Shown here piece by piece: positions 1 through 64,000 of a DNA stretch of 64,000 nt. The stretch is from positions 1 through 64,000 of the forward strand of contig NZ_JMKI01000036.1 in NCBI RefSeq assembly GCF_000712295.1. The letters are read 5' to 3'. The notes beneath the pieces were generated by a model, which did no database searches, was not told where the DNA came from, and saw only the letters and a program-made list of their open reading frames with translations. Origin of the DNA: Synergistes jonesii (lineage in GTDB: Bacteria; Synergistota; Synergistia; Synergistales; Synergistaceae). Made by a program: the position numbers and the translations under genes. Position 1 is the first letter of the stretch; every line of letters starts with the position of its first letter.

Positions 1-805
1 TAACGGATCTGATGGACGATGCAGCGCTGGACTTCGGCCTTGGGATATACGGCGCTTATCGCATCTGCAAAGCCTGTCAGGCGTCGACGGAGATAATGAA
101 AATATCTTCGGTGCCGCGATTACGGATCTCGTTAAGGACACCGACCCAGTACTTGGCGCTCTCATTTCCGCCGACCCACAGGCCAAGGACTTCACGATGC
201 CCGTCCAGTCTTGTCCCAATAGCAACATAAACGGCTTTCTTGACGGTTCGGCCGTCCTGCCTCACATTGAAATGCACGGCGTCCATAAAGACGACTGCAT
301 ACTTTTTGGCCAGCGGCCGGTTCTGCCATTCTTTGGCAATCGGCAGAATTCGATCCGTCATTCGCGAAATCATTTCAGCAGAGGCATCCACACCGTAGAT
401 AGACTGCAGGTGAGCCGAGATATCCCGGGTCGTCATGCCTTTTGCATACATGGACAGGACCTGATCCTCTATATTTGAGATATCGGTCTGGTTCTTTTTG
501 ACTGACTGCGGTTCGAAGTCACCCTTGCGGTCTCTGGGGACGTCGATCGGGATATCTCCGGCCGAAGAGGTGACTGTTTTAGGGCTGTAGCCGTTGCGGC
601 TGTCATCTGTATGCTTGTTCTTGTAGTCATATTTGCTGTAACCGAGATGGTCATCCATCTCGGCTTCCAGCATCTGCTGGATCGTATCTCCGAGAAGATC
701 CCTCAGCATAGCCTGTACGTCCTGGGCGTCTTCCGGTTTGTAGTGGGAAAGGAGACTCTGAATAAGCGCTTTTCTTTCCGGTGTCAGTTTTCTCTGTCTT
801 GCCAT
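1..805 (-). pseudogene. IS256-family transposase, frameshifted and truncated by the window edge
   Basis: Residues 1-242 carry the N-terminal region and the first catalytic Asp of the Mutator-type DDE nuclease (motif VVFMDAVHF). The frame stops at 77-79 directly after the second catalytic Asp (motif IISVD). In the next frame the protein continues without a break to base 1 with the family's usual sequence (LTGFADAISAVYP, then QRCIVHQIRY). One missing base near 80-82, a G in the expected GGC CTG, explains the break. The copy is therefore probably inactive, unless the shift is an assembly error. The start ATG at 803-805 has a strong AGGAGG site. Confidence 0.85.
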
Positions 806-812
806 AAAAATA

Positions 813-852
813 TCCTCCTGGATTGAATTTATCTTAACACCAATCCAGGAGG
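813..852 (-). promoter_or_regulatory. Hairpin over the transposase ribosome-binding site
   Basis: A perfect 12-bp inverted repeat pairs 814-825 with 841-852 across a 15-base loop. On the transposase strand the 3' arm contains the AGGAGGA ribosome-binding site that precedes the ATG at 805. A transcript entering from outside the element would fold this hairpin and hide the site. The structure is seen directly; the protective role is inferred by analogy with IS10 and IS50. Confidence 0.65.
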
Positions 853-928
853 CTTGCTTTCTTCTCTATGGAGTTTACACAGAATTTGTTATACTCTCTC
901 GCGTGCAGCTCCGCGCCACGGCTTGACG

Positions 929-1717
929 TTATACCCCGTACTTATTGCCGATCTTATCGAGAGACAGCCTCCAAGGCTTATAGGCGTCGGCCGCCTTCAT
1001 CTCGCCCCAGGCGAGCTCGTTCATACCGCTAGGGGTGGCGTTGGCCGACATGAAGGCGTCTATATCATCCGTGCAGTCCATGCGCATGAGCTTGGAAAGG
1101 GCCTCGTTCATGAAACAGGTGTAATCCATGGCCGATCTGAAATCCATCCCCCTGCTCATACACCAGCGGACGATTTCTCCAACCAAGCCGTAATAGGGGA
1201 CCATTACGCCGGTGACGGCCGCCAGCACCTCAAGATCTTTCTCCCTTTCCACCTTGACGATCGCGCCTACGAGGGAGAGCAGGCTCTCGCTCAATCCGTC
1301 GTCGCCGAAGAGGACGACGGGGCCGATCCTGCGGGCCGCAAACGAAAGAGGCACGGCCCTGACCATAGCCTGCGCCGGAGAGAACCATGGCGCCGCCTGG
1401 GCGAGCTTTACGGCGGCGGCCAAATGAATGATATGATGCCGTCGCTCGAACTTCAGTCTGGGTGCGACCTTTTCAAGCGCCGTCGGCACTATCGCTGGAA
1501 CTATTACCTGCGCATTGTCTACGACCTCTTGGTCCGAAGAGACGACAACTATACGATCCGGGTAGTCCGCCTTCACCGCCTCGGTCTTCTCGGTGTGGTG
1601 GTCGTAGACATAGACCATGCCCTTGAAGCCGTCGGACGAACAAAGCCCACGCGTCAGCGCTGAAGCTATGCCGCCGCAGCCGATGAATCCCACATCTGCT
1701 TTTACACTGTCGTTCAT
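929..1717 (-). CDS. Pyrroline-5-carboxylate-reductase-like NAD(P)-dependent oxidoreductase
   Basis: The 262-aa protein starts with a Rossmann fold (GFIGCGGIASAL, residues 10-21). Its size and helical C-terminal half match the ProC family, which reduces pyrroline-5-carboxylate to proline. The conserved C-terminal loop of true ProC, usually TPGGTT, reads ATPSGMNE here, so the substrate may differ. The start is at 1717 rather than 1738: a GGAGGTG site lies 5 bases upstream of 1717. It is the last gene of a leftward operon with an RpiR regulator, a glycyl radical enzyme and its activase, so it probably reduces the enzyme's imine or keto product. The exact reaction is unknown. Confidence 0.72.
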   Translation of the reverse strand: MNDSVKADVGFIGCGGIASALTRGLCSSDGFKGMVYVYDHHTEKTEAVKADYPDRIVVVSSDQEVVDNAQVIVPAIVPTALEKVAPRLKFERRHHIIHLAAAVKLAQAAPWFSPAQAMVRAVPLSFAARRIGPVVLFGDDGLSESLLSLVGAIVKVEREKDLEVLAAVTGVMVPYYGLVGEIVRWCMSRGMDFRSAMDYTCFMNEALSKLMRMDCTDDIDAFMSANATPSGMNELAWGEMKAADAYKPWRLSLDKIGNKYGV

Positions 1718-1749
1718 AATTGCACCTCCGTTTTTCACGCTGTCAAGCG

Positions 1750-2616
1750 CTACAGCTGCTTGACGAAATTATAGTCTTTGTAGACGAACATATCGGTGGT
1801 GAGTATATCCTTCTCATACTTCTCAAGCATCCCCCTTATCCGATCCGAATGCTTCCTGTACATGGCGACCATAAGGGAATGTATAAGCGCCATCGCAGAG
1901 GCGCTGGCATCGGCGAGGATTATGTACTTCTGCGGCGTCAGCAGCGTATACTTTGCGAAGGGTACGATAGGAGACAATTTGCTGTCGGTCATCCCTATAA
2001 CGGGGACTTTTTTCTCCGAGAGCATCTCCGTTATCGTCTGTACCTCCTGCGAATAGCGCGGATAGCTGAAGACTAGCGCGCATGATTTTTGCCCGGCGTT
2101 CCTCAGCAGAGAGAGAAATTCCATGTCCCTCTGGCTGACGACGCGAACGTTGTCGCGGAAACCGCACATGAAGTTGCCCGCGTAGAAGGCCAGAAAATTA
2201 TGTATCGGGCCGCCCACGAGCATCACCTGATCTGCCTCAAAAAGCATCTCCGCGGATTTTTCAAAAATTTCCTGCTCCATGTTTTCCAAGGCCTCCCGCA
2301 TGAGCTCCATCTCCAGATCAAAAACCTTTTGGTAGACGGAGTTATTTGAATCGAGATAAGGCTCCTGGCGGAATTTCATTTCTTGATTCCTCAGCGTTTC
2401 CTTGCGCAGCTCGGTGTGAAAATCGGCGAAGCTCTCAAACCCCAGCGTATGGACGAAGCGCGTGAGAGTGGCTTTGCTCACCCCGGCGCGGCCGGCTATC
2501 TGCGGCGCGTTCATCATCGCCGCCTCGAAGATATTGTCTACGATGAATTTACCCAACAAGTTTTGCTTCTTGCTGAGAGTTTCAGAGATGGAGAGGATTC
2601 TTTCGCTGATGCTCAT
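1750..2616 (-). CDS. RpiR/MurR-family transcriptional regulator with SIS domain
   Basis: The 288-aa protein has an N-terminal helix-turn-helix of the RpiR type (about residues 1-77, with AGRAGVSKATLTRFVHTLGF) and a C-terminal sugar-isomerase (SIS) domain (about 110-250, beginning near VMLVGGPIHNF). RpiR regulators usually bind a phosphosugar or an acidic catabolic intermediate through the SIS domain. It lies inside the operon between the activase gene and the reductase-like gene and most likely controls that operon. GAAA-N6-TTTC sites in the dctP promoter region are candidate operators. A GGAG site precedes the ATG. Confidence 0.88.
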   Translation of the reverse strand: MSISERILSISETLSKKQNLLGKFIVDNIFEAAMMNAPQIAGRAGVSKATLTRFVHTLGFESFADFHTELRKETLRNQEMKFRQEPYLDSNNSVYQKVFDLEMELMREALENMEQEIFEKSAEMLFEADQVMLVGGPIHNFLAFYAGNFMCGFRDNVRVVSQRDMEFLSLLRNAGQKSCALVFSYPRYSQEVQTITEMLSEKKVPVIGMTDSKLSPIVPFAKYTLLTPQKYIILADASASAMALIHSLMVAMYRKHSDRIRGMLEKYEKDILTTDMFVYKDYNFVKQL

Positions 2617-2708
2617 CTTTTCCTGGCTCCTTTGGCTTTAAGTTGTCGCATTGCTGAACTTAAATTTTAAAGGCCGGAAACATCAAAGTCAACGAACTGC
2701 GCTGCCTC

Positions 2709-3623
2709 TTAATACGCGATCTTCAGCTGCACCCCGTTCAGCTTTTCGAGGGGGTATATTTTGTTTTCCATATCGCTGCGCGACGGCGGCGTCAATTCGG
2801 GAAAGGGGACCGGACGCCCTAAATTTTTGTAGGTTTCGATCCCCAGCCTGTGATACGGCAGGACCTCAACGACGGAAAGGTTTTTCAGCCCCGAGCAGAA
2901 TTCCGCCATCGCTTCGTAATTCTCAACATTGTCGTTTACCGTTGGGACGAAAGGGACTCTCAACGTGATATTGGTCGTGCCGGCCGCGTCTATTTTCCTT
3001 ATATTTTCGAGAATGATTTTATTCTCAGCGCCTGTATAGCGAAGATGCTTCTGCGCGTCCATCATCTTTAAGTCTATAAAGATATTCGGAAGATAATCAA
3101 GCAGCGGCCTTATCGTCCTCCACTCAGCGAAGGCGCAGGTTTCGATCGTCCTGTCTATTCCCAGGTCGGCCGAGCCCTTCAGCACGGCAAGCGCAAATTC
3201 CGGCTGCATCAGCACCTCGCCACCGCTCAGCGTGACTCCTCCGCCGTGGTGGAAAAAGATGTCGTCTCTGGCTATCTCTTCTACCAGTTCGTCGGAGGAG
3301 AAGTCCCTGCCGTAGAGCCGCACCGCGTCGTGCTGGCAGATCTGCACGCATCTGCGGCAGCCGCTGCACCCGCCGCCAGAGGAGATCGTTCCGCGCTCCG
3401 CGTCGCAGAGTATCTGCCCCTCGGGGCAGACACTCTCGCATTGTCGGCAGAATCTGCACAGAGAACGGACGAACCCCACCTCGAAATAGACGCTCTGTGA
3501 CTCAGGCGTCGAACACCATTCGCAGGAGAGGGGGCAACCCTTGAAAAAGACGACAGTTCTCAAGCCATGGCCGTCTTTATTCGACGAGCGTTCAATGCGC
3601 AGTATCCTGCCCTTGACTGCCAT
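2709..3623 (-). CDS. Glycyl radical enzyme activase (radical SAM, PflA type)
   Basis: The 304-aa protein carries the radical-SAM motif as CPLSCEWC near residue 30 (Cx3Cx2C, ligating the SAM-binding 4Fe-4S cluster). Two ferredoxin-like clusters follow (CRFCRQCESVCP near 57-68 and CSGCRRCVQIC near 86-96), an arrangement found in activases of non-PFL glycyl radical enzymes. The core motif GGGVTLSGGEVLMQ is also present. It installs the glycyl radical on the enzyme encoded 10 bases upstream in the same operon. Start chosen at 3623 with AAGGAC upstream. Confidence 0.93.
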   Translation of the reverse strand: MAVKGRILRIERSSNKDGHGLRTVVFFKGCPLSCEWCSTPESQSVYFEVGFVRSLCRFCRQCESVCPEGQILCDAERGTISSGGGCSGCRRCVQICQHDAVRLYGRDFSSDELVEEIARDDIFFHHGGGVTLSGGEVLMQPEFALAVLKGSADLGIDRTIETCAFAEWRTIRPLLDYLPNIFIDLKMMDAQKHLRYTGAENKIILENIRKIDAAGTTNITLRVPFVPTVNDNVENYEAMAEFCSGLKNLSVVEVLPYHRLGIETYKNLGRPVPFPELTPPSRSDMENKIYPLEKLNGVQLKIAY

Positions 3624-3633
3624 ATTTTTGTCC

Positions 3634-6009
3634 TTACTCCATTTCCGTGATCATCGTTCTTGAAATAATGTCGTCCTGGACATTCTTGTCAAGTTCCACG
3701 AAGAATGCTGTGTATCCGGCAACCCTTACAAGCAGCCCCTTGTAATTTTCAGGGTGCTCCTGCGCGTCAAGCAGCTTCTTTTGATCGACGACGTTGAACT
3801 GCACGTGGAAGACGCCCAGCGAGCAGAGCCCTTTGAGCAGGCTCATCATAGCCGCCATTCCTTCGCTGCTCTTGAGGAAATCCGGCATAATCTTCATATT
3901 GAGCAATGTGCCCTGCATGAACCTGTCGTGCGGAATGTTTGATATCGACTTTAAGATCGCCGTCGGTCCCTCCATATCAGTGCCGCACATCGGGCTCAGG
4001 CCGTCGCTGAGCGGCTTCCACGCCACGCGTCCCGACGGCAGCGCGCCGACTTCGAGGCCGAAAGGCGTATTGCCCGAGACTGGAAGTATGCCGGGGCTCA
4101 TCGTCCCCATATGGCTTCTGTAGCTTTCGATCTCGTCCGCGATAAAGGTGAAGAGCTCGGCCCCCATTTTGTCGACCCATTTGATATCGTTGCCGTATTT
4201 TGGCGCATCAAGGCATAGCTTGCGGATTTCCGGCTCATTTTCAAAGTTGTCGGCGAGCGCGGTCAGCAGCTTCTCCATTGTTATCTTCTTCTGTTCGAAG
4301 ACAAGAGTCTTCACTGCGGCCAGGCTGTTGATCAGGTCTGCGACTCCAATCATGTCGATCCCGTTGCCGACGTGATATTTTGCTCCGCCGTCCGTATAGT
4401 CGACCGCGTTTTCAACGCACTCGCGGTGCGTCAACGAAAGCGTTGGCACGGGGCGCTTCTTGCTGATAAAATCGCAGATATGGCTAGCTTTGACAAGACA
4501 CTTGATGCCGTAGCAGATCTGCTTCTTGACCGCTGCTTCGAATTCCTCATACGAAGAGAAATCCGTGGGATCCCCCGTTTCAATCGAGATGAGCCTGCCG
4601 TATTTGCGGGAGACGCCGTTCAGCAACGTGAGCTCCACCATCTCGCCGAGGTTCAGGTCGGCGAAGGCCGTGAAGCCGCACATCTTACCCTCGAGGTTCG
4701 TCTCTACGCAGCCGCAGGGGTTCCAGTTATAGGCCTCGCGAAGCGGCACTCCCTTGTTCATCATCATCTGGGTGCCGACCTCGTCGCAGTGGAACGCTGG
4801 GAAGCCCGTACCGAGGCTTATGAGTTCTACGATCTTCTTTAAGAAACTGTTGGGATTCTTGGACATGCTGTAACGGACGGAGAGCGACGGTTGGTAGAGC
4901 TGGACGTCCATCGTTGCCTGCAGCAACATATAGGAGACTCCATTCACTGCGTCGCTTCCGGTATGATCTATGCCGCCCGCGCAGATATTCTGAAACATCG
5001 GGTATCCGGCTGAGAACTGAGCCGAGACGTAATCCTGGAAAAGGCAGGGCTCCGAGAGCTTGACCCAGAGGCAGTCAAGTAGCTCCTGCGCCTCGTCCTG
5101 GGTTATGCGTCCGGCCTCGAGATCCGCCTTATAGAAAGGATAGAGATACTGGTCCATCCTACCCATGTTATAGCTGGCCGCGTTTTGCTCCATGATTATC
5201 ACGATGTGGTAAAGGTAGGCTGACTGCACGCCTTCATGGAAGGTCTCAGCTGGATGCTCGGGAACCTTGGCGCAGATCTTTGATATCTTCAGCAGCTCTT
5301 CCTTACGGCGCGGATCCTCTTCTATTACAGCAAGGCGAAGCGCTTCTTCCGAATAGCGCCTTGCAAGCGCCACCACGCCATTGGCCGAAGCCAGCAGCGC
5401 CTTGTAATAGATGATCTTCTCGTAATCTCCAGGTACCGCGATGTCGAGCTTCTCCATCTTTTTTAAGATACGTTCGCGCACTGCGGCTATCCCTTCGTTG
5501 ATGACGTCGGTGTATCCTGCCGTCACCTCGCCCCAGCCTCTGACGAACTTTCTGTCGGTGAACACCGCCCCGCACTCCTTGAGCTTCTTCACATCCTCTG
5601 GGACCTGAGCCACCCAGTTTTCATAGATGGATTTGCCCTTCCAGAAAGGTTTTATCACTTCTCTGAACAGTTTCTTTTCCTCTTCCGAAATATAAAAGGG
5701 ATCGTAGCGTCTGGTGCTGATCGTCTCCAATTCGTTATCTAAGACTGACCAGCAGCTGTCGGCGGAGACGATGCCGCCGCGTATCTTGCTGCCCGAACAG
5801 CCGACTATCAGCTCCTGCGGCCAGATGGTGACGCTCTTGTGCTCGCACTGATACTGGACGCCCTTTGCCTTTTGGAGGACAAGAGGCAGCCCCTCCGTCT
5901 CTTTGAAGCTCTCCGTAAGCAGCTTTGCGCACTCAAGGTCTACCTCCGGGCGGGTGTTCAACACTCTTTCCTTAAGGAAATCGATTCTTTTCATGTAATC
6001 TTTTTGCAT
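3634..6009 (-). CDS. Glycyl radical enzyme of unassigned specificity (eliminase-like)
   Basis: The 791-aa protein has both hallmarks of the family: a thiyl Cys in CGCVET (Cys434, with Glu436 two residues on) and the glycyl loop RVAGYTAFF (Gly765). The GCVE motif is typical of dehydratases and lyases such as glycerol dehydratase, CutC and hydroxyproline dehydratase; pyruvate formate-lyase has adjacent cysteines instead. Neighbours are a TRAP transporter upstream and an activase, RpiR regulator and reductase-like gene downstream, indicating uptake and anaerobic breakdown of a small organic acid or amino-acid-like substrate. Hydroxyproline dehydratase is attractive because of the ProC-like neighbour. 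From memory, however, the Asp and His that bind hydroxyproline do not seem conserved (Ala near 278, no His near 160). Substrate left open. Confidence 0.9.
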   Translation of the reverse strand: MQKDYMKRIDFLKERVLNTRPEVDLECAKLLTESFKETEGLPLVLQKAKGVQYQCEHKSVTIWPQELIVGCSGSKIRGGIVSADSCWSVLDNELETISTRRYDPFYISEEEKKLFREVIKPFWKGKSIYENWVAQVPEDVKKLKECGAVFTDRKFVRGWGEVTAGYTDVINEGIAAVRERILKKMEKLDIAVPGDYEKIIYYKALLASANGVVALARRYSEEALRLAVIEEDPRRKEELLKISKICAKVPEHPAETFHEGVQSAYLYHIVIIMEQNAASYNMGRMDQYLYPFYKADLEAGRITQDEAQELLDCLWVKLSEPCLFQDYVSAQFSAGYPMFQNICAGGIDHTGSDAVNGVSYMLLQATMDVQLYQPSLSVRYSMSKNPNSFLKKIVELISLGTGFPAFHCDEVGTQMMMNKGVPLREAYNWNPCGCVETNLEGKMCGFTAFADLNLGEMVELTLLNGVSRKYGRLISIETGDPTDFSSYEEFEAAVKKQICYGIKCLVKASHICDFISKKRPVPTLSLTHRECVENAVDYTDGGAKYHVGNGIDMIGVADLINSLAAVKTLVFEQKKITMEKLLTALADNFENEPEIRKLCLDAPKYGNDIKWVDKMGAELFTFIADEIESYRSHMGTMSPGILPVSGNTPFGLEVGALPSGRVAWKPLSDGLSPMCGTDMEGPTAILKSISNIPHDRFMQGTLLNMKIMPDFLKSSEGMAAMMSLLKGLCSLGVFHVQFNVVDQKKLLDAQEHPENYKGLLVRVAGYTAFFVELDKNVQDDIISRTMITEME

Positions 6010-6076
6010 ATGGATTACCTCCCTGTGTTGTCAGATGTCTATCTGTTTACCAAATAAATGACATTTAATGAACCAA

Positions 6077-7369
6077 TTATCCCAATATCAGCTTCGGAAG
6101 CCACAGTGCAAGGTCGGGGAAATATGTGACGGCTATCAGAGTAGGCAGCCAGCAGGTGACGAGCAGGATTATGTCGGTCTTGAGCATCCCCGAAAGCGGA
6201 GTCTTAGTCACTTGGATGCCGAAGTAAAGGGCCGGGGCCGTCGGCGGTGTCAGGAGCCCGATAGCTACGTTTACACCCATGATTGCAGCAAAGTGTATGG
6301 GGTCCACACCGAAACTCTGGACGACGGGAAGAAGGATCGGAGTGCCTAGGAGCAGGCAGCTCGTGTCGTCCATTATCATTCCCATTATCAGCACCACTAT
6401 ATTTACACCTAACAGAATTACATTCTTGTTGTTTGAGAAGCTTCTTAAGAAGTCCGCGATCAGACCGGGCATATCTTCCATGATGTAGATACGGCTGAGC
6501 ATCATTACGCAGAAAATCATCACCATAATCACACCTGTGGTGGAGGCGGTCTCGACAAAGGTCTCGTACAGCTTTCTGAGCGTTAATTTTTTGTAGACGA
6601 AGAATCCTATGGGGATGGAGTAGATTATCGCGACAGCGGCTGCTTCGGTAGGCGTAAATGTGCCGCTGTAGATTCCTCCGAGGACGATGACGGGCATAAG
6701 GATCGCGGGAAGTGCCGAGAACGTGTCGTCTCTTGCCGCAGCCAGGAATTCTCTGGGCGGCATCTTCGCGCGTACCTTGATATTAGGGTCTTTTCTCAAT
6801 ACTATCAGGCTCACGACCGAGAGCAGGAGCACAAGCAGCAGCCCCGGACCGACTGTGGCGAGGAAACACGCAAGAAGCGGCTGTCTGCCGGCCCATGAAT
6901 AAAGGATCATGTGGGCGCTCGGCGGTATGAGCAGCCCGAGAGGACAGGCGCATGTGATCAAGGTCGCGACGTAGTCCCTCGGATATCCGGCCTCCTCAAA
7001 CCTCGGCATCATAATGCTGCTGATACACGAAAGCGTCGCCAGGCTGCTGCCGGCGATGGAGCCGAAGGCTGCGCAGGCCACGACCGCGACGACCGCAAGG
7101 CCGCCCTTTATACGGCCGACAAATATCCCGACAAAATTGACGAGTGACTTGCCAATGCCGCTCTTTTCCATAACAAGGCCGACGGCGATAAAAAGCGGGA
7201 CGCAAAGCAGTACTAATGAGTTGCAGACGCTGTATCCGTACTTCATAAGAAAACTGCTTTCGTAGCCGCCGGCATGAATCATGAAAAGGGCGGAGAGGAC
7301 AAAAACGTACGGCAGGTATATCCCGCTCAGAAGACCTAAAATAATTATTCCAACCGCGACTATAAGCAT
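6077..7369 (-). CDS. dctM: TRAP transporter large permease (DctM type)
   Basis: The 430-aa, strongly hydrophobic protein has about 11-12 membrane segments and the usual length and motifs of DctM/SiaM subunits, for example FGSIAGSSLATLSCI and the repeated GLLIPPSAHM and GLLTPPTAPALYFG. It is the sodium-coupled translocation subunit of a tripartite periplasmic transporter in the inner membrane. Its ATG overlaps the dctQ stop as TGATG, which implies translational coupling. With dctQ and dctP it probably imports the substrate of the glycyl radical enzyme encoded 67 bases downstream. Confidence 0.95.
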   Translation of the reverse strand: MLIVAVGIIILGLLSGIYLPYVFVLSALFMIHAGGYESSFLMKYGYSVCNSLVLLCVPLFIAVGLVMEKSGIGKSLVNFVGIFVGRIKGGLAVVAVVACAAFGSIAGSSLATLSCISSIMMPRFEEAGYPRDYVATLITCACPLGLLIPPSAHMILYSWAGRQPLLACFLATVGPGLLLVLLLSVVSLIVLRKDPNIKVRAKMPPREFLAAARDDTFSALPAILMPVIVLGGIYSGTFTPTEAAAVAIIYSIPIGFFVYKKLTLRKLYETFVETASTTGVIMVMIFCVMMLSRIYIMEDMPGLIADFLRSFSNNKNVILLGVNIVVLIMGMIMDDTSCLLLGTPILLPVVQSFGVDPIHFAAIMGVNVAIGLLTPPTAPALYFGIQVTKTPLSGMLKTDIILLVTCWLPTLIAVTYFPDLALWLPKLILG

Positions 7370-7920
7370 CAGCGTTCTCCTCCCACCATACCCAGGCCAT
7401 CGTCGCCATTGTTTTCATAGATGTCCTCTAACAGCTGAACGACAACGTAAAAAGCCATAAGCACAAATCCAACGGTCACGGCGCACATGGACGTAATGAG
7501 AGGGATTCCCCAAGCGGATGTGGTAGGCCATATATTTATACCGTTGATGATATATGCAATCGAAAGCCTCATGGTCTCCAAAGCGACAAGCACTTGGACG
7601 ACGTCGGCAAATATCCTCAGAATTCTTTGTCCGCGAAGCGGCAGCATCCTCTCAAGAAGGTCCACTTTGACGTGCTCGCGCTTTTCCATGGCATAAGAAC
7701 TGCCGATAAAATACATCCAGAACGCGGATATCATTACGATTTCATCAAACCCGAAGAGGTCGACTCTGAGGATGTATCTGCAGACGACTACGAGTCCGAG
7801 AATAGTCACCATCGCGCATGTAGTTATAAAAAGTATATATTCCTGTATACGGAGCAGTAACTGCCAGGGGCTTGATCTCTTTAACTGCATCAGACGGTAA
7901 ACAATCTCTTCGCTACTCAT
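7369..7920 (-). CDS. dctQ: TRAP transporter small permease (DctQ type)
   Basis: The 183-aa protein has four predicted membrane segments, as in DctQ subunits. It contains the typical patch where EKREHVKVDLLERML follows the second segment. It links DctM to the binding protein. The start at 7920 is preferred over 7992 because a GGAGGA site lies just upstream and the first 24 residues of the longer version show no family features. It sits between dctP and dctM. Confidence 0.92.
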   Translation of the reverse strand: MSSEEIVYRLMQLKRSSPWQLLLRIQEYILFITTCAMVTILGLVVVCRYILRVDLFGFDEIVMISAFWMYFIGSSYAMEKREHVKVDLLERMLPLRGQRILRIFADVVQVLVALETMRLSIAYIINGINIWPTTSAWGIPLITSMCAVTVGFVLMAFYVVVQLLEDIYENNGDDGLGMVGGER

Positions 7921-7997
7921 GATATTTCCTCCATAACCTTTTAATCCGCCTGGCCCATACTTCTGAAATGGCATAGGCCAGGCAAAAATCATCTCGC

Positions 7998-9053
7998 TTA
8001 TTTTTTCCCCGATAGTACCTTCTTCTGGTTTGCAACTACGGCGTCTTCAAGAACCTTCAGTGTATCCTTGCCATAAGTGTCCGCGTATTTTGGCCAGACA
8101 TTGGCGCGTATCTCGGCGCTACGTTTGATGGCTTCTTCGCTTGAGTACCTGATAACCTTTACGCCATGCTTCTCAAGTTCATCCTCGTACTTCTTTTCAG
8201 TTCCTCTAGCGACGGGCAGCCATTTTTTTATCTGGAAGGCGATGCAGTCCTGCACGATCTTCTGATTTTTGGGGCCGAACGATTCCCACAGCTTTTTGTT
8301 TATTATGAGCCAGCCGGGGGTTGACCCCATGTTGTTCGCATCAAAACATTTGATCATATCGCGGGCCTGCAGGTAGGCGTCCTCTGCAGGTATATTCGAA
8401 GCGCCGTCTATCTGTCCTGTCTGCAGCGCGCTGAAAACTTCAGAGTAATCCATCGTCACGGTGTTGTACCCCATTGCGGTCGCCATATCGCGGACAGAGG
8501 GCATTGCGGGGACTCTTAGAGAGATATTTTTTTTCAGATTGTCCTTGGGATTTTTGGGGACTTTGGAAAGGATGAATCCTATGCGAGGGTCAAGCCATCC
8601 GCCGAGGCTTACAAATCCAGCCTCATTTGAATATGTTTCGATGATTTTGCAGAAAGGCGACTTAGGGTCGAGAAACATAAGTTCGTACTCTGGAAAACCC
8701 GTGGTGCACAACCCCGGGAGGTTTCCGATATCGAGCTTCGGGTGATATCTTTTAGTGAGCCACGTGAAAGACGCGTCTATCGTTCCCGCACGGACTTCTT
8801 CAATTGAATCTTCATAAATGCAGAGCTGCCCCGAAGGGAATACTTTGAAATCGATTTCCCCATCCGTTTTTTCCTTTATCATCTTTACCAGGTCGACGAG
8901 CGCTTTGCTTGTATAGCTATCTGAGGGATATGGCGCGTAAAATTTCAGCTTCCTGGCGGCGTGGGCCGCGTTTTCACTTATGATTATCGCTAAAGCGGCT
9001 ATCATCACTATGCTGCAGACACAAATAACCTTTTTGATATTATTGATGTTCAT
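7998..9053 (-). CDS. dctP: TRAP transporter periplasmic substrate-binding protein (DctP type)
   Basis: The 351-aa protein begins with a signal peptide (hydrophobic stretch near residues 8-25, likely cut after AAHA). It continues as a DctP-family extracytoplasmic binding protein with the usual elements, such as VFPSGQLC near 70 and ALQTGQIDGASNIP near 210. DctP proteins bind carboxylates or sulfonates, often through an Arg salt bridge; SLRVPAM near 180 is a candidate for that region. It is the first gene of the operon and presumably fixes transport specificity. A GGAGGT site lies 11 bases before the ATG. Confidence 0.95.
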   Translation of the reverse strand: MNINNIKKVICVCSIVMIAALAIIISENAAHAARKLKFYAPYPSDSYTSKALVDLVKMIKEKTDGEIDFKVFPSGQLCIYEDSIEEVRAGTIDASFTWLTKRYHPKLDIGNLPGLCTTGFPEYELMFLDPKSPFCKIIETYSNEAGFVSLGGWLDPRIGFILSKVPKNPKDNLKKNISLRVPAMPSVRDMATAMGYNTVTMDYSEVFSALQTGQIDGASNIPAEDAYLQARDMIKCFDANNMGSTPGWLIINKKLWESFGPKNQKIVQDCIAFQIKKWLPVARGTEKKYEDELEKHGVKVIRYSSEEAIKRSAEIRANVWPKYADTYGKDTLKVLEDAVVANQKKVLSGKK

Positions 9054-9230
9054 CGTACATAAAACCTCCGTCTTTATTTTTTAACCTGACAAAAACATGT
9101 AACCACAGCTACGGCGCTGGATAGCGACGACAGGACAACTCCCTCCTCTTCAATAATATATTTTTAGCCGTATTTCCTTGCACTCTTAGATTAACATAAA
9201 GAAACAATAATTTCAAGAGCATTTTGGTAA
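9033..9230 (-). repeat. Tandem duplication unit A: dctP 5' end plus promoter region
   Basis: This roughly 198-bp unit is repeated directly next to itself at 9231-9428. It holds the first codons of dctP, its ribosome-binding site, the 5' leader and the promoter. Matching landmarks include a shared run around GAAACAATAATTTC (9201-9214 here, 9399-9412 in the other copy), the CCTCCGTC site and the block ending in ATTTTGG. The copies differ at many positions, so the duplication is not recent. Confidence 0.85.
9188..9216 (-). promoter_or_regulatory. Predicted promoter and operator of the TRAP / glycyl radical operon
   Basis: On the minus strand TTGAAA (9216-9211) and TAATCT (9193-9188) are 17 bases apart. 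The -35 box overlaps the imperfect palindrome GAAATTATTGTTTC (GAAA-N6-TTTC, 9201-9214), a form similar to RpiR-family operators. The predicted start near 9181 gives a 5' leader of about 130 bases. The same palindrome in the upstream repeat copy supports a regulatory role. Binding by the operon's RpiR protein is inferred. Confidence 0.5.
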
Positions 9231-9428
9231 TTTGATATTATTATTGATATTCATCATACATACGGACCTCCGTCCTTACTTTTTTAACCCCAGATAAATG
9301 AGCGTAACACAGCTGTAGTGCTGAATTCTTAAGGCAGGATACCTCTCCTCTTCGATATATTTTTAGTCATATTTCCTTCCCTTTTAGGGTAACATAAAGA
9401 AACAATAATTTCAAGTATATTTTGGAAA
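9231..9428 (-). repeat. Tandem duplication unit B, with an abortive copy of the dctP start
   Basis: Second copy of the dctP leader unit. On the minus strand an ATG at 9254 with an upstream GGAGGT repeats the dctP start and then runs into a stop after about a dozen codons (NINNNIKLPK-type sequence). Read-through transcripts from this copy would therefore carry an extra short ORF before dctP. The operator-like motif is kept at 9399-9412, while the -10 region has drifted (TACCCT instead of TAATCT). Confidence 0.8.
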
Positions 9429-9759
9429 AAATATTTGGAGTCCCGCGGGGGGTTGAGCGGGGAAAAAATGCGCTCCGCGCGCCGTTCACGCAGAGTGTGT
9501 GTAATTACTGAAAATACCGGGGCGAGGCTGCGAAAGAAGCCGTATTGAAGACGGAACTTCATAGCTTTGCGGCGTGCGCAGGTTTTGCGAAAGATTTTGA
9601 ACTCGGCTAGGGCGAACTGATAGCGACGATATGTCCGCTTTTCTAAAAATATTTTATCTGAGGATTTCGTACTCGGCTAACCCTCCGGCGCGACGGCAGA
9701 CTCGGTAAGCGGCGCGGCAAATCAGAGCAGCGCCGAGCCTAACGGAGCGGAGAAGAATG
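9429..9759. other. Intergenic stretch without a recognisable gene
   Basis: No ORF here has a ribosome-binding site or recognisable protein. Two imperfect copies of a short phrase occur, GAACTCGGCTAGGGCG (about 9600) and GTACTCGGCTAACCCTCC (about 9669). Composition shifts from AT-rich beside the duplicated promoter to GC-rich near tadA. It may be the remains of a lost gene; nothing firmer can be said. Confidence 0.4.
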
Positions 9760-10215
9760 TCAGCGCGTTTTTCTCCTGGCCTCGAAAAATTTCCGCAGCA
9801 GTTCCGCGCATTCAGCGGCGAGCACGCCGCCAGTCACTTCGCATCTGTGGCTCATGCGCGGGTCGTGCGGGATCTCGTAGAGCGACGCGCAGCCTCCGGC
9901 CTTCGGATCCTCCGCGCCGAAGACGATCCTTCCGACGCGGCACTGCACGAGGGCGCCTGAACACATCACGCACGGCTCGAGCGTGACGTAGATGTGGCAG
10001 TCGTCGAAGCGCCAAGAATTTATTTTTTTTGCCGCGTCGGAAAGCGCGTTGAGTTCGGCGTGCCCGAGCGGAGAATTGCCCAGCGAGCGAGTGTTGTGCC
10101 CGCGCCCGATTATCCTGTCGCCGCACGCGACGACCGCGCCGACGGGAATCTCGCCACAGCTAAGCGCGAGACGAGCCTCCGCAAGCGCTTCTCTCATATA
10201 GAAAGCGTCGTCCAT
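9760..10215 (-). CDS. tadA: tRNA adenosine(34) deaminase
   Basis: The 151-aa protein is of normal TadA length. It has the zinc-dependent deaminase motifs HAELNAL (His52, catalytic Glu54) and PCVMCSGA (Cys82, Cys85). TadA converts A34 to inosine in the tRNA-Arg(ACG) anticodon. It lies beside a tRNA-Arg gene with anticodon CCG, which reads a different Arg codon. A GGAGGG site precedes the ATG. Confidence 0.95.
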   Translation of the reverse strand: MDDAFYMREALAEARLALSCGEIPVGAVVACGDRIIGRGHNTRSLGNSPLGHAELNALSDAAKKINSWRFDDCHIYVTLEPCVMCSGALVQCRVGRIVFGAEDPKAGGCASLYEIPHDPRMSHRCEVTGGVLAAECAELLRKFFEARRKTR

Positions 10216-10263
10216 CTGTGGCGCCCTCCTTTATCTTGTGCTATACTTTACCACGATTCAAGC

Positions 10264-10340
10264 GTGCCTGTAGCTCAGCTGGACAGAGTGCCGCCCTCCG
10301 GAGGCGAAGGTCAAGAGTTCGAATCTCTTCAGGCACGCCA
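10264..10340 (+). tRNA. tRNA-Arg (anticodon CCG)
   Basis: The 77-base sequence folds as a cloverleaf. The acceptor stem pairs GTGCCTG with CAGGCAC, the D arm is GCTCAGCTGGACAGAGT, the anticodon loop is CTCCGGA and the T arm contains GAGTTCGAATCTC. The discriminator is G and the 3' CCA is encoded. T33 followed by CCG gives anticodon CCG, reading CGG (Arg). One weak pair is seen at the top of the anticodon stem (27-43). Confidence 0.95.
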
Positions 10341-10467
10341 GTTATACTAAAAGAATGTGGGGCCATTTAGTAAGCTTCTCGTTTTCGTTTCGCACAGATC
10401 GTGTGTGGCGGCAACCACGCAATGTCGGTATTTCGATGCTTCTTTGCTGTGTACTGCCATGTTTGCT

Positions 10468-11835
10468 TCATTTTCTTTTATTTTTAGCATGAAACAGACC
10501 GGTGCCTACGCAGAGCGACGACAGCGCGAGACCTGCGAAGAGCGGGTCGGAGGGAAGTCGCAGCGCAGCCCACAGCAACATCGCGGCCAGCCCGCCGGCG
10601 CTCGACGCGAGCGCCCACGACGGCGGAAGCGCGCCTGGCCTCAGTATCGCGACTATCAGAGGAAGGAATGTGCCAGAGCCGCGCAGTCCCATGCTCACAA
10701 AGCTCCATTCAAGAATCATGCTGCCGGCTCCGCCGATCGCACAGAACGCGGCTATAGATATCATCGCCGTGACGAGCAGCTGTTCGACGCGGCCGCCGCC
10801 TTCATATTTCCGCTTTACCGTTGCTGGAATGAAATTTTTCGAAATATTCGTCGCAACTCCGAGTATCAGCCCGGCAGCGCAGCCTATGACGGTGATGAGT
10901 ATGCCACCCCATATCAGGCCGCCTACGAGCGGCGGGAAGTTGTTCGCGATGAACCATGAGAGCGCCTTATCGGGAGATACGTCGACGCCGGACGCGCGCA
11001 TCGTTAGCCCTATCCAGCAGCCGAGAAGCCCCATCTGCGGCATCAGCAGCGCCGAAGTGAAGGCTCCTGCGCGCGCGCTGCGTATGTCTTTTGCCGCCGC
11101 TATTGATTGAAGGTATATCTGCGTTGTGAAGACGCCGACGATCATCGACGCCAGGCATCCGACCTCGGGGAAGAAACCGCGCCCGAATACGTTGAACCAC
11201 GGCTGAAATGACAAATCGACGAACGGGGCCGCGCCGTTGCGGAAGGCGGCGGCAGCGGCGCATGTTACGAGCACGACGCAGAGTATGATTATTTTTGCCT
11301 CGCCTAGAGCTGCAAAGCTTTTTATGCCGCCGGACGCGATGAAGCCCCATATCGAAAGGGCCGCGACGAGTGCCGCGAGCCACGCGGGGATCGGAACGAC
11401 GCCGCGTATCAGGGCGATGCACGATAAAAATTGTGCGCATACGGATATGAAGGTCCCGAGCGACGACGATACGGTGGCGGCGAGCGCTATCGCTTTGCCG
11501 CGATCGCCGTAGCTTTTTTCAAGGTAGTCGGCGACGGTCGTTATCTCCGACGCGCGCAGCTGCGACGCGAAGCGCAGTCCGAGCATAAGGCAGCCTATCC
11601 CGCCGCCGAGAGTGAACCACCACGCGGTCATCCCATAGCCGTAAGCCATCTGCACCGTTCCGACCGTCGACGCCCCTCCTACGAGCGCGCCGAGCAGTAT
11701 GCCGGTCACGCCGGCCGCTCCGGCTTTTCTGCCGCCGAGGCTGTAGTCTTTTTTCCCGCCGCGCCCGCCGACGACGACGCCCGCTGCTATGAAGAGTGCG
11801 AGCAGCGCGAACGCGGAAAAATAAAATAAAAGCAT
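10468..11835 (-). CDS. Sodium:solute symporter family (SSF) transporter
   Basis: The 455-aa integral membrane protein has about 12-13 hydrophobic segments and the SSF-type N-terminal region (KKDYSLGGRKAG near 30, then LGALVGGASTVGTVQMAYGYG near 50-70). Such proteins couple Na+ to uptake of substrates such as pantothenate, proline or short-chain acids; the substrate here is not evident. Start moved to 11835 because the GAGGAG site has 8-base spacing to that ATG and only 1-2 bases to the GTG at 11844. It is a single leftward gene. Confidence 0.88.
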   Translation of the reverse strand: MLLFYFSAFALLALFIAAGVVVGGRGGKKDYSLGGRKAGAAGVTGILLGALVGGASTVGTVQMAYGYGMTAWWFTLGGGIGCLMLGLRFASQLRASEITTVADYLEKSYGDRGKAIALAATVSSSLGTFISVCAQFLSCIALIRGVVPIPAWLAALVAALSIWGFIASGGIKSFAALGEAKIIILCVVLVTCAAAAAFRNGAAPFVDLSFQPWFNVFGRGFFPEVGCLASMIVGVFTTQIYLQSIAAAKDIRSARAGAFTSALLMPQMGLLGCWIGLTMRASGVDVSPDKALSWFIANNFPPLVGGLIWGGILITVIGCAAGLILGVATNISKNFIPATVKRKYEGGGRVEQLLVTAMISIAAFCAIGGAGSMILEWSFVSMGLRGSGTFLPLIVAILRPGALPPSWALASSAGGLAAMLLWAALRLPSDPLFAGLALSSLCVGTGLFHAKNKRK

Positions 11836-11994
11836 CGAAGTCACTCCTCGTTGAATTTCCTGAATATATTACAACATTTTGCAGAAAATGGTGACTGTTT
11901 TGCGCACTTGTTTTTCTTACCGCTCTTTGTTATTCTTTACACAATATATTTGCGCAATGATACGCGGCAAAAAGTTTTCTGGGGGGCATGGAAA

Positions 11995-12357
11995 ATGAAT
12001 TTGCAGGAAATGGCGTCACTGCTTGACGCAAAGAATATTTCGACGGAATTTGACCTCGGCGGCATAGAGGTGAATCACGCTTACGCTTGCGACCTTATGA
12101 GCGACGTTCTCGCCTTCTGTACGCCGGGGACTCTTCTTCTGACAGGGCTGACTAATGTCCAGATCGTGCGCACGGCGCAGATGCTCGACATTCCCGCGGT
12201 GATTTTCGTGCGCGGCAAAGTCCCTCTTGAAGAGACGCTTCAGCTCGCAAAAGACAACGACATTCCCATTCTGGTCACTAAGCACACGATGTTCGAGGCG
12301 TGCGGCATTCTCTATGAAAATGGCATGAAGCCTATAGTGCGGGATCCGGAGATTTAA
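11995..12357 (+). CDS. DRTGG-domain protein
   Basis: The 120-aa protein matches the small DRTGG fold (LLLTGLTNVQIVRTAQMLDIPAVIFVRGKVP near 55-85), a ligand-binding domain of unknown role found near phosphotransacetylases and hydrogenase genes. The start at 11995 gives the usual length; a G-rich stretch 8-13 bases upstream may serve as ribosome-binding site. It is the first gene of a tight five-gene block (DRTGG, ATPase, hydrogenase-like, DRTGG, PHP) ending at radA. Confidence 0.8.
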   Translation: MNLQEMASLLDAKNISTEFDLGGIEVNHAYACDLMSDVLAFCTPGTLLLTGLTNVQIVRTAQMLDIPAVIFVRGKVPLEETLQLAKDNDIPILVTKHTMFEACGILYENGMKPIVRDPEI

Positions 12358-12360
12358 CAG

Positions 12361-12792
12361 ATGGGCGCCCCTGTCTGTCTCGAATACAGAATTGAGGGGA
12401 ACGATTTTATGGTTGCGGGCGCGGCCTCCAATAATATTAAAAATACCCTCAAGATGTTGGGAATACCTTCCGATGTGTGCAGGCGCGTTGCCGTCATTAC
12501 CTACGAGGCGGAGATCAACCTTGTCATTCACGGCGGAGGGGGAATTTTAAAAGCTGAGATCACCGAGGACCGCGTCGAAATTTTGGTCGAGGACGAGGGG
12601 CCCGGCATCGCGGATATCGAAAAGGCGATGACCGAGGGCTACAGCACGGCGACCGAACAGGCGCGGGAAATGGGTTTTGGAGCCGGAATGGGGCTTCCAA
12701 ATATAAAAAGGAACAGCGACATCTTCAAAATAGAATCGGAAGTGGGAAGAGGAACGACGCTTAACTGCACGGTCTTTTTCAACAAAAAATAA
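12361..12792 (+). CDS. RsbW-like anti-sigma factor / HATPase ATP-binding protein
   Basis: The 143-aa protein is a single GHKL ATPase domain: N-box EAEINLVIHG near residue 50, G1 box VEDEGPGIADIE near 78-89 and G2 box GFGAGMGLPNIK near 105-116. Members act as serine kinases or anti-sigma factors. Here it lies between a DRTGG protein and an iron-hydrogenase-like sensor, so it may relay a redox signal. No sigma factor or anti-anti-sigma gene is nearby. Confidence 0.85.
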   Translation: MGAPVCLEYRIEGNDFMVAGAASNNIKNTLKMLGIPSDVCRRVAVITYEAEINLVIHGGGGILKAEITEDRVEILVEDEGPGIADIEKAMTEGYSTATEQAREMGFGAGMGLPNIKRNSDIFKIESEVGRGTTLNCTVFFNKK

Positions 12793-12816
12793 CATAAGCA
12801 GAAGGGAGTGAGCCCG

Positions 12817-14133
12817 ATGCTCCACAGCGTAAGAATTTCAAGAGAGGCGTGCCAGGGGTGCGTAAACTGCATCAAGGTATGCCCGGTTGAAGCCATCAGA
12901 GTCGTCGACGGAGAAATAAGTATAATCAGCGAGCTTTGCATCGACTGCGGCGAGTGTCTGCGCTCGTGCCACAGGCAGGCTCTCGGCATAGAGGAGGACG
13001 ACTGGAACAAAATAAAGGAATCTCCTCGCATTACCCTTATTCCCGACCCTGTCTTTTTTTCGCAGTTCAGCCACTATATGAATCCCTCCGCGCTTGAGGA
13101 CGTGATGTCTTCCTTCGGCTACGACATGCTAATCGACGAAATGGAAGAAGCGTTTGACTTAAGCGCCTATGCCTGCGCGCAGATGATCTCGCACGCGTCG
13201 AAATCGTCGCTGCCGTTCATCTCGTGCTACTGTCCGTCCGTGCTGCGGTTGATTCAGTCGCGCTTTCCGGAGCTGCTCTCGCGCGTCGTGCACGTATGCT
13301 CGCCGCTTGAGCTCGGCGCCGACCTGTGGCGCATGAGGACCGACAGCAGCATTCCAGTGACGCTCCTTTCTCCCTGTCCCTCAAAGATCACGATGATAAA
13401 AGAGCCGCAGGGACGCGAGCGTTCGCCGATAGACAACGCGGTCACCGTGCGCCGCGTCGCGCGCAGCATAATGGCAAGCAACGCGGCTCCGTCGCCGGAC
13501 GCGCAGCTTAAGGAACGCTCGAACCGCTGGCTGCAGTGGGCGAGGCGCGGCGGAGAGGTGCGGCACCTCCAGGCCTTCTCCGACAGGAAGCTGACTGTGC
13601 TCGCCGTCTCGGGGTTGCGTAATACGCTCGACGTCCTGCAGGAGCTTGAGCTCGGGCGCCTGCGCTCAGTCGATTTTATAGAATGCAGAATCTGCGACAC
13701 GGGCTGTGTCGGAGGCATCGGCACGGCGGATTCGCGCTTCCTCGCGAATCTGAGGATCGGCAATATCAAAACCGACTGGAATGTCACAGAAAGCGACATA
13801 CGCCGCGTCGAGGGTCTCTACGCGATGGACTTCTGGGCGACTACCAAGGAGTACCTGCCGCGTCCGCAGCTGCCGCTCTCTGACAACATAGCGGACGCGA
13901 TGGTCAAGCTGCAGCAGATGAAAGAAGTTTATTCCTGCCTGCCGCACATCGACTGCGGCTCCTGCGGTCGCCCCTCGTGCCAGGCGATGGCCGAGGAGAT
14001 CGTGCGAGGGCACGGCTCGGTCACCGATTGTATTTTCAAACTGCGCGAAGGCATAGCGACTCTTGCGAACAAGATAGTCGTGCTCTCTGAATCGCAGCCG
14101 CAGACTCTGAAGAGAAGGAGCGGATCGAATTGA
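12817..14133 (+). CDS. Iron-only hydrogenase-like iron-sulfur protein, probable sensor
   Basis: The 438-aa protein has a double-cluster ferredoxin domain (CQGCVNCIKVCP and CIDCGECLRSCH, within residues 10-55). A domain related to the H-cluster region of FeFe-hydrogenase follows, with degenerate forms of its three loops: SCYCPSVL near 135, LLSPCPSK near 180 and IECRICDTGCVGGIG near 290. A C-terminal CGSCGRPSCQAMAEE Fe-S motif near 390 closes the protein. The altered loops argue against a normal catalytic hydrogenase and suggest a sensory or regulatory homologue. Start taken at ATG 12817, 9-10 bases after GAAGGGA; a GTG at 12808 is too close to that site. Confidence 0.82.
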   Translation: MLHSVRISREACQGCVNCIKVCPVEAIRVVDGEISIISELCIDCGECLRSCHRQALGIEEDDWNKIKESPRITLIPDPVFFSQFSHYMNPSALEDVMSSFGYDMLIDEMEEAFDLSAYACAQMISHASKSSLPFISCYCPSVLRLIQSRFPELLSRVVHVCSPLELGADLWRMRTDSSIPVTLLSPCPSKITMIKEPQGRERSPIDNAVTVRRVARSIMASNAAPSPDAQLKERSNRWLQWARRGGEVRHLQAFSDRKLTVLAVSGLRNTLDVLQELELGRLRSVDFIECRICDTGCVGGIGTADSRFLANLRIGNIKTDWNVTESDIRRVEGLYAMDFWATTKEYLPRPQLPLSDNIADAMVKLQQMKEVYSCLPHIDCGSCGRPSCQAMAEEIVRGHGSVTDCIFKLREGIATLANKIVVLSESQPQTLKRRSGSN

Positions 14134-14468
14134 CGATAAAGGAAATTTGCACCCTCCTCGGCGGCGAAGTTCTGTGCGCCGGAGAGGGAAACCGAGAGAT
14201 CGCCGGAGCTATAGCCGGAGACCTTCTGAGCTTCATAATGGGGACCGCGAAAGAGGGCTATTTGTGGATAACGATACAGGCGCATCTGAACGTCGCGGCA
14301 GTCGCAGTACTTAAAGATCTGCCTCTCATCATCTTGGCGTCGGGACGCAGGGCGCCTGACGATTTGATCGAGCGCTGCAACGCGGAAAAGATAACGCTGC
14401 TTAGCGTGCCTCAGAGCGTCTACGAAGTTTGCGCCGAGCTCGCGCTGCATGGGCTGAAGGGGCAATAA
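14130..14468 (+). CDS. Second DRTGG-domain protein
   Basis: The 112-aa protein resembles the first DRTGG protein of the block (VAVLKDLPLIILASGRR near 60-75; RCNAEKITLLSVPQSVYE near 82-100). It starts with TTG at 14130 inside the stop of the preceding gene (TTGA overlap), behind AAGGAG. The overlap implies translational coupling with the hydrogenase-like protein. Function unknown; co-occurrence suggests the two DRTGG proteins, the ATPase and the iron-sulfur protein work together. Confidence 0.78.
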   Translation: MTIKEICTLLGGEVLCAGEGNREIAGAIAGDLLSFIMGTAKEGYLWITIQAHLNVAAVAVLKDLPLIILASGRRAPDDLIERCNAEKITLLSVPQSVYEVCAELALHGLKGQ

Positions 14469-14470
14469 TT

Positions 14471-15223
14471 TTGCTGAGGCCTTTCTGGGTCGACCTCCAC
14501 GTCCACACGCTGCTGTCGCCGTGCGGCGAGCTGGAAATGGGGGCGCCCGAAATAGCCGAAAAGGCACGCGAGGCCGGGCTCGATATAATAGGCATAGCCG
14601 ACCACAACAGCTGCGAGAATTTTCCCGGCGTCAGCGAGGCCGCGAAAGGAAACCCCGTCGTGCTGCCGTGCATCGAGACGCAGAGCGCGGAGGATATCCA
14701 CATACTCTGCGTCTTTCCGAATTACGACACGGCGCTTGCCTATAAAGAATGGCTGTGGAAGAGGATCAGGCCGATCCCAAACGACGTCGATACCTTCGGC
14801 TACCAGATCGTAGTAGACGCTTGCAACAACATCGTTAAGGAAGAGGAGACTCTTTTGATACAGGGCGCGGGCTACGAAGTCGACCAGATCGTCGCGAAGG
14901 TGCACGAAGTCGGCGCGCTGGCTATACTTGCGCACGTGGACCGTCCGGCCTTTTCATATCCGGCCGCGCTTGGGCCCATGCCGGCGGATTATCCCGCCGA
15001 CGCTTTCGAGCTTTCGCGCCGCCTAAACTACGAAGAGGCCCAGAAGTGGCGCGAGCGCTACCCGGCCCCGCGCGCCTTCATACGCTCGTCGGATTCTCAT
15101 TCGCTCGACACGCTTTCACGCGCCAACTGCACGAAGATGACGCTCGCAGAACCTACCTTCGAGGAAATAAGAAAAGCGCTGCGCGGCGAGGAGGGCAGGC
15201 GTATATCATGGCCGTGGGGTTAG
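14471..15223 (+). CDS. PHP-domain metal-dependent phosphoesterase
   Basis: The 250-aa protein has the PHP motifs: DLHVHTLLSPCG at the N-terminus, GIADHNS near 45, a His in ILAHVDRP near 155 and SSDSHSLD near 205. These ligate a metal centre and suggest hydrolysis of a phosphate ester, but the substrate is unknown. The start is most likely TTG 14471, two bases after the preceding stop with AAGGGG upstream; the longer frame has no ribosome-binding site. It closes the DRTGG/hydrogenase-like block. Confidence 0.83.
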   Translation: MLRPFWVDLHVHTLLSPCGELEMGAPEIAEKAREAGLDIIGIADHNSCENFPGVSEAAKGNPVVLPCIETQSAEDIHILCVFPNYDTALAYKEWLWKRIRPIPNDVDTFGYQIVVDACNNIVKEEETLLIQGAGYEVDQIVAKVHEVGALAILAHVDRPAFSYPAALGPMPADYPADAFELSRRLNYEEAQKWRERYPAPRAFIRSSDSHSLDTLSRANCTKMTLAEPTFEEIRKALRGEEGRRISWPWG

Positions 15224-15227
15224 CGTG

Positions 15228-16580
15228 ATGGCTAAAAAAGAAATCACCACATACAAATGCTCCGAATGCGGATATAGAAGTATGTCGCCGATCGGGCGCT
15301 GCCCCAAGTGCGGCGCGTGGGGCTCTATGGAAGAGGACGTTTCCGTACGGATCGCGAAGGAGGGCATCGTCGCTTCCGTAAAGACGGCCGTGCCGATCTC
15401 AGGGCTCGAGGCCGAGGAGCAGGAGAGAATCCCCTCCGGCATCGAAGAACTCGACCGCGTGCTCGGCGGCGGCTGGGTGCAGGGCGGCGTGACATTATTG
15501 GGCGGCGAGCCGGGCGTTGGAAAATCGACGCTGCTGCTTCAAGTCTGCGCCGAGATGGCGAAGCGCGGCAGCCGTGTGCTCTACATCTCCGGCGAAGAAT
15601 CTTCTGGTCAGCTCGCGCTGCGCGGCCGGCGTCTCGGCCTGATGACGCAGGGGCTCGACCTTCTGTGCGAGAGCGACCTGCCGTCGTCGCTCGCCGCGGC
15701 GGAGAAGCATGGATACAAATTCGTCGTGATCGACAGCGTTCAGGCTTTCCGCGCCGACAGCGAGGGCGGCTGGGCCGGCTCGCCGAACCAGGTGAAGGGA
15801 GTGGCGTCGATGGCCGTCGAAACGGCGAAACGCTGCGGCATCCCCACCGTGCTCGTCGGGCATATCACGAAGCAGGGGCAGATAGCGGGCCCGAAGCTGC
15901 TCGAACATATGGTGGACGTCGTGCTGCTCTTCTCAGGAGAACAGAATTCGCCGAACCGCCTGCTGCGCGCGGAGAAGAATCGCTACGGCAGCACGGAGGA
16001 GCTGGGAATATTTGAAATGTCGGAGCGCGGCCTCACAGCCGTGAGCGACCCGAGCCGCCTCTACTGGAACGGCACGGACCTTGGCAGCTCGGGCGTCGCG
16101 ATCGCCGCGGCGCTCGAAGGGTCGCGCGCTCTTGCGGCCGAGATACAGGCTCTAGCCTGCCCGACTCCCTTTCCATATCCCAGGCGCACGGCGCGCGGCA
16201 TAGACATAAGCCGCCTGCAGTTGTTGCTTGCTGTGCTGGAACGCCGCTGCGGGATCTCGTCGCGTACGAGCGATATATATTTGAACGTCGCGGGAGGGCT
16301 GACTCTGAAAGATCCGGCGGCCGACCTCGGCATCTGCGCGTCGCTCGCGTCGGCGGCGACGGACTTAGAGCTGCCCTCCGACGTCTGCTTCATCGGCGAG
16401 GTCGGACTGGCGGGAGAGGTGCGTCCCGCCGGGCGCACGAATATGAGGATAAAGGAGGCGGAGCGCCTCGGCTTCAAGAGGGCCGTGATAAGCCGCCGCA
16501 CGCCTAAGGAAGCATACCCGATAGAAACGCTGAAGATTTCCGCGCTGAAGGAGATAGTCGATCTTTTCCTCAAACGCTGA
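15228..16580 (+). CDS. radA: DNA repair protein RadA
   Basis: The 450-aa protein has the full RadA layout: N-terminal four-cysteine zinc finger (CSECGYRS and CPKCGAWG), RecA-like ATPase with Walker A GGEPGVGKST, the RadA-specific KNRYGS motif and a C-terminal Lon-protease-like domain (AADLGICASLASAA and GEVGLAGEVRPAGR). RadA promotes branch migration in recombinational repair. Start is ATG 15228, or GTG 15225 one codon earlier; both follow the PHP gene closely. Confidence 0.96.
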   Translation: MAKKEITTYKCSECGYRSMSPIGRCPKCGAWGSMEEDVSVRIAKEGIVASVKTAVPISGLEAEEQERIPSGIEELDRVLGGGWVQGGVTLLGGEPGVGKSTLLLQVCAEMAKRGSRVLYISGEESSGQLALRGRRLGLMTQGLDLLCESDLPSSLAAAEKHGYKFVVIDSVQAFRADSEGGWAGSPNQVKGVASMAVETAKRCGIPTVLVGHITKQGQIAGPKLLEHMVDVVLLFSGEQNSPNRLLRAEKNRYGSTEELGIFEMSERGLTAVSDPSRLYWNGTDLGSSGVAIAAALEGSRALAAEIQALACPTPFPYPRRTARGIDISRLQLLLAVLERRCGISSRTSDIYLNVAGGLTLKDPAADLGICASLASAATDLELPSDVCFIGEVGLAGEVRPAGRTNMRIKEAERLGFKRAVISRRTPKEAYPIETLKISALKEIVDLFLKR

Positions 16581-16658
16581 GTTTTGCGATGAGAGCGTAG
16601 TGGAGGCGCCGGCATAAAAGGGCGCGCGGATGCTGGCGCGCCTCTTGTGTGAAGGGTT

Positions 16659-17828
16659 TTATTTTTTCAAGCTCTCCATGAATTCCCTCATCCTCGTCAT
16701 GCCGGCCTTGATGTTTTCCATCGAACAGGCGTAGGAGAGGCGAAGGAAGCCCGGCGCGAAGAACGCGCTTCCCGGGACGGCCGCGACATATTTTTTGTCG
16801 AGGAGCTCGGCGCAGAATTTCATATCGTCGGGAATCGGGCAGCCGCGTATGTCCGCGAAAACGTAGAAAGCTCCTTCCGGCTCCTTTACCTTCACGTAAG
16901 GCATGTCGCGCAGCATGTCGACTATCACGCGGCGGCGCTTTTCGAACTCGGCGCGCATCTTCTCGGCGTCGCCGTTTGCGTTCTTCAGCGCGCCGAGCGC
17001 GGCCCACTGCGCTATCGAGCACGCGTTCGACGTCAGGTGGGTCTGCAGCGCGTTCGTCTTTGAGATTATTTCCTTAGGGCCGATCGCGTAGCCTATCCTC
17101 CAGCCCGTCATCGCGTAGGTCTTGCTCGCGCTGTTTATCAGAATTACGCGCTCCTTAGCCTCGGGTGCGGCGTTCAGTATGTTCACGTGCTTTGCCGGCG
17201 CGTAGGCGAGGCGTTCGTATACTTCGTCGAAGATAATCCAGAGGTCCTTTTCGCGCGCTACGTCTGCGATCATCTTCAAAATTTCCGCGGGATAGATCGC
17301 GCCTGTCGGGTTCGACGGCGAGTTGACCACTATGCCGACCGTCTTTTCCCCGATTGCGGCGAGCAGGTTTCCCTTAGTCGGCAGGAAATTCGTCGATATC
17401 GTGTCGACGACCTTTTCTCTTCCTCCGGCCATATGTATCTGTTCGACGTAGCTGACCCACGCCGGGGCAAAGAGTATGACTTCGTCGCCGTCGTCGACGA
17501 GCGCCTGCATCGCCTCGTAGAGCACGGGTTTAGCTCCCGGCGCGACTATCACCTGATTCGGAGCGTAGTCGAGGTCGAAACGCTTCTTATAATAGCTGCA
17601 GACCTCGGCGCGCAGCTCGGCTATGCCGGCGGTCGGCGTGTAATGGGATTCTCCGCGCTTGATCGCTTCGATCGCAGCCTCGTTTGCCGCGTCAGGCGAG
17701 CCGAAGTCAGGCTCTCCGGCGCCGAAGGAGAGGACCGGTTTGCCCTCGGCCTTCATTGCCTTTGCCATATCCGAGATGCTCATAGTCGCGGACGGTTTGA
17801 TGTTAAGTATTTTTTTTGAAAACTTCAT
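16659..17828 (-). CDS. Class I pyridoxal-phosphate aminotransferase (aspartate aminotransferase type)
   Basis: The 389-aa protein has fold-type-I features: SFGAGEPDFGSPDA at the N-terminus, VNSPSNPTGAIYP near 170, the PLP region IIFDEVYERLAYAP near 200 and Lys in NSASKTYAMTGWRIGYA near 233. A late Arg in FLRLSYACS binds the alpha-carboxylate. It resembles bacterial AspC of the thermophilic/Bacillus class. Start at 17828 is set by GGAGG; the longer frame adds 20 unlikely residues. Substrate range (aspartate or broader) cannot be fixed from sequence. Confidence 0.92.
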   Translation of the reverse strand: MKFSKKILNIKPSATMSISDMAKAMKAEGKPVLSFGAGEPDFGSPDAANEAAIEAIKRGESHYTPTAGIAELRAEVCSYYKKRFDLDYAPNQVIVAPGAKPVLYEAMQALVDDGDEVILFAPAWVSYVEQIHMAGGREKVVDTISTNFLPTKGNLLAAIGEKTVGIVVNSPSNPTGAIYPAEILKMIADVAREKDLWIIFDEVYERLAYAPAKHVNILNAAPEAKERVILINSASKTYAMTGWRIGYAIGPKEIISKTNALQTHLTSNACSIAQWAALGALKNANGDAEKMRAEFEKRRRVIVDMLRDMPYVKVKEPEGAFYVFADIRGCPIPDDMKFCAELLDKKYVAAVPGSAFFAPGFLRLSYACSMENIKAGMTRMREFMESLKK

Positions 17829-18395
17829 CTCTATGCCTCCGTTCACATCGCTGCGGTTTTTCGCATAAATATAAAAATGTTGGGACATTATAATACAACG
17901 CCTTAAGTTTGTAAAATCCGAATTTAAGCGCCGTGGAGAATGAAAAATGGGTTTGGCTCCGGCGTGGCGATTTTGGCCGGCCCGCTTAGAAAGTTTCAGC
18001 TTTAAACGAACGTCGTTGACATTTAGATGAATAAGTGGAATATTGTCCTTACCACGCCGAAAACGGCCGCTGTGACTGGCAGGAGTTTCAGAGCGCGAAG
18101 GACGGAGCTCATGCGTGATTGAGTAAAGCAGCGTTCGTTGACTTTGAGCCGGCTCAAACTGTTAAAATGTTTTAAAGCTAGCGGCAGCGCGGTATATACA
18201 GTAGGTGCTGCGATGAAAATTTTATCGGGCGCAGTGCTTTTTTCAGCGGCTCTGCTATACGGCGCCGCTTTTGCGGCCCCGGCGAAGCGTACGAAGGAAG
18301 CGGGCGGACGCCGACGGACGCGGAGCTTTTTATAGGACCGCGAAACGACCTTTGGAGAGCGTTTCGGCTCTCGGCATTGGAGGGATATTTGAGGA
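17829..18395. other. Intergenic region with a short signal-peptide ORF and little else
   Basis: Between the aminotransferase (leftward) and the SUMF1-like gene (rightward) I see no full-length gene. A weak promoter (TTGACT 18138-18143, TAAAAT 18163-18168) lies before a 40-codon ORF at 18213-18335. A 29-codon hydrophobic ORF on the minus strand (18023-18112) has no ribosome-binding site. The region looks like eroded sequence next to a set of exported proteins. Confidence 0.4.
18213..18335 (+). pseudogene. Remnant of an exported protein (signal peptide only)
   Basis: The 40-codon frame encodes a convincing signal peptide (MKILSGAVLFSAALLYG then AAFAAP) followed by basic residues and an early stop. 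It looks like the 5' end of a secreted protein gene whose remainder has been lost. No good ribosome-binding site is seen. Two full-length genes for exported proteins follow downstream. It could instead be a genuine small peptide. Confidence 0.35.
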
Positions 18396-19202
18396 ATGAC
18401 GATGCGAAAAATTTTCGCGGCGGCGTTGTTTCTTCTGGCGCTTGCCGCACAGGCGTACGCGGCCGGAGGGCTCGTACTGGTCAAGGAGGGCGCCTTCCGG
18501 ATGGGCAGCCCTTCGTCGGAGGCGTGGCGCGAAAAGGATGAAGGCGCGCACGAGGTAATGGTGAGCGACTTTTACATCGGCAGGTACGAGGTGACGCAGC
18601 GCGAGTACTGCGAGCTGATGGGAGAAAAAGACTTCTCCTTCCGCGGCGACAACCTACCGGCCGAGAACGTCAGCTGGTACGACGCGGTGAATTACTGCAA
18701 CGCGCTGAGCAGGAAGGATGGGCTGACGCCGGCCTACGCCGTGAACGGCAGAAGCGTCAGCTGGAATAAGGAAGCCGACGGCTACAGGCTGCCCACCGAG
18801 GCCGAGTGGGAATATGCGTGCCGCGCGGGGACGAATACGCCCTTTTGGACCGGCGCGAACATCACGCCTGAGGAAGCCGACTATTACGGAACGTACCCCT
18901 ACGTTGACGGGCAGGGCGGCGAATACCGCGGCGAAACAGTCCCGGTAGACAGCTTCGCGCCGAATCGCTTCGGCCTTTACAACGTCCACGGCAACGTCGG
19001 CGAATGGTGCTGGGATATATACGGCGCGTACGATGGAGAGCGTAAAGATCCCTCGGGCGCGGAAAAGGGGCGCTGGCGCGTCGCGCGCGGCGGAGGCTGG
19101 AACGATTTCGGCAAACATCTGCGCTCGGCGTACAGAAGCGCGATGCCTCCCGATATGCGCGTTTACAATATCGGCTTCCGCGTCGCGCGTAACGTGAAGT
19201 AA
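18396..19202 (+). CDS. Exported SUMF1/formylglycine-generating-enzyme-like protein
   Basis: The 268-aa protein has a signal peptide (cut near AQAYAAGG) and then a single SUMF1 fold: FRMGSPSSE near 36, DFYIGRYEVTQREYCELMG near 55-73, LPTEAEWEYACRAGT near 130, NVHGNVGEWCWD near 195 and RVARGGGWNDFGKHLRSAYR near 230. Real formylglycine-generating enzymes have two cysteines in that last segment; none is present, so sulfatase maturation is unlikely. A structural or binding role in the envelope is more plausible. Start is ATG 18396 or 18402. It is followed 13 bases later by an exported flavodoxin gene. Confidence 0.85.
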   Translation: MTMRKIFAAALFLLALAAQAYAAGGLVLVKEGAFRMGSPSSEAWREKDEGAHEVMVSDFYIGRYEVTQREYCELMGEKDFSFRGDNLPAENVSWYDAVNYCNALSRKDGLTPAYAVNGRSVSWNKEADGYRLPTEAEWEYACRAGTNTPFWTGANITPEEADYYGTYPYVDGQGGEYRGETVPVDSFAPNRFGLYNVHGNVGEWCWDIYGAYDGERKDPSGAEKGRWRVARGGGWNDFGKHLRSAYRSAMPPDMRVYNIGFRVARNVK

Positions 19203-19215
19203 GGAGTTGACTGCA

Positions 19216-19776
19216 ATGAAAAAAATTGTCTCGGCCGTGCTCGCGGCGTTTCTCCTCTCCGCCGCGGCGGCGCACGCGGCGCCGGCGGGTCGGGGGGAAA
19301 ACATACTCGTCGCCTACTTCTCCTATTCGGGCAACACCGCGAACATAGCGAAGGAGATTCATCGTAGGACCGGCGGCGACCTTTTTGAGATAACCATCGT
19401 CGATTCGTACCCGAGCGACTATCACGCCTGTCTCGCGCGCGCTAAGGACGAGCAGCAGAAGGACGCGCGTCCGAAGCTCCTCTCGAAGCTTGCGGACGTT
19501 AAGAAGTACGACACCGTGTATCTTGGCTATCCGAACTGGTGGGCCTCTATACCGATGCCGATAGCCTCCTTCCTTGAGGAGTACGATCTCTCGGGCAAGA
19601 AGATAATCCCCTTCTGCAGCCACGGAGGCGGACGCCTCGGGCGGAGCGTCTCCGCCATAGCGAAGCTGTGCCCCGACTCGGAGATATGCGAGGCGCTCTC
19701 CGTGCATTACGGCGGAGGCGGCACGCTCTCCCGCGACATCGATGCGTGGCTCGCCAGGCTCGCCGCAGAGAAATAG
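19216..19776 (+). CDS. Exported flavodoxin-family protein
   Basis: The 186-aa protein starts with a signal peptide (AAFLLSAAAAHAAP) and continues as a flavodoxin. The FMN phosphate loop is YFSYSGNTANIAKEI, and GYPNWWASIPMP and CSHGGGRLG contribute to the flavin site. Location outside the cytoplasm is unusual for flavodoxins but known in anaerobes, where such proteins may serve extracytoplasmic electron transfer. Start at 19216 has AAGGAG at 9 bases; the upstream TTG is too close to it. It is likely cotranscribed with the SUMF1-like gene and followed by a terminator. Confidence 0.88.
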   Translation: MKKIVSAVLAAFLLSAAAAHAAPAGRGENILVAYFSYSGNTANIAKEIHRRTGGDLFEITIVDSYPSDYHACLARAKDEQQKDARPKLLSKLADVKKYDTVYLGYPNWWASIPMPIASFLEEYDLSGKKIIPFCSHGGGRLGRSVSAIAKLCPDSEICEALSVHYGGGGTLSRDIDAWLARLAAEK

Positions 19777-19806
19777 GCGCTTGGCTTGCAAAAAATTATT
19801 TAACGC

Positions 19807-19848
19807 GCGGGTGCCGGGAACGAAGAGCTTCCGGTACCCGCATTTTTT
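19807..19848 (+). terminator. Rho-independent terminator after the flavodoxin gene
   Basis: An 11-bp stem (19807-19817 with 19831-19841, one mismatch) is followed by six T residues at 19843-19848. It ends the SUMF1-like/flavodoxin unit. Confidence 0.85.
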
Positions 19849-19983
19849 GCGCTCATCGATGAAGGTCGGCGCGGGCTCGGTCGGCACGCGGAAATATAAA
19901 CCTCCACCGCGCGGCGGGCAGTTTCGTTCCTTTGAAGCTGCGGAGATGCGCGCTAAATCTGATTTCTTACGATATTTGTATAT

Positions 19984-20012
19984 TTGAGCTAATTTGAATA
20001 ACATGGTAGAAT
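19984..20012 (+). promoter_or_regulatory. Predicted promoter of hpf
   Basis: TTGAGC (19984-19989) and TAGAAT (20007-20012) are separated by 17 bases, placing transcription start near 20019, about 37 bases before the hpf ATG. The surrounding sequence is AT-rich compared with the region. Confidence 0.55.
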
Positions 20013-20055
20013 AACTTCAGTAAGTTAATATCGCACCAAGAATGGAGGAGTTGCT

Positions 20056-20598
20056 ATGGAGGTACGTTTTCTTACGCGCAATGTCGAACTCCCCGGTGAC
20101 ATTAAGGAGTATATGGAGAAGAAGCTCTTCAAGATCGAAAAGTTTTTCGATCGAATTCTGGACACGCAGGTCGCGCTCAATTACAAGAGAGGCATGAACG
20201 TGGTAGAGATCACCTCGAACGTGAACGGCGTCGTGATGCGCGGAGAAGATTACGCTCCCGACCTTCGCAAGGCCTTCGACAAGGCTTTGAAGAATATCGA
20301 ACGCCAGGTGAAGAGACATAAGAGCTATCTCACAGACAAAGTGCGCATGAAGGTGCAGGATATTTCCTTCGATATCGACCCGGAGCTTTTACCGCAGCAG
20401 GCCGAGAAAGAAGAACCGAAGCGCGAAATAGTAAAGATAAAAAAGTTTACGGTCGACGTCATGACGCCGCTTGAAGCGACGATGCAGATGGAGCTGCTGG
20501 GGCATTCGTTCTTTATCTTCAAGAACGACGAAAGCGGAGATATAAACGTCGTTTACCGCAGGGAAGAGGGCGGCTACGGGCTGCTCGAACCCAAATAG
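20056..20598 (+). CDS. hpf: Ribosome hibernation promoting factor, long form
   Basis: The 180-aa protein has the HPF/YfiA fold at residues 1-100 (MEVRFLTRNVELPGDIKEYMEKK at the start) and a C-terminal dimerisation domain (about 125-178, with MTPLEATMQMELLGHSFFIF and NVVYRREEGGYGLLEP). Long HPF joins two 70S ribosomes into inactive 100S dimers during slow growth. A GGAGGAG site precedes the ATG. It stands alone between its own promoter and a terminator. Confidence 0.96.
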   Translation: MEVRFLTRNVELPGDIKEYMEKKLFKIEKFFDRILDTQVALNYKRGMNVVEITSNVNGVVMRGEDYAPDLRKAFDKALKNIERQVKRHKSYLTDKVRMKVQDISFDIDPELLPQQAEKEEPKREIVKIKKFTVDVMTPLEATMQMELLGHSFFIFKNDESGDINVVYRREEGGYGLLEPK

Positions 20599-20636
20599 AG
20601 CGCACGCTTTTCAACGGCAGGTTTACAGCGCAGAAT

Positions 20637-20662
20637 ATCCCCTCCCCGTGAGGGGATTTTTT
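20637..20662 (+). terminator. Rho-independent terminator after hpf
   Basis: A perfect 8-bp stem (ATCCCCTC 20637-20644 with GAGGGGAT 20650-20657) with a 5-base loop is followed by T residues to 20662. Confidence 0.9.
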
Positions 20663-20758
20663 ATGCCGTTTGGACGCGCGGGAAATTTATCGCTTGACCG
20701 GCGGCGCGACAGGCTGTAATTTTATCGTTATAACGCATCATGTTAAGGACGTGTGGCT

Positions 20759-22723
20759 ATGGTTTGTAGAATGACTGGAGCGCTCAACCCGCGCCAGCGC
20801 GAGGCGGTAACGTACTGCGACGGAGCTCAGGTAGTGCTCGCCGGAGCCGGCAGCGGAAAAACGAAAGTGCTTACGACTAAAATCGCGTATCTCATAGAGG
20901 AGAAGGGCGTCAGGCCGTGGCGCATACTCGCGCTGACCTTTACGAACAAGGCCGCTCGCGAGATGAGGGAGAGGGCCGCCGCGATACTCGGCGGCGAGCT
21001 GCAGGGGCTTGAGATATCGACCTTCCACGCCTACGGGCTGCGCTTCCTCCGCAGGTATCACGAGGCGCTGTCGAAGGCCGGAGCGCCTTACCCTTTCGTC
21101 GTATTCGACAGGGGAGACGTTAAGAACGTCGTCAAGCGCGCGATGGCCGAGCTCAACATAAACCCCAAAAACCTCGAGGCGGCGAGCGCGCTCGATATGA
21201 TCTCCGAGGCTAAGACGAAGGCGAACCCCGTGACGCGCGAGCCGAAAATATCCGAGCGCTGGCGCTCCCTATACGACGAATATCAGAAGCATCTGACAGC
21301 GCAGCGCGCGCTCGACTTTGACGATCTGATGGTGCTGCCGCTGCACATACTCGCGTCGAACCGCGATGTGCTCGAAGCGGAGCGTGCGCGTCTCGACTGG
21401 GTGCTCGTCGACGAATATCAGGATGTCAATCAGCCGCAGTATCTTCTTCTGCGCTGCCTGATCGAAGGCGGGCGTAAGATAATGGTCGTGGGGGACCCGG
21501 ACCAGTCCATCTACGGCTGGCGGGGCGCCGATATGTCGATGATTTTGAATTTCCAGCGCGATTTCAAGGGAGCCAGGATGACGATTCTGGATCAGAACTA
21601 TCGCTCCAGCGGAAACATCCTCGACGGCGCGAACGGCGTCATCAGAAACAACGACGACAGGCACCCGAAAGAGCTGTGGACCGCGGCGGAACGCGGTCGC
21701 CCGATATACCTCCGGCGCCATCTGACGGACGAAAAGGAATCCGAGTGGATTGCGGAAAAGATCGAGTCGCTCCACGACGACGGCTACGCCTACAAAGAAA
21801 TGGCGGTCCTTTACCGTGTGAACGCACTGAGCCGCGGGCTCGAACAGGCGCTGCTCGAACGCTCGCTGCCCTACCGCGTGATACGGGGCGTCGCGTTCTA
21901 CGAGCGCGCCGAGGTCAAAGACGTCCTCTCGATGCTGCGGCTTGCGGTCGATCCGCGCGACGCGCTTTCGCTGGCGCGCGTCGCGAACATCCCCGCACGC
22001 GGCCTCGGCAAAAAGAGCGCGGAGAAGCTCGGCGAAGCGATAGCCCGGATGAAGGAGGAAGAGGCCGCCGAGCTGTGGAAGCGCGTGCGCGAGGAGGGCG
22101 GCGGGCTGAAGGGGAAACAGGGGCTCGGCGCTAAGGCCCTCGCGTCGGAGATGCTCGCGATACTTGAAAGCTCCGACGATATATCGGACGCTGTGCGCAC
22201 GATACTCGACGCGAACGGCTACAGGGGGTATCTGGCCGGGGCATATCCCGACGATTGGGAAGAGTGCGAGGGCAACGTTCTTGAAATACTGTCGGTCGTG
22301 CCGGAAGAGTGCGACGTGGCTCAGGCCTTGGCGGAGATTCCCCTCGTGACGGACCAAGATGCCGCGCAGGAGGATGATGACGCGGTCAATCTGCTGACGC
22401 TCCACGCCGCGAAGGGGCTCGAATTTCCGATAGTATTCATGACGGGGCTCGAAGAGGGCATTTTCCCCAACGCACGCTGCGTAGAGGAGGAGAACGGCAT
22501 ATCCGAAGAGCGACGCCTCTGCTATGTCGGAATGACTCGCGCCAGGGAGCGGCTCTTTATGAGCTGCGCATCGAGCCGCCTGCTCTTCGGAGGGATTCAG
22601 CGGAATCCGATGTCGCGCTTCATCGGCGAGGTTCCGCGCGATGTGAGGGTGTTAGAAGACGATGCGCAGGGGGGAGCCTATCATGCCGATAGTAGGGGTA
22701 ACGGGAGACGTTGGCGCTGGTAA
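20759..22723 (+). CDS. UvrD/PcrA-type superfamily 1 DNA helicase
   Basis: The 654-aa protein has the helicase motifs in order: LNPRQREAV (Q motif), AGAGSGKT (Walker A), TFTNKAAREM (Ia), DEYQDVNQPQ (II), GDPDQSIYGWRGAD (III), DQNYRSSGNI (IV), LTLHAAKGLEFPIVFM (V) and YVGMTRARERL (VI). These show an ATP-driven 3'-5' DNA translocase for repair or replication restart. The C-terminal tail is shorter than in typical PcrA (about 720 aa). ATG 20759 chosen with AAGGA 9 bases upstream. The 3' end overlaps coaE by 41 bases. Confidence 0.93.
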   Translation: MVCRMTGALNPRQREAVTYCDGAQVVLAGAGSGKTKVLTTKIAYLIEEKGVRPWRILALTFTNKAAREMRERAAAILGGELQGLEISTFHAYGLRFLRRYHEALSKAGAPYPFVVFDRGDVKNVVKRAMAELNINPKNLEAASALDMISEAKTKANPVTREPKISERWRSLYDEYQKHLTAQRALDFDDLMVLPLHILASNRDVLEAERARLDWVLVDEYQDVNQPQYLLLRCLIEGGRKIMVVGDPDQSIYGWRGADMSMILNFQRDFKGARMTILDQNYRSSGNILDGANGVIRNNDDRHPKELWTAAERGRPIYLRRHLTDEKESEWIAEKIESLHDDGYAYKEMAVLYRVNALSRGLEQALLERSLPYRVIRGVAFYERAEVKDVLSMLRLAVDPRDALSLARVANIPARGLGKKSAEKLGEAIARMKEEEAAELWKRVREEGGGLKGKQGLGAKALASEMLAILESSDDISDAVRTILDANGYRGYLAGAYPDDWEECEGNVLEILSVVPEECDVAQALAEIPLVTDQDAAQEDDDAVNLLTLHAAKGLEFPIVFMTGLEEGIFPNARCVEEENGISEERRLCYVGMTRARERLFMSCASSRLLFGGIQRNPMSRFIGEVPRDVRVLEDDAQGGAYHADSRGNGRRWRW

Positions 22724-23288
22724 AAGCGCGCTCTGCGGCGAACTGGCGAAGTGCGGGGCGCACGTGATAGACGCCGACAGCGTCGCGCGCGCGCTGTGGG
22801 ACGACCCGGAGATCAGGCGCAAAGCCGAAGAGCGCTGGGGGAAAGGCTTTTTCGACGCGCCGCGCAAAGAGATGTACGCGAAGATAGCGGCGAAGATATT
22901 CGGCGACGACGCTGAGTACGACTTCGCGTCGAAACTGCTCCACAAGAAAACTATGGAGAATATCCTCTCCCAGGCGAGGAGCGCCGGCGGCGTCGTGGTC
23001 GCGGAGATTCCACTGCTCTACGAAGGCGGCTACGAAAAGCTCGTCGATTTCGTCGTTTACGCCGCGTGCGGATTTGAAAAGCGCGTCGGGAGGAACGCGA
23101 AGCGCAGCTGGAGCGCGGGCGAGATAGAGCGCCGCGAGGCTCATCTGCTGCCGCGCGAGGAGAAGATCGCGCGCGCCGACTGCCTGCTGGTGAACGACGG
23201 GAGCGAAGAGGAGTGGCGCGAGAAGGCGCGCTCTCTTTGGAGGAAAATCTCGGAAGGCGAGCTTGACAAATCGGAAGCGTCCTGTTAA
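22683..23288 (+). CDS. coaE: Dephospho-CoA kinase
   Basis: The 201-aa protein has the P-loop GVTGDVGAGKS at the N-terminus, the DADSVARALW substrate segment, AEIPLLYEGG near 107 and a C-terminal VNDGSEEE motif, all usual for CoaE. It phosphorylates dephospho-CoA in the last step of CoA synthesis. The start at 22683 follows GGGGGAG; the gene overlaps the helicase gene in another frame, implying coupling. The protein is about 200 aa, the family norm. Confidence 0.93.
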   Translation: MPIVGVTGDVGAGKSALCGELAKCGAHVIDADSVARALWDDPEIRRKAEERWGKGFFDAPRKEMYAKIAAKIFGDDAEYDFASKLLHKKTMENILSQARSAGGVVVAEIPLLYEGGYEKLVDFVVYAACGFEKRVGRNAKRSWSAGEIERREAHLLPREEKIARADCLLVNDGSEEEWREKARSLWRKISEGELDKSEASC

Positions 23289-23299
23289 AACATTTCCAA

Positions 23300-23386
23300 C
23301 ATCGGGGGAGTCGAAAGACTGAGAAATCGACGCGAGTCATGACCCTTTGAACCTGACGCGGGCAATGCCGCCGCAGGGAAGATGCA
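23300..23386 (+). ncRNA. TPP riboswitch (THI element)
   Basis: The conserved core is present in order: CTGAGAAA (about 23319), GACCCTTTGAACCTGA (23341-23356), CGGGCAATGCCG (about 23359) and CAGGGAA (about 23374), closed by the pair CATC/GATG. It binds thiamine pyrophosphate and represses thiT-thiN. No T-tracted terminator is obvious between the aptamer and thiT; a short helix CCGGTG / CACCG flanks the GGGGGA ribosome-binding site, so translational control is possible. Confidence 0.93.
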
Positions 23387-23443
23387 GGAAATCCAAACGA
23401 TCCCTTTCATCTCCGGTGTAATTTTTATCTGGGGGAATCACCG

Positions 23444-23944
23444 ATGAAAATTCCTACAAAGGTCCTTGTGGAGGGAGCGCTCTCTATTGCGCTGTCGATA
23501 GCGCTTTCCTATTTCAAGCTTTTCACGATGCCGCAGGGCGGTTCGGTCAGCCTCAAGCTGCTGCCTCTTATCGTCTTCGCTTTCAGGCACGGGCCGCGCT
23601 ACGGAGTCCTCGTCTGCGTCACGGCGGGAGCTCTGCGCCTTCTGCTGGGAGGCTACGTGGTGCACCCGCTGCAGGCTCTGCTCGATTATCCGGTGGCGAG
23701 CGGGCTCATCGGCATAGCGGGATTTTTCCCGCACAAAAAATGGCTCGGCGTTATATGCGCCTGCTTCGCCTCTTTCTGCGCCGCCGTCCTCTCGGGTGTC
23801 GTCTTTTTCGCCTCCTACGCGCCGGAAGGCGCGAGCGTGTGGCTCTACTCGATAGGCTACAACGCGAGCTACGCTCTGCCTGAGATATTGATTTTGGTCG
23901 CCGCGGTGTATATCATTATGCCGAGGCTCGAAAAATTCAAATAG
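23444..23944 (+). CDS. thiT: Energy-coupling-factor thiamine transporter S component
   Basis: The 166-aa hydrophobic protein has about six membrane segments and the ThiT signature (MPQGGSVSLKLLP near 29-41). ThiT is the substrate-binding subunit that recruits a shared ECF ATPase module; no ECF genes are in the window. Placement directly behind a TPP riboswitch and ahead of thiN fits thiamine import and activation. Confidence 0.95.
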   Translation: MKIPTKVLVEGALSIALSIALSYFKLFTMPQGGSVSLKLLPLIVFAFRHGPRYGVLVCVTAGALRLLLGGYVVHPLQALLDYPVASGLIGIAGFFPHKKWLGVICACFASFCAAVLSGVVFFASYAPEGASVWLYSIGYNASYALPEILILVAAVYIIMPRLEKFK

Positions 23945-23959
23945 GAGAGGGCGTCCGCT

Positions 23960-34017: not shown

Positions 34018-35490
34018 ATGGAGCTTTTAGGATTATCGGCGCGCGAAATAGCCGCCGGCGTAAAGGCGAAAAAATTCACCGCCGAGGAGGCCGTGCGCGC
34101 CTCGATAGAGCGCATAAAGAGATACGATAAAAAATACAACGCTATAGTGGCGCTCTGCGAAGAGGAGGCCGTAGCGTCCGCGAAAAGGGTGGACGAAGCC
34201 GTCGCGCGCGGGGAAGAGCCGGGCGCGCTCTGCGGCGTCCCCTACGTCGTGAAAGACAATTTCTGTACGAAAGGCATAGTGACGACCTGCTGCAGCAAAA
34301 TGCTCAAAGGCTGGGTTCCGAACTACGACGCGACGGCCGTCGAAAAGATGAAAGAGGCCGGCGCGGTGCTGATCGGAAAGGCGAACATGGACGAGTTTGC
34401 GATGGGCAGCACGACGGAGAGCTCGATATTCGGGGCTACGCTGAACCCGCGCGACAGGACGCGCGTCCCCGGTGGAAGCTCCGGCGGCAGCGCCGCGGCG
34501 GTGGCCGCGGGCTATGTGCCGGTCGCCCTCGGGAGCGACACCGGCGGCTCCGTGCGCCAGCCGGCCGCTTTCTGCGGCGTGCAGGGGATGAAGCCCTCCT
34601 ACGGGCAGATAAGCCGCTACGGGATAGTGGCCTACGCGTCGTCGCTCGACCAGGTCGGGCCGCTCGCCGCGAACGTGGGGGACCTGGCGCTTCTGATGGA
34701 CGTCCTTGCGAAGGGAGACCCGAACGACACGACCTGCGACGCCTACGAGCGCCCGTCGTTTACAGGCGCCGCGGCGAAAGCGTCGCTTGCCGGCAAGAGG
34801 GTCGCGCTGCTGACGGGCTACGACCGCGGCAGCCTCGACGCGCCTTTATCTGCGGCGATCGACCGCGCGGTCGAGATTTGCCGCGCAGAAGGCGCGTCTA
34901 TAATTGATGTAAAACTGCCCATAACGATGGAGCACAGCGTCGCCTGCTACTATATGGTCGCGCTCGGCGACGCCAGCTCCAAGCTCGCCTGCTACGACGG
35001 CATGCGCTACGGACACCACGCGGACGGCAGAAACCTTTCCGAGATGTACAAGAAGAGCCGCATGGAGGGCTTCGGCGAGGAGGTGCGCAAGCGCATACTC
35101 GTCGGCACCTGCATCCTCACGCGAGGCTACTACGAAAATTATTTTGTGCCGGCTATGAAGGTGCGCCAGCTCATCTCCGACGAATTCAAAAATCTCTTCG
35201 AAGAGGCCGACATGCTGATCTGTCCCATCTCCCCGGCCCTTGCCTACAAGCGCGGGCTCGGCGAAAAGGATCCCGTCAGGATGTACTTGGGCGACGTCTT
35301 TACGACGATCGCGAACCTGGCCGGTCTGCCGAGCGTGAGCCTCAACCTCGGCTTCACGGCGGAAGGGCTGCCGACGAACGTGCAGCTTCTCGCGCCGCGC
35401 TTCGGGGACGACGGGCTGCTCTGCTGCGCCGCCGCGATAGAAAGAGCCGCCGGCGCGCCGCATATCGCCGAACTGACGGAGGATGATTGA
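34018..35490 (+). CDS. gatA: Asp-tRNA(Asn)/Glu-tRNA(Gln) amidotransferase subunit A
   Basis: The 490-aa amidase has the Ser-cisSer-Lys triad: Lys79 in YVVKDNF, cis-Ser in PGGSSGGSAAAVAAG near 154 and the nucleophile in LGSDTGGSVRQPA near 178. It releases ammonia from glutamine, which is channelled to GatB. The start at 34018 gives the family length and agrees with Lys79 numbering. It overlaps neither neighbour in frame; the gatB site GGAGG lies in its last codons. Confidence 0.97.
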   Translation: MELLGLSAREIAAGVKAKKFTAEEAVRASIERIKRYDKKYNAIVALCEEEAVASAKRVDEAVARGEEPGALCGVPYVVKDNFCTKGIVTTCCSKMLKGWVPNYDATAVEKMKEAGAVLIGKANMDEFAMGSTTESSIFGATLNPRDRTRVPGGSSGGSAAAVAAGYVPVALGSDTGGSVRQPAAFCGVQGMKPSYGQISRYGIVAYASSLDQVGPLAANVGDLALLMDVLAKGDPNDTTCDAYERPSFTGAAAKASLAGKRVALLTGYDRGSLDAPLSAAIDRAVEICRAEGASIIDVKLPITMEHSVACYYMVALGDASSKLACYDGMRYGHHADGRNLSEMYKKSRMEGFGEEVRKRILVGTCILTRGYYENYFVPAMKVRQLISDEFKNLFEEADMLICPISPALAYKRGLGEKDPVRMYLGDVFTTIANLAGLPSVSLNLGFTAEGLPTNVQLLAPRFGDDGLLCCAAAIERAAGAPHIAELTEDD

Positions 35491-35491
35491 A

Positions 35492-36949
35492 ATGAAAAGA
35501 GAGGTAGTAATAGGGCTTGAAATACATCTCCAGCTCAAAACCAGGACGAAGCTCTTCTGCAGCTGCTCGACGGATTACATCGGGGCCACGCCCAACACGA
35601 ACGTATGCCCGGTCTGCCTCGCGGTGCCCGGCACGCTGCCGGTGATAAACGACCTCGCGGTCGACCTCGCCGTCAAGATGGGGCTCGGCCTGCACTGCGA
35701 TATACAGGACGGCACGCGCTTCCACAGGAAGCATTATTTTTACGCGGACCTGCCCAAAGCCTACCAGATAACGCAGTACGAACACGCGATAGCGCAGGGC
35801 GGATATCTCGACATAATAGCGGAGGGAAAGAAAAAGCGCGTCCATTTAGACCACCTTCACCTCGAAGAGGACGCCGGGAAGCTCGTCCACCCGACGGCCG
35901 ACGGACGCCTTTCCGGCGCGGCCTACTCTCTAGTCGACTACAACAGGGGAGGGATGCCTCTTTCCGAAATAGTCTCGCGGCCCGAGATGAATTCGCCGGC
36001 GGAGGCTCTGGCCTACATAGCGCAGATTCGCCAGCTCGCGCGCTATCTCGACGTCTCGGACGGCGAAATGGAATCCGGCTCCCTGCGCGTCGACGTGAAC
36101 GTCTCGCTCTCAAACCCCGACGGTTCCCTGGGCACGCGCGTCGAACTGAAGAACATAAACTCCCTTAGATCGATCGGACGCGCGCTCGAATATGAGATAG
36201 CGCGCCAGAACCGCGTTTTGGACGAAGGCGGAGAGCTTGAGCAGGAGACGCGCCTCTGGGACGACGCCGCCGGCGTTACGCGTTCGATGCGCAGCAAGGA
36301 GGGCGCGCGCGACTACCGCTACTACGTGGAGATGGACCTTGCGCCTATCGACGCGAAGCCGGATTACGTCCGGCGCATACGCGAGAGCCTGCCGGAAATG
36401 CCCTGGGACAAGCGCGACAGATTCGTGTCCGAGTACGGCCTTTCTCTCGAAGAGAGCCAGCAGATTACCGAGCAGCGCGAAGTCGCCGACTACTACGAGG
36501 AGATTGTAAAGGCCGGCGCTCCCGCCGCAAAGGCCGCGAACTGGATGCGTACGGAGGTCCAGCGCATACTGCGCGACGACGCCCTCGACATAACAGAATT
36601 CCCCATATCGGCCCGTCGCCTTGGGGAGCTCATATCGAAGGTGGAGAAGAAAGAGCTCTCCAACACGCAGGCTAAGGACGTCCTGGCCGCGATGTACGGC
36701 GAAAAGCTCTCTCTCGAGGAAGCGATGAAAAAGTGCGGCGCTTCCGGCGAAAAGATGACCGGCGGCGCGCTGGAAGCCGTCGTCGAAAAAGTTTTCGCGT
36801 CGCAGCCGGAGGCCGTCGACGCGATCAAAAAAGGCGCGGACAAGAAGGGCGCTAAAGTTAAATTCCTTCAGGGGCTCGTGATGCGCGAGACGCGCGGAAG
36901 CGCCGACCCGGCCGAGGTCGCGCGCACGGTCGCGGAGCTGCTGAAATAA
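35492..36949 (+). CDS. gatB: Asp-tRNA(Asn)/Glu-tRNA(Gln) amidotransferase subunit B
   Basis: The 485-aa protein opens with VVIGLEIHLQLKT, has zinc-site cysteines (LFCSCS and NVCPVCLAVPG), the core LHLEEDAGKLVH near 120 and a C-terminal YqeY-like tRNA-binding domain (about 400-485). It activates the misacylated tRNA's side chain and amidates it, giving Gln-tRNA and/or Asn-tRNA. The start is set at 35492 because GGAGG lies 8 bases ahead. Confidence 0.97.
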   Translation: MKREVVIGLEIHLQLKTRTKLFCSCSTDYIGATPNTNVCPVCLAVPGTLPVINDLAVDLAVKMGLGLHCDIQDGTRFHRKHYFYADLPKAYQITQYEHAIAQGGYLDIIAEGKKKRVHLDHLHLEEDAGKLVHPTADGRLSGAAYSLVDYNRGGMPLSEIVSRPEMNSPAEALAYIAQIRQLARYLDVSDGEMESGSLRVDVNVSLSNPDGSLGTRVELKNINSLRSIGRALEYEIARQNRVLDEGGELEQETRLWDDAAGVTRSMRSKEGARDYRYYVEMDLAPIDAKPDYVRRIRESLPEMPWDKRDRFVSEYGLSLEESQQITEQREVADYYEEIVKAGAPAAKAANWMRTEVQRILRDDALDITEFPISARRLGELISKVEKKELSNTQAKDVLAAMYGEKLSLEEAMKKCGASGEKMTGGALEAVVEKVFASQPEAVDAIKKGADKKGAKVKFLQGLVMRETRGSADPAEVARTVAELLK

Positions 36950-36981
36950 AGGAATAAAGGCGCCTCGGCTGAGCCAGATAG

Positions 36982-37020
36982 AAGTTCGGCGCGGCGGCGC
37001 AGGTCGCGCCGAACTTTTTT
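36982..37020 (+). terminator. Rho-independent terminator after gatB
   Basis: A perfect 12-bp stem (AAGTTCGGCGCG 36982-36993 with its complement 37005-37016) runs into a T tract to 37020. It ends the ligA-gatCAB unit. Confidence 0.92.
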
Positions 37021-37110
37021 GCCGCGCCCGCTGCCTGCGGCGCTGCGCTGTGCGATATTTCGTCAAAAATATTGTATAATCATTCAGCCGGCGCGGTATC
37101 CGGCCTTTAG

Positions 37111-39238
<2,128 letters not shown>

Positions 39239-39264
39239 AAGGGCCGCCCTTAAGGGAGGCCCTT
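39239..39264. terminator. Terminator hairpin between sua5 and the HdeD-like gene
   Basis: An inverted repeat pairs 39239-39245 with 39258-39264 and continues through CCCTT/AAGGG. On the minus strand it is followed by a T-rich run, so it mainly serves the HdeD-like gene; on the plus strand the T run is weak. Confidence 0.65.
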
Positions 39265-39284
39265 CTCTACGTCGCGTTCCCTTC

Positions 39285-39845
39285 TTACAGCCTCTTTCCC
39301 AGCTCCGAGAGGCCGCGCCCCAGCATGATGAGGCTCAGCCCGCCGAATATCAGGTCGAAGCCGAGAATGATGCCGATGACGACCGCGCCCTCAAAAAAGT
39401 TACGCCACATCATGAACGCGAGGATTATGCTCAGTATTCCGGAGAGCAGGACCCAGAGCGAGCCGCCGACCGCGCGCATGCGGAAATATTCGACTACCCT
39501 CAGCACGCCGTCGGCAAGGAAATACGCCGCGAGCAGAATCGACAGAGTCATCACGCCGGCGAGCGGATGCGTGAGGAAGAGCACCCCGGCGACGATCGAT
39601 ATCGCGGCCATAAAGGCCTGCTGCCACGGGCTTACGCCCTCGCGGAAAGCGCCGTAGGCCCCCAACGCGTTTGAAAAACCTACCGCAAGCAGGAAAAAGC
39701 CGACCAGCGTCTCTATAGCGAAAGAGGCGAGCAGAGGCATCGCAAGCGACAGGACGCCTATTAGCAGCAACAGCCCCCCTACGATGTAAAACCTTCTCTT
39801 GCTCTTTGCGCAATCTTCTTTGGAAAAATCTTCGCTGAACAGCAT
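39285..39845 (-). CDS. HdeD-family (DUF308) membrane protein
   Basis: The 186-aa protein has six evenly spaced hydrophobic segments with short Gly-rich turns, typical of the HdeD/DUF308 group linked to acid resistance in enterics. Its role outside that group is unknown. The start at 39845 has GGAGG upstream; the longer frame to 39917 adds an arginine-rich stretch with no support. It is a single gene with its own terminator. Confidence 0.85.
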   Translation of the reverse strand: MLFSEDFSKEDCAKSKRRFYIVGGLLLLIGVLSLAMPLLASFAIETLVGFFLLAVGFSNALGAYGAFREGVSPWQQAFMAAISIVAGVLFLTHPLAGVMTLSILLAAYFLADGVLRVVEYFRMRAVGGSLWVLLSGILSIILAFMMWRNFFEGAVVIGIILGFDLIFGGLSLIMLGRGLSELGKRL

Positions 39846-40062
39846 GACGTCAACCTCCGTAAAAAGCCGCGCCCAGCGGCGCACAAGCCCGTTTGAAAAT
39901 CGTTTAGAGTATATCATAACAATTAGCGAAACGCCCTCTTTTTGTGCTATTCTTTTAAGGTAAAAGAAGGAGGATGCCGCGAAATATCATCCCCGCGTTA
40001 TCGTCATAAAGCGCGCGGCTGCTCGCGTCATAAGGAATAAAAAACTTCGAGGAGGAGACGAC

Positions 40063-40686
40063 ATGAGAGACGCTCCGATGACGATAGCGAGAAAAAAAGA
40101 ATTTGAGCTCGATCATAAAAGGTGGAGCGGCGGCATAACGACGCAGCTTGCGATATGGCCGGAGGAGGCCGACTACGCGTCGAGGCGCTTCGACTGGCGC
40201 ATCAGCTCCGCGGCCGTCGAGGATGAGAGATCGACCTTCACGCCGCTGCCTGGCGTTCACCGCCACATCATGACGCTCGGCGGCGAGATGACGCTGACGC
40301 ACGAGGGGATAAGGACGCGCGTGCTGAAGCCTCTGAGCGACGTCGAAGAATTCGAGGGAGAGTGGAGGACTACCTCGGTCGGCCGCTGCACCGATTTCAA
40401 CCTGATGCTGCACGCAGGCTTCCGCGGGCGCATCGCGCCGCTGCACGCTGCGGACGTGACAACGCTGCCGTCTGCCCCTTCCGAGGTGGTTTGGTACGGC
40501 ATATATTTCGCGGCCGACGCGAAAGCAGCGATCAGATATGACGGCTATCGCGTAGAGCTTTCGCAGGAGAGGGGAGACTTCGTTCTCATCAGCTACAGGC
40601 CCCGGCTATGCGTGGACGTGATGCTTTCGTTCTCTTCCTCCTCTTTTGTTCCAGCTGTTTCGGCGGCGGTGTGGCGCGGGATATGA
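40063..40686 (+). CDS. HutD/Ves-family cupin protein
   Basis: The 207-aa protein matches the HutD/Ves family: KRWSGGITTQLAIWPEEADY near 21-40 followed by FDWRISSAAVEDERSTFTPLPGVHR and the beta-strand-rich LGGEMTLTHEG. These are bicupins reported near histidine-utilisation or cold-inducible genes, with no firm biochemical role. No hut genes are adjacent. GAGGAGGAG lies upstream of the ATG. Its stop overlaps the start of the next gene. Confidence 0.85.
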   Translation: MRDAPMTIARKKEFELDHKRWSGGITTQLAIWPEEADYASRRFDWRISSAAVEDERSTFTPLPGVHRHIMTLGGEMTLTHEGIRTRVLKPLSDVEEFEGEWRTTSVGRCTDFNLMLHAGFRGRIAPLHAADVTTLPSAPSEVVWYGIYFAADAKAAIRYDGYRVELSQERGDFVLISYRPRLCVDVMLSFSSSSFVPAVSAAVWRGI

Positions 40687-41300
40687 TGATAGGGGCGCTT
40701 CGCGGCGCGGCCGTATCGAAGTTGCAGTTCGCCCCGGGCTCGCGCTGGGAGGAGGCTCTGATCGTCGAAAAGAATCTGCCGCCGGCCGAGCTGCGCGCAT
40801 GGCTTGGCTGTTTCAAAGATTCCCATATCGGCGCAGAGGCCTTCTTCGAAATCAAAGGGACTCAGGCCTTTATCGGCGCGCGCTTGGCGTTTTCGCCGGC
40901 CGTCGCAGACGAAGCCGCGCGCGTCGCGGAAAAATTCATTTCGAGCACGGGCTTAGCCGTCCACGATTTTATAAAATCCGCAGAAAAAATTTCCGACGCT
41001 CTGCTTTTCCTCGGCGAACCGGGCTTCATGGAGCTGGGGCTCGTCAACATGTGGCAATCCTTCGGCCCATTGCCCTTCTGGAAAAAGGAGGGCGGCTCTC
41101 CATTTGCGCGTCTGAACGCCGCCCTTTTGCGCGACGGGCGCTTTGCCTCGGAGCTGCCTGCGCCGCCGGCAGTGGAAATAGCTTGGGACTCTCCGCTGCC
41201 GCACTGGATGGGCGTTTGCCTGTCGAGAGGCGCCGGCGGAAAATATTTTCTCGATATGGCGGCGGCTGAAAAATTTTTGACGAAAGACACGGCTTTCTGA
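40683..41300 (+). CDS. Hypothetical protein
   Basis: The protein (205 aa from 40683) is not recognised. It lacks signal peptide and membrane segments and has conserved-looking stretches such as LGEPGFMELGLVNMWQSFGPLPFW and PHWMGVCLSRGAGGKYFLD. The ATG at 40683 overlaps the hutD-like stop (ATGA), indicating coupling. A longer frame from 40608 would add a hydrophobic, cysteine-bearing N-terminus resembling a lipoprotein signal but lies wholly inside the hutD-like gene. Function unknown. Confidence 0.65.
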   Translation: MMIGALRGAAVSKLQFAPGSRWEEALIVEKNLPPAELRAWLGCFKDSHIGAEAFFEIKGTQAFIGARLAFSPAVADEAARVAEKFISSTGLAVHDFIKSAEKISDALLFLGEPGFMELGLVNMWQSFGPLPFWKKEGGSPFARLNAALLRDGRFASELPAPPAVEIAWDSPLPHWMGVCLSRGAGGKYFLDMAAAEKFLTKDTAF

Positions 41301-41447
41301 CAGGGCGCGTCGAGGCGCGCTAAATTTATTTTATCCGGCCGATGAATTCAATGCTATAATCAGTCGAAATTATAAGAGATTTCCCGGCGCGTAGACGCGC
41401 CCCGCGTGACGCGACGGAACTTAAAATCGATAGGGAGATGACTTATT

Positions 41448-41711
41448 ATGAAAGAAGTGAAAATGTTTATGTTCGAAGGCTGCCCACACTGCAAAAAAGC
41501 GCTTGAAATAAAGGCGGCGCTGCTGGAGGCCCGCCCCGAATATAAAAAGGTGCCCTTCGTCATGATAGACGAGAAAAAAGAGCCGGAAACAGCGGATAAA
41601 TACGATTATTACTACGTGCCGACATTCTACGTCGGAGACGATAAAATCGCCGAAGGCGTGCCGAGCGAAGAGGGTGTCGCGAAGGTCTTCGAACTTGCAT
41701 ACGAAGAATAG
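41448..41711 (+). CDS. Thioredoxin/glutaredoxin-like small redox protein
   Basis: The 87-aa protein has a CPHC active site (EGCPHCKKALE near 10-20) and the cis-Pro in YYVPTFYVGD near 60-69, the hallmarks of a thioredoxin fold of glutaredoxin size. It probably reduces disulfides in the cytoplasm. It lies 9 bases before cysK and is likely cotranscribed, tying it to sulfur metabolism. A TATAAT at 41355-41360 may be its promoter. Confidence 0.87.
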   Translation: MKEVKMFMFEGCPHCKKALEIKAALLEARPEYKKVPFVMIDEKKEPETADKYDYYYVPTFYVGDDKIAEGVPSEEGVAKVFELAYEE

Positions 41712-41720
41712 CGTTCTGAC

Positions 41721-42641
41721 ATGAAAAACGTATCGGACCTCGAAATAATGGAGCTCGTTGGCGGCACGCCTCTCTACAGGCTGAAAAAGGATACCGGCGG
41801 CGCCGAGGTGTGGGTCAAGCTCGAAGGCTCGAACCCAGGCGGCTCCATCAAAGACCGCGCTGCGTGGGGGATGCTGAAGGACGCGCAGGAGCGCGGGCGG
41901 CTCTCCGACAGCTCCGTGATAGTCGAGCCGACGAGCGGCAACACCGGTATAGGGCTCGCGATGCTCGGGCGCGCTCTCGGGCTTTCCGTCATACTCACTA
42001 TGCCCGAGTCGATGTCCGCCGAGCGCCGCGCGGTGCTTTCCACTTTCGGGGCGGAACTTATACTGACGCCAGCCTCCGATGGGATGGCAGGCTCCGTCGC
42101 GGCCGCGGAGAAAATATTAAAAGAAAATCCCAAAGCCGTCATGCTCGACCAGTTTTCCAATCCTGGCAACCCGAAGGCCCACGAGGAGACGACCGGACCG
42201 GAAATACTGGCGCAGCTGCCGGACGGCAAAAAGCTCGCCGCCTTCGTCGCCGCCTTCGGCACCGGAGGCACGCTGACCGGAGTGGCTCGCGCGCTCAGAA
42301 AAGAGCTCCCGGACGTCAAAGTCGTGGCGGTCGAGCCGGCTTCCAGCCCTCTTATGACGAAGGGACACGCTGGGCCGCACAAGATACAGGGAATCGGAGC
42401 GAACTTCGTTCCCAAAAACCTCGCGGTGAAAGAAATCGACGAATTCATGACCGTTACTGACGACGACGCGATCGATACGGCGCGCGCACTTGCTGCCGAA
42501 GAGGGGCTCTTCAGCGGAATATCGACCGGGGCTAACGTGTACGCGGCGATAGAAATTGCTAAAAAACTGCCCAGAGACAATATCGTGGTAACGGTGCAGC
42601 CCGACAGAGGAGACAAATACCTCAGTGTTTTCACCGCGTAG
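41721..42641 (+). CDS. cysK: Cysteine synthase (O-acetylserine sulfhydrylase)
   Basis: The 306-aa PLP enzyme has Lys44 in NPGGSIKDRAAW, the substrate loop PTSGNTGIGLAM near 71, the phosphate-binding GTGGTLTG near 175 and a C-terminal PDRGDKYLSVF. It makes cysteine from O-acetylserine and sulfide. No cysE is nearby. Downstream the methyltransferase gene begins 16 bases after the stop. Confidence 0.95.
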   Translation: MKNVSDLEIMELVGGTPLYRLKKDTGGAEVWVKLEGSNPGGSIKDRAAWGMLKDAQERGRLSDSSVIVEPTSGNTGIGLAMLGRALGLSVILTMPESMSAERRAVLSTFGAELILTPASDGMAGSVAAAEKILKENPKAVMLDQFSNPGNPKAHEETTGPEILAQLPDGKKLAAFVAAFGTGGTLTGVARALRKELPDVKVVAVEPASSPLMTKGHAGPHKIQGIGANFVPKNLAVKEIDEFMTVTDDDAIDTARALAAEEGLFSGISTGANVYAAIEIAKKLPRDNIVVTVQPDRGDKYLSVFTA

Positions 42642-42657
42642 CCGCTATCACACTACT

Positions 42658-43251
42658 ATGGCGCAGTCGGCAGACTTCATAAAGGAAAAGATGCTCTTCG
42701 CGATGAAGTTCGCCGCGGCGCCGCGCACCGTGGGCAGCGTTACGCCGAGCTCGCCGTACCTTGTCTCGTCGATGTTTCTAAACGTCGACTGGCAGAGCGT
42801 CGGCGTGGTAGCCGAGCTCGGCGCCGGCACAGGCGTGATGACGAAAGAGATATTGAAACGCAAGTCCCCGGGTAGCCGCTTCTTCGCCTTTGAGATAGAG
42901 AGAGGGCTTCGTCTGAGGCTGAGTCGCGAGCTGAAAATAAAAATTTACGACGACGCCGCGAAGCTGCCGCAGGTCCTTGACAGAGCGCGCGTCGGCAAAG
43001 CGGACTTGATAGTCTCGGGGCTGCCTTTCGCGGTGCTGCCGCGCTGTGTTACCGCGGCGGTCATGGACGCGGTGCAGCGAACCCTTTCAGACGAGGGGAT
43101 ATTTGTCGCCTTCCAGTATTCGCACCATATGAAAAGTTCATTTGAAAGCATATTCGAACAGCTCTCCACGAGGCTTGTCGTGATGAACATCCCCCCCGCG
43201 GTCGTCTACGAATGCAGGGGAGTAAAGCGCGGCGCCGGCTGCTGTGATTAA
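42658..43251 (+). CDS. Class I SAM-dependent methyltransferase (KsgA/PmtA-like)
   Basis: The 197-aa protein has the SAM motif VAELGAGTGVMTKEIL near 43-58, an acidic residue after strand 2 (FFAFEIERGL) and SGLPFAVLP near 125 as motif IV. It resembles small rRNA-adenine-dimethylase-like and phospholipid N-methyltransferases of the PmtA type. With no partner genes the substrate is unknown. Start is ATG 42658, or GTG 42625, which overlaps cysK. Confidence 0.78.
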   Translation: MAQSADFIKEKMLFAMKFAAAPRTVGSVTPSSPYLVSSMFLNVDWQSVGVVAELGAGTGVMTKEILKRKSPGSRFFAFEIERGLRLRLSRELKIKIYDDAAKLPQVLDRARVGKADLIVSGLPFAVLPRCVTAAVMDAVQRTLSDEGIFVAFQYSHHMKSSFESIFEQLSTRLVVMNIPPAVVYECRGVKRGAGCCD

Positions 43252-43270
43252 AAGTCCCCGCCGCCGGGCG

Positions 43271-43972
43271 CTAAACGCCGTGTATGATGTTTGACAGGGC
43301 GCAGATGGCTTTGCCGTAGATTTGGAAAGCGGCTGTGTCGTTTTCCTCCGCGGGAATGTTCAGGGTTTTTCCGTCTTCGGCAATCAGCTCCACGCTTCCG
43401 TCGGGAATTAAATGAATCTTCTTGAATGCAAATTTATTATGGTATCGTATAAGGGCGACGTCCATGCTCTCCGCTCTTTCGGCAGGGTTTACCACCACGC
43501 GCGAGCCTCTCACGATGCCCCAGCCCGCGCAGGAGACTTCGGCTATGACGGCGAACGGCGGCTGACTGTCGTCGATTCTACTCTTTAAAATATGTTTTTC
43601 CAGAAAGATGAGCTCGTCCTCTTGAGTCATCTTATACAGCTCTTTCATTAAGAGCCCGTTATAAAGCCGTTCCATATCTTCAAAGCTTCTCACTACTATA
43701 GGGACGAAGGAGTCTTTGCTCCCCGCCGTTTTGTGAACGCCGTCGTCTGTATGAGGCTTTGCAAAACCGTCTTCTTCTCCAAGAAGATAATTCACGCTGG
43801 CTCCCAGCGCCGAAGATATTTTAGGAAGATATGTCGCAAGCGGGATCCGTTTGCCGCTTTCCCAGTTGATTATCGTCCATTTTGAGACGCCGACGATCTC
43901 TCCGAATTTTTCCTGAGTGATTTTCTTCTCTATTCTTTTTTTGTGGATCCGTGTTCCTAAAATATTTTCCAT
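43271..43972 (-). CDS. XRE-family regulator with LexA/S24-like C-terminal domain
   Basis: The 233-aa protein has a Cro/cI helix-turn-helix (residues 5-65, ITQEKFGEIVGVSKWTIINWE) and a C-terminal beta-rich domain like phage repressors and LexA (about 135-225). The usual catalytic Ser-Met pair is replaced (VSCAGWGIVRGSRVVV), so self-cleavage is doubtful. It is divergent from the rfb polysaccharide operon, with palindromes between them. No ribosome-binding site precedes the ATG and the -10 box ends 6 bases before it, so the mRNA is probably leaderless, as with lambda cI. Confidence 0.88.
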   Translation of the reverse strand: MENILGTRIHKKRIEKKITQEKFGEIVGVSKWTIINWESGKRIPLATYLPKISSALGASVNYLLGEEDGFAKPHTDDGVHKTAGSKDSFVPIVVRSFEDMERLYNGLLMKELYKMTQEDELIFLEKHILKSRIDDSQPPFAVIAEVSCAGWGIVRGSRVVVNPAERAESMDVALIRYHNKFAFKKIHLIPDGSVELIAEDGKTLNIPAEENDTAAFQIYGKAICALSNIIHGV

Positions 43973-43976
43973 TTGT

Positions 43977-44007
43977 CAATTATCAAATTGAAAAAATTGT
44001 TTTTCAA
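43977..44007 (-). promoter_or_regulatory. Promoter and auto-operator of the XRE regulator
   Basis: On the minus strand TTGAAA (44007-44002) and GATAAT (43984-43979) are 17 bases apart, predicting a start at about 43972-43973, the A of the ATG or one base before. A perfect palindrome CAATT-ATCA-AATTG (43977-43990) covers the -10 box, which suggests autoregulation. Confidence 0.65.
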
Positions 44008-44017
44008 GATGATTTAT

Positions 44018-44084
44018 GTCAATCATAATTGTTGACGAATGTCATATTTCAAGTATAATCTCAATGGTTATTGCACAATTATCA
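44018..44084 (+). promoter_or_regulatory. Promoter and operators of the rfb polysaccharide operon
   Basis: TTGACG (44032-44037) and TATAAT (44054-44059) with 16-base spacing form the promoter. The palindrome GTCAATCATAATTGTTGAC (44018-44036) covers the -35 box. CAATTATCAA recurs at 44075-44084, matching 43977-43986 next to the regulator. These shared elements make the XRE protein the likely repressor of the operon. Confidence 0.65.
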
Positions 44085-44112
44085 ACATAACAAAAGAGAG
44101 GATGCTTGAGCG

Positions 44113-44880
44113 ATGAAATGTGTGATACTTGCCGGAGGCCTGGGTACGCGTCTTTCGGAAGAGACCGTCCTGAAGCCTAAGCCTATGGTCGAAATAGGCG
44201 GCCATCCCATACTCTGGCATATAATGAAAATCTATTCGCATTACGGAATAAACGATTTTATTATCTGCGCCGGTTATAAAGGCTACCTTATAAAAGAATT
44301 TTTCGCAAACTACCGCCTGCATATGTCGGACGCGACCTTCGACATGGAAAGCGGACAGGCGCAGATACACAACAATTACGCGGAAGCTTGGCGCGTCACC
44401 TGCGTCGACACGGGCGACGCGACGATGACTGGCGGCCGCATCAAACGCATAAAAGAATACGTCGGCGGCGAGACCTTTTGCATGACCTACGGCGACGGCG
44501 TCTCCGACGTGAATATAACGGAAGAGATAAAATTCCACAAAGAAAACAAAAACCGCGCGACGCTCCTCGCCGTCCAGCCGCCGGGACGCTGGGGGCATAT
44601 GAAGCTTGAAGGCGATAAGATAGAGAAATTCGAAGAGAAGACCCAGGGGGACGGCGGCTGGATAAACGGCGGCTTCTTCGTGCTGGAGCCGGACGTCTTC
44701 GAGCTTATCGAGGGCGACGCCACCGTATGGGAGCGCGAGCCGCTCGAGGCCCTGGCCAAAAACGGCGAGCTGTCGGCATGGTTCCACCGCGGCTTCTGGC
44801 GCCCTATGGATACATTGCGCGACAAGATGGCGCTGGAAAAAATGTGGCAGGAAGGCTCTGCCCCGTGGAAAGTATGGTGA
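44113..44880 (+). CDS. rfbF: Glucose-1-phosphate cytidylyltransferase
   Basis: The 255-aa nucleotidyltransferase has the signature ILAGGLGTRLSEETVLKPKP with MVEIGGHPILWH, GDGVSDVN near 135 and WINGGFFVLEP near 180, specific for RfbF/DdhA. It makes CDP-glucose from CTP and glucose-1-phosphate, the first committed step toward CDP-3,6-dideoxyhexoses. It is the first gene of the operon. Its stop overlaps the rfbG start. Confidence 0.96.
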   Translation: MKCVILAGGLGTRLSEETVLKPKPMVEIGGHPILWHIMKIYSHYGINDFIICAGYKGYLIKEFFANYRLHMSDATFDMESGQAQIHNNYAEAWRVTCVDTGDATMTGGRIKRIKEYVGGETFCMTYGDGVSDVNITEEIKFHKENKNRATLLAVQPPGRWGHMKLEGDKIEKFEEKTQGDGGWINGGFFVLEPDVFELIEGDATVWEREPLEALAKNGELSAWFHRGFWRPMDTLRDKMALEKMWQEGSAPWKVW

Positions 44881-45932
44881 CCGGCGAATTCTGGCGGGGC
44901 AGGCGCGTATTCCTCACGGGGCACACCGGCTTTAAGGGCTCGTGGATGAGCCGCGTGCTGTTGAATATGGGCGCCGAACTCACCGGATACAGCCTGCCCG
45001 CGCCGACGCAGCCGAACCTTTTTTCAATGGCGGGGCTTGAGGGAAATATAAAAAGTATCATCGGCGATATCCGTGATTTTGAAAAATTAAACGACGCCGT
45101 GAAAAAAAGCTCCCCGGAAATCATCATCCATATGGCCGCTCAGCCGATAGTGCGCGAGAGCTATAAGGACCCGCGTTACACCTATGAGGCCAACGTTATG
45201 GGCACGGTGAATATATTAGAATGCGTCAGGCTCTGCGAAAGCGTCAAGAGCTTCGTCAACGTCACAACAGATAAAGTCTACCACAACAGAGAGTGGTGCT
45301 GGGGGTACAGGGAAGAAGACTCCTTAAACGGCTACGACCCGTACTCCAACAGTAAAAGCTGCTCCGAACTCGTCACGAGCAGTTATAAAAACAGCTTCTT
45401 CGGCGATGGAAAGACTGCCGTGTCGACCGCAAGGGCCGGCAACGTCATCGGCGGCGGGGATTTCGCCCCCGACCGCATCATCCCGGACTGCATCCGCGCC
45501 GTCATGAAAAAAGAGCCCATCGTCGTCAGGAACCCGCACTCCACGCGCCCGTATCAGCACGTTTTGGAGCCCGTATTCGCCTACCTGATGATCGCCGAAA
45601 AGCAGTACGAGGAGCCGGGAAAATATGCCGGCTCATATAACGTGGGCCCGGACGACTGCGACTGCCTGACGACGGGAGAGCTGGCGGACGTCTTCTGCTC
45701 CGCGTGGGGCGGCGGCGCGAAATGGGAAAACAAATGGCGCGGAGGGCCGCACGAGGCGAACTTCCTGAAACTCGACTGCTCAAAGATCAAGAAAAGCTTC
45801 GGCTGGCGGCCGCGGTGGCATATAGCGAAAGCCGTGGCGAAGACCTGCGAATGGAGCAAAGCCTGGCTTGCCGGCAAAGACGCCGCGGCGGCAATGGACT
45901 GCCAGATAAAAGAATATATGCGCGGAGAGTGA
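44874..45932 (+). CDS. rfbG: CDP-glucose 4,6-dehydratase
   Basis: The 352-aa extended SDR has LTGHTGFKGSWMS (NAD site), HMAAQPIVRESY near 85, TTDKVYHN near 130 and the catalytic YSNSK near 155. It turns CDP-glucose into CDP-4-keto-6-deoxyglucose. The start at 44874 (or GTG 44877) overlaps the end of rfbF; a longer upstream frame is only the rfbF shadow. The second step of the pathway. Confidence 0.95.
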   Translation: MVTGEFWRGRRVFLTGHTGFKGSWMSRVLLNMGAELTGYSLPAPTQPNLFSMAGLEGNIKSIIGDIRDFEKLNDAVKKSSPEIIIHMAAQPIVRESYKDPRYTYEANVMGTVNILECVRLCESVKSFVNVTTDKVYHNREWCWGYREEDSLNGYDPYSNSKSCSELVTSSYKNSFFGDGKTAVSTARAGNVIGGGDFAPDRIIPDCIRAVMKKEPIVVRNPHSTRPYQHVLEPVFAYLMIAEKQYEEPGKYAGSYNVGPDDCDCLTTGELADVFCSAWGGGAKWENKWRGGPHEANFLKLDCSKIKKSFGWRPRWHIAKAVAKTCEWSKAWLAGKDAAAAMDCQIKEYMRGE

Positions 45933-45939
45933 AAATAAA

Positions 45940-47292
45940 ATGAAAAACGAATCAGAAAAGGGAAGGGCGCTGCGCTCCCGTATATACGAGCTTGTAAAGG
46001 AATATTACGAAGCGGAACATATAAAAGCTCCGTATAAAGAGGGAGACCCCATCCCATATGGCGGAAGGATATACGACGAGAAGGAGCTGATCGGCCTCGT
46101 CGGAGCGTCGTTGGACTTTTGGCTCACGGCAGGGCAAGAAACCGATAAATTTGAAAAAGACTTCGCCTCCTTTCTCGGCGTGAAACACTGCTCTCTTGTG
46201 AACTCCGGCTCGTCGGCGAACCTGCTCGCCTTCATGGCCCTCACCTCCCCGAAACTTGATGAAAAAAGGATACTGCCCGGCGACGAGGTGATCACTGTGG
46301 CTGCCGGCTTTCCCACCACAGTGACGCCCGTCATACAATACGGCGCCGTGCCCGTCTTCGCCGACGTTTCCATACCTACGTACAACATAGATACGGGCCT
46401 CCTTGAAAAAGCGCTCAGCGGCAGGACGAAGGCCGTTATGCTCGCCCACACTCTGGGAAATCCGTTCAACGTAAAAAAAGTGAAGGAGTTCTGCGCGGAA
46501 CATGGGTTGTGGCTCGTCGAGGACAACTGCGACGCCCTGGGCTCGCGTTACTGTCTGGAAGGGAAATGGGCGTACACCGGCACATTCGGAGACATCGCCA
46601 CGTCGAGCTTCTACCCGCCGCACCATATGACGATGGGAGAGGGCGGCGCGGTCTATACCGACAACGCGGAACTCCACAGGATAGTAGCTTCGCTGCGCGA
46701 CTGGGGACGCGACTGCTTCTGTCCGTCAGGGCGCGACAACAGCTGCGGGAGGCGCTTCACGCAGAAGTTCGGCGAGCTTCCCCTTGGCTACGATCATAAA
46801 TACGTCTATTCGCACTTCGGCTACAACCTGAAAGCCACAGACTTGCAGGCGGCCGTTGGCTGCGCACAGCTTGAAAAACTTCCGCGCTTCATCGAAGCCC
46901 GCGCTAAAAATTGGAATTTCCTTAAAGAAGAGCTTAAAAAACATGATGCCGACAAATTCCTTGTCCTGCCTGAAAAAGAGCAGGACTCCGAGCCCAGCTG
47001 GTTCGGCTTCATGTTGACCGTAAAAGAAAGCGCGCCGTTCACGCGGGACGATTTAGTCACAAGTCTTGAAAACAACAAAATTCAGACGCGTATGCTCTTT
47101 GCAGGCAACCTTATCAAGCATCCCTGCTTCGACGAAATGCGCAAAAGCGGCAAAGGCTTCAGAGTTGCAGGCTCGCTTGCAAATACCGACAGGATAATGA
47201 ACCGCAGCTTCTGGGTAGGCGTATATCCGGGCATGTGCGAAGAGAAACTTGCGAAGATAGTCGCCGTTATCAAAGACTATGTAAAAAGGTAG
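45940..47292 (+). CDS. rfbH: CDP-4-keto-6-deoxyglucose 3-dehydratase (E1)
   Basis: The 450-aa PMP/iron-sulfur enzyme has the aminotransferase fold, but the PLP Lys is replaced by His in FYPPHHMTMGEGG near 225, the mark of RfbH/DdhC. Cys residues near 260-275 (CFCPSGRDNSCG) are placed for the 2Fe-2S cluster. It removes O3 with help from an E3 reductase (DdhD), for which no gene is seen in this operon. Product: a CDP-3,6-dideoxy-4-keto-glucose intermediate. Confidence 0.95.
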   Translation: MKNESEKGRALRSRIYELVKEYYEAEHIKAPYKEGDPIPYGGRIYDEKELIGLVGASLDFWLTAGQETDKFEKDFASFLGVKHCSLVNSGSSANLLAFMALTSPKLDEKRILPGDEVITVAAGFPTTVTPVIQYGAVPVFADVSIPTYNIDTGLLEKALSGRTKAVMLAHTLGNPFNVKKVKEFCAEHGLWLVEDNCDALGSRYCLEGKWAYTGTFGDIATSSFYPPHHMTMGEGGAVYTDNAELHRIVASLRDWGRDCFCPSGRDNSCGRRFTQKFGELPLGYDHKYVYSHFGYNLKATDLQAAVGCAQLEKLPRFIEARAKNWNFLKEELKKHDADKFLVLPEKEQDSEPSWFGFMLTVKESAPFTRDDLVTSLENNKIQTRMLFAGNLIKHPCFDEMRKSGKGFRVAGSLANTDRIMNRSFWVGVYPGMCEEKLAKIVAVIKDYVKR

Positions 47293-47297
47293 AAATT

Positions 47298-49004
47298 ATG
47301 ACAGTAAGCGAATTTATAGCGGAATACCTCTATTCGCAGGGGGTCGACTGCATATTTGAAATGATCGGCGGCATGACCGTCAGGCTGCTGGACGCCATAT
47401 ACAGACACGGCGGCATCAAAATAATTTCCATGCACCACGAGCAGGCCGCCGCGTTCGCCGCCTGCGGCTGGGCTCAGGTAAAGGGCGTGCCCGGCGTGGC
47501 GCTCGCGACCAGCGGCCCGGGCGCGACAAACCTTGTAACGGGCATCGGCACGGCCTATTTCGACTCCATCCCCGCCGTATTCATCACCGGCCAGGTCAAT
47601 CAAAACGAGCTCAGCACCGGCACGAAATGCCGCCAGATAGGCTTTCAGGAGACGGACATCGTTTCCATAGCCGGGCCTATAACGAAAATGTCCGTGCAGC
47701 TGCAAAAAGCTCAGGATATAACGACTCTGCTGCCGGACGCTTTCAAAACCGCACTGGGCGGGCGCCCCGGGCCTGTGTTGCTCGACGTTCCGATGAACCT
47801 TCAGAAAGAGGAGATCGATTGCTCCTGCTTCGATTTCAGCCCGGTCGAGGTAAATAATCCGCTTCCGCCGGCGGAAGCGCTTGACGGCTTTATCGACAAG
47901 CTGAACGCCGAATTAAGCGAGGCGCGCCGCCCTCTTATGCTGCTTGGCACCGGCGTCATCCGTTCGCATACGGAAAAAGAGGCGCGGCGTTTCGCAGAAG
48001 AAAAACAAATCCCCGCCGTATATTCGTGGCACGGCAAGGGAATAATAAGCAGCGAATGCAAATGGTCTGTCGGCCTTACTGGGACCAATGGGAACAGGTG
48101 GGCTAACAGGGCTCTGGCACACTGCGACTTGCTGATAATTCTTGGCAGCAGGACTGACGTGCGTCAGATAGGCGCAAACACTGATGTTTTTTCGCAGAAT
48201 AAGACCATATTCCACATAGACATAGATGAGGCAGAACTTAATAACAGGCTGAAAAATACCAACACGTTGTGCGCAGATTTAAAAAATATTTTGCCGCTGC
48301 TGATTGAACGTACAAACAAGTCGAGCGCTTCTGCCGAGTGGCTGGCAGGTATAATTAAAGACAAGGAAGAAAACCCCGACACTAAAGAGCTTTCTCATAT
48401 ATCCGGCATAAACCCGAACGCGTTCGTATATAAAATCAGCAGCTCAGAAAACAACGGAGCGTCAGGCTACGTCTCCGGAGTTGGGACAAACAGGACGTGG
48501 GTCTCTCAATCCCTATGGCTCAAAGAAGGCCAATATTACATAACGACCCCATGCATGGGCTCAATGGGCTTTGCGCTGCCTGCGGCGGTAGGCGCGTCCA
48601 TTGCGGACGCCGGAGCTGAAATTATCGTCGTAGCGGGAGACGGCGGTATGCAGTGCAATATACAGGAGCTTGAGGTAATAAACAGGCTTGCTTTGCCTCT
48701 GAAGATAGTGGTTATGAAGAACAACGCCCTTGCGACCGTGAGGCAATTCCAAAAAGAAATATGCGGAGGGCGCCTGCCAGGCTCTGATTGGACCTTCGGC
48801 GCGCCGGATTTCGTAAAAGTCGGCAAAGCATACGGGCTAAGGTCTGATCGTTTGGAACGCCCCGAGGAAATGGATGAAAAAATAAAAGAATTCCTTGCCG
48901 GCGGCGGACCTGCGCTGTTGGAAGTAGCCGTCGACAAAGAGGCCGGGGCTTATCCCAAAATGCAGTTCGGCCATAACCTTGACGACATGTTCCCGTTTAA
49001 ATAG
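47298..49004 (+). CDS. ThDP-dependent acetolactate-synthase-like enzyme (YerE-like candidate)
   Basis: The 568-aa protein has the three domains of ThDP enzymes: catalytic Glu in MHHEQAAAFAACGWA near residue 50, a central domain, and the ThDP motif GDGGMQCNIQELEVINR through KNNALATVRQF near 445-480. Acetolactate synthase itself is unlikely in an rfbFGH operon with no small subunit. YerE of Yersinia adds a two-carbon acetyl unit from pyruvate to CDP-3,6-dideoxy-4-keto-glucose, and the gene order here fits that role. The assignment is by context, not proven by sequence. Confidence 0.8.
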   Translation: MTVSEFIAEYLYSQGVDCIFEMIGGMTVRLLDAIYRHGGIKIISMHHEQAAAFAACGWAQVKGVPGVALATSGPGATNLVTGIGTAYFDSIPAVFITGQVNQNELSTGTKCRQIGFQETDIVSIAGPITKMSVQLQKAQDITTLLPDAFKTALGGRPGPVLLDVPMNLQKEEIDCSCFDFSPVEVNNPLPPAEALDGFIDKLNAELSEARRPLMLLGTGVIRSHTEKEARRFAEEKQIPAVYSWHGKGIISSECKWSVGLTGTNGNRWANRALAHCDLLIILGSRTDVRQIGANTDVFSQNKTIFHIDIDEAELNNRLKNTNTLCADLKNILPLLIERTNKSSASAEWLAGIIKDKEENPDTKELSHISGINPNAFVYKISSSENNGASGYVSGVGTNRTWVSQSLWLKEGQYYITTPCMGSMGFALPAAVGASIADAGAEIIVVAGDGGMQCNIQELEVINRLALPLKIVVMKNNALATVRQFQKEICGGRLPGSDWTFGAPDFVKVGKAYGLRSDRLERPEEMDEKIKEFLAGGGPALLEVAVDKEAGAYPKMQFGHNLDDMFPFK

Positions 49005-49014
49005 CGTGCGTCTT

Positions 49015-50034
49015 ATGATCATTGCGGAAGATTGTGATTTCATAGCGGCAAACGCCCCCTGCGGCTGGCAGAAATTAAAGGACGCGAAAATATTTATCAC
49101 GGGCGGGACCGGTTTCTTTGGCAAATGGTTTCTGCACAGCTTTTGCCATTTAAACGAGAGGCTGCGTCTCAACGCAAGAATGGAGATTCTGACGCGCGAT
49201 CCGGAGAAGTTTCTGCGCAGCTGCCCGCAGTTCGCGCAAGAAGCTTCCCTTTCATTCCTCAAAGGCGACGTCAGGGATTTTCATCTGCAAGACGGCTGTG
49301 ATTTTCTGATACACGCCGCGACGCCGTCCGACGGCAGGCTTGACGAGTCACGGCCGGACGAGCTCTTTTCCGTAATTGCCGACGGCACGCGAAATGTCGT
49401 GAAAAACGCCGAGAGCGCGGGTGTGAAAAAAATGCTGTATGTAAGCTCGGGCGGCGTTTACGGCACGCAGCCGCCAGAGCTTTCACATATGCCGGAAACA
49501 TACGAGCCTCATCCTTCTAACGCGTACGGCAAAGGAAAACTGGAAGCGGAAAAGTTGTGCTTTGCAGGCCCTGTCCCTTCGTCGTCGGCGCGCTGTTTCG
49601 CGCTTGTCGGCCCTTATCAAAATTTGGACAGCAGACGCTTTGCGATCACTTCTTTTATCAATGACGCGATAAACGGCAGGCCCATATCCGTCAGGGACGG
49701 CCGCCCGTACCGTTCGTATCTTTATGCCGCCGATCTTATGATATGGCTGTGGACGATCCTTATCGAAGGAAGGGATAAGGAAACTTATAACGTCGGCTCC
49801 GAAGAGGCGGTCTCGATAATGGAACTTGCGCGGGCCGTGGCAGAGTGCGTCGTTCCCTCCGCGGCTGTAAGCGCGTCAAACGCGGCCTACGGCGCAAAGA
49901 CGCCTCCTTCAAGATATGTCCCTGACACTCGAAAAGCTGCTGAAACATTGAATTTGAAGCAGCTCGTCCCCTTCGCCGAGGGAATAAGGAAGACTGTGGA
50001 ATGGAACAGGCGGAATTGCTTGAACGTGCATTGA
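49015..50034 (+). CDS. NAD-dependent epimerase/dehydratase (SDR), nucleotide-sugar reductase candidate
   Basis: The 339-aa extended SDR has the dinucleotide site ITGGTGFFGKWFL near 27, VSSGGVYGTQ near 140, the active YGKGK near 170 and a family C-terminal segment. In the yersiniose pathway an SDR (YerF) reduces the added acetyl group; this gene's place after the ThDP enzyme suits that job, or reduction at C4. The N-terminal start is unsure: ATG 49015 has no clear ribosome-binding site, with GTG 49006 as an alternative. Overlaps gtrA by 34 bases. Confidence 0.82.
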   Translation: MIIAEDCDFIAANAPCGWQKLKDAKIFITGGTGFFGKWFLHSFCHLNERLRLNARMEILTRDPEKFLRSCPQFAQEASLSFLKGDVRDFHLQDGCDFLIHAATPSDGRLDESRPDELFSVIADGTRNVVKNAESAGVKKMLYVSSGGVYGTQPPELSHMPETYEPHPSNAYGKGKLEAEKLCFAGPVPSSSARCFALVGPYQNLDSRRFAITSFINDAINGRPISVRDGRPYRSYLYAADLMIWLWTILIEGRDKETYNVGSEEAVSIMELARAVAECVVPSAAVSASNAAYGAKTPPSRYVPDTRKAAETLNLKQLVPFAEGIRKTVEWNRRNCLNVH

Positions 50035-50423
50035 ATTTGTTTCATATCCTACTGAATGATCAGCGTATACGCTTCCTTATCGTCGGCGGCATAAATACAG
50101 TAGTCGGCTATGGAACATTCGCCGCGCTGGTATTCTGCGGCCTCCACTACATAGCGGCGCACGTGGCGGCTACCGTTGTGGGAACGGCGTGCAGCTACAT
50201 ACTTAATAAATACTTTACTTTCAAGCAGTACAAAAAATCCTTCGCGGAAGCCTGCCGCTTCGTACTGGTCTACGTGGCGAGCTTCTTTTCCGGCATTGTG
50301 ATCCTATACGTGATGGTCTCGGTAATGTCGCTGAACGCTTACTTCGCGGGAATGCTGAATCTCGTGTTCACTACGCTGATAAGCTGGTTCGGCCATAAAT
50401 ATTTCAGCTTTCATGTGGATTGA
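50001..50423 (+). CDS. GtrA-family membrane protein
   Basis: The 140-aa protein has four membrane helices and the GtrA pattern (RFLIVGGINTVVGYGTFAAL near 23-42; ACSYILNKYFTFK near 63-75; SWFGHKYFSF near 128). GtrA proteins are thought to flip lipid-linked sugars for side-chain addition to O-antigen or to act in cell-wall glycosylation. It overlaps the SDR gene and is followed by a GT2 gene, the usual GtrA-GtrB pair. Confidence 0.9.
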   Translation: MEQAELLERALNLFHILLNDQRIRFLIVGGINTVVGYGTFAALVFCGLHYIAAHVAATVVGTACSYILNKYFTFKQYKKSFAEACRFVLVYVASFFSGIVILYVMVSVMSLNAYFAGMLNLVFTTLISWFGHKYFSFHVD

Positions 50424-50438
50424 AGAGAGGGCGGCCTG

Positions 50439-51371
50439 ATGAAGACTATAAGCGTGCTGATACCGACATACAACGAAGAAGACAACGTCGTTCCTATGTG
50501 CGACGCGGTCAGAGAGGAATTCGCCAAAAACCTGCCGCATTATGACTACGAAATAATCTTCATAGACAACTGCTCGAAGGACAAGACCCGCGAGCGGCTG
50601 GAGCTCCTTTGCGCCGGAGACGAAAAAGTCAAGGCGATATTCAATGCGCGCAACTTCGGACAGAGCCGCTCCCCGTACTACGGATTGATGCAGACGGCGG
50701 GAGACTGCGCCGTCCGCCTCTGCGCCGATTTCCAGGAGCCTGTCGAAATGATCCATCGCTTTGTCGAAGAGTGGGAGAAGGGCTATAAAATCGTAGTTGG
50801 CATAAAAACGTCGAGCAAAGAAAGCAAAGTCATGTATGCCCTGCGATCTATTTACTACAAATTAGTGAAAAAATTTTCAGATGTCGAACAGATAGAGCAC
50901 TTCACGGGCTTCGGCCTCTACGACAGGGCTTTTATCGACGTGCTGAGAAAACTTGACGATCCCGCCCCCTTTCTGCGCGGCATCGTGGCCGAGCTGGGCT
51001 GGAAGCGCAAAGACATCGAATACGTCCAGCAGCTGAGAAAGAGCGGAAAGTCAAAAAATAACCTTTACACCTTGTACGACTACGCCATGCTCAGCGTGAC
51101 GAGCTATACGAAGATAGGCATCCGCCTCGCGGTGTTCCTGGGCGCGATAGCCGGCTTTTTCAGCGTAGTCATCGGCGTGCTTTATCTCATCCTCAAACTG
51201 CTTTACTGGGACAAGTTCCCAGCCGGAACAGCGCCGATGCTGATAGGCATGATGTTCCTCGGCGCCGTGCAGCTCTTCTTCATCGGCATGATCGGCGAAT
51301 ATATTCTCACGATCAACGCAAGGCTGATGAAGCGACCGCTCGTCATTGAGGAAAAAAGGATAAATTTCTGA
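50439..51371 (+). CDS. Family 2 glycosyltransferase, polyprenyl-phosphate type (GtrB-like)
   Basis: The 310-aa protein has a GT-A fold with VLIPTYNEEDNVVPM near 6-20, the donor-site CADFQEP near 97 and a C-terminal pair of membrane helices (about 230-290), as in GtrB/DPM1-like enzymes that load a sugar onto undecaprenyl phosphate. It likely acts with GtrA and the following multi-pass protein to modify a surface glycan. The donor sugar is not known. Confidence 0.92.
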   Translation: MKTISVLIPTYNEEDNVVPMCDAVREEFAKNLPHYDYEIIFIDNCSKDKTRERLELLCAGDEKVKAIFNARNFGQSRSPYYGLMQTAGDCAVRLCADFQEPVEMIHRFVEEWEKGYKIVVGIKTSSKESKVMYALRSIYYKLVKKFSDVEQIEHFTGFGLYDRAFIDVLRKLDDPAPFLRGIVAELGWKRKDIEYVQQLRKSGKSKNNLYTLYDYAMLSVTSYTKIGIRLAVFLGAIAGFFSVVIGVLYLILKLLYWDKFPAGTAPMLIGMMFLGAVQLFFIGMIGEYILTINARLMKRPLVIEEKRINF

Positions 51372-51401
51372 TTTACTTGGATAAACGCTGGAGGGGATAA
51401 G

Positions 51402-54140
51402 ATGTACAGGATCATCGAAAAATATTTTGGAGAGGCCGATGAATTTAACATGAAGAGGGCTTTCTCTGTCTATAGCTTATTGTTTTTGCTTCTGATGTCG
51501 TTTACTTACTTATTGTTCTATAGCGCCGGCAAAGGTCCTTTTCAATTTGAGGTCGACGGCCTTACATATTTCAGCAGGATTGCGTACATAGGCAGGTACG
51601 TGCGGTCTGTTTTACAAAACATTTTCTTAAACAAATCGTTATCTTTTCCCGTTTACGATTTTCGCATAGGCCTTGGCGACGACGTTTTCATTTATATGTG
51701 GGTAGGGTTGCTAAACCCCATTATACTCTTTACGGCGCCATTTTTCTCCATTGAGCATACGGAAAAGCTTTATTGGCTAATATGCTTTTTACACATGTAT
51801 CTGTCTGGCGTGTCATTTTTGTTTTTTTGCTCATATAAAAAGATGGATGTACTTGCTTCTGCCTGTGGCGCAATTGCATATGTATTCTCTGGTTTCGCTC
51901 TTTTTTACTTTCTTAAGCATTTCCTTTTTATAGTACCGATGATATTGTTGCCGCTGATGTTCTTAGCGCTTGAGAAGGTGTTGCATGGAGAAAAGCCCGT
52001 CCTATTTATAGCAATGGTGGTTCTGGCATTCCTCATCAATTTTGTTTTTGCGTGTATGATGATAATAATGACGTTTATATGTGGGGTATTTCGTTTTTTT
52101 GATATATATAAAGAGAAGCGATTCAAACATTTTTGCTCTATTCTTTTTAAATGCTCTGTCGGCTTTCTTACCGCTGTAATGCTTGTCGCCCCATTTCTCT
52201 TCCCTGTAGTGTTTAAATTTTTGGAAAGTCCGAGAAATTTAGATATTGTACCCAGTGGAGGCCTTTTGTTATTTAATAAATACTTTGTTTTTGACTGTAT
52301 CACTTATCTTTTTGCTCCTGGTGGAATGTGGGGGCGTACATCAATGATTCCGGTTTGTATTTTTGCATTAGTTTGTTTATTTAAGAAAAAAGGGGATAGG
52401 GGATTAAAGCTATTTATATTATTCTCCTTCTTGGGACTTGTTTCTCCGATGGTTGGTTACTTTTTTAATGCAGGGAAATATGTAACGGATCGGTGGATGT
52501 TTATTTTACCTTTCGTACTGGCGTATGCGTTTACTCTCATGTTCCACAGAATAGCAAAATGGCGCGATGAAGATAAAAAACTTTGCATTATAGCTACAGG
52601 GGCATATGCTCTATTTGTATTGATATCGTATGTGTTTGTAATAAAAAGAGTTAATATGTATGCTTTTTATGCCAGCATTGCGATGCTGTCTATGGTACTG
52701 TTATTTTCTCTATTAAAAAGATACAACTTAACGTATAGAAGGGTTCTCCTTTTCTGTATGACTGGTTTTTTCGCTTTGATGAATATCTACTTCTTGTATT
52801 CAACTGATTATGTTAATTATTTAAAGACATTTGGCCCTAAGGACAGAGCTTATATTGTTTTCAATGAACTATCCATCAATATGTTAGATGAAATAGAAAT
52901 TCCATACTCTTATAGCTTTTTTCGGAGTGATGCAACTAACGTATATCCTCTCTTCTCTTATAATCTCGTTAAACAATATGGGCTCACCGGATACACAAGC
53001 CTTTTGCCTCCTGTATACGCCGATTCACAATTTGCCTTGGAAAATATCGGCGCGTGGCATTTTTATCGGATTCAAGGATTTAATGAAAGAGCGGCCTTAG
53101 ATACGCTTGCAAGCGTAAAATACTTTATCGCTCCCAGAGGCAAAGAAGCGCTTGTCCCATACGGTTTTATAAGAATAGCAGAAGACGAAAACAATTTTCT
53201 CTCGTATTCTGTCTTTGAAAATAATTATTTCCTGCCGATCGGATATACATACTCAAACTATATAACACAAGAAGATTATAAACGTCTTTCTGCGCTTGAT
53301 AAGCAGGAGACACTGCTTCAAACTGTGGTTTTAGAGATATCGCCACACGGATTTGGCAAAAGCAGGAATCTTAAGTTCTCAGAAGTAAGCGTACCATGTA
53401 ATATAACAAATATGGATGGAGTGGAGTGGGATGACGGTGTTCTCAGGATTAATAAAAAAAATGCCGTTATAACGCTATCTTTCCCTGTCATAGCAAATGC
53501 GGAAATGTATTTACGGATACAGGGGTTAAATGTAAATCACGAAAGAGTCTCGCCAAACTTTTTTAATGTTATTGTTGAATACTCAAAAATCAAAAAAACC
53601 TTTTTCATTGCGCAAAATACTTTTTCGCAATATCACGGACGTGAAAATTTCCTCGTAAAACTTTGCACGTCAACAAAATCATCGGAGGAGACATGTTCAA
53701 TAACCTGGCCAGTAAAAGGCACCTTTAAACTCGATGACATCCAAGTCTACGCCCAGCCAATGGACAACTACCCAGCGCAAATAAACAAGTTGCGCGAGGA
53801 TGTGCTGGAAAATATTTACGTGGGCAACGATAAGGTCTCCGGCACTATAAGCCTGAAGAAAAACAAAATCCTCTGCCTCTCGATTCCCTACAGCAAAGGC
53901 TGGCACGCTAAGGTGGATGGCAAGAAAACAGAGCTCTTAAAGGCAAACTCCCTCTTCATGGCGCTGCCTCTAGAGGCGGGCGACCATAAAATAGAGCTGG
54001 AGTACCACGTTCCGGGCTTCCGTCTCGGGCTCTGCTTCTTCGCATTGGGCGCAGTTATATTGTCCGGAATGATCATTCACGACAAGAAAAAGAAAAAACC
54101 GATGAAAGAAAATGGCGCTTTGCCTCCTGTACAGGAATAG
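51402..54140 (+). CDS. YfhO-like large multi-pass membrane protein, putative glycan modifier
   Basis: The 912-aa protein has an N-terminal half with about 12-13 membrane helices, a long extracytoplasmic region (about 470-880) and a final helix with a basic tail. This is the layout of YfhO/GT-C-like proteins that pair with GtrA/GtrB to glycosylate wall or O-antigen polymers. Codons 10 to about 760 are strikingly AT-rich compared with the rest of the window, whereas the last 150 codons return to the local composition; transfer or recombination is likely. GGAGGGG lies before the ATG. Confidence 0.85.
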   Translation: MYRIIEKYFGEADEFNMKRAFSVYSLLFLLLMSFTYLLFYSAGKGPFQFEVDGLTYFSRIAYIGRYVRSVLQNIFLNKSLSFPVYDFRIGLGDDVFIYMWVGLLNPIILFTAPFFSIEHTEKLYWLICFLHMYLSGVSFLFFCSYKKMDVLASACGAIAYVFSGFALFYFLKHFLFIVPMILLPLMFLALEKVLHGEKPVLFIAMVVLAFLINFVFACMMIIMTFICGVFRFFDIYKEKRFKHFCSILFKCSVGFLTAVMLVAPFLFPVVFKFLESPRNLDIVPSGGLLLFNKYFVFDCITYLFAPGGMWGRTSMIPVCIFALVCLFKKKGDRGLKLFILFSFLGLVSPMVGYFFNAGKYVTDRWMFILPFVLAYAFTLMFHRIAKWRDEDKKLCIIATGAYALFVLISYVFVIKRVNMYAFYASIAMLSMVLLFSLLKRYNLTYRRVLLFCMTGFFALMNIYFLYSTDYVNYLKTFGPKDRAYIVFNELSINMLDEIEIPYSYSFFRSDATNVYPLFSYNLVKQYGLTGYTSLLPPVYADSQFALENIGAWHFYRIQGFNERAALDTLASVKYFIAPRGKEALVPYGFIRIAEDENNFLSYSVFENNYFLPIGYTYSNYITQEDYKRLSALDKQETLLQTVVLEISPHGFGKSRNLKFSEVSVPCNITNMDGVEWDDGVLRINKKNAVITLSFPVIANAEMYLRIQGLNVNHERVSPNFFNVIVEYSKIKKTFFIAQNTFSQYHGRENFLVKLCTSTKSSEETCSITWPVKGTFKLDDIQVYAQPMDNYPAQINKLREDVLENIYVGNDKVSGTISLKKNKILCLSIPYSKGWHAKVDGKKTELLKANSLFMALPLEAGDHKIELEYHVPGFRLGLCFFALGAVILSGMIIHDKKKKKPMKENGALPPVQE

Positions 54141-54222
54141 AGGTGAGAAAGCCGCCGCGCCGGGCTTTTTATGACAATTTTTAGGGAAATATGGCTGTAA
54201 AAACAAAAGGCTGGGGTTTGTC

Positions 54223-54260
54223 TAGTATGCTTCCGCGGGCGCGGCCGGTACTCCCGGCGG
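54223..54260 (-). pseudogene. purE 3'-end fragment with internal deletion
   Basis: The minus strand encodes the last residues of PurE (ending APAEAY) preceded directly by GVPAA-type sequence that in intact purE lies about 55 codons upstream. The breakpoint falls in an octamer (GCGGCCGG) present at both places in purE, pointing to deletion between short repeats after a duplication. It lies 1.4 kb from intact purE, with hicAB between. Confidence 0.7.
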
Positions 54261-54654
54261 ATCGATTATGTCTATCGTAGCGGACGAACATTACCAGCAG
54301 CGCCTGAAAAAAGTATGTGAGCGGGCGCTGTCCTGCAGCTGCAGACCGAGCTGCAAAAGTGTCAAAATCTTCTCACTGTCATGAGTAAGGAGCCAGATGC
54401 GCAGCTGTCGTATGAAACAGAAGAACAGGCCGCGCGGCATCACCGGAGGTGCCAGATAAGATGACGCTGCCGTGAAAGACGTACTCTTCGATGATGTTTC
54501 GGCATGCTGCTCAATATCGCATACAACAACAGCACTATAAGAACGAAGCAATAAAGAATATTGCTTATTTCTTTGTATTTGGTAGAGAAAATTTTGAGTT
54601 GGCCGAATAAAATATATACTTTATGTAATTTGTCAAAAAAGATCAAAAACAGGA

Positions 54655-54682
54655 TTGACAAATATAAAATATTTGTTATAAT
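54655..54682 (+). promoter_or_regulatory. Promoter of hicAB
   Basis: TTGACA (54655-54660) and TATAAT (54677-54682) with 16-base spacing form a near-consensus promoter. A small hairpin (CCTCT / AGAGG, about 54699-54715) lies in the leader ahead of hicA and could affect translation. Confidence 0.75.
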
Positions 54683-54730
54683 GATCATGTAAGGCAAACC
54701 CTCTAAAAAAAGAGGTTAGTAATAAATATA

Positions 54731-54934
54731 ATGAAAAAAGAATTTATACCCGGTAAAGATTATAACCGGAATGAAATCATCGAATTTATTATCCAACAGG
54801 GGTGGATAATAGAATCTAAAGGCAAAACAGGACATTTGGTTTGTCGAAAAGAGGGGGAGCGTCCATTTGATTTACCGACGAACCCCAAAAAAGGAACCAA
54901 AAATAAAATATATAAGCTAATAGGTTTGAAATAG
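54731..54934 (+). CDS. hicA: HicA-family toxin (mRNA interferase)
   Basis: The 67-aa basic protein has the HicA double-stranded-RNA-binding-like fold: IIEFIIQQGWIIESKGKTGHLVC near 16-38, including the catalytic-type His, then FDLPTNPKKGTKNKIYKLIG. HicA toxins cut mRNA and are neutralised by HicB. The partner follows 51 bases later. Low GC content relative to the window supports acquisition by transfer. Confidence 0.8.
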   Translation: MKKEFIPGKDYNRNEIIEFIIQQGWIIESKGKTGHLVCRKEGERPFDLPTNPKKGTKNKIYKLIGLK

Positions 54935-54985
54935 GTATGAGGCGGCCTCCGCCGCCTCTAAAGAAAAAAGAGAAGGAATGTGAAG

Positions 54986-55423
54986 ATGAATAAAAAAGAC
55001 ATGTATGCGTTCCCGGCAGTCTTGACCATCGACCACGAGGACAACGACGCTGTGCTCGTGTCTTTCCCAGACCTTGATAATTGCTTTGCGGACGGTAATG
55101 ATTTTGCCGATGCGTTGGAAGAGGCGCGCGAGGCGTTAGGTAATGTGTTGTATTGGATGGAGAAGGACGGGCAGCCCATACCCGAGCCGTCCGACATTAG
55201 AACAATAGAAGTGCACAACGACTCTATAAAAACTTTAGTAGCTGTAGATATGATAGAGTTCCGTAGGGCATGGGATACACGCAGCGTAAATCGCACAGTA
55301 ACTCTTCCCGCATGGCTTGACGAGATGGCGAAAAAGGAACAGGTCAATTTTTCACAGGCGCTTCAGCAGGCGTTGAAGAATAAGCTTGGTATAGATCAGT
55401 CGCATACGCCCCAAATGGTATAG
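54986..55423 (+). CDS. hicB: HicB-family antitoxin
   Basis: The 145-aa protein has the HicB partial RNase-H-like fold at residues 1-75 (YAFPAVLTIDHEDNDAVLVSFPDLDNCFADG split near residue 20; ALEEAREALGNVLYWME near 44-60) and a C-terminal ribbon-helix-helix DNA-binding part (NRTVTLPAWLDEMAKKEQVN near 103-122). It binds HicA and probably represses the operon. AGAAGGA lies 8 bases before ATG 54986. A terminator follows. Confidence 0.87.
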   Translation: MNKKDMYAFPAVLTIDHEDNDAVLVSFPDLDNCFADGNDFADALEEAREALGNVLYWMEKDGQPIPEPSDIRTIEVHNDSIKTLVAVDMIEFRRAWDTRSVNRTVTLPAWLDEMAKKEQVNFSQALQQALKNKLGIDQSHTPQMV

Positions 55424-55441
55424 ACTGGCACAAATAAGCAC

Positions 55442-55466
55442 AGCCGCCCTTCGGGGCGGCTTTTTA
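55442..55466 (+). terminator. Rho-independent terminator after hicB
   Basis: A perfect 8-bp stem (AGCCGCCC 55442-55449 with GGGCGGCT 55454-55461) with a TTCG tetraloop is followed by TTTTT. Confidence 0.92.
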
Positions 55467-55614
55467 GTCCGTTTAGGCAAAGCCGCCACAGTGATAATAG
55501 TTTTCGTTTTAGGAAAGATTGGACGTGATGCCCTCCAAAAAATCTTTTTTGGCGCCTCCAGGTGCCGCTTAGAAAAGTGTAAAACTGCCCAGCGCTGTTT
55601 TGCCGATAGATTTT

Positions 55615-56127
55615 TTAGTATGCTTCCGCGGGCGCGGCCGGGAGATTTTCAAGTTTTTTGCGGCTGTCGCGGACTTTCTGCGCTTCTTTCGCCGCGTAGG
55701 CCTCCAGCTTTGTTGTCAATTCGTCGTCGGAGGCTGCGACGATGCGCGCGGCCAGCAGGCAGGCGTTTTTCATCGCGTTGAGCCCTACCGACGCGGCCGG
55801 CACTCCCGGCGGCATCTGCGCTATCGAAAGCAGCGCGTCCATGCCGTCTATCGCGCCGCCCTTTACCGGCACTCCTATCACCGGCAGCGTGGTCGCCGCC
55901 GCTACGACGCCGGGGAGCGCCGCCGAGAGTCCGGCGACTGCGACGAGCGCCTTTATGCCGCGGGCGCTGGCGCCCTTTGCGTAGTTTTCTACGTCTTTCG
56001 GCGTGCGGTGCGCCGAGGCGATTGCGACTTCAAATTCTATTCCCAGCTCTTCGAGCGTCGGCGTTCCCTTTTCAACGACGGGGATGTCGGACGCGGAGCC
56101 CATTATGATGCCGATTTTGGTGGACAT
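55615..56127 (-). CDS. purE: N5-carboxyaminoimidazole ribonucleotide mutase
   Basis: The 170-aa protein has the class I PurE signature GIIMGSASDIPVVEKG, the loop VAIASAHRTPKDVENYA near 54-70 and the Gly/Ala-rich AVAGLSAALPGVVAAATTLPVIGVPV near 84-110. It shifts the carboxyl group to give CAIR. It is the last gene of the leftward purine operon. A duplicate fragment of its 3' end lies 1.4 kb further on. No purK is in the window. Confidence 0.95.
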   Translation of the reverse strand: MSTKIGIIMGSASDIPVVEKGTPTLEELGIEFEVAIASAHRTPKDVENYAKGASARGIKALVAVAGLSAALPGVVAAATTLPVIGVPVKGGAIDGMDALLSIAQMPPGVPAASVGLNAMKNACLLAARIVAASDDELTTKLEAYAAKEAQKVRDSRKKLENLPAAPAEAY

Positions 56128-56169
56128 TTTCTTTCCTTTCTTCTGATTCGTGGTAGTGCCGCCCTGGGC

Positions 56170-56197
56170 GTCTGACGTCCCGGCCGGGACGTCAGAC
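56170..56197. repeat. 28-bp perfect palindrome between purD and purE
   Basis: GTCTGACGTCCCGG is followed immediately by its exact complement with no spacer (56170-56183 and 56184-56197). There is no T tract, so it is not a standard terminator. It may act as an RNA processing or stability element between the two genes, or as a protein-binding site. Confidence 0.8.
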
Positions 56198-56237
56198 TGA
56201 GCGGCCTTGATATACCGGGCGGTTTATGTATAGATTA

Positions 56238-57512
56238 TTATTTCTTTTTTAGCGTTTTATCTCCAATGTCGTTTCTGTAGTGGCACTTGTCGAAGTGAAT
56301 TTTTTTCACTCTCGCGTAGGCGCGCTCTCTCGCCGTCCGCAGATCGTCCGCGATGCCGACTACCGTCAGCACGCGCCCGCCGTTCGTCACTAGCTTTCCT
56401 GCGGCGTTCGTCTTTGTCCCGGCGTGATAGACGAAGCTGTTTTCCAGCTCTTCGTCCGCGCCCGTTATCTCAAAGCCTTTCTCGAAGGCGCCGGGGTAGC
56501 CGCCGGAAGCCATCACGACGCCCAAGGCCACTCGCGCGGCGCCGGGCCATTCGGCTTTCGCTAACTGCCCCTTTGCGCATGACGCGACGACTTCGCCGAA
56601 ATCTCCGCCGAACGCCGGAAGCACGACCTGAGCCTCGGGGTCGCCGAGCCTCACGTTGTATTCGAGCAGCGAAAGCGAGCCGTCTGGCTTGATCATTATG
56701 CCGGCGTAGATGACGCCGATGAAGGGGATTTTGTCTTCTTTAAGTCCTTCGACGGTCGGCGTGAGTATTTCGTCGGTGATTTTTTTAGTGAGCTCGTCGC
56801 CGACCCACGGCACCGGCGAGTAGGCGCCCATGCCGCCGGTGTTGTTTCCCCTGTCGCCGTCGAGCGCGCGCTTGTGGTCCTGGCTCGACGGGAGTATGCG
56901 CACGCAGCCGCCGTCCGTGAAGGCGAGCACGGTCATTTCCATTCCGGGAACGTAATCTTCTACGACGATCAACTTTCCAGCCGTGCCGAGCTTCTGCTCC
57001 TCAAGCATCATGCGGCAGATGGAAAGGGCTTCGTCGTACGTCTCGGGAAGGAAGGCCCCCTTGCCGGCCGCAAGGCCGTCGGCCTTTACTACGAAGGGCG
57101 CGCGGCGCTTGGAGAGCGCAGCTTCGCACTCCTCGACGTTCGTGCAGAGGTCGAAGTCGGAGGTGGGGATGTGGTGGCGCTTCATGAACTGCTTTGAGAA
57201 AGCCTTGCTTCCCTCGAGGCGCGCGCCGGAAGCGCCCGGGCCCATAACGAGAATTCCCGCGGCTCTCAGAGCGTCGGCCGTGCCGGCGACGAGCGGCGCC
57301 TCCGGTCCGACGAAGGCCAGCTCTATGCCCAGCTTTTTGCAGAGTCCGGTCATTTCAGCCGGATCGCAAGGGTCTCCCGCGTGGCACTCCGCAAGCTTAG
57401 CGATGCCCGGGTTGCCTGGGCAGCAGTGCAGCCCGCTCGTTATTTTCGATTTTGAAAAGGCGTGGACGACCGCGTGTTCTCTGCCGCCGCCGCCCAATAC
57501 CATTACTTTCAT
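56238..57512 (-). CDS. purD: Phosphoribosylamine-glycine ligase
   Basis: The 424-aa ATP-grasp enzyme starts VMVLGGGGREHAVV, has FVGPEAPLVAG near 68, KADGLAAGKGAFLP near 143 and the GDRGNNTGGMGAYSPVP segment near 225-241, then metal-binding EYNVRLGDPEAQVVLP near 285-300. It makes glycinamide ribonucleotide. It follows purH by 15 bases and precedes purE across a 110-base gap with a palindrome. Confidence 0.96.
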   Translation of the reverse strand: MKVMVLGGGGREHAVVHAFSKSKITSGLHCCPGNPGIAKLAECHAGDPCDPAEMTGLCKKLGIELAFVGPEAPLVAGTADALRAAGILVMGPGASGARLEGSKAFSKQFMKRHHIPTSDFDLCTNVEECEAALSKRRAPFVVKADGLAAGKGAFLPETYDEALSICRMMLEEQKLGTAGKLIVVEDYVPGMEMTVLAFTDGGCVRILPSSQDHKRALDGDRGNNTGGMGAYSPVPWVGDELTKKITDEILTPTVEGLKEDKIPFIGVIYAGIMIKPDGSLSLLEYNVRLGDPEAQVVLPAFGGDFGEVVASCAKGQLAKAEWPGAARVALGVVMASGGYPGAFEKGFEITGADEELENSFVYHAGTKTNAAGKLVTNGGRVLTVVGIADDLRTARERAYARVKKIHFDKCHYRNDIGDKTLKKK

Positions 57513-57527
57513 AGCCGTGCCTCCCGC

Positions 57528-59063
<1,536 letters not shown>

Positions 59064-59647
59064 TGACTTTTCCTCCCATTGATTTATTGAAACAGGATGC
59101 TCTGCGAGGAACTTTTTCAGAGTCTCCTTGTATATGACGTGTTCGACGGCGTGAATCTTCGCTTCGAGCGTTTCCAACGTGTCGTGCGGCTCGCGTTTTA
59201 CGCTGCGCTGCGCGAGTATCGGGCCGTGGTCGACCTCTTCGTCGACGAGGTGGACCGTCACTCCTGTCTCGCAGGCTCCGGCGTTCCAGGCGTCCCGAAT
59301 GCCGTGCGCGCCCGGGAAGAGGGGCAGCAGAGCCGGATGGATGTTTATTATGCGCCCCTTGAAGCGGCGCACGAATTTCGGCGAAAGCACCTTCATGAAG
59401 CCGGCGAGCACTATCCAATCGCTGTGAGTTTCCTCTATCGCTTTGGCTATCGCCTCTTCGGCGGCTTCGCGCCCCTCGCGCTTGTAGAAGAAGACGCGCG
59501 TCTGAGCGCCGAGCGCGGCGGCCGTCGCGAGCCCCTTCGCGTCCAGCCTGTCGCTGCCCACGAAGGAGACTTCCGCCGGCAGCTCTCCTGTGATCGTAGC
59601 CTTCAGAAGGGCTTCCATATTGGTGCCCGTGCCCGATATCAGTATCG

Positions 59648-59666
<19 letters not shown>
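59064..59666 (-). CDS. purN: Phosphoribosylglycinamide formyltransferase, in frame with purH
   Basis: The 201-codon region has PurN features: IAILISGTGTNMEALL at the start, the catalytic INIHPALLP (Asn108, His110), the glycine-rich turn FPGAHGIRDAW and Asp146 in VDEEVDHGPI. It formylates GAR. ATG 59666 has GAGGTG upstream and overlaps the purM end by 19 bases. There is no stop before PurH, so the natural product may be a 712-residue PurN-PurH protein. Usual PurN proteins stop at about this length. Confidence 0.9.
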
Positions 59667-60661
<995 letters not shown>

Positions 60662-60664
60662 CGC

Positions 60665-62026
60665 TTATTTCTCCTCATCTTCAAGGTATTTGCCGCTGAA
60701 GCACGCTGTGCAGAGCTTTTCCTCAGGCAGGCCGACGGCGGCGGTCAGATCTTCTTCCGACAGGTAATCGAGCGAATCCGCGCCGACCTTTCTGCACAGC
60801 TCGTCGAGCGTCATCCTTACGGCGGCGAGCGTGTTCTCCTTGCGCGTGTCTATGCCGTAGCGGCAGGGATGCAGCACCGGCGGCGAAGCTATTCTGAGGT
60901 GGACCTCCTCCGCGCCGCAGCTGCGAATCATCGATACGATGCGCTCGGCCGTCGTGCCGCGGACGATGGAGTCGTCGACGATCGCGGCCTTTTTGCCTTT
61001 GAAGAGCGCCTCGATAGGGTTGAGCTTTATCTTGACTCCGAGCTCGCGCACCTTCTGCGTCGGCTGTATGAAGGTCCTTCCGACGTAGCGGTTGCGGACG
61101 ACGGCCATCTCGAATGGCGTTTTCGACGCCTGGGCGTAGCCTATAGCGGCGATGGTGCCGCTGTCCGGCATTCCCGCGACGAGATCCGCGCCGGGACAGG
61201 GAGACTTCCGCGCAAGCCGCCGCCCCATCTCCTTTCTCGCCTCGTAGACCGACCGCCCGTCGATGATGCTGTCCGGGCGCGCGGTGTAAACATATTCGAA
61301 GGAGCAGTGCATGAGGCGCCGGCATTTTTCCTCCGGGCGCACGCGCAGGCTCTTGACGCCTTTGCCGTTGACGACGACTATCTCACCCGGCTCGACGTCG
61401 CGCAGCAGCGTTGCTCCCACTATGTCGAGCGCGCAGGACTCCGAAGCTACGTAGTAAGTGCCTTCGCGCTCGCCGAGGACGAGGGGCTTGAAGCCGTAAG
61501 GGTCGCGCGCCGCGACGAGGGAATTTTCCAGCAGCACGGCGAGCGCATAGGAGCCCTCGATCCTGCGCAGCGCGTCGACGAGCGCGTCTATCGGCTGCAT
61601 ATGGGACTTCTGCGCCATCATATGCAGTATGGCCTCTGAATTCGTCGAAGACTGGAATATCGCGCCGCGCTGTTCGAGCTGGCGCGTCAGCTCGGCGAGA
61701 TTCGTGATAAGCCCGTCGTGCGCTATGGCTATCGGGCCGCGCGCGTAATTCGCGCTGATTGGCAGTACGTTCTGAAGGCGGGAGCTCTCGAGCGGCACGT
61801 AGCGCACATGTCCTATCGCGTTGTACGCCTCCCCGTCGGCGAGCCGCTTCTGGTCTATCGCATTGTGCAGCAATCCGAGACCGCGCTTGGATGCGACGCT
61901 ACCATCCTGGATCCAGGAGATCCCGGCGGATTCCTGCCCTCTGTGCTGAAGGGCGTAAAGCCCTAGGTAGACCTCTTCGAGCACCGTTTTTTTAACGGCG
62001 CTGTACGCGCCGAAGATTCCGCTCAT
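60665..62026 (-). CDS. PurF-like paralogue with altered glutaminase site
   Basis: The 453-aa protein has both PurF domains. The phosphoribosyltransferase half looks intact: AAIVDDSIVRGTTAERIV for PRPP, RNRYVGRTFIQPTQ, and four Cys in the places of the 4Fe-4S ligands. In the glutaminase half the N-terminal nucleophile Cys is Ser (MSGIFGAY), the usual RYSTTG loop reads RYVPLESS, the AHNGN motif reads AHDGL and the Asp in the SDTE motif is Asn (TNSE). Glutamine hydrolysis is probably lost. The protein may use free ammonia, pair with the normal PurF encoded upstream, or regulate it. Confidence 0.9.
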   Translation of the reverse strand: MSGIFGAYSAVKKTVLEEVYLGLYALQHRGQESAGISWIQDGSVASKRGLGLLHNAIDQKRLADGEAYNAIGHVRYVPLESSRLQNVLPISANYARGPIAIAHDGLITNLAELTRQLEQRGAIFQSSTNSEAILHMMAQKSHMQPIDALVDALRRIEGSYALAVLLENSLVAARDPYGFKPLVLGEREGTYYVASESCALDIVGATLLRDVEPGEIVVVNGKGVKSLRVRPEEKCRRLMHCSFEYVYTARPDSIIDGRSVYEARKEMGRRLARKSPCPGADLVAGMPDSGTIAAIGYAQASKTPFEMAVVRNRYVGRTFIQPTQKVRELGVKIKLNPIEALFKGKKAAIVDDSIVRGTTAERIVSMIRSCGAEEVHLRIASPPVLHPCRYGIDTRKENTLAAVRMTLDELCRKVGADSLDYLSEEDLTAAVGLPEEKLCTACFSGKYLEDEEK

Positions 62027-62032
62027 ATCGCG

Positions 62033-62746
62033 CTATTCCGAGATCCTCTTCCAGATTTCCTCGTATGCTCCGAGTACGTCGCCCAAGTCTTTGCGGAAGC
62101 GGTCCTTGTCGAGATGGTCTCCCGTCGAGCTGTCCCAGAAGCGGCAGGTGTCGGGGGAGATCTCATCGGCGAGCATCAGATTGCCGTCGGCGTCCTTGCC
62201 GAATTCGAGCTTGAAGTCGACGAGCACCACGCTCTTCTTTGCGAAATAATCCCTGAGTATCTCGTTCACGCGGAAGGAAATTTCCTTGATCTTGTCGAGC
62301 TCTTCCTTCGTCGCCCAGCCGAAGAGCAGCGCGTGGTCCTCGATGATGAAGGGGTCGCCGAGCGCGTCGTCCTTGTAGCTCAGCTCGAAGAGCGGGCGCG
62401 GAAGCTTGATTCCTTCGGCGACGCCGAGGCGCTTGCAGAGCGAGCCCGTCGTGATGTTGCGGATGATCACTTCGAGCGGGACTATCTTGACGCGCTTGAC
62501 GAGCTGGTGGGTGTCGTCGAGCTGTTTGACGAAGTGCGACTCTACGCCGCCGTCGGCGAGGATTTTGAAAAGCTTCGACGATATGTTGTTGTTGAGCACG
62601 CCCTTGCCGCTCATCGTCGCCTTTTTCTGTCCGTTGAAGGCTGTGAAGCTGTCCTTGTACTCGACGATCACATATTTTGGGTCTTCAGTTGTGTAAAGCC
62701 TTTTCGCTTTGCCTTCATAAATAAAATCCTTCTTTGTGAGCTCCAT
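62033..62746 (-). CDS. purC: Phosphoribosylaminoimidazole-succinocarboxamide synthase
   Basis: The 237-aa SAICAR synthetase has YEGKAKRLYTTEDPKYVIVEYKDS split near residues 10-33, the loop VPLEVIIRNITTGSLCKR near 91-108, LVDFKLEFGKDADGNLMLADEISPD near 175-200 and DKDRFRKD near 215. It joins aspartate to CAIR. It lies between the two purF genes, 6 bases from the downstream one. Confidence 0.96.
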   Translation of the reverse strand: MELTKKDFIYEGKAKRLYTTEDPKYVIVEYKDSFTAFNGQKKATMSGKGVLNNNISSKLFKILADGGVESHFVKQLDDTHQLVKRVKIVPLEVIIRNITTGSLCKRLGVAEGIKLPRPLFELSYKDDALGDPFIIEDHALLFGWATKEELDKIKEISFRVNEILRDYFAKKSVVLVDFKLEFGKDADGNLMLADEISPDTCRFWDSSTGDHLDKDRFRKDLGDVLGAYEEIWKRISE

Positions 62747-62800
62747 TGCAATTCCTCCGTTATGTATTTGAAAATAATTTCCGTTTCTCTTTTGCGTCCG

Positions 62801-64000
62801 TCAGACTTCCAGCCGTCCGCCGCTTTCTTCTTCGTCGAGGTAGCCGCCGTCGAAGCAGGCGGTGCAGAGTTCCTCGCGCGGAAGTCCTATCGATTCGCAG
62901 AGCTCTTCGCAGCTGATGTAGCGCAATGTGTCCGCGCCTATCTTTACGCGCAGCTCCTCGATGTCGCTTTGAGCCGCGATCAGCTCCTCGGAGCTGGGCG
63001 TGTCTATGCCGTAGTAGCATGGATAGCGCACAGGCGGGGAGGCGATGCGCATGTGCACCTTTTTCGCGCCGGCGCCGCGTATCGTCGAGACCGTGCGCCC
63101 GGCCGTGGTGCCGCGGACGATGGAATCGTCCACGATGACGGCTTCCTTGCCGTCGAATATGCCGGGCTGCGGGTTCAGCTTGATCTTCACGCCGGCTTCG
63201 CGCACGCGCTGCGTCGGCTGTATGAAGGTCCTTCCGACGTAGCGGTTGCGGACGACGCCGGCCTCGAAGGGCACCCCCGCCTCCTGGGCGAGGCCGAGCG
63301 CCGCTAAGGTCCCGCTGTCCGGCATGCCCGCGACTATCGAATTTTGTGGGCACTTCCCGCCGCGCGCGAGACAGGCGCCGAGGTTCTTTCTCGCCGCGTA
63401 TACCGAACGCCCGTCTATCACGCTGTCCGGACGCGCGAAATAAACGTATTCGAAGGAGCAGTGGCGGAGGCGCTGCGCCGTTATCGGGAGCCTGCGCGAA
63501 ATGACGCCGCGCCTGTCGATCACGAGTATCTCTCCCGCTTCGACGTCGCGGAGGAATTCCGCGCCGATTATCTCGAAGGCGCAGGACTCCGAGGCGACGA
63601 AATAATCGTCGCCGCGCCTGCCGAGCGCAAGGGGCCTGAACCCCCACGGGTCGCGCGCCGCGATCAGACAGTCCTCAAAAAGGACCGCTATGCTGTACGC
63701 GCCTGTGATCTTCGTCAGCGCGTTTTCAAGCGCTTCGAGCTGCACGGTCGAGGGCTGGTGCGCCATCAGCTGTATTATCGTCTCCGTGTCGCAGGTCGTC
63801 TGGAATATCGCGCCCCGGTTCGCGAGATAGCTTGAAAGCGCAGTCGCGTTAGTAAGGTTGCCGTTGTGGGCTATCGCTACGGGGCCTTGCGCGTAATTGG
63901 CGCCGAGCGGCTGGCTGTTTTCCCTCTCCGTGCCGCCGGCCGTCGCGTAGCGCACATGACCTATCGCCGCGTGCGCCTCTATCTCGGCGAGCTCGTTCTG
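62801..64000 (-). CDS. purF: Amidophosphoribosyltransferase, N-terminus outside the window
   Basis: The 400 visible codons run off the right edge; the first residues, including the nucleophile Cys, are not seen. The visible glutaminase motifs are standard (HVRYATAGGTERENSQP, AHNGNLTNA, CDTETIIQL), as are the PRPP site (AVIVDDSIVRGTTAGRTV) and Cys residues for the iron-sulfur cluster (YPCYYGID, LCTACF). It makes phosphoribosylamine, the committed step of purine synthesis. It is the more normal of the two PurF proteins and lies upstream of purC in the same operon. Confidence 0.94.
   Translation of the reverse strand, partial: QNELAEIEAHAAIGHVRYATAGGTERENSQPLGANYAQGPVAIAHNGNLTNATALSSYLANRGAIFQTTCDTETIIQLMAHQPSTVQLEALENALTKITGAYSIAVLFEDCLIAARDPWGFRPLALGRRGDDYFVASESCAFEIIGAEFLRDVEAGEILVIDRRGVISRRLPITAQRLRHCSFEYVYFARPDSVIDGRSVYAARKNLGACLARGGKCPQNSIVAGMPDSGTLAALGLAQEAGVPFEAGVVRNRYVGRTFIQPTQRVREAGVKIKLNPQPGIFDGKEAVIVDDSIVRGTTAGRTVSTIRGAGAKKVHMRIASPPVRYPCYYGIDTPSSEELIAAQSDIEELRVKIGADTLRYISCEELCESIGLPREELCTACFDGGYLDEEESGGRLEV

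Follow-up and report, generated by a model that had tools for sequence, protein, structure and literature searches.

The window, i.e. the whole 64,000-nucleotide stretch of contig NZ_JMKI01000036.1 from Synergistes jonesii, an anaerobe of gut type, carries at positions 929–9053 a leftward set of seven genes: dctPQM, a glycyl radical enzyme (GRE), its activase, an RpiR-type regulator and a ProC-like gene. Open reading frames and profile searches recover all seven where the initial annotation had described an operon of dctPQM, a GCVE-type GRE, activase, RpiR and a ProC-family reductase. The individual features are as follows:

9038..9428, minus strand: duplicated leader 5' of dctP (repeat search, families D1–D4; the two copies are spaced by some 200 nt, and the dctP start is duplicated with them)
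7998..9053, minus strand: dctP, TRAP solute-binding protein (PF03480 98 bits, cut-off 23.4; NF037995 102.5, cut-off 50)
7369..7992, minus strand: dctQ, TRAP small permease (PF04290 74 bits, cut-off 28.3)
6077..7369, minus strand: dctM, TRAP large permease (TIGR00786 329.8, cut-off 268.45; PF06808 272.1)
3634..6009, minus strand: GRE, predicted N-methyl-cis-4-hydroxy-L-proline (or cis-4-hydroxy-L-proline) dehydratase (PF02901 and PF01228 above cut-off; best PDB match 8id1)
2709..3623, minus strand: radical SAM glycyl radical enzyme activase (TIGR02494 280, cut-off 174.35)
1750..2616, minus strand: RpiR-type regulator, HTH_6 and SIS domains (PF01418 33.2 and PF01380 41.4, both above cut-off)
929..1738, minus strand: ProC-like (PRK06476-type) putative imine reductase with the loop TPSGMNE (NF005063 149.4 bits, under the cut-off of 254; P5C reductase fold; GRE-linked clade)

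The genes of the TRAP transporter are adjacent, and PF03480, PF04290 and PF06808 are all above their cut-offs. From dctP to the ProC-like gene, the intergenic spacing amounts to 5 nt, a 1-nt overlap, 67, 10, 92 and 11 nt, the last value becoming 32 nt with the ATG at 1717, which is the likely start of the ProC-like gene and fits the starts of its orthologues better than 1738. The solved relatives of DctP, many and distant (best 75.5 bits), give no hint of its ligand, and PADLOC returned no match.

The same gene set was sought in other genomes, as the initial annotation had suggested, and the identical seven genes in the identical order were found in two further Synergistaceae genomes—G016 (locus L028) and G021 (L029, L007 being the same contig)—so that the set is not a product of chance. 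The window DctP is 83% identical to its counterpart in L028 and 78% to that in L029; for the leader, the matches listed comprise only stretches of 10–14 nt in L029 and nothing in L028. In G016, an opposite-strand open reading frame, putatively LysR-like as judged by eye, intervenes between the RpiR and ProC-like genes, and the G016 reductase may therefore be transcribed apart from the rest of the operon. A sister type of operon, represented by L030 and L031, encodes a GRE 67% identical to that of the window, G016 carrying both types. A single-protein scan of the genome contigs revealed one locus only, and its contig is one from which a G021 stretch derives.

Concerning the GRE, the alignment places its catalytic residues at Cys434-Val435-Glu436 (the GCVE motif) and Gly765; PF02901, PF01228, these aligned residues and the predicted model (pLDDT 85.7) give a GRE fold with the CXE cysteine loop and the C-terminal glycine loop. 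Its closest PDB match is 8id1 (62.6% identity over 784 residues, TM 0.95 for the predicted model), the N-methyl-cis-4-hydroxy-L-proline dehydratase from Intestinibacter bartlettii, a function taken from the PDB title and the cited title of Jiang et al. (ACS Catal 2024;14:4407). The two share the fold and the GCVET motif. The identity is 50.2% to 8iof—by its PDB title the N-methyl-cis-4-hydroxy-D-proline dehydratase from Clostridium sp. FS41, with the motif GCVETNLEG and likely the same reaction type—41.1% to CutC and 35.2% to HypD. Over 21 pocket-region positions, 20 are as in 8id1, 15 as in 8iof, nine as in HypD and eight as in CutC; these positions were selected from the residues in contact with the substrate in HypD, and from adjacent ones, rather than from 8id1, and they comprise invariant catalytic sites as well. 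They discriminate substrates poorly, since the tandem-clade GRE L037b shares 17 of them. The active-site loops are identical to those of 8id1 at 103 of 135 positions and the remaining sequence at 388 of 650; among the 32 differing loop positions are F449 and L452 (Tyr in 8id1) and F155 (Ala in 8id1).

The GRE had been called unassigned, and the group of 8id1, absent from that account, now provides a relative with a named function. The initial annotation had, moreover, made its case depend on the enzyme not clustering tightly with a characterised group with all substrate residues conserved, and here the evidence is divided. The identity to 8id1 lies just over the value of ~60% at which the edges of a GRE similarity network part known activities, as given in the network text of Nat Commun 2019;10:1609, and the pocket-region agreement points the same way. 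On the other side stand the loop differences and the GRE tree. In the latter, 8id1 pairs with G050 (100/100), and this pair meets the 8iof group, the window clade and the tandem clade at a single open fork; the tree therefore does not place the window GRE nearer to 8id1 than to 8iof. A single origin of the ProC-linked GREs has a support of only 71/98.

The related loci comprise 22 with a GRE at least 50% identical to that of the window, i.e. 21 fetched among at least 29 GRE matches listed (fragments included) plus the plasmid locus L099; some are cut by contig ends, and L048, L049, L051, L052 and L095–L097, where the GRE is under 50% or absent, fall outside. As to the eight GRE matches outside the set, the genomes G086, G046, G027 and G045 have no ProC-like match, and G020 and G002 have one on other contigs. 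Neighbour genes being counted by tblastn (1e-10, over half of the query), a ProC-like gene occurs in five of the 22 loci, these five representing one GRE group with two operon layouts, and MTTB or betaine-type carrier genes occur in four. All five ProC-linked loci are without an MTTB or BCCT-like gene, and thus nothing local points to an N-methyl group. The ProC-like neighbourhoods cover 19 of the 22 matches listed, five GRE-linked and 14 others (G012:C13, G050:C116 and G040:C54 being left out), and no GRE lies beside the ProC-like gene in those 14. In the 8id1-like locus L045 (GRE 77% identical to 8id1), which also has TRAP and RpiR genes, MTTB and an OCD-family protein stand where the window has its ProC-like reductase; OCD-like genes at 24–27% are found also in L042 and L043. 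Locus L036 combines a tandem-clade GRE with RpiR, MTTB, a corrinoid protein, TRAP and a URO-D protein. A nearer relative of 8iof (66%) is a separate gene on contig C6 of the S. jonesii genome, the 8iof-like GRE of this genome (L046) having as neighbours a P5C dehydrogenase (TIGR01236 683.4, cut-off 613.6) and also a BCCT-like carrier.

The ProC-like protein has the full-length P5C reductase fold (predicted model pLDDT 93.6; TM 0.80 to 2ahr over 265 columns), but it is only 18–20% identical to the P5C reductases 2ahr and human PYCR1 and lies below the NCBIfam cut-offs (TIGR00112 59.1 vs 196.75; NF005063 149.4 vs 254). The loop of ProC is usually written SPGGTT. The E. coli enzyme carries Thr235-Thr236 there, according to the loop description in PMC12899673, whereas the window subfamily has TPxGxNE, E. 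coli ProC itself standing outside the alignment. The window protein lacks the Thr-Thr loop, and it is one of the 17 members with TPxGxNE/D among the 18 of the subfamily that were aligned (the truncated L083 was omitted from both this comparison and the reductase tree). The loop is thus changed, as had been claimed, but the view that it indicates a new substrate was dropped, the motif being common to the subfamily, including a copy adjoining a profile-tested ornithine transaminase. In the tree, the five GRE-linked reductases form one clade, apart from the paralogues adjoining ornithine transaminase (L078; L079 and L080 as judged by the ORF start). Searches of the S. jonesii genome found no PF14748-type ProC, and a divergent ProC could escape this profile, which does not recognise the ProC-like protein of the window either; a search with that protein found no second copy. 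Neither ProA nor an ornithine transaminase was above cut-off in this genome, which leaves the reductase without an evident biosynthetic source of P5C and makes it unlikely that it serves as the proline biosynthesis reductase. Six OCD-family genes are present, and a route to proline through ornithine cyclodeaminase may therefore exist.

From the gene set, its conservation, the homology, fold and pocket similarity of the GRE and the reductase clade, we infer that the operon probably catabolises an imino acid of the cis-4-hydroxyproline type, the best candidate being N-methyl-cis-4-hydroxy-L-proline. DctPQM would import this predicted cargo, and the activase would put a radical on Gly765 of the oxygen-sensitive GRE, from where it would be passed to Cys434. 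The latter would abstract the hydrogen adjacent to the ring nitrogen and C4 would lose water, giving N-methyl-delta-1-pyrroline-5-carboxylate iminium by a chemistry as in HypD with a different acid/base set. The ProC-like enzyme would then reduce the iminium with NAD(P)H to N-methyl-L-proline, and RpiR, with a ligand likewise only predicted, would control the operon. The radical step probably yields a cyclic imine that passes to the ProC-like reductase, in agreement with the imine or keto compound proposed earlier. The new anaerobic catabolic route, also proposed, is not supported: the GRE lies just above the network threshold with 8id1, and the system most likely resembles this enzyme group described in 2024 and not a new type of chemistry.

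The leading alternative, which deserves consideration although it is rather doubtful, assumes a proline analogue without the methyl group, for instance cis-4-hydroxy-L-proline, converted by the GRE to P5C and by the ProC-like enzyme to L-proline. The missing MTTB and BCCT-like genes in the five ProC-linked loci suit it, as does the reductase paralogue next to ornithine transaminase, whose product is P5C. The neighbours in L030 and L031 would likewise fit a proline analogue whose NH is free, but not its N-methyl form. They are a prolidase-like amidohydrolase (3mkv, 3feq and 2qs8 being its best PDB matches), a YfcC/DcuC-type carrier (PF03606 above cut-off, NF008611 below) and a ProXp-ala-like tRNA-editing protein (PF04073 79 bits, cut-off 25.5; PDB match 5vxb). 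The amidohydrolase, however, also matches arginine carboxypeptidases and others and reaches 215.3 of the NCBIfam cut-off of 500; no editing gene lies within 20 kb of the window operon, the retention of both operon types in G016 may mean different substrates, and the title of 8id1, the nearest relative of described function, names the N-methyl compound. It can be proposed quite tentatively that the GREs of the window and the sister clade dehydrate a free proline analogue, cis-4-hydroxy-L-proline being an example, and that the sister operons guard against the analogue, the prolidase-like enzyme freeing its peptide-bound form and the ProXp-like protein clearing mischarged tRNA-Pro. To our knowledge, no GRE dehydrating free cis-4-hydroxy-L-proline has been published.

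Trans-4-hydroxy-L-proline as the substrate, i.e. a HypD, is very improbable, even if the overall chemistry expected is the same and HypD, too, is a GRE dehydratase partnered with a P5C reductase-family enzyme. By alignment, H160, D278, D339, Y450 and T645 of HypD correspond to E161, A278, M338, D451 and V644, so the acid/base residues and two carboxylate ligands are lacking, which bears out the earlier view that the hydroxyproline contacts are absent; according to the mutant data in eLife 51420, where the roles of these residues are described, H160Q, D278N and D339N abolish HypD activity. The HypD profile NF043068 gives 598.4 bits against a cut-off of 1100, and a separate true HypD (1119.4 bits) occurs elsewhere in the genome; the HypD identity was therefore dropped. 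A C–N lyase acting on choline or another quaternary amine is hardly credible: CutC is the top NCBIfam match (TIGR04394, 720.1 bits), yet this score is under the cut-off of 1050, and with the low identity, the eight shared positions, an operon without a microcompartment gene and no evident role for a ProC-like reductase, this assignment was abandoned as well. Somewhat less remote, but still improbable, is related ring chemistry on another substrate, be it C–N ring opening as in HplG or a reaction on a hydroxypipecolate or 3-hydroxyproline. Several loop residues of the window clade differ from 8id1, which would allow for it; the identity to HplG (7vua) is, however, only 28%, for which reason ring opening of this type was rejected, and the reductase suits an imine and not a ring-opened keto acid.

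The preferred assignment, that of an N-methyl-cis-4-hydroxy-L-proline dehydratase operon, would bring the use of N-methyl- or cis-hydroxyproline into the Synergistaceae and would connect the ProC-like subfamily of the PRK06476 type, so far ill defined, with imines of radical origin. Should the substrate be unmethylated, one pathway for a proline analogue would combine a radical dehydratase with release from peptides and with the proofreading of tRNA. Literature searches found nothing joining 'glycyl radical' with Synergistes or Cloacibacillus, nothing joining ProXp, hydroxyproline and editing, and nothing pairing 8ID1, 8IOF or glycyl radical; the search for Synergistes jonesii and hydroxyproline found only an unrelated review. 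A D-proline reductase was considered as the sink but dropped, since PrdA was nowhere above cut-off. The S. jonesii genome also holds, besides the HypD and the 8iof-like GRE, a tandem pair of further GREs.

The glycyl radical enzyme (GRE) of the window operon is of the CXE type and passes the NCBIfam subfamily cut-off TIGR01774 (691.9 over 678.2), reaching none of the equivalog cut-offs (CutC, 720.1 of 1050; HypD, 598.4 of 1100). Its closest solved chains by sequence are 8id1 and then 8iof, both carrying uninformative molecule names and entitled N-methyl-cis-4-hydroxy-L-proline dehydratase (Intestinibacter bartlettii) and N-methyl-cis-4-hydroxy-D-proline dehydratase (Clostridium sp. FS41), respectively, titles matched by that of the paper by Jiang et al. 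(ACS Catal 2024). The model of the window GRE (pLDDT 85.7), when compared with the PDB, gave a TM score of 0.95 to 8id1 and 0.96 to 8iof; their VIA-align Z values (48.8 and 49.8) differ by no more than 1, which amounts to a tie, and a CutC chain scores between them (48.9). The identity to the window GRE is 62.6% for 8id1, 50.2% for 8iof, 41.1% for CutC and 35.2% for HypD and, since the known GRE activities were parted at ~60% identity in a published network (Nat Commun 2019;10:1609), the enzyme, as judged by sequence, falls just inside the 8id1 group. The initial annotation, which had left it unassigned, is in this point not upheld: the window GRE is probably a new member—perhaps a variant—of the GRE dehydratase kind described in 2024.

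The same annotation rightly set the enzyme apart from HypD, in agreement with the low HypD score. H160, D278, D339, S334 and F340 are reported as essential in HypD, and Y450 and T645 as important in binding (eLife 51420), whereas in the alignment the window GRE has, in the same order, E161, A278, M338, S333, F339, D451 and V644, thus deviating at E161, A278, M338, D451 and V644. Twenty-one positions were compared, drawn from the HypD contacts and neighbouring residues and counting invariant catalytic residues: the window GRE agrees with 8id1 in 20, with 8iof in 15, with HypD in 9 and with CutC in 8; the same comparison gives 19 for the sister-clade GRE of locus L030 and 17 for L037b, a member of the tandem GREs, which shows, at the level of sequence, that the comparison would mark the class, not the exact substrate. 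The window GRE and 8id1 are identical at 103/135 positions in five active-site loops and at 388/650 elsewhere, the loop differences including F155 (Ala in 8id1), F449 and L452 (both Tyr in 8id1). The branches of the window clade, the tandem clade, the 8iof group and the 8id1 pair all run into one open fork of the GRE tree, and the support for the set linked to a ProC-like gene is 71/98.

Gene company was compared across 22 loci with a GRE at least 50% identical to the window GRE. A ProC-like gene occurs in five (the window, the Synergistota genomes G016, twice, G021 and G022), none being seen in the other 17. The gene set recurs in other genomes, dctPQM and RpiR accompanying the ProC-like gene and GRE in G016 and G021 as in the window. 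G022 and the second G016 locus combine an SDR, a prolidase-like amidohydrolase, a YfcC-type carrier, the ProC-like gene, an HbpS-like gene, GRE, activase, GntR and a ProXp-like editing protein; that G016 keeps both operon types hints at two substrates. Methyltransferase or betaine-type carrier genes adjoin the GRE in 4/22 loci. L036 holds RpiR, MTTB, a B12-binding protein, dctPQM, a tandem-clade GRE and a URO-D protein, and L045, with a GRE 77% identical to 8id1, holds MTTB, dctPQM, RpiR and an OCD-family protein (PRK06199, tyramine oxidase subunit B by NCBIfam, over cut-off). In the 8iof group, L046 and L047 both encode a BCCT-like carrier next to an octopine-dehydrogenase-like gene; the L046 carrier does not reach the curated BCCT cut-offs, and L046 also encodes a P5C dehydrogenase that exceeds its cut-off. 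Since the partners are thus different reductase-type genes or P5C dehydrogenase, a P5C-like GRE product fits, and its reduction by the OCD-family and octopine-type proteins may be presumed.

The ProC-like reductase is modelled as a complete P5C reductase fold, the Thr-Thr substrate loop described in E. coli ProC (PMC12899673) being replaced by TPSGMNE. The loop TPxGxNE/D is shared by 17 of the 18 sequences compared, including a copy adjoining ornithine transaminase (a neighbour profile-tested in L078 and called by ORF start in L079 and L080). Matches at 1e-20 or better were found in 18/185 Synergistota genomes, and the five GRE-linked reductases form one clade (92/91; 96/98 with two further rows) apart from the transaminase-linked copies. 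A search of the S. jonesii genome with the window protein found no second copy, nor did ProA or ornithine transaminase exceed the cut-off there; P5CR_dimer had no match, versus 12/14 control genomes, this family also missing the window's own protein. The simplest reading is a reductase dedicated to a GRE product; it may also serve the HypD of this genome.

The question of substrate involves the following features:
L030 5161-6399 and 12662-13955, prolidase-like amidohydrolase and ProXp-ala-like tRNA-editing protein near the GRE (L031 likewise)
S. jonesii contigs C31, C2 and C54 (L095, L096, L097), MTTB at three loci, in every case beside a putative corrinoid protein (by eye); C2 also with a BCCT-like carrier, C54 with TRAP-like genes and an octopine-dehydrogenase-like gene

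The resemblance to 8id1 and the MTTB-linked relatives favour N-methyl-cis-4-hydroxy-L-proline, and the explanation as a whole is considered reasonably probable. A free, unmethylated proline analogue, rather improbable in our estimate, would suit the prolidase-like and tRNA-editing genes of the sister operon, as such a compound could enter peptides and be charged to tRNA—the L030/L031 operon is possibly a resistance and use module for it—and MTTB or BCCT-like genes are present in 0/5 ProC-linked loci. For the N-methylated substrate, demethylation could possibly be encoded elsewhere, given the three MTTB genes on other contigs, which are 27-31% identical to the L045 MTTB.

Further GREs were located as follows, C12, C6, C2 and C51 being S. 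jonesii contigs:
C12 44055-48813 (L037 8047-12847), tandem GRE pair, 33% and 64% identical to the window GRE, followed by an activase gene
C6 29337-31700 (L046 9269-11725), 8iof-like GRE, 66% identical to 8iof
C2 118038-120374 (L048), true HypD (NCBIfam 1119.4 over 1100)
C51 27466-29823 (L049 9452-11884), GRE reaching no NCBIfam cut-off
L099 11998-15155, GRE and activase on a 985-kb Enterococcus raffinosus plasmid, 62.6% identical to the window GRE and 65% to 8id1

The tandem pairing, whose members may act in series, recurs in at least G001, G016, G021, G022, G029, G055, G065, G081 and G092. The C6 locus, its GRE accompanied by the octopine-dehydrogenase-like gene, P5C dehydrogenase, BCCT-like carrier and TRAP-like genes, likely represents a D-isomer pathway. 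No ProC-like gene lies in the 19.9 kb surrounding HypD. The C51 GRE adjoins an SDR-family gene and activase; the plasmid GRE has MFS carriers and a phenylalanine-tRNA ligase beta-related protein in its vicinity, and a ProC-like gene was not found in that stretch.

Gene calls and profile searches confirmed the seven-gene leftward operon at 929-9053, its widest gaps being 92 nt (activase/RpiR) and 67 nt (dctM/GRE). The genome comprises 2.74 Mb in 60 contigs (completeness 99.85%), the window being the start of contig C36, with two further features:
77-805, transposase gene of the IS256 type, incomplete (positions 1-194 of the 338-position profile)
9038-9428, duplicated leader and dctP start, copies ~200 nt apart

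The operon ends close to this transposase gene, near the contig start; contig C31 ends in an ORF that begins in the same way (L095 11341-12226), so the assembly probably broke at the repeat. The leader duplication, seen upstream of no orthologue among the matches listed, includes a 26-nt identical stretch that may contain a promoter or RpiR operator.
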